DNA from: Thermogladius sp. | GTDB taxonomy: Archaea; Thermoproteota; Thermoprotei_A; Sulfolobales; Desulfurococcaceae | Direction of reading: 5' to 3' | DNA length: 64,000 bases | Assembly: GCA_022759365.1 (NCBI GenBank) | Contig: JAEMPJ010000001.1 | Coordinates: forward strand, 31,299-95,298 | In this document: in pieces, positions 1-64,000 of the stretch | Layout: each line of letters opens with the position of its first letter | Position numbering within the stretch: the stretch's first letter is position 1 | The notes under the pieces: generated by a model | Database searches by the model: none | What the model was told of the DNA's origin: nothing | What the model saw: the letters and a program-made list of their open reading frames with translations, nothing else | Program-made: the position numbers and the translations under genes

Positions 1-1
1 C

Positions 2-1015
2 ATTGACAAGACTACGAAGTCGATCTCCATTGGAAGATACTATGCTGTAGATGGGTTTTCGCCTAAACCCATTCGGGTTGTAACGCACATACATAGCGAC
101 CACTTAATGGGGCTTAAAGACAGTTTGAGGTTCTCCAGCTTTATAGTGGGGACACCTCTAACCCTCGACCTCATAGAAGAGATAGCATTACAGGATAGCG
201 AGTCACGCGACCTGTTTAAGGCAAAGAAAAAGCCGTTGAACTACGGTGAGAAGCTAGAGTTCTACGACTCCACACTCACGCTATTGGAGAACGACCATAC
301 GTTTGGGGCATGCCAGGTCATGATAGAGGTTGACGGTGTTAGAGTGGGTTATACAGGTGACATAAAACTAGGGGGTAAAACAAGGATCATGAAGGATCTA
401 GACGTGTTGATAATAGAATCAACGTACGGGTCGCCAAGGTATAGGAGGCCTTTCAAGCAGAGTGTCCACGAAATACTCCTTGACACTGTAAGGTATGGAT
501 TAAGAAAGTATGGTGTAGTCCACATCTACGGTTACCACGGGAAGCTACAGGAGGTCATGGTCTACCTTAGAAGCAATGGCATTGACGTCCCGTTCCTAAT
601 GTCGGAGAACGTTTTCCGCGCTACTAGGATCCTTGAGAAACACCATATCCTGATCGGCAACTTCTACAGGGAAAGGGAGAAAAATAGCTTCGAGCAATAT
701 GTGCTGTTTAAACATTTCAACCAGGCGAAATATCGTAGGATCGACGGCAGCGTCCTAAACATAATTCTAAGTGGATGGGAGTTCGAGAATCCTGGTAGGA
801 GGGTTGATGAGCACACTTGGTTGATCGCTCTAAGCGACCACGCCGATTTCGATGACCTGATCACCTACGTTGAAAAATCTAGTCCACAGATCGTCGTCAT
901 AGATGCGTCGAGGGATGGCGAGCCTTTTGAGCTAGCTGAAGAGCTCGTGAGGAGGGGTTTCATCGCGTTCGTCCTTCCACCTAAAGGTGATGGGAACCAT
1001 GCTGGCTTTAGTTAG
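2..1015 (+). CDS. Metallo-beta-lactamase-fold hydrolase (exonuclease/mRNA 3'-end-processing-like), 5' truncated by window
   Basis: Frame stays open upstream of the listed ATG and encodes VTHIHSDHLMGLKD (HxHxDH motif); later GYTGDIK and SDHADFDDL motifs. Confidence 0.8.
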   Translation: MDKTTKSISIGRYYAVDGFSPKPIRVVTHIHSDHLMGLKDSLRFSSFIVGTPLTLDLIEEIALQDSESRDLFKAKKKPLNYGEKLEFYDSTLTLLENDHTFGACQVMIEVDGVRVGYTGDIKLGGKTRIMKDLDVLIIESTYGSPRYRRPFKQSVHEILLDTVRYGLRKYGVVHIYGYHGKLQEVMVYLRSNGIDVPFLMSENVFRATRILEKHHILIGNFYREREKNSFEQYVLFKHFNQAKYRRIDGSVLNIILSGWEFENPGRRVDEHTWLIALSDHADFDDLITYVEKSSPQIVVIDASRDGEPFELAEELVRRGFIAFVLPPKGDGNHAGFS

Positions 1016-2099
1016 GCACCACATGATCGGTTCTCTTCTGATGGGGCCCGGGGGCTCGGAATACGTCTCGCTGGAGACGGCTATCGCGTTGAAGAAAGCT
1101 GGTTTCGAAGTCTACCTGGACTCGCTTGGTGTGAGGACTTTTGACAAACTTGTATCGTTGAGCGAATTCTATGGTTTAAGCTACGAAGAAATCTCAGATA
1201 TAGGCCTAGGCTACCCTGATGAGAAGGTAGATATTGTGATCAACACAAGCGGGGACGTGCTCTCCGGTAGAAGCCAGGTGGTCTACCTCCACTACCCCTC
1301 CTTCCTCGAGGTCAACACCTACTATCCTGCTGTGAAGGGGTTCGCCAGAGCTTTGGGCAACTTGTACTCTCTACTCAACAGTCTGTTCTTCCCCCTCTAC
1401 ATCAAATACACAAGGGTTTTCATAGCAAACTCCAGTTTGACGGCATGGTTCTTCAATAAAGTTTACGGTGTAGAGCCGGTTATAGTGTATCCTCCCGTGA
1501 ACCTAGATGATATAATCGGTGAAGAGCCTCTGGGCTTTAAGGATAGGGATCCCAGGATATTGATCATATCAAGGTTTTCCCCCGAGAAGAATTTGGAGAA
1601 AGCTGTCTCAATAGGAAAAATAGTTAAAGAACGCAAGCTGAACATGGAGATAGTGATAGCCGGCTCATTCTCAGAGATGAATGGATGGTATTTGAAGAAG
1701 ATTATCAATGAAATCGAGGAGAACAACCTAGGTGACATTGTAACATTGAGGCTAAACATCTCGAGGAAAGAGCTTGTAAAGCTATACAAGACATCCCTCC
1801 TCTACGTGCATCTCACACCAATGGAGCACTTCGGGATCTCAATTGTCGAGTCCATGGCCGCGGGGACGCCCACAATAATCCCGAGGAACAGTGGGGCGTG
1901 GATCGACATAGTTGGCGGAAACCCTGAGATAAGCCTGCCATACTCCGACTTGAATGAACTAATAGAACACGTCGTGAGGATTACGAAGGATGAAGAGTTG
2001 TGGAGGAAAATAAGCTTTAACGCAAGGCTTAAGAGCCTGAGCTTCAGCAGGTACAGGTATCACGAGGAGATATCGAATATAGTGAGGAAACTAGTCTAG
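987..2099 (+). CDS. Glycosyltransferase family 4 (GT-B fold)
   Basis: ISRFSPEKNLEKAVSIGK, HFGISIVESMAAGTPTIIPRNSGAW typical of GT4; overlaps previous gene by 29 nt. Confidence 0.85.
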   Translation: MMGTMLALVRHHMIGSLLMGPGGSEYVSLETAIALKKAGFEVYLDSLGVRTFDKLVSLSEFYGLSYEEISDIGLGYPDEKVDIVINTSGDVLSGRSQVVYLHYPSFLEVNTYYPAVKGFARALGNLYSLLNSLFFPLYIKYTRVFIANSSLTAWFFNKVYGVEPVIVYPPVNLDDIIGEEPLGFKDRDPRILIISRFSPEKNLEKAVSIGKIVKERKLNMEIVIAGSFSEMNGWYLKKIINEIEENNLGDIVTLRLNISRKELVKLYKTSLLYVHLTPMEHFGISIVESMAAGTPTIIPRNSGAWIDIVGGNPEISLPYSDLNELIEHVVRITKDEELWRKISFNARLKSLSFSRYRYHEEISNIVRKLV

Positions 2100-2173
2100 A
2101 GGCTTGGACACACCGACGGGTTTTCTCAGGCAGGTGCGCTGAAATTATTAAGCAGGACACCTATACAATATAG

Positions 2174-2242
2174 TTGTGATGAGAGATCGCGGGTCTTAGT
2201 GGCCGGAATGCTGAAAAAGAGTCGAGCTGAGAATCATTTTTT
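2174..2242 (+). ncRNA. Candidate C/D box sRNA
   Basis: Box C GTGATGA (2176-2182), CTGA at 2211-2214 and 2227-2230, TATA-like AATTATTAA about 26 nt upstream, T-run at 2235-2240. Confidence 0.4.
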
Positions 2243-2764
2243 CTTAGCTCTCTCAATGGCGTCCCTAATTCTCTTCAAGGCTTCTTCTCTGCTCTTCCAG
2301 GCTAAAACCTTCACCCATTTACCTTTCTCAAGCTCTTTATAGTGCTGGAAGAAGTGGGCTATCCTCTGCTTCACGATATCCGGGAGGTCTGTGATGTCCT
2401 TTATATTCTCGAATCTAGCGTCGATCTTCTCGTAGGGTACGGCGACTATCTTCAGATCCCTACCCTTCTCATCCTCTGTCTCCAGAGCCCCTATGGGTCG
2501 AACCTTAATAACAGAGCCCGGTATCAAGGGGTCCTGCATGTATATTAGAACGTCTACAGGGTCGCCGTCTTCTTCCAGGGTTCCCGGTATGAAACCGTAG
2601 TTGAACGGGTAGACCATGGATGTGAACAGTATTCTGTCGACTTGGAGCACGCCTGTCTCTTTGTCTATCTCGTATTTCACGCCAGTATTCATCGGTATTT
2701 CAACCACAACATTGACAACCTCAGGTGCCTTATCGCCTGGGCCTATCTTATCGTATATACCCAC
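2234..2764 (-). CDS. ppa: Inorganic pyrophosphatase
   Basis: Family I PPase signature [28 protein letters not shown]. Confidence 0.95.
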
Positions 2765-2821
2765 AGCAGCTCACCAGACTCAACAGTAGCCTGGACGGGA
2801 GACTTAAATCTAACGGCGCCC

Positions 2822-3238
2822 TTAGCTACTGAGCCTTATCAGGATGCTCGCGGGGACGCCGTCACGTAGTACTACAGTGATTTTTGCCTCTATATCGAGG
2901 TTTGCAAGCGGCTCAAGGCTTTTCCTTATCGACTGCAGAACCTGGATGTTCTTGTTCAGCCTCTCAACCGCTTCTTCAATGACCTTACTTTCCTCTTCGG
3001 CGGAGGGGTCTATTATCAGCTTTGAGTCCTTCAAGTCTATCACTGTTGATTTCTTGGTCTCGCCTACCCCTAGTGTCTTCAAGAGGTCTTTCAACTTCTT
3101 CTCCTGCTCCGATCTAACCCTGACGTCTTCAAGTCTCCTTAAAAACTCCGCTAGTAGGGCTCTGTAACTGTTAACTTCCTCATCAATAAACTTCACTAAC
3201 TCCCCTATGGATTTGAATTCTCTCACAACCATGGACAT
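2822..3238 (-). CDS. Coiled-coil hypothetical protein
   Basis: Intact ORF in operon-like position; no recognised motif. Confidence 0.6.
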   Translation of the reverse strand: MSMVVREFKSIGELVKFIDEEVNSYRALLAEFLRRLEDVRVRSEQEKKLKDLLKTLGVGETKKSTVIDLKDSKLIIDPSAEEESKVIEEAVERLNKNIQVLQSIRKSLEPLANLDIEAKITVVLRDGVPASILIRLSS

Positions 3239-3287
3239 GTGTACACCACTAAACTATATTTCTAGAGCCGAAAGTTAAAAATGTTGA

Positions 3288-4157
3288 TTAGACTCCTAAA
3301 CCCTTCAGCAACGATGGTATATCGCTAACCTTCCTCGCGACCGGTATGCCGCTCTCCGTCAATGCCTTAACCTTTGATTCATAGTCACCTAGACCCATCG
3401 AGATTATAGCTCCAGCGTGCCCCATCCTCTTCTCTCTGGGGGCCGATCTGCCGGCTATATAGGCTACGACGGGCTTCTTCTCGGCAAGACCAGAGTAGTA
3501 TTTGGCGAACCTCTCCTCCAGGTCTCCACCTATCTCCCCCACCAACACTACATACCTTGTCTTCGGGTCTTCGAGGAACATATTGTATACTTCAATGAAG
3601 TCCAGCCCTGTCACGGGGTCACCCCCGATCCCGATTGCGACTGAGACGCCTAGCCCCGATCTACTTAACTGCCAGGCGACTTCATATGAGAGAGTGCCGC
3701 TCCTCGACATGACGGCCACTACACCCGGCTTATAGTAGTTTGCCGGCATTATGCCAAGCTTGGTTTCCCCTGGTACAATGAGGCCCGGGGTGTTGGGGCC
3801 CACTATCGTCACGCCTTTCAACTTCGCGTAGTGGACAATCCTCAGCTCCTCTAATAGAGGAATGCCTTCGGTGACCACAACGATCAGCTTGATATCGTTC
3901 TCAACAGCCTCTAACACAGCATCATAGGCTGCTCTAGCTGGGACGAACACTACTGAAGCGTCCACTCCCCCGGTCTCCCTCAAAGCCTCTCTAACAGTGT
4001 TGAAGACCCTAACCCCGTGAACCGTGGAGCCGCCCTTGCCGGGCGTGACGCCGGCGACTATCCTCGTACCATACTCCAACATGAGCTTTGTGTGGAAGCT
4101 ACCCTCTTTCCCAGTTATCCCCTGGACGAGAACCCTCGTATTCTTCCCAGCTATCAA
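3288..4157 (-). CDS. sucD: Succinyl-CoA synthetase (ADP-forming) alpha subunit
   Basis: [32 protein letters not shown] active-site His motif. Confidence 0.93.
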
Positions 4158-5308
4158 ACCCCACCACCCCGTGAGATCTCAACTGCCCTGCGAACCGCTT
4201 CGTCCACATCCTCATAGACCAATAGCCCTGCCTCCCTAAGGATTCTAACACCCTCCTCCTGGTTTGTGCCCATAAGCCTAACGACCACAGGTTTCTTTGA
4301 ACCCGTCTCCTCGATCGCTTGCTTAACACCCAAGGCTACTTCATCACACCTGGTCATACCCCCGAAGATGTTAACCAGCACAACCCTTACGCGGGGGTTC
4401 TCGAGTAGGAGTCTAACAGCCTCCTTAACCCTGTCCCTCGAGGCCCCTCCGCCTGACCACACGTCGAGGAAGTTAGCCGGCTTCCCGCCATAGTACTCTA
4501 TTAGATCCATTGTGGCCATAGTCAACCCGGCTCCGTTGCCTATCACCCCGATGTAGCCATCAAGGGACACGTAGGTGAAGCCTTTCTCCCTAGCACTCCT
4601 CTCCTCACTCGTCAACTCCCTGTATTTCAATTTTTCTAGATCAGGGTGCCTGAACAAGCTGTTGTCGTCGACCAGTATCTTAGCGTCGAGTGCTATGAGA
4701 GAGCCGGAGCAGTCTACCGCGAGTGGATTTATCTCGACGAGCTCGGCGTCGTAGTCCACCATAATCCTGTAGAGGCCGGCCAGGATCCTCTCAACCTCGC
4801 CCCAAGCCTCAGCCGGTAGACCTATGAAAGACGCTATAGTCCTCGCAATATAAGGCGAGAAGCCAATGTACGGGTTGGTGTTCAACTTAACTAATGACTC
4901 AGGGTTCTTCCTCGCTAACTCCTCGATTTCAACGCCCCCGATCTTCGACGCAATGTAGACCAGAGATCTAGACGCCCTGTCGACCGTGAGGGATAAATAG
5001 AGCTCGCGGGACACGCAGACCTTCTTCTCCACTAGGAGGAGTTCAACCCTGGAGCCCTTGATTTCCTTAGAGAGCATCTCGCCGGCGAGACGGTAGGCTT
5101 CATCAGGGCTCTCAGCAAACTTCACACCACCCGCCAACCCTCTACCACCAACAGGCACCTGCGCTTTTATCACCGAAGAACCTAGCTTGGCGACTGCCTC
5201 CCTAGCCTCCTGGGGCGTTCTGCAAACCACGCCCTCGGGTGTTCTAATACCGTATCTTCTGAAGATCTCTTTAGCCTCATACTCTAGAAGCCTCATTCCA
5301 CCGCGCAC
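4154..5308 (-). CDS. sucC: Succinyl-CoA synthetase beta subunit
   Basis: ATP-grasp N-terminus ([15 protein letters not shown]), [14 protein letters not shown]; overlaps sucD by 4 nt. Confidence 0.93.
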
Positions 5309-5354
5309 CCGTAGTGTTGGTGATAAGCTTACACGATAAAAAAGTATGTTTTAG

Positions 5355-6080
5355 TCAACACAATATTAATTCATACTTGTTCACTATTTTGTTTACAACA
5401 ATAGCCTTCGACTCGTCTCCAATAAACACCACCTTGCTGAACCTCCTCTTCAACTCGTCAGCTACCCCCTTAACCTTGAGCTCATACTCTTTGGGTATCC
5501 CCTTTGATCCCAGCAACCAGGTTAGAGATACCACTTCTACCTCCATAGAGCTGGGCTTGAACCCCTCTTTAATCCAGCTGGCAAGCTTCACTAAACAACC
5601 CGCGTCCCGCTCCACAGGCTCACTGAGAATCTTTATCACCGCGTCAACGAGCTCAGGGTCTTTAACCCAGTGATCGGACAACTCCGCAGTCAACATGTCT
5701 AGCTGAGAGGCGTGTTCAATGTACTTGTCCCGCAACTCCTCCGCTCCCTTGCTAATAGCATCCCTCAAGACTCTCATAGAGCTAGCCAGGTTGTTGATGC
5801 GGTCTACAATTGAAACCAGTCTGCATAAATCAATTAAATCGACCGTTTTCTCCAGCGAGCAAAACACTTTCAAGCACTTCACAGTATCCTCAAGAGTGTC
5901 GTCTATAACCACATACACGTGGCGGTTCACCCTCTGAAGCCTCCTTAACGATTCTTTCAACGCGTGGAGAAGCTTCTTCTCAGGGTCAACTAGAAAAAGA
6001 GGCAGAGTAGCTAGTGCTACACCCTCATCCCTGCTCAAAGCCTCTATGATCTCCTCAACACAAGGGTCTCTCCCGCTCAA
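5355..6080 (-). CDS. Hypothetical protein
   Basis: Intact ORF overlapping upstream kinase stop by 4 nt. Confidence 0.6.
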   Translation of the reverse strand: MSGRDPCVEEIIEALSRDEGVALATLPLFLVDPEKKLLHALKESLRRLQRVNRHVYVVIDDTLEDTVKCLKVFCSLEKTVDLIDLCRLVSIVDRINNLASSMRVLRDAISKGAEELRDKYIEHASQLDMLTAELSDHWVKDPELVDAVIKILSEPVERDAGCLVKLASWIKEGFKPSSMEVEVVSLTWLLGSKGIPKEYELKVKGVADELKRRFSKVVFIGDESKAIVVNKIVNKYELILC

Positions 6081-7048
6081 ATCAACTCTCCTAGCCTAGC
6101 CTCATCAAACTTGCCGAGATCCTCTACGTAGGTTTTCTCTAGCTGCTTATTAAACAAGTTTCTATCCCAGCACAGGATGCTCCCCTTACAGAAGGTCTTG
6201 AAAGTACCTGCCGCGAGACCGTGCAACAAGGCCTTCAACGGGTCGCGGCTGTCAAGGTAGGCGGCGTTGAAGAATGCGGCAAAGGCGTCACCTGCCCCTG
6301 TGGCATTCACTGGTTTCCTAACAGGGTCGGAGAACCCTCTCAAAGCCCTCCCACCACCCGTGAGAACTACAGCGCCCTCCCCGCCTTTCTTCACCACGAC
6401 GAGGTCCGCACCTCTCTTCAAAATCTGTGCCAAACCTGCTGGTCTAAGCGTTCTCGCTTCAGGCTTATTCAAGTAGATTATATTGACATAGCGGGCTGCT
6501 TTGACCACGTTTTCAGGTTCCTCAAGTGCGTAGAGGCCTGGGTCGTAGGATAAGATCGTACCATACGTCTTAGCCACCACGCCTAACTCCTCCACAAGCC
6601 CGGGGGCGACGGAGGCCAGGTGTATAACGTTCGCGTCCTTAATCAACTGCCTCGGTATGTCTCCAAGCGTGAGAAACTCGTTAGCACCACGGTACTTGAT
6701 CATGGATCTCTCACCTCCACTGGAGACGAAAACCGCGACGACACCGGGTAGCTCGTCGACGAGCTTAATGTACCTCACGTCAACCCCTATGGCCTTAATC
6801 TCCTCGATGAGCTTCTGGGATAGTGCGTGAGTGGAGGTTGAAGCCACTAGATACGCGTAGTGCCCGTAGTAAGTTGCCGCCACAGCGTAGTTTAAAGCCG
6901 CCCCTCCAGGGCTTATATTGAACTCTCTCGCGTAGACAGACTCATCTTTTCCAGGCATTTTGTCGATGTAAAAAACCATGTCTACGTTGATATTCCCGAC
7001 ACTAACGTGGACGGGTTTTTGGCTATTAAGCTCTCTTCCTCTTCTCAA
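6077..7048 (-). CDS. PfkB-family carbohydrate/nucleoside kinase
   Basis: GGAALNYAVAATYYG and NATGAGDAFAAFF ribokinase signatures. Confidence 0.9.
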   Translation of the reverse strand: MRRGRELNSQKPVHVSVGNINVDMVFYIDKMPGKDESVYAREFNISPGGAALNYAVAATYYGHYAYLVASTSTHALSQKLIEEIKAIGVDVRYIKLVDELPGVVAVFVSSGGERSMIKYRGANEFLTLGDIPRQLIKDANVIHLASVAPGLVEELGVVAKTYGTILSYDPGLYALEEPENVVKAARYVNIIYLNKPEARTLRPAGLAQILKRGADLVVVKKGGEGAVVLTGGGRALRGFSDPVRKPVNATGAGDAFAAFFNAAYLDSRDPLKALLHGLAAGTFKTFCKGSILCWDRNLFNKQLEKTYVEDLGKFDEARLGELI

Positions 7049-7892
7049 ACCACTCCCCGATCACGGATGGTGTAATACCCGGCCTACCCTTCTTCAATGC
7101 GGCGTCGTCCCATTCGCTTAGAATCTTAACCGCCTCGTTCGCAACCCTTATAGCGTCTTCCACCCCGGCATCAACCACGAACTCCTCTGTCTCCCTGTTC
7201 GCTATCGCCGCGCAGACGGCGCCAGCCCTCAGCCCGTAGATGTTAGCCAAGGTGAATATTGTAGCGGCCTCCATCTCGAAGTTCAGGACTCGGATAGACC
7301 TGAGAAACTCTATTAAACCCTTCTGGAAGGGGGGCAGATACCCCTTGAAACCGGGCCTCTCCTGCCCCACGTAGAAACTATCGCTACTAGCCGTTAACCC
7401 AACGTGGTATCTCACACCTAGCTCCTCCGCGGCCTCGATTAAAGCCAATACGACATCATAGGAGGCTACAGCAGGGTACTCTGGTATAACATAGTGCCTG
7501 CTCGTCCCATCCATCCTCACAGCGCCGGTTGATATCACGAGGTCGCCTAATTTGATCTCCCTCGTCAAAGCCCCCGTAGTCCCGACTCTTATAAATGTGT
7601 CTGCACCAACCCTGGCTAGCTCCTCGACAGCTATTGCCGTAGCAGGCCCGCCGATCCCCGTGCTAGTGGCGCTTATGAAAACACCCTTGTAGTAGCCGCT
7701 GTACGTAACGTACTCGCGGTGGGAGGCGACCTGCCAGCTTCTATCCCAGTACCTAGCTATCCGGGGCACTCTCTCAGGGTCGCCTGGAAGGAGGACATAC
7801 CTGGAGACATCGCCTGGTTTAACAGCGAGGTGGTAGACCCTGCCTTCAGCGCTGACAGGCTGACTAGCCGACTTCAACTTCTCTTCAACCAA
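7026..7892 (-). CDS. Nucleoside (uridine-type) phosphorylase
   Basis: VLLPGDPERVPRIA, TSTGIGGPATAIAVEEL, RVGTTGAL, NFEMEAATIFTLA. Confidence 0.92.
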   Translation of the reverse strand: MVEEKLKSASQPVSAEGRVYHLAVKPGDVSRYVLLPGDPERVPRIARYWDRSWQVASHREYVTYSGYYKGVFISATSTGIGGPATAIAVEELARVGADTFIRVGTTGALTREIKLGDLVISTGAVRMDGTSRHYVIPEYPAVASYDVVLALIEAAEELGVRYHVGLTASSDSFYVGQERPGFKGYLPPFQKGLIEFLRSIRVLNFEMEAATIFTLANIYGLRAGAVCAAIANRETEEFVVDAGVEDAIRVANEAVKILSEWDDAALKKGRPGITPSVIGEWFEKRKRA

Positions 7893-8421
7893 CTCGGCCG
7901 ACCTCTAATATGGAAACCTCGAGGGTGCTTAAATCCACTATAGCGAATGTGGCTTTATTAGTTAAATACCCGCAGGCCTCCCCGGGGTTTAGGATAAGCC
8001 TGCCGCCGGTTTTCTCGACCAACGGCCTATGGGTGTGGCCGAACATGACGGCATCTACATCCAGGCTCCTAGCAAGGTTTCTGGCAAGCGACTCGGTCTC
8101 AGAGACACTCCCATACCCGTGGAGGAGGGCAATCCGCCTACCCGATAATTCAATGGTCTTTACCCCACTATACAGCTCCCAACCAGCTTCGGCGAAAAGC
8201 TTGGTTAACTGGAGTATGTCGCCGTCGTTGTTGCCTAAAATGCCTATTACCCTAGCATTTTTTAATTCTTCGCGCATCAGCCTTACAGTAAAAGGTGATA
8301 TAAAGTCGCCTAGATGTATGACAGTTTTTACGCCTAACTCATTGAATTCCCCGAGAATCTTCCTCAAGTTAGGCAAATTATCATGAGTATCGCTGAGAAC
8401 CCCTATGATCAAACCGGGCAC
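7885..8421 (-). CDS. YfcE/MJ0936-family phosphodiesterase
   Basis: GVLSDTHDNLPNL, HLGDFISP, GNNDGD, MFGHTHRP metallophosphoesterase motifs. Confidence 0.9.
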   Translation of the reverse strand: MPGLIIGVLSDTHDNLPNLRKILGEFNELGVKTVIHLGDFISPFTVRLMREELKNARVIGILGNNDGDILQLTKLFAEAGWELYSGVKTIELSGRRIALLHGYGSVSETESLARNLARSLDVDAVMFGHTHRPLVEKTGGRLILNPGEACGYLTNKATFAIVDLSTLEVSILEVGRVG

Positions 8422-8451
8422 CAGGAAACCTCTTTGATTATAGGGGAAAAA

Positions 8452-9030
8452 TCACTCTATTTTGATGGAATACCCTTTCTTCTCGGACTTTGTCTTCTTG
8501 AGTTTAACTTCCAAGATGCCGTTCTTGTATGAGGCTTTCGCCGACTGAGGGTCAACTTCGGAGGGTAGTTCGACCTCTTTGTAGTACTTCCTATTAGTAT
8601 CGCTTGCCTTGATGATAAGAGTCCTCTTGTCCTCCCCAACCTCAACGTTGATCTTCTCCTTGTCGACACCCGGCAGCTCACAGACAACGGTTATCTCTTC
8701 ATCACCCTCTATTACGTCTACAAGCGGTTCTCTCTCCTCTGTTATGACGGGTCTTCCTCTCACACGTCTAACGTTGCCGAATTCTTCGAAGACAGGCCTA
8801 CCATCTGGCCCAATCGTCAGCCTAAACCCGTATACGTATGGCCCGTAGACTTTAACTCCTCTTCTCTCAAGCTCCTTCTCGTCTATGGGCACCCTCTCGA
8901 ACTCCCTGAACATCCTCTCCATGTCCTCAAGCATATCGTTGATCATGTCCTCGATGTACCTAAACGGGTCTATGAAGGACCTCCGCCTCCTACGCCAGTA
9001 ATCCCACTCGTCGCTCATGTCTACCACCAC
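8452..9030 (-). CDS. Hsp20/alpha-crystallin small heat shock protein
   Basis: EREPLVDVIEGDEEITVVCELPGVDKEKINVEV ... YKNGILEVKLKK. Confidence 0.9.
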   Translation of the reverse strand: MVVDMSDEWDYWRRRRRSFIDPFRYIEDMINDMLEDMERMFREFERVPIDEKELERRGVKVYGPYVYGFRLTIGPDGRPVFEEFGNVRRVRGRPVITEEREPLVDVIEGDEEITVVCELPGVDKEKINVEVGEDKRTLIIKASDTNRKYYKEVELPSEVDPQSAKASYKNGILEVKLKKTKSEKKGYSIKIE

Positions 9031-9067
9031 TATATAGATATGATGCTAGAGACCTTTATACCTAAGC

Positions 9068-9541
9068 ATGGTTGAACGAATATATTATAAGCGTGGACAC
9101 CAATATGGCTTGAAGGGGGTTGCTTTGAAGATCCTTACGAGGGAACTGAAGATTTCTACGTCAAGTAGGTTTCAGCTAATCGATATCACTGAGAGCGTTG
9201 AAAAAATTGTGGAAGAGAGCGGCGTTCGGAACGGCCTTGTCCTCGTTTTCGCCCCTCACGCCACAGCGTCGATCGTTTTAAACGAGCATGAGAGCGGGTT
9301 AATGGAGGATATGATACAGAAGCTCGTCGAATTCACAGAGCCCGGTAGCAGTAAGTGGAGGCATAATGCTATAGACGATAACGCCCACGCCCACCTAGGC
9401 TCAGCGTTCTTCGGTCAGGAGAGAGTGCTACCGGTTGTAGACGGTAGGGTTGTCAGAGGGACATGGCAGAACATATTCCTGGTGGAGATGGATGGCCCAC
9501 GTAGGAGTAGAAGCGTTATCGTGACTGTTATGGGTGAGTAA
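9068..9541 (+). CDS. YjbQ/UPF0047 family protein
   Basis: [49 protein letters not shown]. Confidence 0.9.
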
Positions 9542-10722
9542 TGTTGAGGCTGTACGTGGCGTCCCCAGAGGAGATTTCAGCGGGGGAGATCACAGATATA
9601 TACTTTGTTAGGAGCAAGCAGATACTTGAAGCCAAAAAGCTAGAGAAGAAGGTCAGGGTAGAGCTCCACGTTGTTAAACTACCTAGAGGCTACGAGTGGG
9701 CGGTGTTTACAGGGCTTGAAGAGGCCCTCTGGCTCCTCAAGGACAAGCCTGTGACAGTCTACAGCCTGCCTGAGGGCACTCTCTTCAAAGCAGGCGAGCC
9801 CCTGATGATTATTGAAGGCTACCTCCACGATCTAATCTTGTACGAGACGGCTCTACTCGGTATCCTAAGACACTACACCAGCATATCGAGCAAGGCGGCT
9901 AGGCTGAAAAGGCTGGCCATGGACAAGACCCTCCTATTCTTCGGCCTGAGGGCAGCCCACCCAGCTATCGCGCCAATGATGGATAGAGCCGCATACATAG
10001 GGGGCTTCGATGCGGTGTCGGGGGCTATGAGCAAGAAATACCTCGGGGTCGAGCCCCAGGGGACGATGCCCCACGCCCTCATTATAGCATTCGGCGACCA
10101 GAAAGCCGCCTGGAGAGCCTTCGATGAAGTAGTGGATAGTAGAGTACCCAGGATCATGCTTGTAGACACATTCTACGATGAGAGAATGGAGGCTCTCGAG
10201 GCAGCTAAACTACTGGGGGAGAGGTTATCGGGTGTTAGGCTTGATACGCCGAGCTCGAGGAGAGGCAACATGAGGGCTATTGTAGAGGAGGTTAGGTGGA
10301 CGCTCGACATACACGGCTTCAAACACGTTAAGATAGTTGTAAGCGGCGGCATAGATGAGAAGGAGATCGTGGCTTTAAGAGACATAGTGGATGCTTTCGG
10401 CATAGGAACCAGCGTCGCTTCACCTCCAAACGTAGATATCAGCGCCGATATTGTCGAGGTTTACGAGGGCGGTTCGTGGAGGCCGGTGGCTAAGAGAGGG
10501 AAGTTCCCGGGGGCTAAACAGCTGTACAGGAAGAGGCCTGGGTTGAACGATGTTGTAACGTTATTTGAGTCTAGCGACAAGCCTGAAGGCTACACGCCGA
10601 TGCTCAAGAAGTATATTGAGAACGGTAGGCTCCTCGTAGAGAAACTCCCGTCGCCGCAGGAGATCAGGGCTTACGTGCTCGAGCAATTGAAAGAAGTGCC
10701 GGAGCCCTCTATCAATCCATAG
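9541..10722 (+). CDS. pncB: Nicotinate phosphoribosyltransferase
   Basis: [49 protein letters not shown]; start overlaps previous stop (TAATG). Confidence 0.9.
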
Positions 10723-10816
10723 TCTACAGCTTGTTTTGCTTCCACGTCTGTAAAAGAGGCGGTCTTTTCCCTTTCCTGAAGGGCTATGGCTTTCAGTTGT
10801 AGGAGCCTGGAAGCGA

Positions 10817-11506
10817 TTACTTCACATCTCTCAGAATGAACCGGATTACCTCGCTGAGATTCCTAAATTCCATGAAGAGGCCGGACGGCGTCTTCCACGG
10901 GAAGTCCCAGAGCGAGGAGAAGGATATCTTGAAGAGCTCAACGCTAGGCGGGAGCCTCTTACTCATAACGTACAGGTTCTGGGCCTTATCGTCAACGTAG
11001 ACTATCCTCGTGGGCCGGTGCTTTTCAATTAAGAGTTGGATAGCATCATGCCTTGTCGGGGCGTCTTCTCCTACGACGATTATTTCGTCGAAGAACCCTG
11101 CTAGCCCGTCGTATTCTAATCTCTCTCTTTTCAAACCGTATATATCGTCCCTGTAGCCTACATGTGCTATCAACATATTTTTACTCCTGGCTAGTTTAAG
11201 GGCCTCGACCACGCCTGGTAAAACCACTGTCTCCTCTATCCTTCTCTCCCAGTATCTGGTTATCAGCTCGTCGAACTTCTCCTCTGTTAAACCCGGGATG
11301 AATTTAAACCACCAGTCTTCTCTCATCAAGCCTATGCCTTCACTCAAATACTCCATGTAAAGCAGGAAGTCGGCTTCCTCTTTCGAGACACCCATCAACT
11401 CCCTTAGATCTCTCCTGTAGAAGTCCGCTATACCCCTGTAACTGTCGACCAACACACCGTCATAGTCTAAAGCCAGAATGATAATCCCTGAGTTCATGGC
11501 GGTCAC
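10817..11506 (-). CDS. HAD-superfamily hydrolase
   Basis: LALDYDGVLVDSYRG motif I, VVLPGVVEALKLARS, VYVDDKAQNL. Confidence 0.85.
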   Translation of the reverse strand: MTAMNSGIIILALDYDGVLVDSYRGIADFYRRDLRELMGVSKEEADFLLYMEYLSEGIGLMREDWWFKFIPGLTEEKFDELITRYWERRIEETVVLPGVVEALKLARSKNMLIAHVGYRDDIYGLKRERLEYDGLAGFFDEIIVVGEDAPTRHDAIQLLIEKHRPTRIVYVDDKAQNLYVMSKRLPPSVELFKISFSSLWDFPWKTPSGLFMEFRNLSEVIRFILRDVK

Positions 11507-11508
11507 GC

Positions 11509-12498
11509 TTGCTTCACACCATCGTATTAGACCATTATTATTTAAGGCTTAGAAACGGTTGCTACGCAGTTGTAGTGGGAAACTACCATGAGTACCACAT
11601 GATTTTATCATACATTAAGTATTGTCCATCGAGAACACCCTCTGTTTGGAGGGATCGTAGTGGTTTCCTAGAGAGGGTTGTCTCCAAATACGATGCGAGC
11701 GAGGTCAGGAAGACCTCTCTAAAGCAGGCGTATATTCCTTTCTACGATTCGAATATACCTTACGTCGCATCCAGCGATGTAGTTGAGATCTACAACCCTG
11801 TTAAGAGAGCCGGGGAGATCATCATGAGGGTTAATGATGAGCTGGAGGCTACCGCACTGGGTATGATAGGCACCCTACTGGAAGCAGTAAAGCCCCTCAC
11901 TATTGGTGTCACGGGCTCACTCCTACCCTCAATCCACAACCCGAAGGTCAGCGATATCGACTTGATACTTTACGGGTGGGACAGCTCCCCCTCTGCTATA
12001 GAGTTCGTCTCGGAGAACAAAGACTTGTTCCCCGGTTTCACGGGGGGAAGGCTTGAGGCTTGGGCTGAAGCAAACGCCTCGGCGACAGGTTTGACTAGAC
12101 GGGAAGTTATGAAGTTCTACAGGACGTACCGTAGAGGCGTCTACTCGGGGAGGGAGTATTCAATAATGTATAGCTCGGGCCTCCCCAGCAGTTTACTTAA
12201 CAAGCCCTACTACAAAACCCTCGGCGTGTCAACCATTCAAACAGAGTTCGAGGGGGGTGTCCACGCGTTAGACTACCCGGCTAGGGGATTGGTCTCGGGT
12301 TGGAGGCTCCTGGAAGGGGTTCAACCCCCAATGGATATATGCGAGGTACTCTCCTTTGAAGCCCTCTACATCCCGTTGTTCTATGAAGGGGGCAGAGCGA
12401 TTGTAAAAGGGTTGCTACAATGTAGCGTTGCAGAGGGGTGTTGCAGAATATTGGTAGGAGGGTACGAGTACAAGGGTTTCGCTAAATGGGCTGAGTGA
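11509..12498 (+). CDS. Predicted nucleotidyltransferase-domain protein (paralogue of 58016-58939)
   Basis: VTGSLLPSIHNPKVSDIDLILYG (GS..DxD NTase motif). Confidence 0.65.
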   Translation: MLHTIVLDHYYLRLRNGCYAVVVGNYHEYHMILSYIKYCPSRTPSVWRDRSGFLERVVSKYDASEVRKTSLKQAYIPFYDSNIPYVASSDVVEIYNPVKRAGEIIMRVNDELEATALGMIGTLLEAVKPLTIGVTGSLLPSIHNPKVSDIDLILYGWDSSPSAIEFVSENKDLFPGFTGGRLEAWAEANASATGLTRREVMKFYRTYRRGVYSGREYSIMYSSGLPSSLLNKPYYKTLGVSTIQTEFEGGVHALDYPARGLVSGWRLLEGVQPPMDICEVLSFEALYIPLFYEGGRAIVKGLLQCSVAEGCCRILVGGYEYKGFAKWAE

Positions 12499-12499
12499 A

Positions 12500-13078
12500 T
12501 TGAGGATGATCATAGCACACGGCTTCAAGGGTCTCCCCCACACCGCACGAGACATATGCCTGGAGGCGATTAGAGTTGAAGCCGATGTAGTACACCTTGG
12601 GGGCGATGTCAAGAGTCCGAGGATAATAGAATACTTGGCGAGGGCCTGCGGGTTGAAGGTTCTGGGTTTCACGGGGCGGCTTGACAGCGGGCTTATTGTA
12701 AAAGCCTTGAAAGACTCCGGGGGTTACGTTGAGTCGACTCTCATAGAGTTCAAAGGCATAAGCGTGCTCAGCATCGGCTACAACCTTCAGCAGGAGAGGG
12801 TGAAAGGGGTGGAGAGGGCGGACCTGATCATAACCTACTTCAGCCCTATGGGGCTTAGAGTAGAGGGGGAAGATGCTCCTGGGAGCCCTATCATAGACTA
12901 CCTCATCGAAAAGTGTAAACCACAGTATGTTATTGTGACGAGTTGCAGAACCACTTCTATTAGCGGTAGAATAATCTGCCTGGGCGAGGTAAGTCTAGGC
13001 TACTACGTCATCGCTGACTTGGAGAAAGGCCGCCTGAACATAACCGCCCGGAGGATCATGGAGTATTTGCCTAGTTAA
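12500..13078 (+). CDS. Metallophosphoesterase-like hypothetical protein
   Basis: VVHLGGDVKSPRI and GFTGRLD resemble metallophosphatase GD/GN motifs; weak. Confidence 0.45.
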   Translation: MRMIIAHGFKGLPHTARDICLEAIRVEADVVHLGGDVKSPRIIEYLARACGLKVLGFTGRLDSGLIVKALKDSGGYVESTLIEFKGISVLSIGYNLQQERVKGVERADLIITYFSPMGLRVEGEDAPGSPIIDYLIEKCKPQYVIVTSCRTTSISGRIICLGEVSLGYYVIADLEKGRLNITARRIMEYLPS

Positions 13079-13142
13079 ATAAAGTTATATATACCTCTAT
13101 GGATAGGTGAAGCATGAAATGTAATAGCGAGGTGCTTACGGT

Positions 13143-14519
13143 TTGAGCTTGAGCAGGCTCTTCAACCCCAGAAGCATAGCTGTAATAGGGGCAAGCAGGA
13201 ACCCAGATAAAATCGGGCACGTCATACTGAGAAACCTAGTCGAATACGGCTACAAGGGCAAGATATACCCTGTCAACCCATCCGCGAATGAAATATTGGG
13301 TTTGAAAGCATACAAGAGCGTCCTGGAGATCGACGATGAAGTCGATGTAGCGATCATAGCGATACCCGCAGACAAGGTTCTAGAGGCTGCGGAGGAGTGC
13401 GGGAGGAAGGGTGTTAAATTCCTAGTCGTTATCACATCCGGCTTCTCAGAGGCTGGGAACGAGGAGGGTGAGAAGAAGCTGGTTGAAGTAGCTAGGAAGT
13501 ACGGTATGAGGGTGCTGGGGCCTAACATATTTGGTTACGCGTACACGCCCAGCAGGATCAACGCCACGTTCGGGACGAAGGACATTGCGGTGGGAGGAAT
13601 ATCATTCTTGACGCAGAGCGGTGCCCTCGGGATCGCCCTAATGGGCTGGACGCTCATGGAGGAGCTGGGGATGGCTGCGCTTGTCAGCCTAGGCAACATG
13701 AGCGACCTTGATGCAACCGAGATATCGGATTACTTAGCAGACGATGAGAACACCAAGGTTATAACCATCTACTTGGAGGGGCTGAAGCCAGGTACCGGGA
13801 AGGCTTTTATTGAAAAAATGAGGAGGGTTGTGGCGAGGAAGCCCGTGATAGTTATTAAAGCGGGTAAATCCACAAGAGGGTCGATGGCCGCGGCAAGCCA
13901 CACTGGGAGTCTAGCCGGGAGTAGTAGGATCTATGAGGCGGCTTTCAAGCAAGCCGGCGTGCTAGAGGCGAGCACTGTCGAGGAGATGTTCGACTGGGCT
14001 AGGGCGTTCTCCCTACTCGAGATCCCGAGGGGGGATAAAACCGTCATCCTAACCAACGGCGGTGGTGTCGGCGTTCTGGCCACGGACGCGGCTGAAAAAT
14101 ACAATATACCCCTAATCGACCCCAGCAACGAGCTGAAGAATAAGCTTAGGAAAGTGATGCCGTGGTATGGGAGCGTGAGGAACCCGATAGACTTGACGGG
14201 TGGGGCCCTCGTCGACAACTATGTTAAAGCGCTCGAAATACTAGAGGAGTCGGATGAAGTCGACAACATCATCCTACTCTACTGCAGGACAGCTGTCTTA
14301 GACCCAATAGAGCTAGCTAAGACCCTCGCCGAGTTTAAAAAGAAGCTATCGAAGCCTATAGTCGCCGGTTTCGTCGGGGGCGCTGACGTACGGGAGGCTA
14401 TAAGAATACTTAATAAGAATGGGATACCCACCTACCCGAGCCCCGAGAGAGCTGTCAGTAGCCTGGCAGCGATGCTAGAGTACAGGAGGATAAGAAGCAG
14501 GCTCGGGGGAGTCGCTTAG
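13143..14519 (+). CDS. Acyl/acetyl-CoA synthetase (ADP-forming) alpha subunit, TTG start
   Basis: LFNPRSIAVIGASRNPDKIGHVILRNL, SGALGIALMGW, AAASHTGSLAG. Confidence 0.92.
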   Translation: MSLSRLFNPRSIAVIGASRNPDKIGHVILRNLVEYGYKGKIYPVNPSANEILGLKAYKSVLEIDDEVDVAIIAIPADKVLEAAEECGRKGVKFLVVITSGFSEAGNEEGEKKLVEVARKYGMRVLGPNIFGYAYTPSRINATFGTKDIAVGGISFLTQSGALGIALMGWTLMEELGMAALVSLGNMSDLDATEISDYLADDENTKVITIYLEGLKPGTGKAFIEKMRRVVARKPVIVIKAGKSTRGSMAAASHTGSLAGSSRIYEAAFKQAGVLEASTVEEMFDWARAFSLLEIPRGDKTVILTNGGGVGVLATDAAEKYNIPLIDPSNELKNKLRKVMPWYGSVRNPIDLTGGALVDNYVKALEILEESDEVDNIILLYCRTAVLDPIELAKTLAEFKKKLSKPIVAGFVGGADVREAIRILNKNGIPTYPSPERAVSSLAAMLEYRRIRSRLGGVA

Positions 14520-14546
14520 TCTTAAGCTGGTCGGATGGAGCGATAC

Positions 14547-15329
14547 TTAAGACGACTCCTCGAGGCAACAGCTCAAGTCCACAGGTAACTCGAGGCTTCC
14601 GGCGACAACACTCCTCGAGGCGGGTTCCAGGAATATGTTGACCGCTTTGAACACGACGTTAGACCTGTAGGCTTCGACAACTGCTTTGCAGATTTTTTTG
14701 TCGACCCCGCAGTAGAACCTGAAACCAGTTGCCAACGGTATCCCCGCGATGAAGACAACCACTGCTCTCAGACCGCTTGAAGCCGCGTGCGCAAGTGCTA
14801 GTAACTGGCGCGCCCCACGGCTGGTGGGGGCATCAGGGTAGCCAGCTATCCTACCTCCGAGATCCATGACAGCGCTCTTTAATTCAACCAGGGTCTCAAC
14901 ACCCCGGCATTCTACCAGGTAATCTATCACGCTATCCCCCAGCCTAACGTTCCTCTTAGCGAGCCGGCACCCATCCAGCCAGGGTATTAGACCCCTCTCG
15001 ACAAGCAACTCAAAACCCTTCTCCTGCAACCTCGTGTTGATTAGAGCGGCGTATAGGCCCTCTTCGACGCCAATAAGCTTAAGCCCTAGCCTACCACTCT
15101 CCGCGGGTATACAATACCCTTTCCTACCTTTCACAAGGTAGTCCTGTAGCCTCCCAGTGTTCCCCAGGTGGACTTCTCTCTCCACTCCGTCCACGAGAAC
15201 CCTAACAGTGAACCTCGACTCCCTCCGGATAATAAGACAGCTTGTCAGCTCCCCTAATTCCATCAGCTGTATCAATGTACCACCGTTTAGGCATCGTAGT
15301 AATTCCGTGCTAACGAGCATCCGCGCCAA
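14547..15329 (-). CDS. sfsA: SfsA-family DNA/RNA-binding protein
   Basis: RFTVRVLVDGVEREVHLGNTGRLQDYL, YPDAPTSRGARQLLAL. Confidence 0.8.
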   Translation of the reverse strand: MARMLVSTELLRCLNGGTLIQLMELGELTSCLIIRRESRFTVRVLVDGVEREVHLGNTGRLQDYLVKGRKGYCIPAESGRLGLKLIGVEEGLYAALINTRLQEKGFELLVERGLIPWLDGCRLAKRNVRLGDSVIDYLVECRGVETLVELKSAVMDLGGRIAGYPDAPTSRGARQLLALAHAASSGLRAVVVFIAGIPLATGFRFYCGVDKKICKAVVEAYRSNVVFKAVNIFLEPASRSVVAGSLELPVDLSCCLEESS

Positions 15330-15332
15330 GCA

Positions 15333-15713
15333 TTACTTTATTTTACTCCCTGGGGCAACGGGCTTCTCCACAGTCAGTAAGACAGGTGGGTTTGTGTCTG
15401 TTGCGAGGAGCATGCCCTGGCTCTCTAATCCGAAGATTTTTCTCGGTTTAAGGTTTGCTACAACCACCACGTGCTTATTCAAAAACTCCTCGGGTTTAAA
15501 GTATTCAGCTAGCCCCGCGATTATCTGCCTTTCCCCCAGCTCACCTAGGTCGACTATCAACTTAACTAGTTTCCTACTACCCTGAACCCTCTCAGCGTGT
15601 TTGACTACCCCGACCCTCAGATCCAGTTTAGCGAATTCATCGTATTCGACAATACCGCTCAAGCCTGGCACCAGGAGAAGATATACGGTAAGCGTTAAAA
15701 TATTCTCCCTCAA
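15333..15713 (-). CDS. tRNA-binding domain protein (MetRS C-terminal / EMAP-like)
   Basis: FAKLDLRVGVVKHAERV, VDLGELGERQIIAGLAEYF, GLESQGMLLA. Confidence 0.88.
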   Translation of the reverse strand: MRENILTLTVYLLLVPGLSGIVEYDEFAKLDLRVGVVKHAERVQGSRKLVKLIVDLGELGERQIIAGLAEYFKPEEFLNKHVVVVANLKPRKIFGLESQGMLLATDTNPPVLLTVEKPVAPGSKIK

Positions 15714-15719
15714 GCGATG

Positions 15720-16469
15720 CTAACGTAGTTCAGTCATCTTCTCGATCCTATCCACGAAATCCCCTAGACCTTTCTCCCTTGCCATCTCGGCAAAAATTTC
15801 GATAGGCTTCTTCTTAAGCAATCCTTCGCGTTGCCTAACATCATTTAAGACCTCCTCGTCTACGGAGCGAGGGAGATATTTGCTGGCCACCTCGTACAGC
15901 CTGTTCAACATCAGTTTACCGTACAGGAGTATCTCGTTAGCTTTCTCAACCAGCAAACCGATATCCCTGGTCTCAAGGATGTTAGTAGCGTCCCCTATGA
16001 AAGTGCTGAACCTTACGCCTGTCGTCAACTCTATTATCACCCCCTTATACTTGTTCAAGCTCAGTATCCCGCTATGCTTGTAGCCTGACATCCTCGCTAC
16101 CTTAAGCAAGTAAGTTGCTGTCCGAATATTCCTCGCAGACAAGTGTACTATGGGGCCCGTTGCGTTAAGCCACAGCCTCCTCACAACCGGTTTCTTGAGC
16201 AAGAGGGCTAGCTCGCCTGGTTTCACAGGGACGTGGGTTTTCAACACTATACTACCCTCATCTCTACTCCACGGGTAGACTGAGTCGCTCACCACTATTC
16301 TACCGCTACAGCTACTCAAGGTGTAGACATCTCTATCAAGGTTGAACAAGATGAGGACTGGCAGGAGGTCTTTATCTAGATACCCTATCTCCAAATCCTC
16401 CCACAACCTAGACCATAACCGTCTCTTAAACATCAACCACGATTTTTCGTCCACAACCAACTTGATCAC
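15720..16469 (-). CDS. taw3: tRNA(Phe) wybutosine-synthesizing methyltransferase Taw3
   Basis: YTLSSCSGRIVVSD, SGYKHSGILSLNKYKGVIIELTTGVRFSTFI. Confidence 0.88.
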   Translation of the reverse strand: MIKLVVDEKSWLMFKRRLWSRLWEDLEIGYLDKDLLPVLILFNLDRDVYTLSSCSGRIVVSDSVYPWSRDEGSIVLKTHVPVKPGELALLLKKPVVRRLWLNATGPIVHLSARNIRTATYLLKVARMSGYKHSGILSLNKYKGVIIELTTGVRFSTFIGDATNILETRDIGLLVEKANEILLYGKLMLNRLYEVASKYLPRSVDEEVLNDVRQREGLLKKKPIEIFAEMAREKGLGDFVDRIEKMTELR

Positions 16470-16525
16470 TTTATTTAAAAACTCAATTCTTGTTTAAGGA
16501 TATTAATTAAACCCGTGGTGTCCTC

Positions 16526-17338
16526 TTGATAGGGATAGTCTACAGCCTGGTTGACCCTGCGGGGAGAGGAGCCGCTAGAATACTCGCTGAAAACGGCTTC
16601 TCACCATCGAATTGCGGTGGGGTGGAGTGCTGGTCGAGACCAGGTGTACTTCTAGCAGGGTTTAGGGAGGATGTAATAGAGTTCGACTTCTTGGATAACC
16701 TCCTGCGCGATGTAGAATACTACGTGGTTCTATCGAGGCACACCTCCCAGGCGGGGGTGAAAAGCTATACTGTCCACCACACAGGCAACTTCGGTAGAGA
16801 GGCGTTGTATGGCGGTAAACCCGGTGAGCTGGGGATAGCGAACCCGAGGGTAGCGTTCACCCTGCTGAAAGAGCTTGTGAGGCAGGCGGAAGCCAAGGGG
16901 AGGCTAGGGGAATTCAAGGTGAGCTACGAGGCAACACACCACGGGCCTACTAGTCTAAGCAAGCCAATTACCTTTATAGAGATCGGTAGTTCGATGAGCG
17001 AGTGGGTTGACGATGTAAACCACCGGGTCTTAGCTGAGAGTGTCCTCCATCTAATCAACGAGGGTGTTTCAGACTGTAAACCCGCGATAGGTGTTGGTGG
17101 AGGCCATTATCCATGGAAGCTTACAGAATACGCGCTTAGAGAGAATGTCTGCTTCGGGCATATAATCCCGAAGTACGCGCTCGACCTATTAGACCAGGGT
17201 ACCCTCAGACAAATGGTTGAGAGAACATATGGCGGTGTTGAATTGATTGTCGTCGAGAAGAAGGGTACAAGGATCGAGCACAGAGAGATAATCGAGGAGT
17301 TTGCCAGGGAGAACGGGCTAGCCGTCCGCTACATTTAG
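16526..17338 (+). CDS. dtdA: D-aminoacyl-tRNA deacylase (archaeal/plant DTD2 type)
   Basis: SYEATHHGPTSLSKPITFIEIGSS, AIGVGGGHYPWKLTE. Confidence 0.92.
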   Translation: MIGIVYSLVDPAGRGAARILAENGFSPSNCGGVECWSRPGVLLAGFREDVIEFDFLDNLLRDVEYYVVLSRHTSQAGVKSYTVHHTGNFGREALYGGKPGELGIANPRVAFTLLKELVRQAEAKGRLGEFKVSYEATHHGPTSLSKPITFIEIGSSMSEWVDDVNHRVLAESVLHLINEGVSDCKPAIGVGGGHYPWKLTEYALRENVCFGHIIPKYALDLLDQGTLRQMVERTYGGVELIVVEKKGTRIEHREIIEEFARENGLAVRYI

Positions 17339-17369
17339 AAACGGTTTTCTAAAGCCACCACTGCTAAAA

Positions 17370-18416
17370 CTAGACCGGGGGCAGCTTAACGGGTATATCC
17401 TCGAACTGCGTTCTCGCAAGTTTCTTCCACACCAGCCTCAGCGTCACCCCTTCAGGCATGAGATTGAGGGGGATCTTAATGGATTCCTCAACTATCTCCC
17501 CTGGAGAAGGCGGCTTAATCTTCTTAACGCTCTTAACGAAGCCTTTATCGAGAACCACGAGCATCGCTTCATCAGGGGTGGCATCGCCTTCATTAGTTAT
17601 CTTCAGCGATATGTTTACTTCGTTACCTGATCTCATAGGGGTTATGCTCGCTAGCTTTAAAGTAGGCTTTCTCAAACTAAGCTTTTTCGATAACAAGCCC
17701 AAGACAAAGAAGGGGTTGCCGCCTCCTGAATTGGATCCCTCGCGGCTTATTTCGAGGTACCCGCAATACGAGTTATCCAATTGGATGTTCGCTAATCCTT
17801 TAACGAGTATCCTTCTCTGATTAGAACCGTTAGATAGGGTGACTGGGACTGGTGCTGGCGAGAAAGAGATCAGGTCTACTAGTGAATCCTCGTCTACGCA
17901 AACATCGGTCATAGAATACCTCTCACCTTCACCGACGAGGAGGAGCCCGGTGTAGTATTTCATCCTCGTGTAAGCGTCGAAGTGGGAGTACGCTACAATG
18001 AAGCCCACCGCTCTCAGGTTTATGCTTCCCCCGCCTTCATGCCTAATGGTCATATGTATGCGTGCTTTATTCATTGATTCCGGCGTGTTCAAAATGCTTT
18101 TGACATCGTAGATCAATTTATGGAGGTAGTTTTCACCTACTCTCACCGTGACGGCCGGCTTAAACTCCTTCGACACACTCACGCCGTTGACTCTGACTTT
18201 CCAGTCGATGTGTCTATCACGCGACTCTACAAGTAGCTCTAGCACTGCCTGCTCCGTTGGAACGCCCAACGGCCTAGGTACATCCAGCGTATAACTCAAC
18301 TTGGAGGACTCCGAGTGAGTTAACGTTTTGCTTATTTCTGCGAAAGTGTAGTAGAGGTCTGCGTTAAAACTCCCTTTGTAGACCTCGCTGAGAATGCCGG
18401 CTGGCAATAACCCCAC
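17370..18416 (-). CDS. Hypothetical protein with CARDB-like C-terminal region
   Basis: Single long ORF; PMRSGNEVNISLKITNEGDATPDEAMLVVL resembles Ig-like CARDB repeats. Confidence 0.55.
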   Translation of the reverse strand: MGLLPAGILSEVYKGSFNADLYYTFAEISKTLTHSESSKLSYTLDVPRPLGVPTEQAVLELLVESRDRHIDWKVRVNGVSVSKEFKPAVTVRVGENYLHKLIYDVKSILNTPESMNKARIHMTIRHEGGGSINLRAVGFIVAYSHFDAYTRMKYYTGLLLVGEGERYSMTDVCVDEDSLVDLISFSPAPVPVTLSNGSNQRRILVKGLANIQLDNSYCGYLEISREGSNSGGGNPFFVLGLLSKKLSLRKPTLKLASITPMRSGNEVNISLKITNEGDATPDEAMLVVLDKGFVKSVKKIKPPSPGEIVEESIKIPLNLMPEGVTLRLVWKKLARTQFEDIPVKLPPV

Positions 18417-18493
18417 CTAGAGCACTATTAAAGCAGGCTTAGTTAATAGCTTTCAACCAAATATAGTTAAACCAGGTGAGGAGCGTTCTCTTT

Positions 18494-18560
18494 CAAGCGA
18501 TGATGACGCCCTGCCGCTAAGGAGCTTAGGCGATGCTGTGAATTGAACCCCTGGCTGATT
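18494..18560 (+). ncRNA. Candidate C/D box sRNA
   Basis: Box C ATGATGA 18500-18506, D'-like CTTA 18525-18528, C'-like CGATGC 18531-18536, box D CTGA 18555-18558; TATA-like AAATATAGTTAA about 26-30 nt upstream. Confidence 0.5.
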
Positions 18561-19135
18561 CACCAAACTTTCTCCAAGGCCTCTAAATCCCAATGCCAAC
18601 TCTCACCGTTCTCACATACCTCGTCGAGAGCTTTCTCAAGTGCTTCAACCGGCTCATAGCCCTCTTCCATTATCAGCCTTGTTAACACTCTATAACTCTC
18701 TTTGACCTCCTCGTAGTAGAGTTTAAGTAAGTTCCAAGGCGGGTCGATCAAAGGTCCTCTCCCCACACTAGGGCATATACTTGAAACCGAGACTCTACTA
18801 GGATCCCCAGGTGATACAGGTAGGAATGGGAATAGCCTGCATCTCATAGGTCTCGCCGGGTAGATCGAGCAGGTTGGTAGCTTACCCTTAAACTCTAGGA
18901 AGACGCACTTGTTATCTATCCCCCTTAGAACCGGTATCGGGAGGTAGTCGGCTACAACCACGTATATGTACCTGCCCGCCAGCTCCCTCCAGCTCACACC
19001 TTTAAACTTGGCTATCCGGCAGACGTCGAAGATCGTTAGAGAGACATTTGGGCCGCTTGAGCAACAGACCCCGCTTCTACCACACTTGAACCTAACCTTG
19101 TCACCCGGCTTAAGGATCATGTTACCCAAGTCCAC
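18560..19135 (-). CDS. YkgJ-family cysteine-cluster protein
   Basis: FKCGRSGVCCSSGPNVSLT ... CVFLEFKGKLPTCSIYPARPMRCRLFPF. Confidence 0.85.
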   Translation of the reverse strand: MDLGNMILKPGDKVRFKCGRSGVCCSSGPNVSLTIFDVCRIAKFKGVSWRELAGRYIYVVVADYLPIPVLRGIDNKCVFLEFKGKLPTCSIYPARPMRCRLFPFLPVSPGDPSRVSVSSICPSVGRGPLIDPPWNLLKLYYEEVKESYRVLTRLIMEEGYEPVEALEKALDEVCENGESWHWDLEALEKVW

Positions 19136-19145
19136 TACCCCGTTT

Positions 19146-19301
19146 TCACGGTTTCTTAACCTTCCTCAACGGGCAGAAGCCTCTAAGCGGGCAAGTGGAA
19201 CACGAGCATTCGCTGAGAGAGTTTAAGGTGTATTGAATTATAATGTCGTCGTCAACGATCAGCCCTTTGACATCCTTCTTATCCTTACCTTTTGACGCCA
19301 A
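19146..19301 (-). CDS. Small Cys-rich protein (51 aa, TTG start), not in supplied ORF track
   Basis: Hand translation: MASKGKDKKDVKGLIVDDDIIIQYTLNSLSECSCSTCPLRGFCPLRKVKKP*; CxCxxCx5C cluster; fills the gap between two same-strand genes. Confidence 0.5.
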   Translation of the reverse strand: MASKGKDKKDVKGLIVDDDIIIQYTLNSLSECSCSTCPLRGFCPLRKVKKP

Positions 19302-19340
19302 TGAAACCGCCTTCCCAAGTCATTTAATTGTCTACGCCGG

Positions 19341-20960
19341 TTATAGTTCTATTGGAAAATACTTCTCTACAACATATCCTGGGTTGCCCCTGATTATCCT
19401 CATAGCATAGGGGAGATTCTCCAGGACTAGGTCAGGCGTGACTCCGTCTTCACCTATAGTCTCTGCGGCGAGGTCCCCTGCCAACCCATGCACTAGGACA
19501 CCCATCCTCAATGAGGCGCCTGGATCTCTTAACCCCACCCCGTAGACCCCTGCTATCACACCGACTAAGACGTCGCCCATACCGGCCTTGGCCATCCCTG
19601 GGTTACCTGTGAGATTGACGTACGTCCTCCCATCAGGGTAGGCTATTATGCTCCGCGCGGTTTTCAAGACGAGGTAAGTGTTGAAACCCTTTGCAAACTC
19701 CTGGACAACCCTGATCGGGTTCTCCTCGATCTCTTTAAGCGACATGCCTGTCAGCCTTGAGAACTCCCCTGGGTGGGGTGTTAGTATGGTCGGGTAAAGC
19801 CTCTTCTTCAAAACCTCTATGTTCCCCGATAGAGCTGTTAAACCGTCCCCGTCGACGATAACAGGGGTCTTAACGCTCTCCACCACCTTCACGACGAGCT
19901 CCATTGTTTCCCGGTTGGTCGACAGACCCGGGCCCACCGCGACTATGTCTATCCCCGCTTCCTCTACTAAACCCAGGATGTTTTCTAGGTTGGAATACGA
20001 GATAGAGCCTTCGCTCGTCTCCTCCATCGGAATGTACACCACCTCGCTCGACTTGCTCGCTAGAGCGGGAATAATCGACTTGGGGGCTGCTAGCCGTGCG
20101 TATCCGCCTCCGACGGCTAGGAAGGATTGGGATGCATAATAGGGTGCCCCGTAGTAGTATCTAGACCCAGCTATCAGCAGGTATTTGCCGAAAACCCCTT
20201 TGTGACCCCACTTAACTCTCTCAGGGAGTTGTAGCGGGTAATTAAGCTCCACCCTAATATCGTTGGAGTCGAGTAGGCTAGGCGGGTAGGAGAGCCTCGA
20301 GACATATAGCTTCCCGCAGTAGTATGCCCCCGGGTAAAGGATATTCCCGTACTTGGGTAGCCCAAATGTCACTGTCACACTACTCCTGACAGCGACACCC
20401 TCGACACGCCCGTTGTCGGGGTTGACCCCCGAGGCTATGTCCACGCTTACAACGGGTTTCCCAGAGCTATTGATCAGCTCCACAACCCTCCTCCGGTAGT
20501 CCTTGATCTCCCCTTTCAAACCTATCCCGAAGAGCCCGACTATCAGGACATCCGCGGTTTGGATCAGATCCTCCAATACTCGGGTAGATGCTTCGTCGGC
20601 AACATAGCTTATGCTCACCCCCATGTTCTTCAGCAACTCCAGGTTTCTCGCCGCTAGTGGTGTGGCCTTCGCCAGTTCGCCGACGACGACAACACCCACT
20701 TTTGCCCCAGCGGAATAAAGCCTTCTAGCCGCGACTAGCGCATCCCCTCCATTGTTCCCAGTTCCAGCAACCACCAGGTAGTTTTTGTCGAGACCGTACT
20801 CCCTCCTAGCAACCTCGTAGACAGCTGAACCAGCATCCTCCATTAGAAGCTCGGGGTTTACACCATACTCCCTGGAAGCCTTCTCATCCATCTCCCTAGC
20901 TTGCTCCGCGCTCACGATTTTAAGGAATCTTCTCAAGGCCGCACACTGTGTTAAAAACAA
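19341..20960 (-). CDS. nnr: Bifunctional NAD(P)H-hydrate epimerase / ADP-dependent dehydratase
   Basis: N-terminal VAGTGNNGGDALVAARRL; C-terminal TILTPHPGEFSRLTG and NPGMAKAGMGDVLVGVIAG. Confidence 0.93.
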   Translation of the reverse strand: MFLTQCAALRRFLKIVSAEQAREMDEKASREYGVNPELLMEDAGSAVYEVARREYGLDKNYLVVAGTGNNGGDALVAARRLYSAGAKVGVVVVGELAKATPLAARNLELLKNMGVSISYVADEASTRVLEDLIQTADVLIVGLFGIGLKGEIKDYRRRVVELINSSGKPVVSVDIASGVNPDNGRVEGVAVRSSVTVTFGLPKYGNILYPGAYYCGKLYVSRLSYPPSLLDSNDIRVELNYPLQLPERVKWGHKGVFGKYLLIAGSRYYYGAPYYASQSFLAVGGGYARLAAPKSIIPALASKSSEVVYIPMEETSEGSISYSNLENILGLVEEAGIDIVAVGPGLSTNRETMELVVKVVESVKTPVIVDGDGLTALSGNIEVLKKRLYPTILTPHPGEFSRLTGMSLKEIEENPIRVVQEFAKGFNTYLVLKTARSIIAYPDGRTYVNLTGNPGMAKAGMGDVLVGVIAGVYGVGLRDPGASLRMGVLVHGLAGDLAAETIGEDGVTPDLVLENLPYAMRIIRGNPGYVVEKYFPIEL

Positions 20961-20962
20961 TT

Positions 20963-21586
20963 CTAACCCGGGATTTTAACCACGTGACGCATAGGCGTGT
21001 TGTCGGCCACTATTCTAAGGTAGCCCGGGATGTTGATTTCCTTGTATGAGACCACGATCTCACCCCTCGAGCCGCAAACCCTGTAGACGCCGTTGCCACA
21101 CTCGATCTCGCCACCGCACAACCCTTGTATGAGGCTACTAGCCTTCGACCTCAAGAAGACCCCGAATCTAACCCAGGTCTCCAATCCTAGGCTCCCACAC
21201 CCAGCCGGCCTGTAGTATAGGTGTAGGCTTGGCGAAACCATTTCAAGCATAAACGGGATTGTCTCTCCCTCAACCGTGTCAACCATTATGGTGAAACCAC
21301 CGTAGAAGAAGGAGTGTGCTATAGCCCTGAGCAGAGGCCCCTCCAGCCTCCGCGGATCCACCCCACGTGATACAGCCCTACAGGCTTCCACGACATGCGT
21401 GGCATCCAGGTCTCCAGGTATGTTCGAGACCTCCCTAAACACGTTGCCACGCCTTAGAATGCTTATCCTGTAGTTAAGGGCCGGTAGCAGAACGTAGGCT
21501 CTGCTCCCTGAAATCGAGATCTCGTCTAGGAGGAGAGTGTGCGGGCAACTGTAGAGCTCGTCGTAATCCCATGTCAATTCAACCAA
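20963..21586 (-). CDS. Hypothetical protein
   Basis: Intact ORF directly upstream of nnr. Confidence 0.55.
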   Translation of the reverse strand: MVELTWDYDELYSCPHTLLLDEISISGSRAYVLLPALNYRISILRRGNVFREVSNIPGDLDATHVVEACRAVSRGVDPRRLEGPLLRAIAHSFFYGGFTIMVDTVEGETIPFMLEMVSPSLHLYYRPAGCGSLGLETWVRFGVFLRSKASSLIQGLCGGEIECGNGVYRVCGSRGEIVVSYKEINIPGYLRIVADNTPMRHVVKIPG

Positions 21587-21667
21587 CCGTTCCAGCCAAG
21601 TGGAACTGTCCCAATTAACTTTTGGGCGTAGGGGTTATTTAAAACGGTCTGCTAAAGTAGAGCCCAG

Positions 21668-22915
21668 GTGAGTGGTGTGAAAGCCTGGCTGTCAACCATA
21701 TCCGCCTTACTAATCGTGGCAGGACTAGTGGTAAGCCTGTCCGCGATCCCATTAGCAAGTAAAGGAATCCAGGACGTCGCTGCAAACGCTGAATCCGAGG
21801 ATGAGGTCGATATAGCCAACAACACTGTCGCTGTGAGGCCAGCTTTCGACTTAGCCTTTGAAAACGCGTTGAAGCTTGCCTACGATGTCAGGAACGTGAC
21901 TTACCCGCTATTCCAGTGGGAGATATCGCATAATGTTACGGCTGCAAACGTGACTCTAAACCTGGGCGACAAGTTCCTCGATAAGGCTCTCAACCTCAGC
22001 AGCTCGAACCAGACTAGGAGAGCTACTGCTATGGCTATCACCGCAGCCCTCCACTACAGCCACGCCGTACCACTAGCATACAATGTGGTGGGGAAGACTA
22101 TAGACAGCCTCTTCAACGCTAACGCCACGTCAGGCGAGATAACCAGTGCAGTAATCAACCTAGCCCAGGAGCTGAAGCCCATCCTCCTAAACGCTGTCTC
22201 GACAGCTGAGGCGAGGAACCTAACAATCCCGGCTTCACTAAACAACATTACGGCAATAGGCGACATGCTGATAGCGAACGCGCAGTCAAACCTATCGGCA
22301 GGCAATATCACGCTAGCCTTCAGGCTCGCCATGCATGGGTACCACACTTACGTGAAGGCCTACGGCCTCTTGGTGACCTGCATATTCGTCCAGGACTTGA
22401 AGCTACCCGCTAGACACGATATCGGGGTGTTCTTCCTCCATGGTAAGATAAGTAGGGACACGCTTGTTAAAGTGTTCGAGAGGCTCCCCGCGGGCTTGAA
22501 AGAGGTTGTGATCGCCAAGATCGCGAAGGGCGAGCTAAATGAGACAGGGGACGTAGTAGGGTATGTTAGGGAAGTCGCCGTAATGTGGAGCCCTAAAGCT
22601 AGGGAGCTTGCCAACGACTACATTAGGTCTCTCCTGGAGAACTTAGCGTTGAAAACTGTCAACGAGAACGAGACAGCTAGAGTGGCTATCTTCATGAAGT
22701 TCAAGAGCGAGGATGAGTTTAGAAATGATATTAGACAAATAATCCTCAGCGGGCTAAGCCAGAATAAGACTTTAAGCCAAATACTAGACGACCTCTCAGG
22801 GCATTTAGGTAGCTTGGCAAACGGTAAATTCGACTTCAAAGCGATCTTAAACAACAAGATACAACACGTTAGTATTAAAGTTGAGAGCCAAAATGAGTTA
22901 GGGAACGAGGCTTAA
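21668..22915 (+). CDS. Secreted/membrane-anchored sequon-rich helical hypothetical protein
   Basis: N-terminal hydrophobic signal, many N-x-S/T sequons. Confidence 0.6.
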   Translation: MSGVKAWLSTISALLIVAGLVVSLSAIPLASKGIQDVAANAESEDEVDIANNTVAVRPAFDLAFENALKLAYDVRNVTYPLFQWEISHNVTAANVTLNLGDKFLDKALNLSSSNQTRRATAMAITAALHYSHAVPLAYNVVGKTIDSLFNANATSGEITSAVINLAQELKPILLNAVSTAEARNLTIPASLNNITAIGDMLIANAQSNLSAGNITLAFRLAMHGYHTYVKAYGLLVTCIFVQDLKLPARHDIGVFFLHGKISRDTLVKVFERLPAGLKEVVIAKIAKGELNETGDVVGYVREVAVMWSPKARELANDYIRSLLENLALKTVNENETARVAIFMKFKSEDEFRNDIRQIILSGLSQNKTLSQILDDLSGHLGSLANGKFDFKAILNNKIQHVSIKVESQNELGNEA

Positions 22916-22987
22916 GATTAGGCCCCTTATAACACCTGTTTTTTTAACTCCATTTAACATTTTTAGCTCTCAAGAGGTGTATATGGA

Positions 22988-23773
22988 ATGAGGTTCTACC
23001 TCCCCCTGCTAATCCTTTTAGCCACCGTTTTATTCGCCAGCACTACTCCAGTGAAATCGCAACAAGTCTCGTCAACCAATATACAAATCACATACGACCC
23101 TCTGGCCGAGAGCGGTATAGTCGTATATAATATCTCCTTCGACCAGCCTGCTACCACACCTATCAATCTCACCGTAATGCTCCTACCTGGAAGCAATATG
23201 ACGATCTTAAACGTAACAAGCCTTGAGGGGGCACCGCTACCCTACTACTACGATAATCAGTCAAATACGCTTTCAATACTCCTGAACGGGACATCCGGCG
23301 TCATAATAACATACTCTGCCGACGACCTGATGACAACGCTTGTGCCCGGAAGCTACTATATAACCCTTGACACAACGTCGATCCCCGGGGCAGTATCCAT
23401 CGATTTCAATATCCCCGGTTTATACAATGCTAGCTGTATCGGCCTCAAGTGTTCTACAACCCTAGATTTCTCAAGCAACATAACGGAAATACACGTTGAA
23501 GGTAAGGGGACTCTAATAATGACGCTCGCACTCTACACCCCACCTACTCCACCAGTGGAAATTGAAACCCCCACAACAACGTCGACGGCAACTACTACAT
23601 CAATTGGATCAACTACTCCACAGTACACGACGAGCCCAACGCAGGTTCCGGGCACACCTCAATCTCCAGGGGGTCAAACGTCAACATCGTCGGGAAGCCT
23701 CTTAATAGCAATAGTAGCTGTCTTGGTAGTTGGTGTGGTTTTAATTCTGCTTTTCGCGAGAAAAAGAGCTTAA
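22988..23773 (+). CDS. Membrane protein: signal peptide, ectodomain, Ser/Thr-rich stalk, C-terminal TM
   Basis: IQITYDPLAESG ectodomain; TTTSTATTTSIGSTT stalk; LLIAIVAVLVVGVVLILLFARKRA TM. Confidence 0.7.
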   Translation: MRFYLPLLILLATVLFASTTPVKSQQVSSTNIQITYDPLAESGIVVYNISFDQPATTPINLTVMLLPGSNMTILNVTSLEGAPLPYYYDNQSNTLSILLNGTSGVIITYSADDLMTTLVPGSYYITLDTTSIPGAVSIDFNIPGLYNASCIGLKCSTTLDFSSNITEIHVEGKGTLIMTLALYTPPTPPVEIETPTTTSTATTTSIGSTTPQYTTSPTQVPGTPQSPGGQTSTSSGSLLIAIVAVLVVGVVLILLFARKRA

Positions 23774-23822
23774 ATCTAATGTGAGCATTTTTTATATAAA
23801 GCTAATAGTGATATTAATGCCC

Positions 23823-24809
23823 ATGAAGAGATGTAGAGAGCTGAGAGAATTCGCCTTAATATTTATGTTGCTGCCAGCTCTAGTCTACAGTATATCTCTT
23901 TCGAATACGGTAGACCAAGTAGCCTACTACATAGCATACGACCCGTTATCTCGCACCGGCTATGAAACCATTACGCTTCAAGTCAGCGCGAATGGGATAA
24001 CGGACTTCTCCATTCAACTGATCAACCCCTTATACGGGTGCAACGCGACTTTAATCAACGCTACCTTCGCGAACCCGGACGCTGTGGTGGTTCCCCCGTC
24101 TTTCAACTCTTCAACCTGTGAAGTTGATTTCGTGGTGAACTCCTCTACAACAGTAACAGTATACTTGCTGGTAACCGACTTGTTCCAAGAGCTGGCACCG
24201 GGCTCCTACGAGGGTGTGCTAGATTTCACCATGTTCCGCAACGCCTCTTTTACATCGATCGTCACGATCCCTGGGGTATACCAGGTGATAGCCAGGAGGT
24301 TCGACTCGCCCTCAGGCGACCCTGCGGTCTCCTACACTTCTAACACCACCGTGATATCCTTCTCATCGCCAGGACTATACCATGTGATATTGATGGCCTC
24401 GGGTGGTGAAGAGGTGCCTCAGCCAACGGGTTCAGGCGGCGGGGGCTTCGTAAGTGCATCCATTGTTATTTGGTTAATCCCAGTGACCGTAATAGCTGTG
24501 CTTGCTGTAGCGATATTGTTATTGTGGAGAAGGAGGGAGAGAGTAGTCGTTGAGACGCTCCCGCCTAGAAGTCTCGAAGAGGACGAGATCGTTAAAGAAA
24601 TAATCCTAGCCCTTGGCGACGCTGGGGAGAAAGGTTTGAGGCAGAGCGATATAGTCGCGGCCACCAAGAGACCTAAGTCAAGTATTAGCAGGAGAGTGAA
24701 GAGACTACTAGAGGAGGGGTACATAGAGGTTGAAAGAGTCGGAAAATACAATGTGTTGAAGCTAACTGAGAAGGGCCTTAAGTTCTACAGAGGTTTAAAG
24801 AAGAGATGA
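23823..24809 (+). CDS. Membrane-tethered winged-HTH regulator with ectodomain homologous to preceding gene
   Basis: Ectodomain IAYDPLSRTG; TM IVIWLIPVTVIAVLAVAILLLW; wHTH LRQSDIVAATKRPKSSISRRVKRLLEEGYIEVERVGKYNVLKLTEKG. ORF track starts at 23781; 23823 is the likelier ATG. Confidence 0.7.
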   Translation: MKRCRELREFALIFMLLPALVYSISLSNTVDQVAYYIAYDPLSRTGYETITLQVSANGITDFSIQLINPLYGCNATLINATFANPDAVVVPPSFNSSTCEVDFVVNSSTTVTVYLLVTDLFQELAPGSYEGVLDFTMFRNASFTSIVTIPGVYQVIARRFDSPSGDPAVSYTSNTTVISFSSPGLYHVILMASGGEEVPQPTGSGGGGFVSASIVIWLIPVTVIAVLAVAILLLWRRRERVVVETLPPRSLEEDEIVKEIILALGDAGEKGLRQSDIVAATKRPKSSISRRVKRLLEEGYIEVERVGKYNVLKLTEKGLKFYRGLKKR

Positions 24810-25330
24810 GCGAGCTCAAGCCTATTTACGGCTACGGGTTCTTTAACGTTAGAGAAAGCGGCTTGGTCGACGAGACAATTGTATTCCTGTACTCGGATCC
24901 AGAAGCGTACTATAAGAGGATAATGAGAGACCGATCCAAATACGCCCGGGAGATAGAGATGCTCAGCAGGAACATGCAGTACTTTCTCGACGAGGAGAAG
25001 GTCTACATCAACAACGAGAGAGTCTACCCCATCCTAGGCCGAGTAGACATAGGTGTAGCAGGACTCGACAACATCGCTTACATAATATTCAGCATTTACT
25101 TCAAAGGGGTCTTGAAGAAAGGTTTAAACACGTATGTAAATGAGTACGAGCAGGAGACATCTGAATACGACTACACTGTCTACTGGCTTTTCCCCGAAAA
25201 CGCCCGAATTGTAAAAGCCGTGTTGAACGTACCCTACGAAGTGGTACTCTACGGGAGGGGGTTGAGGTTCACCGTGTACAGGGGGACAAGACTTCCTGGC
25301 CGTGAGGAAATAATCTTCGAAATCAACTAA
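24806..25330 (+). CDS. Hypothetical protein
   Basis: Overlaps previous stop by 4 nt; intact ORF. Confidence 0.6.
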   Translation: MSELKPIYGYGFFNVRESGLVDETIVFLYSDPEAYYKRIMRDRSKYAREIEMLSRNMQYFLDEEKVYINNERVYPILGRVDIGVAGLDNIAYIIFSIYFKGVLKKGLNTYVNEYEQETSEYDYTVYWLFPENARIVKAVLNVPYEVVLYGRGLRFTVYRGTRLPGREEIIFEIN

Positions 25331-25420
25331 GGGACAGCAGGGTCTCTTCAAGCCTTGGAAGCACTTTAGTTTCTTGCTACACCCTCTAACCCTTTAAACC
25401 CCTTCTCACATGAGTGATAT

Positions 25421-25489
25421 AGGGATGATGTTAGGGGACCTCACTTGAGGTCTTTCTGAACTGTGATGTGGGGCCAAAGCGCTGAACCT
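25421..25489 (+). ncRNA. Candidate C/D box sRNA
   Basis: C-like ATGATG 25425-25430; D' CTGA 25456-25459; 3-nt spacer; C' GTGATG 25463-25468; D CTGA 25482-25485; TATA-like CTTTAAAC about 26 nt upstream. Confidence 0.6.
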
Positions 25490-25512
25490 TAGTCAAAAGG
25501 TCGGGGCGAGTT

Positions 25513-26676
25513 ATGTCTAAAAGACAGGTTTTGGACTACAGGCTTCTGCCATTCCTTTTCACCATAGAGGAGGTAAGGGAGTTTCTGAAGGGTGCGCCGT
25601 TAGAGCAGGTCATATCCTCAAGCGAGTCCCCTATACGTTTGAGGGCCCTGAACAACCTGCGGAAGATATTGTCCGAAGGCGTGCCAGGAGACCCCGAGCT
25701 ACCGCTCGAATACGAGGTAGCCTCCTACTACGCCCTGATAATGATCGCGAAAAGCCTAGCCGAGAGGAGACTCTACACCAGGATATCGGTTGCTTACTCT
25801 AAGAGAGCTAGAGATGTTTTCAACGGGTTAGATGAGAAAATTCTAGCAGGGTTGGGCAGAAAGCTTGGATTAGATGTCGAATTAGAAAAAAGCCCTATCA
25901 AAATTCCTGTCTCAGTGAAAAAAGGCGTGGTAGTCTACAACACGCTTTCTTTCTCCATGGGTGTTAAATCTTATTTAAGCGTGGTGTCTCAAAGACTCAT
26001 ACAAGACAAAAAGTATCACATATCGAGTACTATACTGGATAAAGGAAGGGTCTTCCTAGACCGGGAGACCTTCATAAGAGTTCTCGAAGAGGCGGTCTAC
26101 CAGTACATTCTGAAGTCATTTGACTCGATTGAACCAGTTGGAATTGACAGCGGTCTGCTCAACGAGAGCAGGAGGATCCTCGAGGAACTAGGGCTGAGGA
26201 CGGGCGGCCAGAGCCTCGAGGAACATCCAAAAGAAGTAAGAGAGGGGGCTTTCCCGCCCTGCGTGAAGAAGGTGATTGAGAGACTTAGGTCGGGCGAGAA
26301 TATTTCCCACCCGGAAAGGTTCTTGTTAGCTACTTTTCTCATTAATATAGGTGTGGACATAGATTCGATCGTGGAGTTGTTCAGGAACGCGCCTGACTTC
26401 AACGAGAGGATCACGAGATACCAAGTTGAACACCTTGCAGGGCTTAGGGGAGGGAAAAAGAAATATCTACCCTATAGTTGCGATAAGTTAAAGTCTCTCG
26501 GAATATGCCCTATCACAGACAAATGCCCAGGCGACAACCCCTTATCTGTCTACTACAAGAATCTTAAAGGCGCGTTAAAGGGGCAGTCAAACGACCGCGG
26601 CAACCTTTCTAGCGAAAACATAGATAGCGTAGACGAGGATGGAGAGGAGGAAAAGAGCGAAGATGACGTCGCCTAA
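25513..26676 (+). CDS. priL: DNA primase large subunit
   Basis: PPCVKKVIERLRSGENISHPERFLLATFLINIG ... YLPYSCDKLKSLGICPITDKCPGDNPLSVYY with four Fe-S cysteines. Confidence 0.9.
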   Translation: MSKRQVLDYRLLPFLFTIEEVREFLKGAPLEQVISSSESPIRLRALNNLRKILSEGVPGDPELPLEYEVASYYALIMIAKSLAERRLYTRISVAYSKRARDVFNGLDEKILAGLGRKLGLDVELEKSPIKIPVSVKKGVVVYNTLSFSMGVKSYLSVVSQRLIQDKKYHISSTILDKGRVFLDRETFIRVLEEAVYQYILKSFDSIEPVGIDSGLLNESRRILEELGLRTGGQSLEEHPKEVREGAFPPCVKKVIERLRSGENISHPERFLLATFLINIGVDIDSIVELFRNAPDFNERITRYQVEHLAGLRGGKKKYLPYSCDKLKSLGICPITDKCPGDNPLSVYYKNLKGALKGQSNDRGNLSSENIDSVDEDGEEEKSEDDVA

Positions 26677-27675
26677 GTTAACTGTCATAGAGTAGCCTAA
26701 ACCCAATTGAATAGGTGTAATTGAACTCTTGTTCACCATGTCTACGCTGGTATTGAAGTTTATTATTAGTTCACCTGGAGCAAAGCCCTCATAGATATGG
26801 TAGGATGAAATACTGTCGGGTAATCTAGTGAAGACTACGTTAGATTGGAATTTCACCCAGGGCGGTGTCTCCACAGATATGAAGACGGGTGTGATGTTTC
26901 CGAAGACAAGCTTGATACAGGTATCGTTCACCTGGAGTAGGGTGAAACCCGAGTTCTTGAACTTCCCAATTCTTATTACAGCTGTAGATTCATTCCCTGT
27001 GGTTAGCGTAACAACGCTTCGATCAATAATACCCGTTAGGTTTAGAGAAGAGTACAGCCCGTTTAAGCTAACCCTAACCGTTAGGCTCCCGTTCGTCGAC
27101 TGGCGGGATTCCATGTAGGAATAGAAGAGAGGTAGCCTGGCTACCGGGTCATAGTATAGGTCTTTGATTAGCATGTAATTTGTATTCTCAACGCTTTCAA
27201 CTTGTTTATAACCCACGTGAATCAGGTCAACGTCGAATAAAACAATGTTCTCTTTGTACCCAGTCCAGTCTATTCCACTCCAGTTCAAGTTACCCGTGTA
27301 TAATAGAACTATGGGTGGGCTGAAGATATTAATGGAAGTGTAAGTAAAATTGTCTTCCACCATTGTGGTATTAGCGAGATAACCTGCCGGCGAGGAATAT
27401 ACAGAGTCTACGCGTCTATCTACGAGAGCACTGTAGACCAGCATACCCTGGGCAACCCAGATCTTCAAATCAACCTTGACAACGTACGTGACCCTTAAAT
27501 AGAGCGAGCTAACCCCTTCTCTCATGAGAGCCTCGGGTAGATACCCTCCGCTCTCAGACACCTCTAGAAGCCCTGTGTAATAGATTGTTGTGGTCAGGGG
27601 TTCAAACTCTTCTCCTAAAACATTCACCTGGGGTAGCGTTGTTAAAATTAGTGCTACGAGAACAAGCCATCTCAT
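26587..27675 (-). CDS. Membrane-anchored hypothetical protein
   Basis: N-terminal signal sequence, sequon-rich ectodomain, C-terminal TM VIFALFLLSILVYAIYVFARK; overlaps priL 3' end by 90 nt. Confidence 0.6.
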   Translation of the reverse strand: MRWLVLVALILTTLPQVNVLGEEFEPLTTTIYYTGLLEVSESGGYLPEALMREGVSSLYLRVTYVVKVDLKIWVAQGMLVYSALVDRRVDSVYSSPAGYLANTTMVEDNFTYTSINIFSPPIVLLYTGNLNWSGIDWTGYKENIVLFDVDLIHVGYKQVESVENTNYMLIKDLYYDPVARLPLFYSYMESRQSTNGSLTVRVSLNGLYSSLNLTGIIDRSVVTLTTGNESTAVIRIGKFKNSGFTLLQVNDTCIKLVFGNITPVFISVETPPWVKFQSNVVFTRLPDSISSYHIYEGFAPGELIINFNTSVDMVNKSSITPIQLGLGYSMTVNLGDVIFALFLLSILVYAIYVFARKVAAVV

Positions 27676-27815
27676 AACTTCAACCGTCTATCTGAACACT
27701 AGAGCCACAAATAAAAATTTCACTGCCCGCAAAGGTAAAGTTCTCCAGCCACATGGTCGTCCAGGCTCTCAAGTTTATTACTGTATTTTAGATCCATGTT
27801 TCCAGGGTGCTCTGA

Positions 27816-28169
27816 GTGGAGGAGATTAGACATACAAGCACTATCATTTACATGACTCTACCAGATAACACGAAGGCTTTCATCAAGTACAAGGTTGAAG
27901 GGAACATTATGAAAATACTTGAAACCTACACTCCACCACAATACAGAGGCAGGGGGATAGCTGGGAGGCTGATGGAGTACGCTATTAACATGGCAAGAGA
28001 GAGGGGGTTGGTGATAGAGCCGGTGTGTAGCTATTCCGTATACTACTTTTTGAAAAACAGGGAGGCCCGGGGGGTCTTAGCCGAGCCTTTCAGGAGTATG
28101 AGCGATGAAGAGTTGAAACAGCTGTTCGAGAAGAGAGTGGAAGAGGAGAAGTCTAAAGAGGGTGGTTAG
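27816..28169 (+). CDS. GNAT/YidJ-type N-acetyltransferase
   Basis: YTPPQYRGRGIAGRLMEYAINMARERGLVIEPVCSYSVYYF. Confidence 0.8.
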   Translation: MEEIRHTSTIIYMTLPDNTKAFIKYKVEGNIMKILETYTPPQYRGRGIAGRLMEYAINMARERGLVIEPVCSYSVYYFLKNREARGVLAEPFRSMSDEELKQLFEKRVEEEKSKEGG

Positions 28170-28414
28170 TGGCTAGGGTCAAATACCTTTTGTGGCTCAG
28201 GGATAGAATAGGAGTTGGAGAAGAGCATGTTGAATCCAAGACCTTAAGGGAGCTACTTGAAATCCTAGCGAGTAAACACAGTGAGTTGAAAGAGTTAGAG
28301 AGAAGGGGAGGCCTCGTAGTTCTGGTTAACGGTCTTGCCGTCAATCCCGGAAGAAACGTTGAGCTGAGTGATGAGGATGAAGTGGTATTACTCCCAGAAG
28401 TATCTGGCGGCTAA
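28169..28414 (+). CDS. MoaD/ThiS/SAMP-like ubiquitin-fold protein
   Basis: 81 aa, VLVNGLAVNPGRNVELSDEDEVVLLPEVSGG with C-terminal GG. Confidence 0.8.
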   Translation: MARVKYLLWLRDRIGVGEEHVESKTLRELLEILASKHSELKELERRGGLVVLVNGLAVNPGRNVELSDEDEVVLLPEVSGG

Positions 28415-29115
28415 CTACAGTGTTTGTACACGTCGTCTATCGCTCTCTGGAGGTCGAGAGGAGAGGAAAAGACTGCTCCGTCAACACGACTGCTCAACCA
28501 GGCACATTTTTCCTTTAACTCCAATGGCTCGATAAAGGGTTGGTTTAATTGCGTGAACACTTCCCTGCTCTTCTCGTAACCTATCAGCACGAATGGGTAT
28601 ACTTTCACCCCTATCCTCCTCGCTATCTGTGCTACCTGCTCTAGCTTATCCGCAGTTTTCGAACCGTAGTGGATTACCATGATGTAGTCGGGGCGTTTCA
28701 TCAGCCTCCGGGATATCTCCTCGACGGGGTAACGCAAGCTAACTACTAATCCGAGGTTCACACCCTCTATTTTGCTCTTCAGGAACGTAAGCGTCTCCTC
28801 AGAGTCTGCTTTCAGGTTTTCGCCAAAAACCGGTTTATCGCCTTTCAAAATCGTCACGCCTTTAATCCCGAACTCCCTAGCCGTCACTACAGCCGAGTAG
28901 GCGTGGAGCAAGTTGACATCCAGGAGTCTCAGGCTGACGTATACGCCCAGCCCATACCTCGTTCGAAGATAGGCGCCGGTGACTGCCGCAAGTAATGCTG
29001 GTCTCCCAGCCGGGTTTTCCGGCACAAACACATCGAAGCTCCTCTCTTTTAATTTCTCCGCTAATTTATCGATGGTTTTCCTTGAGAAAGCGGGCAATTC
29101 AATTATAAACTCCAC
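28411..29115 (-). CDS. Methylenetetrahydrofolate reductase-like TIM-barrel protein
   Basis: LRLLDVNLLHAYSAVVTAREFGIKGVTILKGDKPVFG resembles the MTHFR family LTGD block; VSLRYPVEEISRRL. Confidence 0.6.
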   Translation of the reverse strand: MEFIIELPAFSRKTIDKLAEKLKERSFDVFVPENPAGRPALLAAVTGAYLRTRYGLGVYVSLRLLDVNLLHAYSAVVTAREFGIKGVTILKGDKPVFGENLKADSEETLTFLKSKIEGVNLGLVVSLRYPVEEISRRLMKRPDYIMVIHYGSKTADKLEQVAQIARRIGVKVYPFVLIGYEKSREVFTQLNQPFIEPLELKEKCAWLSSRVDGAVFSSPLDLQRAIDDVYKHCS

Positions 29116-29255
29116 TCCAACACACCTGAGGGTACAGCCTCCAGCTTAATTGTCATCTATGTTAGAGGAGAGTGTTTAAATAAATAGTCTAAATTCTCGA
29201 ATCAATGAAAAATGTTTCCCTTTTAAAATCGGTGGGGTTTACTAGTCTCTGAGAG

Positions 29256-30182
29256 GTGGTGGAGACGATCAAACTAGAATCAGCTAAATATCGTATAGGA
29301 GACTATTGCATCGGCGGAGTCCTAGGCGAATGCCCCACATGGTTAGTTGGATCTATTTTCTACCTGGGTGACAAGCTCCTATCAAGCAGTGGTATTGATA
29401 AGACAGCTGCTAGGCAAAAAATAGAGGAGGCTCTGAGCCAGTGCGACAAGTACGGGTTGGTGCTAGCCTTGGACGTGATTTTCCCATCGGAAAATCTCAT
29501 TGAAGAAATATTGAGTTTCATAGGCGAGTTCAGCATACCTGTCTTCCTCGACTCCCCTGACCCCGGCATTAGGGCCAGAACGTATCTTAAAGCCTCCGAG
29601 CTTGGTTTAACAAAATACTCTATAGCGAACGGTTTATTCGTGGACAGCCCTCCCGAAGAGGTTGAGGCACTGAGAGAGAGCGGGATCGAGTCAGCTGTGT
29701 TAATGGCCTTCGACCCGAAAGACCCCTACACCTCTATTGAGCCTGCCGCAAGGATGACGATAGTGAGGAAACTACTCGAAGGGGTGAAGGGGCTCGGGGT
29801 AAGAAACATCATGGTGGATACAGTAGTGCTAGACCCCTCCTCGATATACCTGAGCGGTGAAGCCGTTTACATGGTTAAAACAGAGCTTAAACTCCCTGTC
29901 GGTAGCGCACCAGCCAACGCTCTAGGCAATGTCACCAAAGAGAAGGTTGGGGTAGAAGCCATGGTCGGTGTCCACGGGGGGTCGGCCGCCTTCCTCAGGA
30001 TGATGGGGGCTGATTACATAATGTACGGCCCTATCTCCAGGGTGAAGTACGTTGCGCCGGTTGTCTCAACAATAGACAGCCTGCTCGGCTACGGGTTGAG
30101 GAGGACAGGTGTGAGAATCGAGGGCAAGCACCCGTATAAGACCCTGTTGAGGGAGCTCCAACAGTTCTTCACAAAGGGGTGA
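29256..30182 (+). CDS. MtrH-like tetrahydropterin S-methyltransferase subunit
   Basis: YRIGDYCIGGVLGECPTWLVGSIFYLGDK, FLDSPDPGIRARTYLKASELGL, GSAPANALG resemble MtrH. Confidence 0.8.
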   Translation: MVETIKLESAKYRIGDYCIGGVLGECPTWLVGSIFYLGDKLLSSSGIDKTAARQKIEEALSQCDKYGLVLALDVIFPSENLIEEILSFIGEFSIPVFLDSPDPGIRARTYLKASELGLTKYSIANGLFVDSPPEEVEALRESGIESAVLMAFDPKDPYTSIEPAARMTIVRKLLEGVKGLGVRNIMVDTVVLDPSSIYLSGEAVYMVKTELKLPVGSAPANALGNVTKEKVGVEAMVGVHGGSAAFLRMMGADYIMYGPISRVKYVAPVVSTIDSLLGYGLRRTGVRIEGKHPYKTLLRELQQFFTKG

Positions 30183-31725
30183 GGCGGAGGCTGTCGACCC
30201 ATATATCCATGTAGCCGGGTGTCTTGGGAAGCTCCACCGTCTTTATCTTCTCCAATATCGTCTTGGAGTTCAACAGGTACTCCCTATCTAGGAGGGCTAC
30301 TCTTAGCCCGGGGAGGACGAGGTTCCCCGTAGCTACTACAATGTCTTTCTCGACGCTAGGGATCAAGCCCAGGGTCATAGCGTCCTCTACATCAAGGTTT
30401 ACACCGAAGTTGCCGGCTATGATCAGCCCTTTCAAGGAGTCTTTCGAGACACCGGCCTCCCTCATGAGGATTCTAACACCCGATTTAACGGCGGCGATGG
30501 CTTTTTGAATATTCCTGACATCAACCTGGGAGACGTAGAGGTCTCTAGACTCGTCTATATACAGGATCTTCATGCCGTTGAGAGTCTTGTATCCTCTAAC
30601 AATCCTCCCTCCCTCGTCGATGAAACCCCCTCTCCTCAAGTCCGCGAGTATGGAGATGAGAGCCGGGCCCAATATACCGGTTGGGGCTACAAAGTAGCTG
30701 TACTGGAAAACTGGGTTCTCATCCTTTACCCCTGTCATCCTAGCTCTGTAGACGCCGCCCTGGAATACCGTCGAGCCTCTTGAAATACCTGTCTCGAACG
30801 CTGGTCCACTGGGTGTAGTAGTCGCGTACACCTCCTCGTCTTTTACGAGGAAGATTTCCGTGTTTGTGCCCAAGTCTATGAGTAGATACGGTTTGTCTAT
30901 ATTCAGTTGAAACGAGGCTATTAGATCAGCATATGCGTCCCCGCCGAGGAACCCAGCTATCATTGGCGCCCCTATAGCAAGTCTGTCCCCCACCTTGTCG
31001 ACGACTACCTCGTTTGTGGCAGGCTTAAACGGGTACTCAGCCAACCCCTTCAAGTCTAGGTTGAAAAAGAAGGACTCCATTACGCTGTTGCCGGCGAGCA
31101 GGATCAAGTGGGTTGAGTGGTTGGCCGATATCTCATAGACTATTGACCTAAGCCTGGAGTATATTTCATCCCTAGCCCGCTTGTCTTCGAGGGCCCTCGC
31201 TAACCTGGATATGATGTCGAGGCCGAAGTCCGATAGAGGCGTGAACACGCTGTCCTCATACAAGACGTCGCCCCCCGGGGTTACAACTTGGTAAGCGATT
31301 TTAGTCGTGCCTAAATCTACCAGTAGTATCCTCGCGTCCTCGCCGACATTGATTTTGTGGCCAAACAACTCCTGGACGCCCCCGCCTTGAGCGCTGATTA
31401 AAGGGTTGATCCTCCTCGGGTTAACTATTAGCGTGCTCAACCTAACAGGCTTGGGTAACCCTGGTGAGAGCTCTACTCTTAAATCACCCAGGATTGTGGT
31501 TTGGCATGCCAGCCTCAATGAACCAGTGTAGCCTAGAAGCCTCTCGTACTTGGTGGGGGGTGTTACAGGGCCTTCCCTAATTTTAACTCTGCAGAGCCCG
31601 CAGATGCCTTGCCCGCCGCATGGTAGCGATATAAGGTTGTGCCTAGCCAGCAGGGCCCCGAGGTTATCGCCTACGCGAGCTGTGAGGACAAGCCTGTCCC
31701 CGACCAATACTTTTACTTCACTCAT
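30169..31725 (-). CDS. Corrinoid activation protein (RACo-like: 2Fe-2S + ASKHA/DUF4445 domain)
   Basis: LPCGGQGICGLCRVKI...LACQT ferredoxin motif; ILLVDLGTTKIAYQVV, LLIDLGTNTEIFLVKD, GNFGVNLDVEDAMTLGLIP. Confidence 0.85.
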   Translation of the reverse strand: MSEVKVLVGDRLVLTARVGDNLGALLARHNLISLPCGGQGICGLCRVKIREGPVTPPTKYERLLGYTGSLRLACQTTILGDLRVELSPGLPKPVRLSTLIVNPRRINPLISAQGGGVQELFGHKINVGEDARILLVDLGTTKIAYQVVTPGGDVLYEDSVFTPLSDFGLDIISRLARALEDKRARDEIYSRLRSIVYEISANHSTHLILLAGNSVMESFFFNLDLKGLAEYPFKPATNEVVVDKVGDRLAIGAPMIAGFLGGDAYADLIASFQLNIDKPYLLIDLGTNTEIFLVKDEEVYATTTPSGPAFETGISRGSTVFQGGVYRARMTGVKDENPVFQYSYFVAPTGILGPALISILADLRRGGFIDEGGRIVRGYKTLNGMKILYIDESRDLYVSQVDVRNIQKAIAAVKSGVRILMREAGVSKDSLKGLIIAGNFGVNLDVEDAMTLGLIPSVEKDIVVATGNLVLPGLRVALLDREYLLNSKTILEKIKTVELPKTPGYMDIWVDSLRLTPL

Positions 31726-32374
31726 CCCGGATACCCATTAACCTCTCGACTAGTTTAACGGCTTCTATAGCGTTGGGGGCCCACCCATCCGCCCCGATCT
31801 CGCGAGCGAATTCCGGTGTGGTCGCCGCCCCTCCTATTATTATCTTTAAGCCCTTCCTCAACCCCTTTCTCTCCAGCTCTTCTATCACAGTCTTCATATA
31901 CCTAGCTGTCGTAGTCAGGAGGGCGCTCATGCCAACTATATCCGGGTGGTATTTCTCAACGGCCTCCACGAATTTCTCAGCCGGTACGTCCACACCTAGG
32001 TCTATTACCTCGTGCCCCGCGGCCTGCAACATTATGGCTACTAGCGTCTTACCTATATCGTGGACATCCCCTTTAACCGTCCCGATCACGATTCTGGCTC
32101 TCCGTGTTGTCTTCAAGCGTGAAGCCTCCTCTTTCAACCTTGGTTCAAGTATCTTCATCGCCTCCTTGAAGATGCTGGCCGCTTCTATGAGCTCAGCTAT
32201 GAAATAGTCGCCGTTTTCGTAAAGTCTCCCGATCTCCTCCATAGCTTTACTCAGTGATCCAAGCACTATCTCGGTGGCGGGCACGCCGGATTCTATAGCC
32301 GCTTTCACGCTCTCCAGGACGCAGTTCCTTTCAAGGTTTACAAGGCATATCCTCGCTTTCTCAACAGCCAACAA
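31718..32374 (-). CDS. Methyltransferase cognate corrinoid protein (B12-binding)
   Basis: GTVKGDVHDIGKTLVAIMLQAAGHEVIDLGVDVPAEKFVEAV (DxHxxG), GGAATTPEFAREIGADGWAPNA. Confidence 0.92.
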   Translation of the reverse strand: MLAVEKARICLVNLERNCVLESVKAAIESGVPATEIVLGSLSKAMEEIGRLYENGDYFIAELIEAASIFKEAMKILEPRLKEEASRLKTTRRARIVIGTVKGDVHDIGKTLVAIMLQAAGHEVIDLGVDVPAEKFVEAVEKYHPDIVGMSALLTTTARYMKTVIEELERKGLRKGLKIIIGGAATTPEFAREIGADGWAPNAIEAVKLVERLMGIRDE

Positions 32375-32451
32375 GCTTCCCCGTTAGCCGTGAACCATAT
32401 TGTTAATTACACCACTTGAGAAATATCTATTAAGCATTAAGGGGTGTTTTA

Positions 32452-33414
32452 ATGAAGACGAGCCACGTGGGTAGCTTCCCACTAGAGTATACCATGGAGA
32501 ACGTGAGGCGTGTCGCCTTAGACCTACGTGAAATAGGTTTGGACGTACCACCGTACCCCCAGTTAAGGAATTTCGTCGACATCTACATGGAGCCCCTGGT
32601 AAAGAGAAATCTTGTATCCGCCAAGAATGGGGAGTATCATATTACGACCTGGCCCACCAACGTAGACTTCTTCTTCGAGGGCAACATCGTTGAAGCCGAG
32701 TTTTTCTCAGACTATGCAAAGACTCTCGGCTTTAAGTGGCTGAGGGCTCCTGTGACAGGGCCTTTCACTCTATCCAGCAAAATATATCTGAGAGAGGGGG
32801 GCGGCCTAGAGGCAACTGGGCTCACAGATGTGGTGTTCGTCAAGTCGATGGCCAAATACGTCAACAGTGTACTGAAGTACATGGAGAAGCTCGGCTACAA
32901 TTACTTGTTCATAGACGAGCCTATCCTCGGCGTCCTAGTAGGCTCTAGGAGGCTTTTATTTAATTGGAGCGAGAAAGATGTGGAAGCAGTCCTGGAAACA
33001 GTTTTCACAAATATAGGCGGCCTACATGGGATACACGTGTGCGGGAGGATTAGCCGGAAGCTATTCAACCTTCTTGCCGAGTCACCCTCGCTCCAAATAC
33101 TTAATTTCGAGTTCCACGACTCACCCGAAAACATCGATGTTATTGACCCTGAAAAGCTCTCTTCGACAAACAAGCTTCTAGCCCCAGGCGTCGCTAGCAG
33201 TAAAAACCCTCTTGTCGAGGACTTAAACGAGGTGAAGAGGCTTCTCCAGACGTTGATTGAGAAGACAAAGGGGAGAGTAGACCTTGTCTCCGCTGATTGC
33301 GGCTTCGGCGGCCTCGCGACAAAATCGGGATCTCCACTTGAAGCCTACGAGATCGCCTTGAAAAAGCTGAACGTGATTAAAAAAGCTGTCTTAGAGATCG
33401 AAAACCCTCCTTAA
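32452..33414 (+). CDS. Core (catalytic-domain-only) MetE-like methionine synthase
   Basis: Zn-site residues HVCG, LNFEFHD, SADCGFGG; SHVGSFP N-terminus; no N-terminal folate-domain duplication (320 aa). Confidence 0.82.
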   Translation: MKTSHVGSFPLEYTMENVRRVALDLREIGLDVPPYPQLRNFVDIYMEPLVKRNLVSAKNGEYHITTWPTNVDFFFEGNIVEAEFFSDYAKTLGFKWLRAPVTGPFTLSSKIYLREGGGLEATGLTDVVFVKSMAKYVNSVLKYMEKLGYNYLFIDEPILGVLVGSRRLLFNWSEKDVEAVLETVFTNIGGLHGIHVCGRISRKLFNLLAESPSLQILNFEFHDSPENIDVIDPEKLSSTNKLLAPGVASSKNPLVEDLNEVKRLLQTLIEKTKGRVDLVSADCGFGGLATKSGSPLEAYEIALKKLNVIKKAVLEIENPP

Positions 33415-33599
33415 GGATAGGATTCCCCAGCTTGTTTTAGGGCTCCGACCTCTTCTCCGCCATGAAGGTTAAAGGTTTTAACGAGCCGGAAGGGTTTAGG
33501 TTTACACCTCCTCTGGGGCTTCAATCCCGGACTAAGCCTCTAGCCTGGTTCACGGGCCGAGGTTTATAAGTCTCTCCAGGCTCTAGATTATATTCTAGG

Positions 33600-33697
33600 G
33601 CCGCCGTAGCTCAGCCCGGTAGAGCGCCGGCCTTGTAAGCCCGTGTAAACAAGGCCCGGAGAGCCGGTGGTCGCGGGTTCAAGTCCCGCCGGCGGCT
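33600..33697 (+). tRNA. tRNA-Thr (anticodon TGT) with 24-nt intron (33638-33661)
   Basis: GCCGCCG/CGGCGGC acceptor, GCTC/GAGC D stem, CCGGC/GCCGG anticodon stem after intron removal, GCGGG/CCCGC T stem with TTCAAGT loop, U73; intron at 37/38. Confidence 0.9.
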
Positions 33698-33716
33698 CTC
33701 AAGCGGGGTCTCCTCT

Positions 33717-34514
33717 ATGGGTATTGAGTGGAGATATATTGGTGGGGATAAGGTTTCTGCGGTGGGGCTTGGTACTTGGGCTATAAGAGACTATGACGCT
33801 GCCTTCAAAGCCTACCTCTACGCCTTTAACAACGGTATCAACAACATCGACACAGCCGAGATGTATGATAGCGGTGGGGCAGAGGTATTCGTCGGTAGAC
33901 TCGTGAAAGCCGTGGGCAGGGACAACATCTTTATAACCACCAAGATGCTGCCCGAGAGGCTGATTGACAAGGATCTAGTTCTCAAGGCCGCTAGAGCTGC
34001 TTTGAAAAGAATCGGCGTCTCCTACGTCGACTTGTACTTGATCCACTGGCCGAACCCCTCGTTGAGCATAGAAGAGCAGGTTCGGAACTTCGAGGTAGTC
34101 GCAAAGGAGGGTTTAACACGCTATATTGGTGTGAGCAACTTTAACCGGAGGGAGCTTGAGGAAGCGCAACAAGCGGTCACACGGGAAAAAATCGTGGTCG
34201 ACCAGGTTCACTACAGCGTCCTCCACAAGAGAGAGGTGGAGGAAGAGCTACTGGCTTACTGCAAGGCGAACAATATAGTCATACAGGCCTACACACCGCT
34301 GGAAAGAGGGGCTGTGGCAAGACACCCTATTATCCAGCGTATAGCGGAGAAATATGGTAAGACACCAGTCCAGGTAGCGTTGAACTACCTTATAAGCCAG
34401 GACAATGTTGTGCCTATACCTAAAGCTGAGAGAGTTGAACATGTTAAGGAGATCATCGGTTCAATGGGCTGGAGGATGAGCATAGAGGATCTAAACGAGC
34501 TGAAGAGGATTTAA
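33717..34514 (+). CDS. Aldo/keto reductase
   Basis: GLGTWAIRD, NIDTAEMYDSGGAEVFVGR, DLYLIHWPNPS, YIGVSNFN. Confidence 0.92.
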   Translation: MGIEWRYIGGDKVSAVGLGTWAIRDYDAAFKAYLYAFNNGINNIDTAEMYDSGGAEVFVGRLVKAVGRDNIFITTKMLPERLIDKDLVLKAARAALKRIGVSYVDLYLIHWPNPSLSIEEQVRNFEVVAKEGLTRYIGVSNFNRRELEEAQQAVTREKIVVDQVHYSVLHKREVEEELLAYCKANNIVIQAYTPLERGAVARHPIIQRIAEKYGKTPVQVALNYLISQDNVVPIPKAERVEHVKEIIGSMGWRMSIEDLNELKRI

Positions 34515-34608
34515 GGGATATCCGCATTGATGTAGTTTACCTACTCCTCCATCACCTCTCCGAGTTATCTTGGAGGAAGGTTCCACCTTCTACATCCTTT
34601 GAAAGTCG

Positions 34609-35148
34609 TCACGAGTAGTCTAACCTGCCGGCATCGTAGGCGAGCGCAATGAGGAGGCTTAGTAGCGAGATAAGCTCAGGTATAGCGGCTCCTCTAGGCA
34701 GTGATAATGCGAAGTGGAGGCTCCAAATGATGAAATCGAGTAGCCCTAGAGCGGCGACCGCGTATCCCATAATAGTGTGCTCAGCCACGTGGAGAAGCAT
34801 GTAGGATATCCCCAGCAGGAAGAAGACCAGGGATACATAGAAGTGGAGCCGCCCGTAGTCCTCTGGATAAACCCCGATAAGGGTTAGGAAATACCCGGCT
34901 AACCCTAAGGTAAGCCTGTACTCAAGCTTCAGCCCCCTGAAGACCAGCGCACTGTACAATAACAGGAGGCACCCGGTTGTGGAGACAAGCCCGTTGAAGA
35001 CAACCGAGGTTAAGCCGTTCCTAACCCTACCCAGGTCGCTGAAAGCGTTTTCCACTATGTTAAACCAGCTTGTAGCAGAGGAGAGTACGAGGAGTGTTAT
35101 CAGGGAAGCAAGGTAGGGTAGTATGAGCAACAGCCTCTTATTAGACAT
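34609..35148 (-). CDS. DUF998-like multi-pass membrane protein
   Basis: Hydrophobic multi-TM ORF; likely start MSNKRLLL (ORF track extends to 35229, overlapping divergent gene). Confidence 0.65.
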   Translation of the reverse strand: MSNKRLLLILPYLASLITLLVLSSATSWFNIVENAFSDLGRVRNGLTSVVFNGLVSTTGCLLLLYSALVFRGLKLEYRLTLGLAGYFLTLIGVYPEDYGRLHFYVSLVFFLLGISYMLLHVAEHTIMGYAVAALGLLDFIIWSLHFALSLPRGAAIPELISLLSLLIALAYDAGRLDYS

Positions 35149-35209
35149 ACCCATCCAGTGAAAGCTTATATTTCCGGCTAATATAAATGTTCGCAACGGC
35201 GGCCATACC

Positions 35210-35713
35210 ATGGAAAATGTCCTGTTCAAACTACTCCTAGTCTTCCTAACTGGTTTCCTGCCTATAGCGGAGATTAGGGGCGCTGTACCATTGGCGTACT
35301 ACTTCTTCAGAGCAAACCCATCCCTTTACGCCGCCGGGTTAACGGCTGGTTTAGCTGGGAACCTAATTGTTGCCCCTCTCGCCCTTTATCTACTGAGGTT
35401 TATTGAGAGGGTAATACTTGGTGACAACGGAGGGCTTTCTTTCCTGAGGAAGATATATGTTAAAATAATCAACTACGCTAGGAGGAAGGCTGCTGGCCAT
35501 GAGAAAATGGAGTTCGCCGGGCTACTCGTCTTCGTTGCGATACCTCTACCCGGGACAGGCGCCTGGACGGGAGCTCTCGTAGCGCATGTCTTGGGGATGA
35601 GGCCTAAAGACAGTATCCTCAGCATCAACCTCGGCGTCCTAGGGGCTTTTGCTATCGTTTTGCTCGTGGTTGAAGCAGGCGCGACAGTACTAAAAATGAT
35701 TTTCGGGATCTAA
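35210..35713 (+). CDS. Small multidrug export-like (COG2426 type) membrane protein
   Basis: FLPIAEIRGAVPLAYY, FVAIPLPGTGAWTGALVAHVLGM. Confidence 0.85.
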   Translation: MENVLFKLLLVFLTGFLPIAEIRGAVPLAYYFFRANPSLYAAGLTAGLAGNLIVAPLALYLLRFIERVILGDNGGLSFLRKIYVKIINYARRKAAGHEKMEFAGLLVFVAIPLPGTGAWTGALVAHVLGMRPKDSILSINLGVLGAFAIVLLVVEAGATVLKMIFGI

Positions 35714-35721
35714 GGGGGCGG

Positions 35722-36834
35722 CTACCTGACCACCCGCATCTTGATCTTATTTAGCCACTCGACACTAGCCTTCTCGGATACCCTCTTAGTAAGCTGGATG
35801 GCGTAGGCTAGGTCGTTTAAGTCGATTACTTCTGTTGGTGAATGTATGTACCTCGCCGGTACAGATATTACTCCGGAGGGGATGCCTTCCCTGCTAAGGG
35901 CTATTATCGATGCATCAGTAGTGCCGGCGGGGGTGACCTCCAGCTGGTAGGGTATCTTCTCCTCCTCGGCTACTTTGACCAGGAAGTTGAGTATCTCCGG
36001 GTGGGTGATCAAGCCGGAGGCGTTTCTCCCATCAGCGATTTTGATAGCGGGGCCCTTGCCCAACCGTGTGAATTGCTCGCTCTTCGCTACACCTGGGAAG
36101 TCGCTTGCGATAGTGACGTCTAATGCTATAGCGGCGTTGGGCGATATGGCGAACGCGGCTGTCCTAGCACCCTTTAAACCGACCTCCTCCTGGACTGTCG
36201 CGACAGCGTAGATGTCTGCCTCATTGTTTTCGATGAGCTGGAACGCCTTTATCATGACGGCCAGGCCCGACCTGTCGTCGAATGCTTTACCTGTAACCCT
36301 GTCCCCGAGCAACCTCTCTATACTTCTGTCGAAGACAGCTATGTCTCCGACTCTAACGCCAATCTTCTCAACCTCCTCGCGGGATGAGGCACCTATGTCT
36401 ACAAACAACTCCTTCATCTCGGGTATCTTCTGGGCCTCCTCTGGCTTCACAACGTGAGGCGGTTTCAACCCTATAACACCCTTAACGACTTTACCGCTTC
36501 TCGTTACAATTACGACGCGCTGGTGTAGGAGGGTTCTCTCCAGCACCCCGCCGATCGGGATAACCCTTAGGAAGCCGTCGTCTTCGATGTAGGAGACGAA
36601 GAGGCCTATCTCATCCATGTGCGCGGCTAGCATTAAGCTGGCCCCACCCCTAGTACCCTTCTTCAACGCTATTACGTTTCCCAGGGAGTCGATCCATATT
36701 TTATCAGCGAATTTCTCCAGCTCGCCTACCACAATATCGTGCATCAAGTACTCGAAGCCGCTTGGAGCGTGGACACTAGTCAACTTACCTAGTAGAGCAA
36801 AAGCCTCCTCCTTCAGCTTGTTAAACTCCGTCAT
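35722..36834 (-). CDS. M42-family aminopeptidase/endoglucanase-like peptidase
   Basis: AAHMDEIGLFV, AFDDRSGLAVMIKAF, ATVQEEVGLKGARTAAF, GVISVPARYIHSPTEVIDLNDL. Confidence 0.93.
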   Translation of the reverse strand: MTEFNKLKEEAFALLGKLTSVHAPSGFEYLMHDIVVGELEKFADKIWIDSLGNVIALKKGTRGGASLMLAAHMDEIGLFVSYIEDDGFLRVIPIGGVLERTLLHQRVVIVTRSGKVVKGVIGLKPPHVVKPEEAQKIPEMKELFVDIGASSREEVEKIGVRVGDIAVFDRSIERLLGDRVTGKAFDDRSGLAVMIKAFQLIENNEADIYAVATVQEEVGLKGARTAAFAISPNAAIALDVTIASDFPGVAKSEQFTRLGKGPAIKIADGRNASGLITHPEILNFLVKVAEEEKIPYQLEVTPAGTTDASIIALSREGIPSGVISVPARYIHSPTEVIDLNDLAYAIQLTKRVSEKASVEWLNKIKMRVVR

Positions 36835-37305
36835 CTAAGCCACCGAGTTGTTTAGACATGGCTTGAGAAATATAAGCTCTAGTACTCGCCCAACCTCTCC
36901 CATCTAAGAGTGCTCAAGGGTGTTTTAGAATGTTTATATTTGCGTTAGAGGGGCTTCTCCTCTGCGGGGAATCGCCAGCGCCGCAAGCACATCATGGATG
37001 CTTGTCGAGCTCAACACCATAGCGCCCCCTTCTTCCCTGAGCACCAGTCATACGTGAGTTAAATCACGCTGTTGCATGTAGAGGCATTTTATAAACCCAA
37101 GCTTAATGCTGATATCTCTCCCTTAAAGGAGTTAACAGCCTACTGCATGCTCTCCCGAAGACAGAGGCCCGAGGCGCTGACCACCCTGGCGAGGCCCTTG
37201 AACCTTATGCAGGCTCAAGAAGCAGGTTGGAAAAGTGAGGATGCTATGAAAATAAGGCCGTATAAGCCTGATATGAGGGCTGAAGCCTACCAAGCTTAAA
37301 TAGCC

Positions 37306-38649
37306 CTACCTAGACCTATGTAGCTCGATGAGCCTCGCTATCTTGAAGGGTGCATCGAGCGAGGAGACTACAACGGTGTTTACCCCCTCCTTGCTGAGGA
37401 TCCTCGAGTAGTTCAGCTGATTGCGTAGTATCCCGTATGTCTTCACCATGTAGAGGCCGCGAGCCCAAACGGGTAAACCAACCATATCGTAGGATGTTAT
37501 AATCGGGTTAACAATGTAAACTATGTTCCTCAGCCCAATGAGCTCTTTGGAGATCTTGAGAAGGGCTTCCAGGTACTCCTGGGAGTCTATGACTGTTATT
37601 ATGATAACTATATTTCTCTCCCTCCTCAGAGTCCTTAGAAGAAACTTGTAGGCGGACATCAGGCTTTCAACTCTGTCACCCGGGGCTATCTCCTCGAAGT
37701 TCACGTTCGAAATATTCTCAACCGATACTCTGAACCCCCTAGTCGCCCTCATGAGGCTCGGCATACCGTACATCTCTGGACCGCCGAATATTATGAGCTG
37801 GAAGTTGTCGCCTCTCTGCGAGAGGTAGGCGAGGATAGCGGTGACCGCTCGAGCCATATGCTCGAAAACAGTCCTCGCGTAAGGCCCGGAGAGCATTATA
37901 TGAGATGAGTCCAAAAGTATGTAAACGTTCTGTTGAGCCTCCCGCTCCGTTAGTTTAACGACGAGCTTATTGAACTTGACGCTTTTCCTCCACTCAACTC
38001 TCTTAAGCTCGTCGCCAGGCCTGTACTCCCTCATGCTGTGAAACTCTACACCTGTCCCAGAGGCCCTTGAACGGGATAGGCCGAGCGACCTCGCGTAGGC
38101 CATCAATCTCCTCAACACAGCCACCGAGTAGGACGGGGGTATCTTAATGTAGGTTATAGAGCCCGCCTTGAATGTCCTCGTCCTATACAGCCCGAAGATA
38201 TCCCTAGCCTGGATCTCCACGGGCCCAATCCTGTGTCTACCCACTCTCCCACTGCATATCAGCCTAATGACGGTCTCTGACCTAGCTGGAAGTATGATAA
38301 ACCCTCTCGTAGCCCCCTTAGAGAACTTTATGAAAGGGGAGTGTCTTAGATTGTACTCGACGAAACCCAGAGGTATTAGACCGCGGTTCCTGAGGACAAC
38401 CCTAACCTCAAACTCCCCGGCATCTAGAGGGGGATCGTGCTCGAACTCGACTTCCAGATCCCTTAGGCTAGCCGCCATGTACGAGACGTAGGCCCTCATA
38501 CCTAATACTAGCGAGAGTGATACGAGCCCTATCGTTATCAATTGGATTCTCGATGAGAGGAACCCGGTTAACAGTATGAAGAATATGAGTATTACAGCCA
38601 GTCTAGCTCTGTGAGTCGCATATACAACAGAGTCCTCAGCCAATTTCAA
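37306..38649 (-). CDS. DUF58-domain protein
   Basis: GTGVEFHSMREYRPGDELKRVEWRKSVKFNKLVVKLTEREAQQNVYILLD. Confidence 0.9.
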   Translation of the reverse strand: MKLAEDSVVYATHRARLAVILIFFILLTGFLSSRIQLITIGLVSLSLVLGMRAYVSYMAASLRDLEVEFEHDPPLDAGEFEVRVVLRNRGLIPLGFVEYNLRHSPFIKFSKGATRGFIILPARSETVIRLICSGRVGRHRIGPVEIQARDIFGLYRTRTFKAGSITYIKIPPSYSVAVLRRLMAYARSLGLSRSRASGTGVEFHSMREYRPGDELKRVEWRKSVKFNKLVVKLTEREAQQNVYILLDSSHIMLSGPYARTVFEHMARAVTAILAYLSQRGDNFQLIIFGGPEMYGMPSLMRATRGFRVSVENISNVNFEEIAPGDRVESLMSAYKFLLRTLRRERNIVIIITVIDSQEYLEALLKISKELIGLRNIVYIVNPIITSYDMVGLPVWARGLYMVKTYGILRNQLNYSRILSKEGVNTVVVSSLDAPFKIARLIELHRSR

Positions 38650-40115
38650 CTCCTCGCAAGCTTCTCGACTACTTCAAACCTCATTAAACTCGCGCCCACC
38701 TTCGATAACACTTCCTCACTATCCCGGACGTACTTGGCTACAACTCTACTCCACGATAAGACTATTGGAGTTCTCCTCAAGCCAACCGCCTTATCGTAAA
38801 GTTTATTCATCGACTTTAGGTATCTCCTCGCTTTCTCATCTCCGAGGAGGAGGGAGAGCCTTCTCTCAAGCTCCTCATCCCTCAGGCTTAAACCATATAC
38901 ATCCCTCATTACCGAGTCAACTATCTCGTACAACGACTTGAAGTCCTCTCTTCCAAGTTTTAGTTTACCCTTCTCGATCTCCTTCAATATGTTCCCAGCG
39001 TAAGCTACTTCAACAAGCTTCTCCTCGCTCATAGGTTTATCGGAAACAAAAACCTCTCGGCGAGAGACATAGGCGAAGGCTAGCAATGCGAATAATAGAG
39101 CTAGGGTTGACGATACAAGATGGTCTCTGAGCATCTCAGCGAAAACCTTGTTGGAGTAGTCGAGTAGTGGGGGTAGCCACGTTGACGGGTGTATTAGATT
39201 TGCTATTACCATGCCAAGGAGAGACGGGAATGAAAGGTAGAGAGGTGTTATGGAATTCAAGTTGTTCTTTAAATCACTTAAAGGTATAGGGGAGTATCTG
39301 CTCCCGTCGAATATTATCGTACAACCCCCCTCACCGCACACGCTCTGAAACAAGGCGAGCGCGAAACTCCTGTACGTCTCGTTTCTATCTATCACCTGGT
39401 TTAAGAAAATTGAGCCGTCTGAGAGGACGTATGCTACAACCTCCCTGGCTTGCCCCCCGAAGGTTATATTCGAGTAGGCTATCACGCCCGACGGGTATTT
39501 TTTGGTGTCCACCGTGTATTCTCCAAATATCGTGTAGGAGCCGCCGTGAATCACAATGTATGACGCTATGTCCAAGTACAGGCTATACCTCGTGTTATTA
39601 ACATAGAAGACTGAGAGCGGGTATGCTGGGAGGTACACCCCCTCCTCCGGTGCATACACTGCCACGCCGAGCCCATTGCTAGGCGTGGAGGTTACTACCG
39701 TCGCTACTTCAAGTTGCGCCCCAACGGCTCTAAGCAGGTTGTTTGAAGTACTATTCTCATCTGCTATAAGGAGGAGTGGATGATTACATCTAGCAAGATA
39801 CGAGGCTATCCTGTTAGAATCACTAGTCGTGTAGGGCGTTTCAGGTGATATCGCTACGAACAAGCATTTATCCGAGGCGCGAATACCATCTAGTTCATTT
39901 AGACTTGCGATGACATAAACGCTACCGTATTTCTCCCTGAGCAATTCAACCAGGCTTGAAGTCCCTATCTCCCCCGTATTGAAGGGTGAGGCGCCTATGA
40001 AGACGGGTACTCCGACGCCGCCTTTCTCGGCTAGGGCTATCAATCCAACTGCGAGAAGCGTCAGCACCAGGAAAATTGATAGGAAGGCCTTCTCCTTAAC
40101 TCTTTCCTCCTTCAA
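38646..40115 (-). CDS. DUF4350-like membrane protein of MoxR cluster
   Basis: N-terminal TM, central TM FALLAFAYVSRREV, location between DUF58 and MoxR genes. Confidence 0.6.
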   Translation of the reverse strand: MKEERVKEKAFLSIFLVLTLLAVGLIALAEKGGVGVPVFIGASPFNTGEIGTSSLVELLREKYGSVYVIASLNELDGIRASDKCLFVAISPETPYTTSDSNRIASYLARCNHPLLLIADENSTSNNLLRAVGAQLEVATVVTSTPSNGLGVAVYAPEEGVYLPAYPLSVFYVNNTRYSLYLDIASYIVIHGGSYTIFGEYTVDTKKYPSGVIAYSNITFGGQAREVVAYVLSDGSIFLNQVIDRNETYRSFALALFQSVCGEGGCTIIFDGSRYSPIPLSDLKNNLNSITPLYLSFPSLLGMVIANLIHPSTWLPPLLDYSNKVFAEMLRDHLVSSTLALLFALLAFAYVSRREVFVSDKPMSEEKLVEVAYAGNILKEIEKGKLKLGREDFKSLYEIVDSVMRDVYGLSLRDEELERRLSLLLGDEKARRYLKSMNKLYDKAVGLRRTPIVLSWSRVVAKYVRDSEEVLSKVGASLMRFEVVEKLARS

Positions 40116-40332
40116 CTCCAGCGCCCTTCTCCACAGCGTAAACGTAGGCTGAAAGCCTGAGAACGTAGAGGCTACTCGAGAGGAGGGTGAAGCCTATTAA
40201 AGCGCTTAACAAGCTTGTAGCGACAAAACCGGCCTGCATATAGCCTATACTCCACAAGAGCGCTATTATCGACACTGAAAGCAGGACGACGCCTATAACC
40301 AGGTAGATGAGAAACCTTATCACACGGCTCAA
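40096..40332 (-). CDS. Small two-TM membrane protein
   Basis: Overlapping ORF chain within cluster. Confidence 0.6.
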   Translation of the reverse strand: MSRVIRFLIYLVIGVVLLSVSIIALLWSIGYMQAGFVATSLLSALIGFTLLSSSLYVLRLSAYVYAVEKGAGVEGGKS

Positions 40333-41420
40333 GGCACAGCACCTATTATTTTAGGTATGAACTCGACCAAGCTATAAAAGGTAGTGTAGTAGCTACTATA
40401 CGCTGACACAACACTCAGAGACCAGCTGTTGAAATCCGGGTGTAGCAGTGAAGACCATATATCGCCGCACGCCTTGTACTCGTAGTAGACTCCACCAAAG
40501 TAGGTTAAGGCCAGTAGTATAGTGGAGGCCAGCAGCATTTGGGATGGTGTATTAGTGAGAACAGAGTCAACCCTCCTCACAATAACAGTGAGCAGGGCCC
40601 AGGCGAGGAGGGCTAGGACAATGCTTGAAACCATAGTGGAGTAGCTACCGAGGAAACCCATCCACCCCGCTAGTAGAGGCCCCAATAGCTCGTAGAGAGG
40701 CTGATATATTAATGGAGCGAAGACGCTGGCGATGATCATGCCCTTCAATGTGTTCAGCGTAGGTGTGTGGAACACATTAATTGAGGCCTCGTCGAGGAGG
40801 ACATCGCGGGCTAGTACCGCGTTCGGTTTAATATAGAAGAAGGTTATCGTAAATAATTCCCTCACACTGTAGATCGATATGGCGAGCACCGCGACCAGCA
40901 TTAATAGTTTAAATAAGTACGTGGAAGTCAGCAGGACGCTGAAACCGCTGGCGCTAGAGGAAATGATTGCCTCGTAGAAGAGAACCCATAGCCTTGATAC
41001 CAGGAAGGCGATGCCCGCCATACTAGCTATGAAAACCAGGATGTGGAGAATACCAGTGTAGTTGCCTCCGGGTCTATGCTTCAACCACCCATACTGGTTG
41101 ACGTTGTAGTTTGACACGAAGTTGTCTAGGAATAAGAGTAGGAAATACCCTGCTAGAGCCGGCGCTAGTAGAGAGGGGTTTGAGCCGGTTGGGAGGAGAG
41201 CAAGGAGGATCACTGTCACGCCATAGAATTGTGGGGAAGCTGTGACAACGGTTGACACGAGTAAGCCCCAGACAACGATGGTGAGGATCATATTCACCAT
41301 GTCCAGGCCTGCTATCTTAACTGAGAGGAGATTGTAGTTAACTATTACAACGTAGTAGACTAGGAGGAGCGTCACCACTCTAGGTATGACTGCCCTCAGC
41401 AACGACTTATAGTTTACCAC
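40329..41420 (-). CDS. Multi-pass membrane protein of MoxR cluster
   Basis: Many TM segments, overlaps neighbours. Confidence 0.65.
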   Translation of the reverse strand: MVNYKSLLRAVIPRVVTLLLVYYVVIVNYNLLSVKIAGLDMVNMILTIVVWGLLVSTVVTASPQFYGVTVILLALLPTGSNPSLLAPALAGYFLLLFLDNFVSNYNVNQYGWLKHRPGGNYTGILHILVFIASMAGIAFLVSRLWVLFYEAIISSSASGFSVLLTSTYLFKLLMLVAVLAISIYSVRELFTITFFYIKPNAVLARDVLLDEASINVFHTPTLNTLKGMIIASVFAPLIYQPLYELLGPLLAGWMGFLGSYSTMVSSIVLALLAWALLTVIVRRVDSVLTNTPSQMLLASTILLALTYFGGVYYEYKACGDIWSSLLHPDFNSWSLSVVSAYSSYYTTFYSLVEFIPKIIGAVP

Positions 41421-42519
41421 TTAACTCACCATACAATCTGCGCGCCTCATCGTCCAGCTCCCTACTAGAGTTCCCGGCGAAACGCCTAGCCTCATATATT
41501 TCAGTCAGCCTCTTGAACAAAGCAGATGAGGAACCCATGGATGCCTCCACAGCGTTGTAATACTCCCGGTGTGTCTCACTTGGAAGCATTCTCCTCCCGG
41601 TTGAAGACTCCACTCTCGAAACAGCCCTCCAGTACAGCCTGACTGCATCACCCCACCTGCCAGCCTCGGCGAGAAGCCTCTCCAGCTTCTTATAGGCAAG
41701 AGGGTTGAGAGATCTCAATCCTGTAGCAATCCTAGGTGCTAGCAGGAAGAGGAGTATGGCGGCCGCCACCACCAGGATTGTTACAATGGTTGTCTGTAGA
41801 CCTTGCGGTACCGATAGATACTCGAGGGATGGGAGGATTAGCTGGGGGGCTGCCCCCAGTCCTACTCCAGTGGGAACCGGATAGTTTTGCGGTGTGTATG
41901 ATGTAAGGTTTGGGAGGATGCTTGTAAGATTATTCATTAAACTAACAGCTGCCTTCATAGACATGTAGTCCAGGCGTTTGGATAAATCCGTGTAACCCTG
42001 CGACTGAGCTAGTATTGATAGGAGCTTTAGCGCCAGCATGTAATCTGTCGTTGAGATCTCTCCTCTACCCCACATATCGTTTAACAGGTTGAGGGCTTGC
42101 ATAATGTCGCTACTGGTCACGTTTTTCCTAGTAAACATCGAGTATAGTAGATCCCTAATGTTAGAGTTGTTTAGGAGGGATATCGCGTTCATTATATCGG
42201 CTTCACTGAAATTCCCGGAGGACAAAGTGAAATATTCTTGCAACGCGTTCAAAGAAGCGTTTGAAGCCGAGCCAGTGGGCTGGCTTTGAGAAGACTGGTT
42301 GGCCAACGAGCCTATTAGCGAAGCCGCTATCTCTGCTTCGCTAGGAGTCAGATTGCCTTTTGTCAAGGCGTTTAAAATTTCCTGCCAGTCGCTTAGACTG
42401 TAGCCTGAGAACCCGGGGGTATGCCTGTTGGGTTCGAGTTGCTGGGTGAAAGCAATGTTGCCCCATACGCCTAGCACTACAACTACCAAAAGTAGCACAG
42501 CCGTGCCCAACCTGGTCAA
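41407..42519 (-). CDS. DUF4129-domain membrane protein
   Basis: [43 protein letters not shown] after TM. Confidence 0.75.
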
Positions 42520-43448
42520 GGCTTAGGCACCGGGACTTTACTCATAATTTCCTCTACTACCCTACTCGCTGAAACACCCTCAATTTCAAACTCCGGGTTC
42601 AAGATCAGCCTGTGGGAAAGGGTTGGTACTAGGACTTGTTTCACGTCGTCAGGTATGACATAGTTTCTCCCTTCTAGATAAGCCACGGCCTTGGCCATCC
42701 TCAAGATCGCGATGCCTGATCTAGGTGAAGCCCCTAGCCTCACAGCGCTGTGTCTCCTGGTCTCCTCAACTAGTGCCGCAATATACTGGTAGATAGCCTC
42801 ATCGACTCTGACATCCTTGACGCTTTTGATCTCGTTTAAAACTTCTTCCCTAGATACGACGGGTTTAATTGATTCAACCCATGCCTCTATCTCGTCTATC
42901 CTCTTAAGCATGGTCATAAACCCCTTGGTGCTTGGATAACCTGTCTCAACCTTGATTAGAAACCTGTCCAGCTGCGCCTCTGGTAGAGGGAAAACACCCT
43001 CCATTTCCACGGGGTTTTGAGTCGCTAAAACCATGAAGGGCTCGTCTAGCCTGAAGGTCTCTCCCTCAACCGTAACCTGCCTCTCCTGCATGGCTTCAAG
43101 CAGTGCGGATTGAGTCCTGGGCGAAGCCCTGTTGATCTCGTCCGCCAGCAGTATGTTTGTGAAGATGGGGCCTTTAACGAACTTGAACTCACCGGTCTTC
43201 TGATCAAATATCTTGTAACCTATGATGTCCATGGGAAGCAGGTCAGGTGTCATCTGAACTCTCTTGAATTCAAGAGATAGAGATCTCGCGATAGACTTGG
43301 CTATTGTGGTTTTGGCCACACCAGGCACACCCTCTATCAAGACGTGTCCGCGGGCGATAAGAGCTGCGAGAATAAGCTTTACCTCGCGTTCCTTCTCAAT
43401 AAGGTAGCCCGACTCTACTAGCATGGAGTAGGCTTGCCGCACACCCAT
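42516..43448 (-). CDS. MoxR-family AAA+ ATPase
   Basis: [81 protein letters not shown]. Confidence 0.95.
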
Positions 43449-43510
43449 CCAAGCAGACCCTTCGCTAGCTTTTTTAATGCCGTATCAAGTATATAAAACA
43501 CTCTAGCCTA

Positions 43511-43536
43511 CATTACAATCCGGGATAATTGTAATG
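43511..43536. promoter_or_regulatory. 9+9 bp inverted repeat overlapping regulator start codon (putative operator)
   Basis: CATTACAAT-ccgggata-ATTGTAATG; right arm contains ATG of the Lrp-like gene. Confidence 0.55.
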
Positions 43537-44058
43537 GAGCAAAACCTGAACCAAGATGATAGAAGGCTCGTCGCCTCCCTTATTGAGAATGCTAGACCCA
43601 ATATTTCAGCCATCTCGAAGATAACCGGTTTAAGCCCTACATCCATTAGGAACAGACTTAAAAGGTTGATGTCGAAAGAACAGCTTGTCTTCAAACCCTT
43701 GTTCTCAGCCGCGGTCCTGGGAAATAACGCAGCGTTGTTGAGAATAAAAGGGGGTAGAAGAGACGTTTTGCTAAAAATATTGGTGAACTGTAATCGCGTT
43801 CTCGGGGTGATGTTGGTAAACGATAACGAGCTCATAGCAATGGTCTATGGTAGAGATAAAAAGGAGATAGCGTCCTTAGTCTCGGTAATAAAATACCTGT
43901 CCGGTGAGATAGACGAGATCGAAATACATTACGGGAAGATACCAAACGATTTTATGATACCTTTGAGAAACAACTCCCCTAACTGCTACTCTTACCTGAA
44001 CCACGCCGACATACACAATTACTGCGGCAACTGCCTGCCCTCGCTACGCAGAAGGTAA
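43534..44058 (+). CDS. Lrp/AsnC-like HTH transcriptional regulator
   Basis: DDRRLVASLIENARPNISAISKITGLSPTSIRNRLKRLM HTH; unusual CYSYLNHADIHNYCGNC tail. Confidence 0.75.
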   Translation: MEQNLNQDDRRLVASLIENARPNISAISKITGLSPTSIRNRLKRLMSKEQLVFKPLFSAAVLGNNAALLRIKGGRRDVLLKILVNCNRVLGVMLVNDNELIAMVYGRDKKEIASLVSVIKYLSGEIDEIEIHYGKIPNDFMIPLRNNSPNCYSYLNHADIHNYCGNCLPSLRRR

Positions 44059-44083
44059 AGCCTAAGCCTGCTAATTCCCGGCG

Positions 44084-44338
44084 TTATTCATCTCGACCAC
44101 CTTCAAGCATGAGAATCAGCAGATCCTCCCTCAAAGATAGTATTGTGTTGTAATCCCCTTTCCTGCGGACCCTACTAATCCTCCTCTTTAAGAATGGGGC
44201 CTCTTTCAAAATGCTTCTAGCAGCTTCCTCGAATAGCTTCCTCCCCTCACTGTTCAAATAGTCGCCGCTGAAATAGGAGTCTCTATCCTCTAACAAGATA
44301 TCTAGCAGCCTAATAGCGTCTTCCAGCGCTCTCTTCAA
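44084..44338 (-). CDS. Hypothetical protein
   Basis: 84-aa ORF overlapping upstream gene by 4 nt. Confidence 0.5.
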   Translation of the reverse strand: MKRALEDAIRLLDILLEDRDSYFSGDYLNSEGRKLFEEAARSILKEAPFLKRRISRVRRKGDYNTILSLREDLLILMLEGGRDE

Positions 44339-45270
44339 TCAACCACCGTGACGCTATCCGTTTGGAGGAGTTGGCTCGCTTTTACAGCCACGTAGACGGC
44401 TTGCCCTGGATTATATAGGAGGATATAGCCTGAGTAGTATCCGACAAGCTCTAAGGTGACATCGATCACATCGCTAACCCTCCTCTCCACTGCGTTTTTG
44501 AAAACCTCCTTCTCATCCGGCACTATCCTCCGGGGTTCAATGGGCTTTAAGTCAAACCCGGCCCTTCTAAGCTTTTTAGCGTTGATAAGCAGGGTGTTCG
44601 CATCCTGGACAATAGGGGGGTTCACTAGATCCTTGAAATCGGCTTTCAAGTGTTCTGCAAAGCCCTCAATCCTGCCTATCTTCAACTCCATGCTCCTCGC
44701 CTGGTACGAGCTGTTCGTCTCGAAAACAATAGAGCCCAGAGAATGCGGTTGCTCAGCAAGCCTCTCGTTGAAACGCCAATACCTAGTTGACCCTACTTTA
44801 ACCCTCCCGCGGAAGGCAACTATATAAACAACGTAACCTCCTTCCCCGCCCAGAGTGCTGTCTAGCATCTTGCAGTACTCTAAACTACCTTCTCCCCCCG
44901 TCGTGAAGCAAAGCGTGTAAATTGCACGGGGAGTCTTAATGTGTCTTGGGCAAAAACCCTGGGAGGACTGCGCGGGCTGGGTGCAGTACCTCCTCTCCAA
45001 CGGGTTGTCTCTCTCGGACAAGCTGCCTGAGTGCCATAGGCAATATTTTAAGCCGGGCTCCCTCAGTCTCACCTTGCCTCCTCGCTCAACTAGGGTAACC
45101 CCCTCGCTACCTACAGGCTGGAGAACCAACCCCTTGAAGCCCACCCTGAATTCTTCCAAAACAACCTTGTTTTCAGCCCCGCTTGCCGATAGGAAAGAGT
45201 GGAGATCCCTAAGAGGGATCTCTATTGTTGAAAGGGGTTTAGGCTCGAAGTACACTAGCCTTAGTATCAA
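44335..45270 (-). CDS. DUF2797-domain protein
   Basis: LKYCLWHSG...RYCTQPAQSSQGFCPRHIKTPRAIYTLCF and GRVKVGSTRYWRFNERLAEQ. Confidence 0.75.
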   Translation of the reverse strand: MILRLVYFEPKPLSTIEIPLRDLHSFLSASGAENKVVLEEFRVGFKGLVLQPVGSEGVTLVERGGKVRLREPGLKYCLWHSGSLSERDNPLERRYCTQPAQSSQGFCPRHIKTPRAIYTLCFTTGGEGSLEYCKMLDSTLGGEGGYVVYIVAFRGRVKVGSTRYWRFNERLAEQPHSLGSIVFETNSSYQARSMELKIGRIEGFAEHLKADFKDLVNPPIVQDANTLLINAKKLRRAGFDLKPIEPRRIVPDEKEVFKNAVERRVSDVIDVTLELVGYYSGYILLYNPGQAVYVAVKASQLLQTDSVTVVD

Positions 45271-45284
45271 CTCTTACATCCACT

Positions 45285-45956
45285 CTACTTTACGCAGGGC
45301 TCAATCCTAATGATTTTCTTCTCGACGAGGATCTTCTCTAGGAGAGGGATGCCCTTATCGCTACCGATAGTGTTGTCGATCTCTATGAGCAACCTCTTCT
45401 CCCTATAGTACTCTATGATCGGTGTGAAAGTCTGGTAGTAGACCTGGTACCTCCTCCTGATGACCTCGGGCTCGTCGTCGCTCCTTCTAACGAGCTTAGC
45501 CCCATCCACATCACAGGTTAAATCGTTCTTAGGCGGGTTGAATGTTAGATTATACACTCTTCCACATACCGGGCAGACGTATCTGCTGCTGAGTCTCCTA
45601 ACAGCCTCATCCTCCGAGATATAGATGTGTACCGCGGCATCTATCGCCGTGATCTTCTCGAGCTCCTGCGCTTGTCTTATAGTCCTTGGGAAACCATCTA
45701 GTATGAAGCCCCTCCTGGTGTCAGACTCTGATAGCCTCCTTTTAACCACCTCCACCACTATTTCGTCTGGGACGAGCTCGCCTCTATCCAGGTACTCTTT
45801 CACTTTCAACCCTAGCTCAGTGCCCTTAGAGACCTCGGCCCTGAAAATATCGCCTGTGCTTATGTGGGGTATACAGTACTTCTTGGTGAAGTACTCTGAG
45901 TATGTTCCTTTACCGGCTCCAGGGGGACCTATAAGGATAAGCCTCAACTCCAACAC
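45285..45956 (-). CDS. adk: Adenylate kinase with zinc-type LID
   Basis: LILIGPPGAGKGTYSEYF, HISTGDIFRAEV, FILDGFPRTIRQAQEL, LID YVCPVCGRVYN...LTCDVDGAKL. Confidence 0.93.
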   Translation of the reverse strand: MLELRLILIGPPGAGKGTYSEYFTKKYCIPHISTGDIFRAEVSKGTELGLKVKEYLDRGELVPDEIVVEVVKRRLSESDTRRGFILDGFPRTIRQAQELEKITAIDAAVHIYISEDEAVRRLSSRYVCPVCGRVYNLTFNPPKNDLTCDVDGAKLVRRSDDEPEVIRRRYQVYYQTFTPIIEYYREKRLLIEIDNTIGSDKGIPLLEKILVEKKIIRIEPCVK

Positions 45957-45957
45957 C

Positions 45958-47118
45958 CTACCTTGACTCAGAGCTGATATCCCTCGGGTCTTTTATCCCT
46001 AACCAATCCAACAGCTTGTAGAAGGCCTTCACCTTGGAGATCGCTTTAACGCCAGGGGGCCCTGGTCTCTTAGTGTAAAAGGCGTTGACCTCGTAGACCG
46101 TCCCGTACGCCTTCTTCTCCAAAGCTATCTTCCCAAGCCTTATAAGGTCTATTAGAACGCCTGTTATAGCTGGTTTATCGTTTACTCTCATGATCACGTA
46201 TATCTCGTCCTTGAAATCCCCGAAGCTCATGTACTCTATTATCATCGCGACAAACTTCTTATCCCCTATAGGCTCAAGGTAGCCCGTGGGCCTAATGTAG
46301 TTAGGGGCCTCGTAGCCTAAGATATCGGATACCATGCTGCTCTTAGTCTTCTTCTTCATGATATTCCTCTCGGGCTCTGTCAAAGCCAGGAAATCCGTGT
46401 TGCCGCCGATATTGAACTGAGCTATGTCTAGAACTCTCCTGTTCCTCTGGTAGAGGTGCTCCAAGAGGTCTGCTGTAAGAGGTGTCGCACCTGTTGCCGC
46501 GTCGTCCCCGAAGACGATCGCATTACTACTCTTATACAAGTCTATGAAAGCCTGGTCTGAGGCTATTGGGGATGGTATCGCGTTTATGAAAACAGCTGGC
46601 TTCACTTTCCTCGCATACATTGCAACCGCGTAAGCGTAGGCTTGGGATGCTGTGAGATACCCTTCTCTAACCCTTGCCTCAAGCTCATTTACGTTTCCGA
46701 CCGGCTCAACCGGCTCTGTAGTCATAATGTTTACGAACACATCCGCCCCGAAACTCCTCCACTCATCTACTAGAACCTCGATAGCTTTCTCCAAGCCGAG
46801 CTTCTCCTCTAGACCCCGTGCTTTAAACGGGAGCCCCTTCAAGCTGCCGAGGTGAATACCCCTCCTAACCTGTATCTCCTTGAGCGAACCGGGTAAAGCT
46901 GAGGAGTTGAAGTACTCGCGGGCAAGCTCGTATGCTGTTTTACCGATCTTCCTCTCGTCCACATCGTATGCGGCGACGACCTCTATCTCATCGTACCTAA
47001 CCGGGATCCAGTCCCTGAGGGGGACACCGTAATCAGGTATCTCATTTCTCTTCAACCTCTCTAGTCCTACTTCGAGGTGTGAGGCCGCCATCCCCTGCCC
47101 GATCACAACTACCTTCAT
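45958..47118 (-). CDS. ino1: myo-Inositol-1-phosphate synthase
   Basis: VVIGQGMAASHLEVGLERL, VFGDDAATGATPLTADLLEHLYQRNR, NIGGNTDFLAL. Confidence 0.9.
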   Translation of the reverse strand: MKVVVIGQGMAASHLEVGLERLKRNEIPDYGVPLRDWIPVRYDEIEVVAAYDVDERKIGKTAYELAREYFNSSALPGSLKEIQVRRGIHLGSLKGLPFKARGLEEKLGLEKAIEVLVDEWRSFGADVFVNIMTTEPVEPVGNVNELEARVREGYLTASQAYAYAVAMYARKVKPAVFINAIPSPIASDQAFIDLYKSSNAIVFGDDAATGATPLTADLLEHLYQRNRRVLDIAQFNIGGNTDFLALTEPERNIMKKKTKSSMVSDILGYEAPNYIRPTGYLEPIGDKKFVAMIIEYMSFGDFKDEIYVIMRVNDKPAITGVLIDLIRLGKIALEKKAYGTVYEVNAFYTKRPGPPGVKAISKVKAFYKLLDWLGIKDPRDISSESR

Positions 47119-47477
47119 TTCCCACCACCCAGGGCTCTCAGCGTCTCCTCGATGAATCTCAAACCCATGTTAAACGACTCCAAGCCTTTCTCGGTCACCT
47201 TGTAGAAGGTCTCGTTCCCTTCAACGACCCTCGCGATCAACCCCTCTCTAGCCATCCTGTACACCACCGTATACACTGTTATGGCAGGCGGGTTTATGTT
47301 GAACCTGGCTTTAATCTGCTTACGGATATCATAGGCTTTAAGGGGGGTTTGAGCGTCCGCTAGGACTCTTATAACATACAACCACAGGTTTTCGACTGTA
47401 AGCTTTCTTTTAAGTCTCTCAAGCGCTTTAACTCTGTCCAACACTGAACACCCATCATAGTGAATATTTGTGGCCAC
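47115..47477 (-). CDS. PadR-like winged-HTH regulator
   Basis: LKAYDIRKQIKARFNINPPAITVYTVVYRMAREGLIARVVEGNETFYKVTEKG; alternative start GTG at 47444. Confidence 0.75.
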   Translation of the reverse strand: MATNIHYDGCSVLDRVKALERLKRKLTVENLWLYVIRVLADAQTPLKAYDIRKQIKARFNINPPAITVYTVVYRMAREGLIARVVEGNETFYKVTEKGLESFNMGLRFIEETLRALGGGK

Positions 47478-47482
47478 AAATA
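47465..47482. promoter_or_regulatory. 18-bp perfect palindrome (putative PadR-like operator)
   Basis: TATTTGTGGCCACAAATA. Confidence 0.55.
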
Positions 47483-47525
47483 AAATTTACATTAGCTGAA
47501 CCGACCGGGAGAAGAATATCCGAGA

Positions 47526-48779
47526 TCACGGTATAAGTCTCGTCCTGTCTCTAACGAAAATAGCGGCTTCTCTTATATTGCTTAAACCCAGCATCTGCAT
47601 TAGGAGCCTCTCGACTCCTAGGCCGAACCCTCCGTGAGGGGGCATGCCATACTTGAATGCCTCCAGGTAGAATGAGAAGTTTGATGGGTCTAGGCCTTTT
47701 AGCTTCATAGCCTCCAGGAGTCTCTCGTACCTGTGTTCCCTCTGACCCCCGCTTGCGATCTCCAGCCCTCTATAGTCTAGGTCGAACTTCCTCGTATGGT
47801 ACCCGTCCTCCTCCCTCATATAGTAGAAGCCTGTTGAAGGCCATGGGAACCCTACGATAAAGTAGAGGTCGTGGCCTTTCTCAGCCATTATCTTACCCAG
47901 CTCCCTTTCAGCTTGGTCGCTTAGATCCTCGCTCTCTTGAACCTCTACACCATTGCTCCTCAGAATATCGATTGCCTCCTCAAACCTGAGCCTCTTGAAG
48001 GGCGTTGAAATCCGGGGTAGCTCCACGCCCAGTGTCTCCAGCTCCTCCTTATTGTTCTCCCTAACGTAGTTGACGATGAATGCCACGAGGTTTTCAAGCG
48101 TGTTTAAGACATCCTCTAAGCCGTCGATGAACCCTTGTTCAACGTCAATACCCCAGGACTCGTTTAAGTGCCTTGTAGTATTGAACTTCTCGGCCCTGAA
48201 GTAAGGTGTTATCTCAAAGACTCTTGGGAGGGATGATACAAGCATCTGCTTGTAGAGCTGGGGGCTCTGGCTTAAATATGCCTCCCTCTCGAAGTACTGG
48301 ACTTTAAATAGAGTGGCCCCTCCTTCAGCTCCGGCAGCGACTATTTTCGGCGTGTGAACCTCGATGAACCCGTTTTCGATTAGATACCTCCTCGCCGCCT
48401 CGATAACGCTCTGCCTTACCTTGAAGATAGCCTTCTCGAGGGGGTTCCTCAGTAACAGCCACCTGTATTTAATCCTTGTGTCGAGGAGCGAGGGTACTTT
48501 ACCTACAAGTTCAACCGGCAATGGCTCGCTGGGTTTCGAGTACACTTTAACGGACTTAACATTATACTCAACTCCCCTCTTGCTCTTCTGCGTCTCCGAG
48601 GGCTCGCCCTCGAAGCATATGGCTGAACCCAACGGTAGGTCTTTGAGTGTATTATATAACCCTGGATCTACGTCCTCCTTCCCCACGAGGACATATGGCT
48701 TTACGCTGGATCCTGAGACCTCTACTATGACAACCTTCCCGATGACCTTACTCCTCAGAACCCACCCGCAAAGCCTCAT
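47526..48779 (-). CDS. aspS: Aspartyl-tRNA synthetase (archaeal type)
   Basis: VHTPKIVAAGAEGGATLFKVQYFEREAYLSQSPQLYKQ, FRAEKFNTTRHLNE, EIASGGQREHRYERL, GLGVERLLMQMLGL. Confidence 0.93.
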   Translation of the reverse strand: MRLCGWVLRSKVIGKVVIVEVSGSSVKPYVLVGKEDVDPGLYNTLKDLPLGSAICFEGEPSETQKSKRGVEYNVKSVKVYSKPSEPLPVELVGKVPSLLDTRIKYRWLLLRNPLEKAIFKVRQSVIEAARRYLIENGFIEVHTPKIVAAGAEGGATLFKVQYFEREAYLSQSPQLYKQMLVSSLPRVFEITPYFRAEKFNTTRHLNESWGIDVEQGFIDGLEDVLNTLENLVAFIVNYVRENNKEELETLGVELPRISTPFKRLRFEEAIDILRSNGVEVQESEDLSDQAERELGKIMAEKGHDLYFIVGFPWPSTGFYYMREEDGYHTRKFDLDYRGLEIASGGQREHRYERLLEAMKLKGLDPSNFSFYLEAFKYGMPPHGGFGLGVERLLMQMLGLSNIREAAIFVRDRTRLIP

Positions 48780-48845
48780 ACACTACCGCACCACTCTTGC
48801 CGAATTGATCAAAATTTATAAGGGATCCATGGATTTATAATTATT

Positions 48846-48974
48846 AGTGGCCAAATACCCCTTAAGCCCTACCCGTATTTCGGGGTCTTGCTTAAGTGCG
48901 GGTCGTATCGAGGCTTTAACCCCGGATAAGGGTAGGGGTAGCCACCGTTAAGGTGGCGGGGGTAGGCCACAACA
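48846..48974 (+). ncRNA. Candidate structured ncRNA (three-way junction)
   Basis: Perfect helices: 48847-52/48965-70, 48856-61/48959-64, 48867-74/48930-37, 48881-86/48919-24, 48941-46/48952-57; TATA-like TTTATAA upstream. Confidence 0.6.
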
Positions 48975-49033
48975 TCCTTGAACCCTACTTATTAAAGCTG
49001 TAAACAAGTAGAGTTTCTACATGGAGGGTTTAC

Positions 49034-49654
49034 TTGAAGAATAAGAGCGGCAAGGGGAGGCACAAGCCGTTAACAGACTTCCTCAAGAAGCCCAGCGCTA
49101 CACAACCCAGTCAGCAAGCCCAACCACTACAACCTCAACCACAGGGGGAAGCCGGGGGAGGGGAGGGTTCGAATATAGAGGATATCGTGAAGCTCCTCAC
49201 AGAGAGCAAGAAGCAGAGGAAAACACCCCAGGTAAAAGAAGAGTCTGTAGAACCCAAGCCGAAGATCAGCAGAGAGTTGTTGGAGAAGATCGCGGCGAAC
49301 CAGTCGCTTAAGAGGCTTGAGTGTGATAACAACGGTGTCTGCAAGGACGGCATCAGGGTCGGCGGGAAACTCGTGGACGAGTATGGGATTGAGAGGAAGA
49401 GGGGTTTCCTCAACACGACGAGGCTTCCCATTTTCCTCGACTGGGTCTCCGAGACTGCTAGCGTTGAGAGGCTGACGGATAGAACCTTCGTGGTGAAAAC
49501 CGAGAGGGGCGCTCTAGCTGTTGTACCAGACCACTTCATATGCGAGCTCCAGTACAGGTATGGGATTACCATCCCCGGGCTTGATGAGAAGTGCAAAGAC
49601 TACAAGCCCAGTATTGGGAGGCAGTACAAGCCTAGGAGCAGGAGGAAAAAATAG
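49034..49654 (+). CDS. Hypothetical protein with N-terminal PIP-like motif and Pro/Gln linker
   Basis: GKGRHKPLTDFLKKP followed by QPSQQAQPLQPQPQGEAGGGEG and a folded C-terminal region. Confidence 0.6.
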   Translation: MKNKSGKGRHKPLTDFLKKPSATQPSQQAQPLQPQPQGEAGGGEGSNIEDIVKLLTESKKQRKTPQVKEESVEPKPKISRELLEKIAANQSLKRLECDNNGVCKDGIRVGGKLVDEYGIERKRGFLNTTRLPIFLDWVSETASVERLTDRTFVVKTERGALAVVPDHFICELQYRYGITIPGLDEKCKDYKPSIGRQYKPRSRRKK

Positions 49655-49684
49655 ATTATTTAAAAAACATGACCTGGGAGGATG

Positions 49685-50047
49685 CTACTGCTCGGGAGGA
49701 ATGTAGTAGTATTTAGGCCCCTCATCTTCATTCATCAGCCTGGGCGTCCTCTTCCTCCTCCTCTTTCTAGTTCTCCTCGGCTCCCACTTCATCCCCGGTA
49801 GTCCTAGGCTCCCGTCAGGGTACTCGACAATCTGCTTCAGTGCTAAGAGGTGGTTGACTGCTTTCCTAATCCTGTCCTCGCCGGCGAGACCGCTGAACTC
49901 TTTCACTAGCTCGTCAAAGTATAGCGGGCGCCCCTTCTTTTTTATGGCCTCTAGCACCAAGTCGGGTAGCTCTTCATCTCTCGGTGCTAGAGCCACAACG
50001 ACGTCATTATCCTCATATACGATCTTACCATTAACCATACTTTCCAC
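49685..50047 (-). CDS. Hypothetical protein with basic RTRKRRRKRT segment
   Basis: 120-aa intact ORF; winged-helix-like middle region. Confidence 0.6.
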   Translation of the reverse strand: MESMVNGKIVYEDNDVVVALAPRDEELPDLVLEAIKKKGRPLYFDELVKEFSGLAGEDRIRKAVNHLLALKQIVEYPDGSLGLPGMKWEPRRTRKRRRKRTPRLMNEDEGPKYYYIPPEQ

Positions 50048-50219
50048 CTACTATTTATTAGTGGGATTAAAGATATTTAAACTTTGTTAATAGGCAAATC
50101 CCACAACTTTTTGCCAAAAACTAAATATCTTAGAGTTGTTGAAGTAGAAGTATCAGAGAAGGGTGGTTTAAATAGTTTCAAAACCCATCCTAGCCGGGAA
50201 AGGTAGTAGAGTCCTCTAC

Positions 50220-52103
50220 ATGGGTAACGAGGCTATAGCCAGGGGCGCCCTGGAGGCCGGTGTCTGCTACTTCACAGCGTACCCAGGGACGCCTTCGACA
50301 GAGATCGTGGAGTCTATTGGGGAGGTGGCGAATGAAGTCGGCGTGATCGCGGAGTGGAGTGTAAACGAGAAAGTCGCGTACGAGTCCGCCTACGCCGCCG
50401 CTATAGCTGGCGTGAGGAGCCTAACCGCTATGAAGCATGTGGGGGTGAATGTGGCAGCGGACATACTGATGAGTAGCGGGTACGCTGGCGTGAAAGCCGG
50501 CTTCATAGTTGTCTCCGCAGACGATCCCAGCGCACACAGTAGCCAGAACGAGCAGGACAACAGGTGGTACGGGTATTTAGCGCATATACCCGTCGTCGAG
50601 CCAAGTAGCGTTAGGGATGCCTACAGGCTGATTAAGACGGCCGTGGAGGTCAGCGAGAAGTACAACCAGCCCGTTATGTTTAGGACCACGACGAGGGTAA
50701 GCCATAGCAGGCAGTACATTGAGCTAGAGGGCGACATCTCAGCCTCTAGGAGTTGTAGAGGGTTCTTCGACAAGGATATCTCGAGGTGGGTTCTAATACC
50801 AGCCCACGCTAGGAGGTTGAAAGAGCGGGTTGTCAAGCTGTGGAGGAGTATTGAGGAAGCAGAGTGGGGGCCGCCTCTAGCCGAGATATACAACCCGGGT
50901 AAAAAGAAGGTCGTGATAGCGCCTGGAATAGCCTTCGCGCACGTAGCCGAGGCCCTGGACAGGTTGTCCGCCTGGGGGGATGTGACTGTTCTGAAACTGA
51001 ACTTAACAGCTCCTGTACCGGTTAAGCCTGTGTTGAACGCGGCATCAGAGGCAAGCGAAATCCTCGTGGTTGAAGAGCTGGATCCCGTAGTAGAGCTACA
51101 TGTAAGAGCAATCCTCAACAAGCACGGGGTTAGGGCGATTGTGAGGGGTAAAGACCTCATACCTGAAGAAGGCGAGCTGAGTCTAGAGAGAGTCCTGCCC
51201 GGCGTAGCTAAGTTCCTGGGTAGAGACTTTGCGATCCCGCAGACGGCCAAGCTGGTTGAGGAGGCCAGGATACCTCCCAGGCCCCCTGTTCTATGCCCTG
51301 GATGCCCGCATAGATTAACCTACTATATCCTGAAGACTGCTGCCAACAAGCTTAGACTCAGGAATGTGATCTACACAGGGGACATAGGTTGCTACACGCT
51401 GGGATACCAGAAGCCTTTTGAAACCCAGATGACCTGTTTCGAGATGGGCGGCTCTATAGGTGTCGCACACGGGTTGAGCAAAGTTGTGGAGGAGCCCGTT
51501 ATAGCTGTGATAGGTGACTCGACTTTCTTCCACGCCGGCATACCTGGGTCCATAAACCTCGTCTACAACAACGGGAGGGCTATGATAGTCGTGTTAGACA
51601 ACTACACGACGGCCATGACTGGCCACCAGCCTCACCCCGGGACAGGCCTAACCGCAACAGGCTCCAAGGCCCCTGTGGTCGAGCTGGTTGAGGTCTTGAA
51701 GTCCATTGGCTTCAGCGTCTACGTGATAAACCCCCTCCACATAAGAGAGTCTCTCGACACTGCTGTGAAGGCGCTTGAAGAATACCTTAGGGGAGGCAGA
51801 GTGGCTATAGTTTCCAGGATGAGGTGCTCACTCGAGGCTGCTAGGCTCTCAAGGGAGATGAAGGTCAGCCTACCCGTTTACGCTGTCGACGAAGACAAGT
51901 GCACTGGTTGCATGGCGTGCGTGAACCTGACAGCCTGCCCGGCGATAATTGTACCAGAGAATTCGAAGAAGCCTGTAATACTCGAGGACATGTGCCTCGG
52001 CTGCGGATTATGCGCATACGTGTGCCCGTATAAGGCGATTTACGTGAAGAAGCCTGGCGGAGAGGGGTGGGAGAAGCTGTACACTGAGAGAACTATCTCG
52101 TGA
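50220..52103 (+). CDS. iorA: Indolepyruvate:ferredoxin oxidoreductase alpha subunit
   Basis: MGNEAIARGALEAGVCYFTAYPGTPSTEI, CPGCPHRLTYYIL, C-terminal two CxxCxxC-type Fe-S motifs; coding probably begins upstream of this ATG. Confidence 0.93.
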   Translation: MGNEAIARGALEAGVCYFTAYPGTPSTEIVESIGEVANEVGVIAEWSVNEKVAYESAYAAAIAGVRSLTAMKHVGVNVAADILMSSGYAGVKAGFIVVSADDPSAHSSQNEQDNRWYGYLAHIPVVEPSSVRDAYRLIKTAVEVSEKYNQPVMFRTTTRVSHSRQYIELEGDISASRSCRGFFDKDISRWVLIPAHARRLKERVVKLWRSIEEAEWGPPLAEIYNPGKKKVVIAPGIAFAHVAEALDRLSAWGDVTVLKLNLTAPVPVKPVLNAASEASEILVVEELDPVVELHVRAILNKHGVRAIVRGKDLIPEEGELSLERVLPGVAKFLGRDFAIPQTAKLVEEARIPPRPPVLCPGCPHRLTYYILKTAANKLRLRNVIYTGDIGCYTLGYQKPFETQMTCFEMGGSIGVAHGLSKVVEEPVIAVIGDSTFFHAGIPGSINLVYNNGRAMIVVLDNYTTAMTGHQPHPGTGLTATGSKAPVVELVEVLKSIGFSVYVINPLHIRESLDTAVKALEEYLRGGRVAIVSRMRCSLEAARLSREMKVSLPVYAVDEDKCTGCMACVNLTACPAIIVPENSKKPVILEDMCLGCGLCAYVCPYKAIYVKKPGGEGWEKLYTERTIS

Positions 52104-52113
52104 GGTGCTCTTG

Positions 52114-52740
52114 ATGCCCGGGAAGTTCAATATCCTGATAGCAGGCGTGGGCGGCCAGGGGGTTCTAACGCTTGGAAGCCTCATAGCCTGGGCGTCGACG
52201 CTATCGGGTATTGATGTCACGGTTGCCGAGACGCATGGCCTGAGCCAGAGAGGCGGTAGCCTGACAGTCCACGTGAGGCTGAACAATAACCAAACCCCCC
52301 TTATACCCCCAGGCGAGGCTGATCTCCTGATAGGCCTAGAGGCGATCGAGGCTGTCAGGTACTCATATTATGTAGGGGATAGAGGAATTCTAGTTGTCAA
52401 CAAGCTTAGACTACCCCCGCCTCTAACCAAACCCCCTAGTTTAAGAGAGCTGGAGGAGGGCTTGAGGAGGGCTTTCCCGGGTAGGGTCTATTTCTACGAT
52501 GCGGAAAAAGAGGCGAAGCAGCTTGCCGGCTCAGCTTTGTTCTCGAATGTCCTGTTACTAGGATACTCTCTGGGTGTAGACGGGAGGTTTAGGAGTCTTC
52601 TAGACCCGGCTAGAGTCGAGGAGGCTATCCAATTAATTTTCTCGAGGAAAACAGCCGAGGCTAACTTAAGGGCTTTCAAGCATGGTTTAAGCCAGGGGTT
52701 GAGCGTTGCCGCGGGAGGAGCTGGTGGACATCCTGGATAA
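52114..52740 (+). CDS. iorB: Indolepyruvate:ferredoxin oxidoreductase beta subunit
   Basis: FNILIAGVGGQGVLTLGSLIAWAS, ETHGLSQRGGSLTVHVRL. Confidence 0.92.
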   Translation: MPGKFNILIAGVGGQGVLTLGSLIAWASTLSGIDVTVAETHGLSQRGGSLTVHVRLNNNQTPLIPPGEADLLIGLEAIEAVRYSYYVGDRGILVVNKLRLPPPLTKPPSLRELEEGLRRAFPGRVYFYDAEKEAKQLAGSALFSNVLLLGYSLGVDGRFRSLLDPARVEEAIQLIFSRKTAEANLRAFKHGLSQGLSVAAGGAGGHPG

Positions 52741-52912
52741 GGTAATAGAAGCCTTGGATAGGATAGAGGCTTTGATCGCTAGGCTCAGCGTTAGCGAGGA
52801 GGCTTCAAAGGGCGTTGTCTACCAGATATACCAGAATTTAATCGAGGCTAGAGAGGAGGCTGTCAGGGCGAGGCTCATCGCACGCAACCTCTCGTCGGGT
52901 AAAAGTGAGTGA
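52706..52912 (+). CDS. Small coiled-coil hypothetical protein
   Basis: 68-aa ORF overlapping both neighbours. Confidence 0.5.
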   Translation: MPREELVDILDKVIEALDRIEALIARLSVSEEASKGVVYQIYQNLIEAREEAVRARLIARNLSSGKSE

Positions 52913-53354
52913 AATGATATCTATCGGCCGTAGGGTTTTCGAGAACGTTAGGAGCGATATGATAGTCCACTACGGTAAGTTCAATGTGAGAGGTTTATGT
53001 GTAGCTGGCACAATAGTCTTGGTTGGAAGCGGCTCGGGGGACTGGATCGCGGGAGAAGAATGTGTGGTGGTAGCTGAGAAAGGGCTCGTCAAACTCGGGA
53101 GAGTTGACTGCGTTAAGGCATACCTCCTCGGCTTTAACGGGAGAGTTATCGCGGGAAACGTCTCAGCTGAAATAGGATTCGTCAAGAAGGCTAGAATAGG
53201 CTATCTAAAAGCCGGCCTAGCGTTTATAGGAGCTGAAACAATTGTAACCAACGCTTTCATCTCGAACGCCGTGTTCCTGGATCCGCATGTATGGTTTAAA
53301 GCCGAGCCAAACATTAATGTTGCTGAATACAAATACCCTGCCCTCGGGTCTTAG
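52905..53354 (+). CDS. Hypothetical beta-rich (polymer-forming-like) protein
   Basis: Alternating glycine/valine repeats; overlapping gene chain. Confidence 0.55.
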   Translation: MSEMISIGRRVFENVRSDMIVHYGKFNVRGLCVAGTIVLVGSGSGDWIAGEECVVVAEKGLVKLGRVDCVKAYLLGFNGRVIAGNVSAEIGFVKKARIGYLKAGLAFIGAETIVTNAFISNAVFLDPHVWFKAEPNINVAEYKYPALGS

Positions 53355-53364
53355 GGCGTTTTAA

Positions 53365-54315
53365 ATGGATCTTATCGGGATAGACAAGAAGAATGTTGAG
53401 AAGGTTGGTAGGCTTCTGAGGAAGCACTCCCTCACTCTACCTAAACTAGACGTCTACGACCAAAGGTTCTACCCTCCGGCTGACGCGGATAAAGAGGAGG
53501 TTGCCAGGTACCTGATCGTAATGGTCGCAATGGACCACAGGCTCAGCAGGCCTGGCAAACCCTATGAGGCGTGTCTAGGAGACGGGTGCTACCATGGGGC
53601 AGACTTATTGTACAGGCTTGGAAAACTAAAGTTCGATGAAGACCCCTCTTTCTTCGCCCCCGAGAGGCTCTCAACTATTAGGGTGGAGGAGGTTGTTAAC
53701 TGGCTGAGCGTAGGAAACGCGTCTCCCCCTGACCCCGAGGTTAGAACCCTCTTGCTCAGGGATATTGGTTTGAAACTGGAGAAACTTTGGGGTGGCTCCG
53801 CCCTAAAGCTGATAGAATCCACCGGGGGTAGGGTGAGGGGTGGCCTGGGAGACCCAGGGTTGGCGGATTACATGAGGGTTTTCAGGGCTTATGAGGATCC
53901 TGTTGAGAAGAAGACGATGCTCCTGGCTAAATTCCTTAAGGCGAGAGGTATCTTCAACCCGATCCAACCCGTAGATGTAGCCGTGGACAACCACCTGACA
54001 AGACAGGCCCTGAGGCTAGGCTTCGTCTCTGTCTCAGGCGAGTTATGGTCGAAGATAAAGAGCGGGGTGGAGATAAGTCCCGAGGAGGATATACTGCTCA
54101 GGCTGAGCGTTAAGCTCTCCTTCAGACACCTGTCTTATTCCACTGGGTTGGCGGCTGAAGTCCTAGACGACTTCTTCTGGCTACACGGGAGAAGCGTGTG
54201 TTTAAGGGATAAGCCTGACTGCGAGAAATGCATCTTCAGAACCGTCTGCGCGGCCTACAGGAACAAGAGTTTTATGGTGAACGAGCCCGTCTACTACAAT
54301 ACATGGTATTACTAG
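53365..54315 (+). CDS. HhH-GPD-like protein with EndoIII-type [4Fe-4S] cluster loop
   Basis: QPVDVAVDNHLTRQALRLGFV followed by C-LRDKPD-C-EK-C-IFRTV-C (C-x6-C-x2-C-x5-C). Confidence 0.65.
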   Translation: MDLIGIDKKNVEKVGRLLRKHSLTLPKLDVYDQRFYPPADADKEEVARYLIVMVAMDHRLSRPGKPYEACLGDGCYHGADLLYRLGKLKFDEDPSFFAPERLSTIRVEEVVNWLSVGNASPPDPEVRTLLLRDIGLKLEKLWGGSALKLIESTGGRVRGGLGDPGLADYMRVFRAYEDPVEKKTMLLAKFLKARGIFNPIQPVDVAVDNHLTRQALRLGFVSVSGELWSKIKSGVEISPEEDILLRLSVKLSFRHLSYSTGLAAEVLDDFFWLHGRSVCLRDKPDCEKCIFRTVCAAYRNKSFMVNEPVYYNTWYY

Positions 54316-54327
54316 GGAGGTTTAACT

Positions 54328-54675
54328 ATGCCTGGCGATGTCAAGCTGAGAGACATTCTAGGGATGGGCAGGCTTGAAAGGATTGTGATGGAGTACTTTG
54401 TCAAGAACATCAGCGTCGGCGAGATAATCGCTCTGATAGAGCTTAGAGAGGAGGTTAAGAGGCGTGTAGCGAGAGGTGAAAGAGACCTGGTTCCGGAGCT
54501 AGATGACGTTGTAATTGAAAGGGAGATCTCGAGAACCATATCCAAGCTTATTTCAGCGGGCTACCTAGAGTACAAGGGTGGAGTCTACAACCTCTCGAAA
54601 CCCCTTATAGAAGAATTAAAGAGGAGGTTCAACAGGCTGGATCCGGGTGTGCCCAAGAACCTGGAAAACCTATAG
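54328..54675 (+). CDS. Hypothetical protein (possible HTH)
   Basis: 115-aa intact ORF; ISRTISKLISAGYLEYKGGVYNLSK resembles a wing region. Confidence 0.5.
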   Translation: MPGDVKLRDILGMGRLERIVMEYFVKNISVGEIIALIELREEVKRRVARGERDLVPELDDVVIEREISRTISKLISAGYLEYKGGVYNLSKPLIEELKRRFNRLDPGVPKNLENL

Positions 54676-55021
54676 CCCGCCTATATTTTGAGCGCGGGTT
54701 ATCAAGCTTAATGCCTCTACGATCTAAGTTGTGAGCGTAAGCTCGATAGGATAACCGGAAAGCCTGAGGAGGCTATGAGGAAGCGGGTTTAAGGCAACGT
54801 TCCTCAAGGTGTGTTAAAGCCGAAAAATGTAGATACAGGTATACGTTAGCTCTTGCGATTTACCTGAGTATAGGTTTTCGGCTGTTGGCCAGGAATTGAA
54901 TGCGGTATACTCTTGGCTAGGCCCGGGCTCAGTCCTCTCAAGTTATTGGATAACCGCCTCCCACACTAACCGTCTTCAATTGGCGAGGAGAGAGAACTAG
55001 ACAGCGGATTGAAAACGCCTT

Positions 55022-55384
55022 TTAATGTAGTGGTACTAGCACTGTTCTCAGGCAGTTTTTCTCGAGCTTATAGTATAGTTTAAGAATCTTCTCGGAGTCT
55101 CCTTTTAGGAGGAATATATTAACACACATGTTGTCTGTGTGACTGTGCTGGTAGCTAACTATAACGTCTTTAAACTCCTCGAGGTTTAAACCCAGCTCCC
55201 CTTTTGTGATCGCCAGGCACACCCCTAGACAGTTATGCCTCTTCTTATAGTGCTTGATGGACGCCAGGTAGTTTCCCAGCGCTGAAGCCACCACGGTCGA
55301 CCTGTCGACACCGCACTCACGGCTCACATCGTCGAGCTCGCTCGCGAGGTCTTCGGGTATGCTAACCCCGAACCTCCTCCTCAA
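55022..55384 (-). CDS. NikR-like ribbon-helix-helix metal-responsive regulator
   Basis: RRRFGVSIPEDLASELDDVSRECGVDRSTVVASALGNYL RHH; C-terminal VSYQHSHTDNMCVNIFLLKGD (HxH...C) metal site. Confidence 0.75.
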   Translation of the reverse strand: MRRRFGVSIPEDLASELDDVSRECGVDRSTVVASALGNYLASIKHYKKRHNCLGVCLAITKGELGLNLEEFKDVIVSYQHSHTDNMCVNIFLLKGDSEKILKLYYKLEKNCLRTVLVPLH

Positions 55385-56238
55385 ATCCTCTTCACCAGCA
55401 GGCTAGACGCGTAGATGAGGAGCATGAGCAGACCGGCTACACCTGGCGGCGGCAGGTTGAATATTATACTGAGGTGCAGGCCTATAAGGCTTGAGGCGAC
55501 ACTAGACAGCACGGCTGTCTCCACAGACGCCTTATAGCTCTTCGCGATGGAGAACGCTATCGCCGGGGGCATTAGTATGAACACGTGCTCCATGATGTAG
55601 CCCGTGACCTTCAGCATGCCGACTGTATTCAACCCCAGCAACGTGTATGCGAGCAGGTCGTATGCCCGCGTGTCAACCCCCGCGATCTTAACGGCCACTC
55701 TATCCAAACCTATTGAAGCCTGCTCATGGTATGTTAGAATGAAGGCTGAGAGTGTGAACAACATTATTGCAAGACATGAATATACCTCGGCCTGGGACGC
55801 AAGCAGGGGGTCACCTATTATCAACCCCGCGAGGTTGTATGGAACCGGCACTCTAGTTAAGACAAGGTACGCTGCTATAACGCTGAGGGACGTCGAGGAG
55901 CCTACGAAGATGGATGTAGCTATGGATGGCTCTACTTGTCTGTGTATCATGTACCCCACGGTATACGTGAGGGCCAGCCCGATCGCGATGGACAAGGGTA
56001 TTTCGGCGCCACTACCTAGAATTGCTGTCAATAGGATCCCAAGCGTCACTGCGAGGAGGCTTACATGAGGCATCTCGGCCGCCAGGTAGAATATTTTCCT
56101 GTAGGCGACTATAATGCTGACGAGAGAGAAGCTGAAGGAGGCGGATGCCACCACTAATACCCAGTAAGGGTTGTATAGTAGTGAAAGGCCTACTGCGTAA
56201 ATTATGATCGCAACCGCGAGGAGTAGCTTCATCTCCAC
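55381..56238 (-). CDS. Metal (Zn/Mn) ABC transporter permease, ABC-3 family
   Basis: Multi-TM, AAEMPHVSLLAVTLGI, VKIAGVDTRAYDLLAYTLLGL. Confidence 0.85.
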   Translation of the reverse strand: MEMKLLLAVAIIIYAVGLSLLYNPYWVLVVASASFSFSLVSIIVAYRKIFYLAAEMPHVSLLAVTLGILLTAILGSGAEIPLSIAIGLALTYTVGYMIHRQVEPSIATSIFVGSSTSLSVIAAYLVLTRVPVPYNLAGLIIGDPLLASQAEVYSCLAIMLFTLSAFILTYHEQASIGLDRVAVKIAGVDTRAYDLLAYTLLGLNTVGMLKVTGYIMEHVFILMPPAIAFSIAKSYKASVETAVLSSVASSLIGLHLSIIFNLPPPGVAGLLMLLIYASSLLVKRI

Positions 56239-57236
56239 TTCCTAGCCACCACCTGATAGATTATTACAACCACGATTATTGCGACAGCTACCCCCACCAA
56301 AACTACGCCGACCCAGGGTGACGTGGTTGAGGGCGAGATGGTGGTCGACGTGGGAGTGGGGGGACTGCTCGAAGAGGTGTTTGACATCTGCCCCATAATG
56401 AAATCGTATTTGTCTAGCATCGAGTTGGGGTATGCCTCACTGTAGAGTTCAATGATCTTTACACCGTACATTCTAGCCCAATCCTCAAGCTGGCGGCTGG
56501 CAGTTGGGTTATCACTACCGTATAATGTTACTAGGACATAGCTTACACTCCCGTTCGCCATCAACGACCTGAACGTAGACACCTCCTCGGGGGTTGCCGG
56601 TAGCTCCTCCTCTTTTACAAGTAGGCCTATTAAATCCAGCCCAAGCCACTTAGCGACGTACACAGTGTATGGTAGGTCTCCCACGGCGACTCCACGGAGG
56701 CGTGGCGCCGTGGCGAATAAGTCAGCGACTTTCTCAGCAATACTCCTAGCCTTCTCCATATAGCACGATGCCTCGCTCGGATTTAGAGCCGCGAGGGTTT
56801 GAGATATATTCCTCACGAAGAGGAGGTAGTTTAACGGGTAGTAGGTAGGCATATGGTAGTCCGGCTGCCCTGTCGAGGGGTTGACAGCCACCATAAGCCC
56901 CGGTATCTCGAGGATGTTGACGAGAGCTCCTTTCAACACGCCTGTTCTCCACAACTCCTCAATCTTAACCTCAAAACCTGTGTGGCCTGTGGAGACAATG
57001 AGATCCGCCGACTTCAACTTCTCGATATCGCCTGGGGTCAGAGAGTACTCGTGGGGATCCACTCCCGGCGGGAGAAGGCTTTCCACAACATCGCTCCCGC
57101 AAACAAGATTACCGACATCATAAGCCAAGCCCGGGAAAGTAGTTATAACCCTGAGACCCCTGGGGCCCTCCGAGCTAACTAGGGGAGCGGAAAAGGCGAA
57201 AATAAATGTTATTATTAATAGGTAAGCGATCCTCAA
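56229..57236 (-). CDS. Metal-binding ABC substrate-binding lipoprotein-like protein (ZnuA/TroA)
   Basis: VVESLLPPGVDPHEYSLTPGDIEKLKSADLIVSTGHTGFE; C-terminal TM anchor. Confidence 0.85.
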   Translation of the reverse strand: MRIAYLLIITFIFAFSAPLVSSEGPRGLRVITTFPGLAYDVGNLVCGSDVVESLLPPGVDPHEYSLTPGDIEKLKSADLIVSTGHTGFEVKIEELWRTGVLKGALVNILEIPGLMVAVNPSTGQPDYHMPTYYPLNYLLFVRNISQTLAALNPSEASCYMEKARSIAEKVADLFATAPRLRGVAVGDLPYTVYVAKWLGLDLIGLLVKEEELPATPEEVSTFRSLMANGSVSYVLVTLYGSDNPTASRQLEDWARMYGVKIIELYSEAYPNSMLDKYDFIMGQMSNTSSSSPPTPTSTTISPSTTSPWVGVVLVGVAVAIIVVVIIYQVVARKWR

Positions 57237-57245
57237 GCCAACCCC

Positions 57246-57292
57246 TTATGCACAATCCACAACGCAGGTTTAAAAATCTTGTGCACAATAAT
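57246..57292. promoter_or_regulatory. Duplicated TGCACAAT element in divergent metal-ABC promoter
   Basis: TTATGCACAAT (57246-57256) and TTGTGCACAATAAT (57279-57292, containing palindrome TTGTGCACAA). Confidence 0.5.
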
Positions 57293-57309
57293 GAGAACCG
57301 GGTGAAGGC

Positions 57310-58068
57310 TTGGAGATAGAACTACTGGATTTGAGGGTGAAGAGGGATAGCGCCCTTGTCTTCGATGGTTTAAACCTCGAGTTCAAAGGCCCCGGGCTCA
57401 TCCAGGTTATCGGGCCCAACGGGGCTGGAAAAACTACTTTATTCCTCACAATGCTTGGTTTAATAAAGCCCGTTAAAGGGAGGGTTATCTTCGACGGCGT
57501 CGACGTGACAGGCAGGCCCGAGATGCTTAGGGGTAAAGTCGGCTATATGCCCCAGGTATTTGACATCGACCTTAACACGCCTTTCACGGTGTGGGAGCTC
57601 GTGGACTGCTGTTTCAGGATGCATAAGCCGTGGCCTAGATTGTTTGTCCGAGACCACGAGGCCGTTTCCCAGGCCCTTGCCAAGGTTGGTTTAGGTAGAG
57701 ATGTTTGGCATAAGAGGATTTCCGATTTATCGGGGGGTGAGAGACAGAGGGTTTTCCTTGCAAGAGCCCTCGTCTCTGACCCAGAGGTTCTGGTGCTAGA
57801 TGAGCCTCTAGCCAACATAGACCCGAACGGGAGGGCTCTGATGGCCGAGATCATAGGGGGTTTAAGCAGGGAAAAGCTTGTTATAGTCTCCTCCCACGAC
57901 CCGGGGATATTGCTGAAGTGGACTACCAGGATACTGATTTTGAATAAGAGCTTGTATGCCTACGGTAGACCAGAGGAGGTTTTAACACCTGAAGTACTAA
58001 GCAAGTTCTACGGGTTTGGATGGGAGGTTGTCGAGAAGAGAGTTCAAATATATGACTTCCACAGGTAG
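57310..58068 (+). CDS. Metal ABC transporter ATP-binding protein (ZnuC-like)
   Basis: GPNGAGKTTLFLTMLGL, LSGGERQRVFLARALVSDPEVLVLDEPLANID. Confidence 0.92.
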   Translation: MEIELLDLRVKRDSALVFDGLNLEFKGPGLIQVIGPNGAGKTTLFLTMLGLIKPVKGRVIFDGVDVTGRPEMLRGKVGYMPQVFDIDLNTPFTVWELVDCCFRMHKPWPRLFVRDHEAVSQALAKVGLGRDVWHKRISDLSGGERQRVFLARALVSDPEVLVLDEPLANIDPNGRALMAEIIGGLSREKLVIVSSHDPGILLKWTTRILILNKSLYAYGRPEEVLTPEVLSKFYGFGWEVVEKRVQIYDFHR

Positions 58069-58939
58069 TAGCAATACTCCAACTCTGAGACTGCTCGAGG
58101 GCGAGGTTGTAGTTTACAACGGTTTAGGCTGGATTGTAAAGGGCTACCAGCACCCTGAGAAAAGCGTCATCGCGTATCCGAGATACGATTTGCTTAACCG
58201 GAGGAAGCTGGTAAGCCACGAGGTTATGAGGCTCGTCGAAGAACACGCTGAGTGGTGGGGTTGCCTGAAGGTCAACGCACCCCTCCTACCCCTAGATAGA
58301 ATCGCTGAGCACAGACCGCTGATGATGGTACCGAGCGCGGTTGAAGAGATAGCGTGGATGCTGGAGTTAAACCCCCTTCAAGTTGAGGTTACCGGTAGCT
58401 ACCTCGTCAACCCCGAGGAGGCGGGGGATATCGATGTTGTCGTGTACGGGGCCACCGATGAGGTTGCCGAAAGAATTAGGCTTCTAATTGAGAGAGGGGT
58501 GTTTAAGAGGCCTAGTCTCTGGATCCTCTACAGAGAGTTCACTATTAAACACGTTGGAGCACTTGACGTAGAGACGTACCTGGCCTCGAAGTCGAAGACT
58601 ATCCTCAGCCTAACCCTTGGGGGCAAAAACGTGAACCTCAGGCTCTACAGGTATAAGCGTGGCTTCAACATGTGCGTCGACCCTGTTGAATCAAGGAGGG
58701 GTTTCAGGGGGGTGATCGAGCTCACCGATCAAGCAAACCCTATACTTCCCTCTCGGAGGAAAGCCGTGCTGGAGGGAGAGGAGGTCTACTTTGAAACCCA
58801 CAGGGAGCTTTACGCCGAGTTACCGCCCGGACTCTACTACGTGGAGGGCGATTTAGAGGTGAGGAAGAGCGGTGTGTACATTGTGGCTGATAGGGGTAGA
58901 GTGGTGGGAGTTAAAGGAGGGGGTAAAAAAGGAGGATAG
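58052..58939 (+). CDS. Predicted nucleotidyltransferase-domain protein (paralogue of 11509-12498)
   Basis: VTGSYLVNPEEAGDIDVVVYGATDE NTase motif; ORF track starts at 58016. Confidence 0.65.
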   Translation: MTSTGSSNTPTLRLLEGEVVVYNGLGWIVKGYQHPEKSVIAYPRYDLLNRRKLVSHEVMRLVEEHAEWWGCLKVNAPLLPLDRIAEHRPLMMVPSAVEEIAWMLELNPLQVEVTGSYLVNPEEAGDIDVVVYGATDEVAERIRLLIERGVFKRPSLWILYREFTIKHVGALDVETYLASKSKTILSLTLGGKNVNLRLYRYKRGFNMCVDPVESRRGFRGVIELTDQANPILPSRRKAVLEGEEVYFETHRELYAELPPGLYYVEGDLEVRKSGVYIVADRGRVVGVKGGGKKGG

Positions 58940-58955
58940 CCTGCTTAAAACAGTT

Positions 58956-61358
58956 CTACGGCTTCACACCCGCCTTCTTGATAATGCTGTAGACGTAGTC
59001 GGGTGTTAGCGGGTGCTTGCTGACTAGTTTATTGGCTTCTCTACTCCTCAACGCGTTCGCGACAGCGTTGGCTATCGAGGGGGCTATAGCCACTATAGAT
59101 GGCTCGCCCAGACCTTTGGCGCCGAATGGAGCGTGGTAGTACCCTGCTTCAACGAAGTATACGTTGAATTTCTCCGGCGTGTCCAGTGCAGTGGGTATGT
59201 GGTAGGTGCTCAAGTTGGTGTTGAGCAACCTGCCCTCAGAGTCGTAGTACAGGTCCTCCATTAATGCGTAGCCCATGCCCTGTATGTAGCCTCCGATAGC
59301 GTGGAGCTCGGCGCCAGTCCTGTTCACTACTCTACCTATATCATACACTGTCGTAGCCTCCTTCACCCTCACGAGACCGGTCTCCAAGTCTACTTCTACA
59401 TCGCTGACAATAGCGCCGTAGGTGTAGGTGAAGTACGGGGCACCAGTGCCAGTCTCCTCATCCCACTCCGCTGGGGGCGCCCTGTAGTACCCGAACTCCT
59501 GTAATGGCACGCCCTTCCAGAACGCCTGCTCCACGAGCTCCCTCCAGGTTATAGTGTGCGAGGGGTCGTCTCTACAATACACCTTGGGAGCCTCTATGAC
59601 AACGTCATCTGGGCTCTTGCAACCGAGTAGGCTGGCCGCGAGCTGGTCTAGCCTCTTCCTCAGCTTGTAGGCTGCCACTAGAGTCGCGTTCCCGCCCATG
59701 GCCGTGGACCTTGAGGCGACGGTTGGGCCTGCGTCAGGGGTGGCTGATGTGTCGGCTAGCTCGACCTTAATGTAGTGGGGTGGGACACCCAGCACCTCAG
59801 CGAGGATGTTTATTAAGCCTTGAATAGCTCCCTGGCCCATGTCTGTTAGACCTGTCCTGAAGACGATTGAACCGTCCCTCTGTATTATCACTGAGACGCT
59901 TGAGTAGTCAGCCCCCTCCGCCCCAATGCTGTTCCCGTGGTAGAATATCGCTATCCCAATACCCCTCCTCACGGGTCCCTTCAGGGAGGCGTAGAGCCTC
60001 CTCTTCTCATACCACCCGCTCAACTCGACAGCCTTCTTAATAGCCTCCTCTAAGCCGACGCCGTGGTCTAGCAACTGTCCGTGGACAGTTCTATCACCAT
60101 TCCTCAGGATGTTCTTGAGCCTGAATTCAACTGGATCCATCCCGAGTTCTTCAGCGAGTATATCCATCTGCCTTTCAACGGGGAAAGTGACCTGCGGGTT
60201 ACCGAATCCTCTGAAGGCTCCTCCCGGAATCTTATTCGTGTAGACGGCAACCACATCGACCTTAGCGTTCCTAACCTTGTAGGGCCCAGTGCTATGGACT
60301 ACAGCCCTCCACGCAACGAATGGGCCTAGGCTAGCGTAGGCTCCCTTGTCGAGAATTATCTTAGCCTCCACTCCCAGGAGCGTGCCGTCTCTAGAGGCAG
60401 CATGCCTATACCACGATATCGTCCTGTGCCTCTTAGTGTGGCCTATTATAGACTCCTCACGAGTGTGGAGTAGGACTGCCGGCCTCTTGAAGCGGATTGC
60501 GGCTAAAGCCGCTTTAGCTGCGATCTCGTTCCCGACGTCCTCAGCGCCACCGAACCCACCGCCTAGAGCCGGGGCTATAACCCTAACCATGTTGAACGGC
60601 AGGCCGAGGACGTTGGCCACCGCTTTCCTGGTGTCGAACGGGCACTGGGTCTTAGCGTAGATTGTGACGCCTCCATCAGCCTCCGGTATGGCTATCGCGG
60701 CCTCCGGCTCTATGTACGCGTGCTCCTGGAAGGGCGTCTCATATTTGTTTTCAACCACGACGGCCGCTTCCTTGAACGCTTTCTCCACGTCGCCGACCCT
60801 GATCTTATACCTCGTCAGTATGTCGCTCCCACGCTCATCGTGTATGAGCTCGTGCGGCTTCTCCTGGAGGGTCTCTGGATCGATTATCTCGAGCGGGTCT
60901 AAGTATACTTTGAGGGGCTCGTAGTCAACGCTAACGAGCTCCCCGGCTTCCCTAGCGTTCTCCAACGACTCGGCTACGACAAGAGCCACCGTGTCGCCGA
61001 TGAACCTGACCTTCCTGTCGGCTATGAGCGGCTGGTCTGGTATGACGTAGCCCACATCGTTTATCCCAGGTATATCCCTCGCGGTGAGGACAGCTAGTAC
61101 GCCAGGGTATTTCAACGCATCGCTCACGTCCAGCCCCTTAATCCTCGCGTGCGCGTACTTCGCTCTCACGCTGTAAACGAAGACGGGGTTCTTGATGAAC
61201 CTCAGCAGGTCGGCTGTGTAAACAGGCTGTCCGGAGATCTTCGAGATCGCGTCCCATCTCACGACATCTTTACCGACGTACTTGAACTCCTCGGTCTTCT
61301 TCTCCTTTGTCTTGTAGAATATTTCCTCGACGATTTCAACGTAGTCGGGTTTACTCAT
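58956..61358 (-). CDS. Xanthine dehydrogenase/aldehyde oxidase-family molybdopterin large subunit
   Basis: ALGGGFGGAEDVGNEIAAKAALAA, GGAFRGFGNPQ, KGLGEPSIVAIAPSIANAV. Confidence 0.93.
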   Translation of the reverse strand: MSKPDYVEIVEEIFYKTKEKKTEEFKYVGKDVVRWDAISKISGQPVYTADLLRFIKNPVFVYSVRAKYAHARIKGLDVSDALKYPGVLAVLTARDIPGINDVGYVIPDQPLIADRKVRFIGDTVALVVAESLENAREAGELVSVDYEPLKVYLDPLEIIDPETLQEKPHELIHDERGSDILTRYKIRVGDVEKAFKEAAVVVENKYETPFQEHAYIEPEAAIAIPEADGGVTIYAKTQCPFDTRKAVANVLGLPFNMVRVIAPALGGGFGGAEDVGNEIAAKAALAAIRFKRPAVLLHTREESIIGHTKRHRTISWYRHAASRDGTLLGVEAKIILDKGAYASLGPFVAWRAVVHSTGPYKVRNAKVDVVAVYTNKIPGGAFRGFGNPQVTFPVERQMDILAEELGMDPVEFRLKNILRNGDRTVHGQLLDHGVGLEEAIKKAVELSGWYEKRRLYASLKGPVRRGIGIAIFYHGNSIGAEGADYSSVSVIIQRDGSIVFRTGLTDMGQGAIQGLINILAEVLGVPPHYIKVELADTSATPDAGPTVASRSTAMGGNATLVAAYKLRKRLDQLAASLLGCKSPDDVVIEAPKVYCRDDPSHTITWRELVEQAFWKGVPLQEFGYYRAPPAEWDEETGTGAPYFTYTYGAIVSDVEVDLETGLVRVKEATTVYDIGRVVNRTGAELHAIGGYIQGMGYALMEDLYYDSEGRLLNTNLSTYHIPTALDTPEKFNVYFVEAGYYHAPFGAKGLGEPSIVAIAPSIANAVANALRSREANKLVSKHPLTPDYVYSIIKKAGVKP

Positions 61359-61363
61359 CTACA

Positions 61364-61903
61364 TCACCTCGCGAGGACTTTCAAATGATATTTCTCCCTA
61401 ACCTCTTTCTCGTCGAAGTATATTTTACCCTCCTTGATGTATTTAGCCGCTCTCTTAACAGCCTCAAAGTATAATGGGTAGCTACCGCACCTGCATAAGA
61501 CGCTTGAGAGCCAGCGGCGTATCTCTTTCTCAGAGGGCTCCTTGACTCTATCCAACAGGGCTTTCGTTATCATTATGAAGCCTGGTGTACAGAAGCCGCA
61601 CTGGACACCCCTCGCCTCAATGAAGGCGACCTGGATAGCGTGGAGCTTGCCCTGTGGTGCTAGACCCTCCAACGTGGTTACCTCAGCGCCGTCTAGTCTA
61701 GACGTCAAGGTGAGGCAAGAGTGAACCGGGTTCCCGTTGACCAGCACGATGCAGCTACCGCACTCGCCTCTGCCACAGCCTTCTTTAACACTAGATATGC
61801 CAAGCCTGTTGCGGAGGGTGTCCAACAGCCTCTCCGTCGGCGGGACATCGAGGTCGTACTTGACTCCGTTGACTGTTAGGGAGACCTTGACCATCCTACT
61901 CAC
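61364..61903 (-). CDS. XDH-family [2Fe-2S] small subunit
   Basis: CGRGECGSCIVLVNGNPVHSCL, GVQCGFCTPGFIM, CRCGSYP. Confidence 0.95.
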   Translation of the reverse strand: MSRMVKVSLTVNGVKYDLDVPPTERLLDTLRNRLGISSVKEGCGRGECGSCIVLVNGNPVHSCLTLTSRLDGAEVTTLEGLAPQGKLHAIQVAFIEARGVQCGFCTPGFIMITKALLDRVKEPSEKEIRRWLSSVLCRCGSYPLYFEAVKRAAKYIKEGKIYFDEKEVREKYHLKVLAR

Positions 61904-62789
61904 CCCTAATCCTCTCGTAGGCTAGTTTCAAACCTCTCTTCAACGAGACCTTCGACATCTCCAGCCTGTACTCCGCCGTCGCCCACCAGTCTGTCACTCT
62001 CGTCATCTCGCTTGGAAGTATTTTCTCGGCGGCCTCCTCAACGACCTCGCTTGAAAACCTCTTGCCCCGCAAGAACTCCTCTGTCTTAACCGCTCTAGCA
62101 GGTATCCTCTTCCCTGAAACCATGTCGAAGGCTATCCTGACATCTTTGATCACGTCGTCCTCAAGGTGGAGGTATGTGGCCTCGGTTACAATACCCGCGA
62201 TTAAGATTTCCCTTCTATCGAATTTTATGAATGAGCTGCTGGACTCAGCCGGGGGCTCCTTGAAGCTGACCTCCACCAGTAGCTCGTTAGGGTTTAAAGC
62301 TGTCTTCCTCTTGTCAACTATGTACTCGCTGAGCTTCAACTCCCTCACACCCTTGACGCTCTCGAGTTTGACGTTTGCGTCGAAGGCCAGTAGGAGCGTG
62401 ATGTAGTCGCTGTATTGTGTGGCCGCGTTGAGATTACCGCCAATAGTTGCCTCGAACCTTAAAGCCATGGTTCCGAACTTCTCCCATACGTCCACGAACC
62501 CGGCGTACCTCTTGTCGCTGTGGAGTATAGTCTGGCTTAAATCGTAGATTGAAGTTAAAGCCCCTATCTTCACGACCCCGCCTTCAACTTTCACATATGA
62601 TAGGGTTTTCTTCAGAGGGTTCAAGTCCAGGAGGTACTTCGGCGGCTTGATCTTCTTATCTCTAATGAGTAGCAGTAGCTCTGTTCCACCAGCTATAGGT
62701 TTCACGTCGGGCGCATGCTTATCCAGGAACTCGAGGGCATCGCTGAGGCTCTTAGGCTTATATATGCTTATAGTCTCTATAACGATCAC
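61896..62789 (-). CDS. XDH-family FAD-binding medium subunit
   Basis: KPIAGGTELLLLIRDKKI, EATIGGNLNAATQYSDYITLLLAF. Confidence 0.92.
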   Translation of the reverse strand: MIVIETISIYKPKSLSDALEFLDKHAPDVKPIAGGTELLLLIRDKKIKPPKYLLDLNPLKKTLSYVKVEGGVVKIGALTSIYDLSQTILHSDKRYAGFVDVWEKFGTMALRFEATIGGNLNAATQYSDYITLLLAFDANVKLESVKGVRELKLSEYIVDKRKTALNPNELLVEVSFKEPPAESSSSFIKFDRREILIAGIVTEATYLHLEDDVIKDVRIAFDMVSGKRIPARAVKTEEFLRGKRFSSEVVEEAAEKILPSEMTRVTDWWATAEYRLEMSKVSLKRGLKLAYERIRGE

Positions 62790-62915
62790 CTTTATCCCGT
62801 CAACCTATATCTCACCTGACGCCCGGTATAAATCCTTTTCATTTTGTTGGAAGTCCCGAGGAGAGAAAGTAATTTATACTCCGCCCCCGATAGAATACAC
62901 GCCGAGGTGGTATAC

Positions 62916-63923
62916 GTGAAAGTCTGCAACAGTATAATAGACTGCATAGGCAACACGCCGATCATAAGGCTATCCAAGGCTATCCCGAGCGATGTGAAAG
63001 CAGAGATATGGGGTAAAATGGAGTTCGTGAACCCTTCAGGTAGCGTCAAGGACAGGATGGCGTACTACATGATAAAGAAGGCGATGGAGAGAGGTGAGTT
63101 GAAGCCTGGTATGACCCTTGTAGTCCCCACCACGGGCAACACCGGTATAGCCTTCTCCGCGATAGGGTCATTCATGGGTTTCAAAGTGTTGATCGTGATA
63201 CCCCAGGAAATGAGCGCGGAAAGGTTCATGCTGATGAAGCTGTTCGGCGCTGAATTCCTGTTCACCCCAGGCGGCGAGAGCGATGCTGGCATAGCCTTGG
63301 AGACAGCTAAGAAGCTCGCTGCAGAGCACCCTGATAAATACTACTTCTTCGACCAGTGGAGCGACGAGGCAAACGTTGAAGCACACTACGAGACAACGGG
63401 CAAGGAGATACTCCAGCAGATCGGATGCCCAGACGCCTTCGTAGCCCAGGTCGGCACTGGCGGAACCCTCATCGGCGTAGCCAAGAGGTTGAAGGAGGAG
63501 TGCAAGAATGTGATAGTAGCCGGGGCTGAGCCAGCCGAGTGCCCGGTTGCAGCCTACTGGTTCAAGACAGGTAAGCCGGGGCCGTGGGGGAGGCACGAGG
63601 TTGAGGGTGTTGGAGACGGCTTCATACCTGATATCATCATGAGGTATAAGCACCTTCTAGACGACTTCGTGACCGCGAGCAGTGAAGAGTCTATTCAAAT
63701 GGCGAGGAAAATCGCGAAGCTGGAGGGCTTGCCTGTTGGTATAAGCAGCGGAGCCAACGTGGTCTCAGCTATTAAGCTGGCGAAGGCCCGCAACCTCGGG
63801 AGCAACGCTAAAGTGGTAACTATCCTGCCAGACTACGCTGCCAGGTACTTCTCGACAAGGCTCTTCAAGAAGAAGAGGGAGATCGCTAAGAGAGAACAGA
63901 TTTTAAGCGAGCTGGATCTCTAG
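62916..63923 (+). CDS. PLP-dependent cysteine synthase / cystathionine beta-synthase family
   Basis: VCNSIIDCIGNTPIIRL, NPSGSVKDRMAYYM, TTGNTGIAFS, GTGGTLIGVAKRLKE; GTG start at 62916 fits the family N-terminus. Confidence 0.9.
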   Translation: MKVCNSIIDCIGNTPIIRLSKAIPSDVKAEIWGKMEFVNPSGSVKDRMAYYMIKKAMERGELKPGMTLVVPTTGNTGIAFSAIGSFMGFKVLIVIPQEMSAERFMLMKLFGAEFLFTPGGESDAGIALETAKKLAAEHPDKYYFFDQWSDEANVEAHYETTGKEILQQIGCPDAFVAQVGTGGTLIGVAKRLKEECKNVIVAGAEPAECPVAAYWFKTGKPGPWGRHEVEGVGDGFIPDIIMRYKHLLDDFVTASSEESIQMARKIAKLEGLPVGISSGANVVSAIKLAKARNLGSNAKVVTILPDYAARYFSTRLFKKKREIAKREQILSELDL

Positions 63924-64000
63924 CCTCGGGTTTTTAACATTAAACCCCCTCCTCCTTTTTAACATTTTGCGAACCAGCTGAACTAAGACCCTGGTTAAAA

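Follow-up and report, generated by a model that had tools for sequence, protein, structure and literature searches.

What lies in the gap between two divergent genes of this Thermogladius DNA, and does it make an RNA of its own? The gap is part of the window, by which we mean the whole 64,000-nt stretch of Thermogladius sp. DNA that was analysed, and the initial annotation had placed in it an unannotated structured RNA. Its neighbours are indeed divergent: a gene for aspartyl-tRNA synthetase (AspRS) on the minus strand, starting 70 nt before the RNA, and a gene for an uncharacterised protein on the plus strand. In relatives, the gap is not the trailing end of a protein-coding gene. The minimum-energy fold of 48847-48970 is a three-way junction with 35 pairs in named helices, in which every helix listed in the initial annotation, as well as the AAA bulge, is found in its place. 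The outer stem GUGGCC/GGCCAC (48847-48852 with 48965-48970) is followed, after the three-nucleotide bulge, by the helix UACCCCU/GGGGGUA (7 bp including one U-G), the 8-bp helix CCCUACCC/GGGUAGGG, the helix UUCGGGGU/ACCCCGGA (8 bp including one U-G) and the hairpin GCCACC-GUUAA-GGUGGC. The fold has an energy of -71.5 kcal/mol compared with -46.0 +/- 3.7 kcal/mol for 200 dinucleotide shuffles (z -6.8), none of which was as low, and the longer stretch 48840-48980 gave a z of -6.0. The reverse strand also folds, although less well (z -4.5).

Table 1. Features of the RNA locus and its neighbours, in window coordinates.
Feature	Position	Strand	Remarks
aspS, AspRS of the non-discriminating type, conserved divergent neighbour	47526..48779	-	
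TATA box TTTATAAG of the RNA gene	48815..48822	+	8-mer starting 34 nt before GGCC; conserved in both congeners
Structured RNA, three-way junction, orthologue of the family-wide RNA	48847..48970	+	Fold; comparison with congeners and family
Outer strand GU of a possible outer helix; predicted leader	48847..48848	+	Pairs with AC 48972-48973 past a 3-nt bulge; alternative partner AC 48969-48970
GGCC, 5' strand of the 4-bp central helix (GGCY/GGCY)	48849..48852	+	GGCY in nearly all orthologues
5' three-nucleotide bulge AAA (consensus ARN); predicted cut 48854/48855	48853..48855	+	Cut placed by comparison with the T. calderae tRNA-Pro intron
P1b 5' strand UACCCCU	48856..48862	+	Pairs with 48958-48964; P1b identical in Desulfurococcus-type G022 and G030
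P2 arm: CCCUACCC/GGGUAGGG, internal loop, P2b, variable tip 48887-48918	48867..48937	+	Fold; pairs changed on both sides
Small hairpin GCCACC-GUUAA-GGUGGC	48941..48957	+	Positional equivalent of P4 in larger forms, compared by eye
P1b 3' strand GGGGGUA	48958..48964	+	Unchanged among the three Thermogladius-type sequences
GGCC, 3' strand of the 4-bp central helix	48965..48968	+	
Possible second three-nucleotide bulge ACA; predicted cut 48970/48971	48969..48971	+	Begins with A throughout the 23 orthologues; outer pairs enriched at offset 3
TTATTAAAG, probably an independent promoter for the downstream gene	48989..48997	+	CTTATT(T/A)AAAG in both congeners
Uncharacterised 206-aa protein, downstream neighbour in the window, not in all orthologues	49034..49654	+	No Pfam or NCBIfam match

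Two congeners, G001 and G002, carry the same gap between the same two genes, and their RNAs equal that of the window in length (124 nt in the aligned part) and share its junction. Covariation in homologous gaps, proposed at the outset as a check, was found in both in the form of compensatory changes. Across the three Thermogladius-type sequences, 100% of the cells in 26 pairs from four in-register helices are standard pairs, both sides have changed in 4 of the 26, and pairing falls to 36-65% when the partner is shifted by 1-3 columns. Of the outer 6-bp stem, which is present in the window, only the inner 4 bp (GGCC/GGCC) are kept in the two congeners. The TATA-like AATTTATAAGG noted upstream is also present (48813-48823) and puts a TATA box about 25-30 nt upstream of the RNA. 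Among the 23 orthologues described below, the best TATA-like 8-mer of the scanned region has a median start of -34 relative to the GGCY of the closing stem, with the top 8-mer away from this spacing in some genera (-48 in G030, -22 in G022). We used the usual archaeal spacing between TATA box and transcription start to place the start, which, with the box at -34, would fall a few nucleotides before GGCY. The compensatory changes, the RNA's own promoter and the lack of a match to any known family strongly support the reading as an unannotated structured RNA, and we regard the locus as almost certainly a real RNA gene. Read on the opposite strand, the TATA box (48812-48823) is almost as good a match and is plausibly spaced from the start of AspRS; its reverse complement could also serve AspRS, and the two genes may share a bidirectional promoter.

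Comparison with Rfam 15 gave no match at the gathering threshold for the window RNA or its relatives, and for the window none even at E values up to 10; relaxed E values gave no credible match in the relatives either. SRP RNA and RNase P RNA, to which the initial annotation could not match the locus, were both found elsewhere in the genome, as was 5S rRNA, each above its cut-off; their likeness to this RNA is one of size class (5S) or of stable structural type. A C/D box RNA was rejected, box C (RUGAUGA) occurring in 0 and box D (CUGA) in 3 of the 23 sequences. The initial annotation had suggested an H/ACA-like guide from an ACA one nucleotide after the closing stem (48972-48974). This ACA is present in the window, and one relative gave a weak match to the model of HgcG/Pab40 (RF00064). 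HgcG is a two-motif H/ACA guide RNA whose transcript starts after an AT-rich promoter stretch (PMC4652768). The match, over the full length of the model, reached 16.7 bits against a cut-off of 77 and spent its first block on an AT-rich promoter stretch, and this lead was rejected. Moreover, an ANA box directly 3' of the stem (ACA or AGA) is absent from G001, G002 and most other orthologues, and inspection of the P2 tips by eye revealed no K-turn consensus: there is no consistent tandem G-A beside a three-nucleotide bulge, and a K-turn in the P2 tip was dropped as the sequences do not fit consistently. Unlike HgcG with its H/ACA motifs, the family of the window RNA has no conserved ACA and no conserved K-turn that is recognisable by eye. 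Because the ACA is missing from the congeners and most orthologues and no K-turn is seen by eye, the H/ACA suggestion is not supported, and we consider such a guide extremely improbable.

DNA similarity alone reaches only the two congeners, and a covariance model built from the three Thermogladius-type sequences (R1) gave no further significant matches. In the AspRS-adjacent slot, a homologous RNA was found in 21 further genomes from 12 more genera, so that the RNA is carried by 24 genomes, which represent 13 of the 16 genera initially listed for the Desulfurococcaceae; 23 of the 24 orthologues were analysed in detail, G025 not being recovered by the pattern that set the ends. The homologues are usually larger, with lengths of 139-179 nt and a four-way or three-way junction, and most have 163-176 nt and four helices at the junction. 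Smaller forms of 139-155 nt, without the third helix, occur in G008, G014, G020, G022, G028 and G030; the three-way reading of G014, G022 and G030 is manual and differs from the unconstrained fold. RNAalifold on a MAFFT alignment of nine larger RNAs gave 54 pairs, 24 of them with double changes. A covariance model (R2) found 13 family genomes at E values of 3e-10 or better and G014 at 6e-8; G005, G010, G022 and G020 came from a refined model (R3) run under laxer filters, and reading the AspRS upstream regions directly added G030, G028 and G008. Over these model searches, matches in further genomes had E values of 6e-15 to 3e-6. In a 13-sequence alignment, which, unlike the MAFFT alignment, was fitted to the model and whose counts therefore lean towards it, 97.5% of cells pair, with 29 double-change pairs and 121 double-change cells; none of 500 shuffles reached any of these measures, and a one-column slide drops pairing to 54-56%.

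These comparisons bear on whether the locus might be a chance or mobile palindrome, i.e., a DNA hairpin or miniature element without RNA function, as its strong inverted repeats and the folding of its reverse strand could suggest. However, the element is single-copy in the 1.15-Mb genome searched and has been inherited vertically at one locus across 13 genera, with a promoter at similar spacing. Covariation is kept in the RNA strand, and reverse-strand model matches score far lower (32-49 bits versus 135-180 for the same loci). A palindrome of this kind is very improbable and is already contradicted by the comparative sequence data. The RNA was not found in the AspRS slot of genera g7 and g13 or of G012. 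A search of 400 genomes of the phylum gave nothing convincing outside the family; since its filters were strict and also missed known family members, absence outside the family is weakly tested. Two candidates from outside the family were rejected, as L125 apparently comes after the end of a transposase-like coding sequence and L126 consists of a simple repeat; L098 (E 0.048) is without an AspRS neighbour and lacks parts of the fold. The open-licence papers that were searched, some of them on archaeal circular RNAs, hold no report of this RNA family, and an earlier report may exist in a subscription journal. We describe what appears to be a previously undescribed RNA family common to most genera of the Desulfurococcaceae.

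Two further observations were made during this comparison. A P4 loop motif, UGG-N(4-6)-CYGGG, recurs by eye in many of the larger orthologues, and the three Thermogladius-type sequences have lost it; it might be a protein- or RNA-binding site. In genus g7, the AspRS slot without the RNA contains a tRNA-Met-like gene with GC-rich inverted repeats on its flanks (L110-L112, L114, L117, L119, L120), with extra inserts in G029 and G037, which is possibly a permuted, split or intron-rich tRNA.

Does the window copy belong to this family? Models R2 and R3 gave no significant match in G000-G002. Both were built from the larger four-way forms, and the three-way RNAs of G014, G020 and G022 were found despite this basis. 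As the Thermogladius copies are unscored by the family models, homology rests on synteny, anatomy and intermediates. Window and family share the divergent arrangement with AspRS and have the same P1 anatomy, consisting of GGCY, a three-nucleotide A-rich bulge, a P1b of 7-8 bp and a closing GGCY followed by A, and the P1b of the window (UACCCCY/GGGGGUA) recurs unchanged in the two genomes of the Desulfurococcus group (Table 1). The P1 signature occurs once in the window, at the RNA, and twice in 800 kb of G001, one of these being the RNA. Three-way forms, G014 among them, are intermediate between the window RNA and the four-way forms in a comparison made by eye. The window RNA is very probably a member of the family-wide RNA, and its copy is a shrunken, about 120-nt version of the larger form.

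The neighbouring genes bear on whether the RNA acts in cis, either on the downstream gene as its leader or attenuator or on AspRS as a regulator. AspRS is divergent from the RNA, 62-259 nt away, in 22 of the 23 orthologues, and the downstream gene of the window begins 65 nt after the RNA, which would suit a cis element. However, the RNA strand is opposite to the AspRS transcript, and the downstream gene differs among orthologues, being the uncharacterised protein, the ribosomal protein L35Ae (G016, G018, G024 and G031) or others elsewhere. In all three Thermogladius-type genomes, this gene also has its own promoter-like TTATTWAAAG. Given the varying downstream gene, the RNA gene is most likely an independent transcription unit and not a leader. 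The varying downstream genes and the separate promoter also argue for action in trans: we judge it probable that this is the RNA of a trans-acting ribonucleoprotein rather than a cis element, an alternative that we regard as improbable. The linkage to AspRS may be regulatory or mere synteny. As to the downstream genes themselves, L35Ae lies 46-73 nt past the RNA in the four genomes that have it there and not in the others. Homologues of the 49034-49654 protein (L023-L051) occur across the Desulfurococcaceae, and several of them, in translations of gap sequences, have an N-terminal basic stretch followed by LTDFL, ITLDKFF or TLDMFL, motifs that resemble a PCNA-binding (PIP) box, and a conserved C-terminal half.

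The closing stem of the RNA has a distinctive geometry. P1a is a 4-bp helix, GGCY/GGCY, whose 5' strand is followed on its 3' side by a three-nucleotide bulge in nearly every orthologue; about half of the orthologues also have a possible second three-nucleotide bulge and a short outer helix. A canonical bulge-helix-bulge has a 4-bp helix between two three-nucleotide bulges, and the heterotetrameric crenarchaeal splicing endonuclease also accepts relaxed, one-bulge motifs (PMC6379350, PMC7714728). The prediction of outer pairing at offset 3, i.e., beyond a second three-nucleotide bulge, was fixed before the count; offsets and bulges were read by hand and orthologue ends were set by pattern. The mean run of pairs per genus was 1.67 at offset 3 versus 0.21-0.73 at the other eleven offsets, and 11 of the 23 genomes had two or more pairs there versus 0-6 at the other offsets in the range 0-11. 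Shuffled partners gave 4.0 genomes, and none of 2000 shuffles was as high as the 11 observed. When each genus was represented by one genome and only Watson-Crick pairs were counted, two or more pairs stood at offset 3 in 6.7 of 13 genera, compared with at most 2.7 at other offsets from 0 to 19 and 2.0 for shuffled partners. The outer paired bases differ by genus (GU/AC, GGC/GCU, AGC/GCU, GGU/ACC). An A follows the 3' GGCY in 23 of 23, and the first base of the 5' bulge is A in 21 of 23, the exceptions being G011, where the register is shifted by one, and G030. Where present, the outer helix has 2-5 bp; it is absent in genera g3, g5 and g16, which would therefore rely on the relaxed motif. In the window it has 2 bp and competes with the continuous 6-bp GUGGCC/GGCCAC, which the energy model prefers.

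The tRNA-Pro intron of T. calderae, read by hand, has the helix CUGG/CCGG with a bulge 3' of each strand (GGG and AGC), and the cut falls after the second bulge base; the orientation of the bulges is the same in the closing stem of the RNA. The genome encodes two endonuclease-family proteins, as expected for the heterotetrameric type. A tRNA with an intron-like insert at 33600-33697 (plus strand) was found by Rfam and missed by ARAGORN in its default mode; its insert gave no clean bulge-helix-bulge on folding, and the T. calderae tRNA introns were used as the yardstick instead.

From this geometry, we infer the following processing pathway. The RNA gene would be independently transcribed from a start a few nucleotides before GGCC, and the ends of the transcript would pair as a bulge-helix-bulge, with GGCY/GGCY flanked by the bulges A-R-N on the 5' strand and A-N-N on the 3' strand. 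Each bulge would be cut internally by the tRNA splicing endonuclease, and the ends would then be joined by a ligase, for example RtcB, into a circular RNA that is stable to heat. The window circle would comprise 116 nt (48855-48970), with P1b capped by the loop GGCYANN, and would act in trans, most likely as the RNA component of a small ribonucleoprotein. The circular SRP RNA of Thermoproteus tenax, which has its own TATA box and in which the tRNA splicing endonuclease cuts a bulge-helix-bulge formed between leader and trailer, may serve as a precedent for a structured RNA made by such excision (Plagens et al., 2015, PMC4731332). The two are alike in being structured archaeal RNAs with their own TATA box, and in our case bulge-helix-bulge ends and their processing are predicted. 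They differ in that the T. tenax RNA is a permuted SRP RNA with a leader of 23 nt, whereas the fold here is unrelated, the leader would be a few nucleotides long and SRP RNA is encoded elsewhere. Archaeal tRNA introns and pre-rRNA stems likewise have a 4-bp helix and three-nucleotide bulges on opposite strands, 3' of the helix strand (PMC7714728, PMC6379350), but the present stem lies outside tRNA and rRNA, and the RNA that it encloses is itself conserved and structured.

The predicted 5' exon, only about 8 nt long, counts against circularisation. All evidence for an RNA gene would apply equally to a linear trans-acting structured RNA whose bulged closing stem stays uncut, as a protein-binding site or stability element; the start predicted from the TATA box lies almost at the base of the stem, so that trimming would be unnecessary, and some genera are without the outer helix. 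A linear RNA leaves unexplained, however, why outer pairing occurs at offset 3 only, with sequences that differ among genera, and why an A follows GGCY on both strands. We consider the linear form a real possibility, albeit a rather doubtful one. The best explanation, to which we give an even chance, is an independent RNA gene, a reduced member of the family, whose product is excised, circularised and trans-acting; whether the RNA is cut and circularised at its closing stem is just as evenly balanced. Slightly less probable than that is the broader proposal of a dedicated circular non-coding RNA family, neither tRNA intron nor rRNA nor SRP RNA, that would be excised by the tRNA splicing endonuclease throughout the Desulfurococcaceae, as a 170-nt four-way or a 116-nt three-way circle with the processing site kept. 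Altogether, the structured RNA of the initial annotation holds and its H/ACA assignment does not, and neither the larger family-wide form nor the bulge-helix-bulge-like stem was visible to it.

The stable RNAs of crenarchaea beyond the universal ones are poorly known, and here a single-copy RNA with very strong covariation, unrecorded in Rfam, is kept at one locus in 13 genera. Its carriers include cultured, fully sequenced organisms, namely Staphylothermus, Desulfurococcus, Thermosphaera and probably Thermogladius. If the RNA is circular, the role of the splicing endonuclease would extend from the maturation of tRNA and rRNA to a dedicated class of non-coding RNA.
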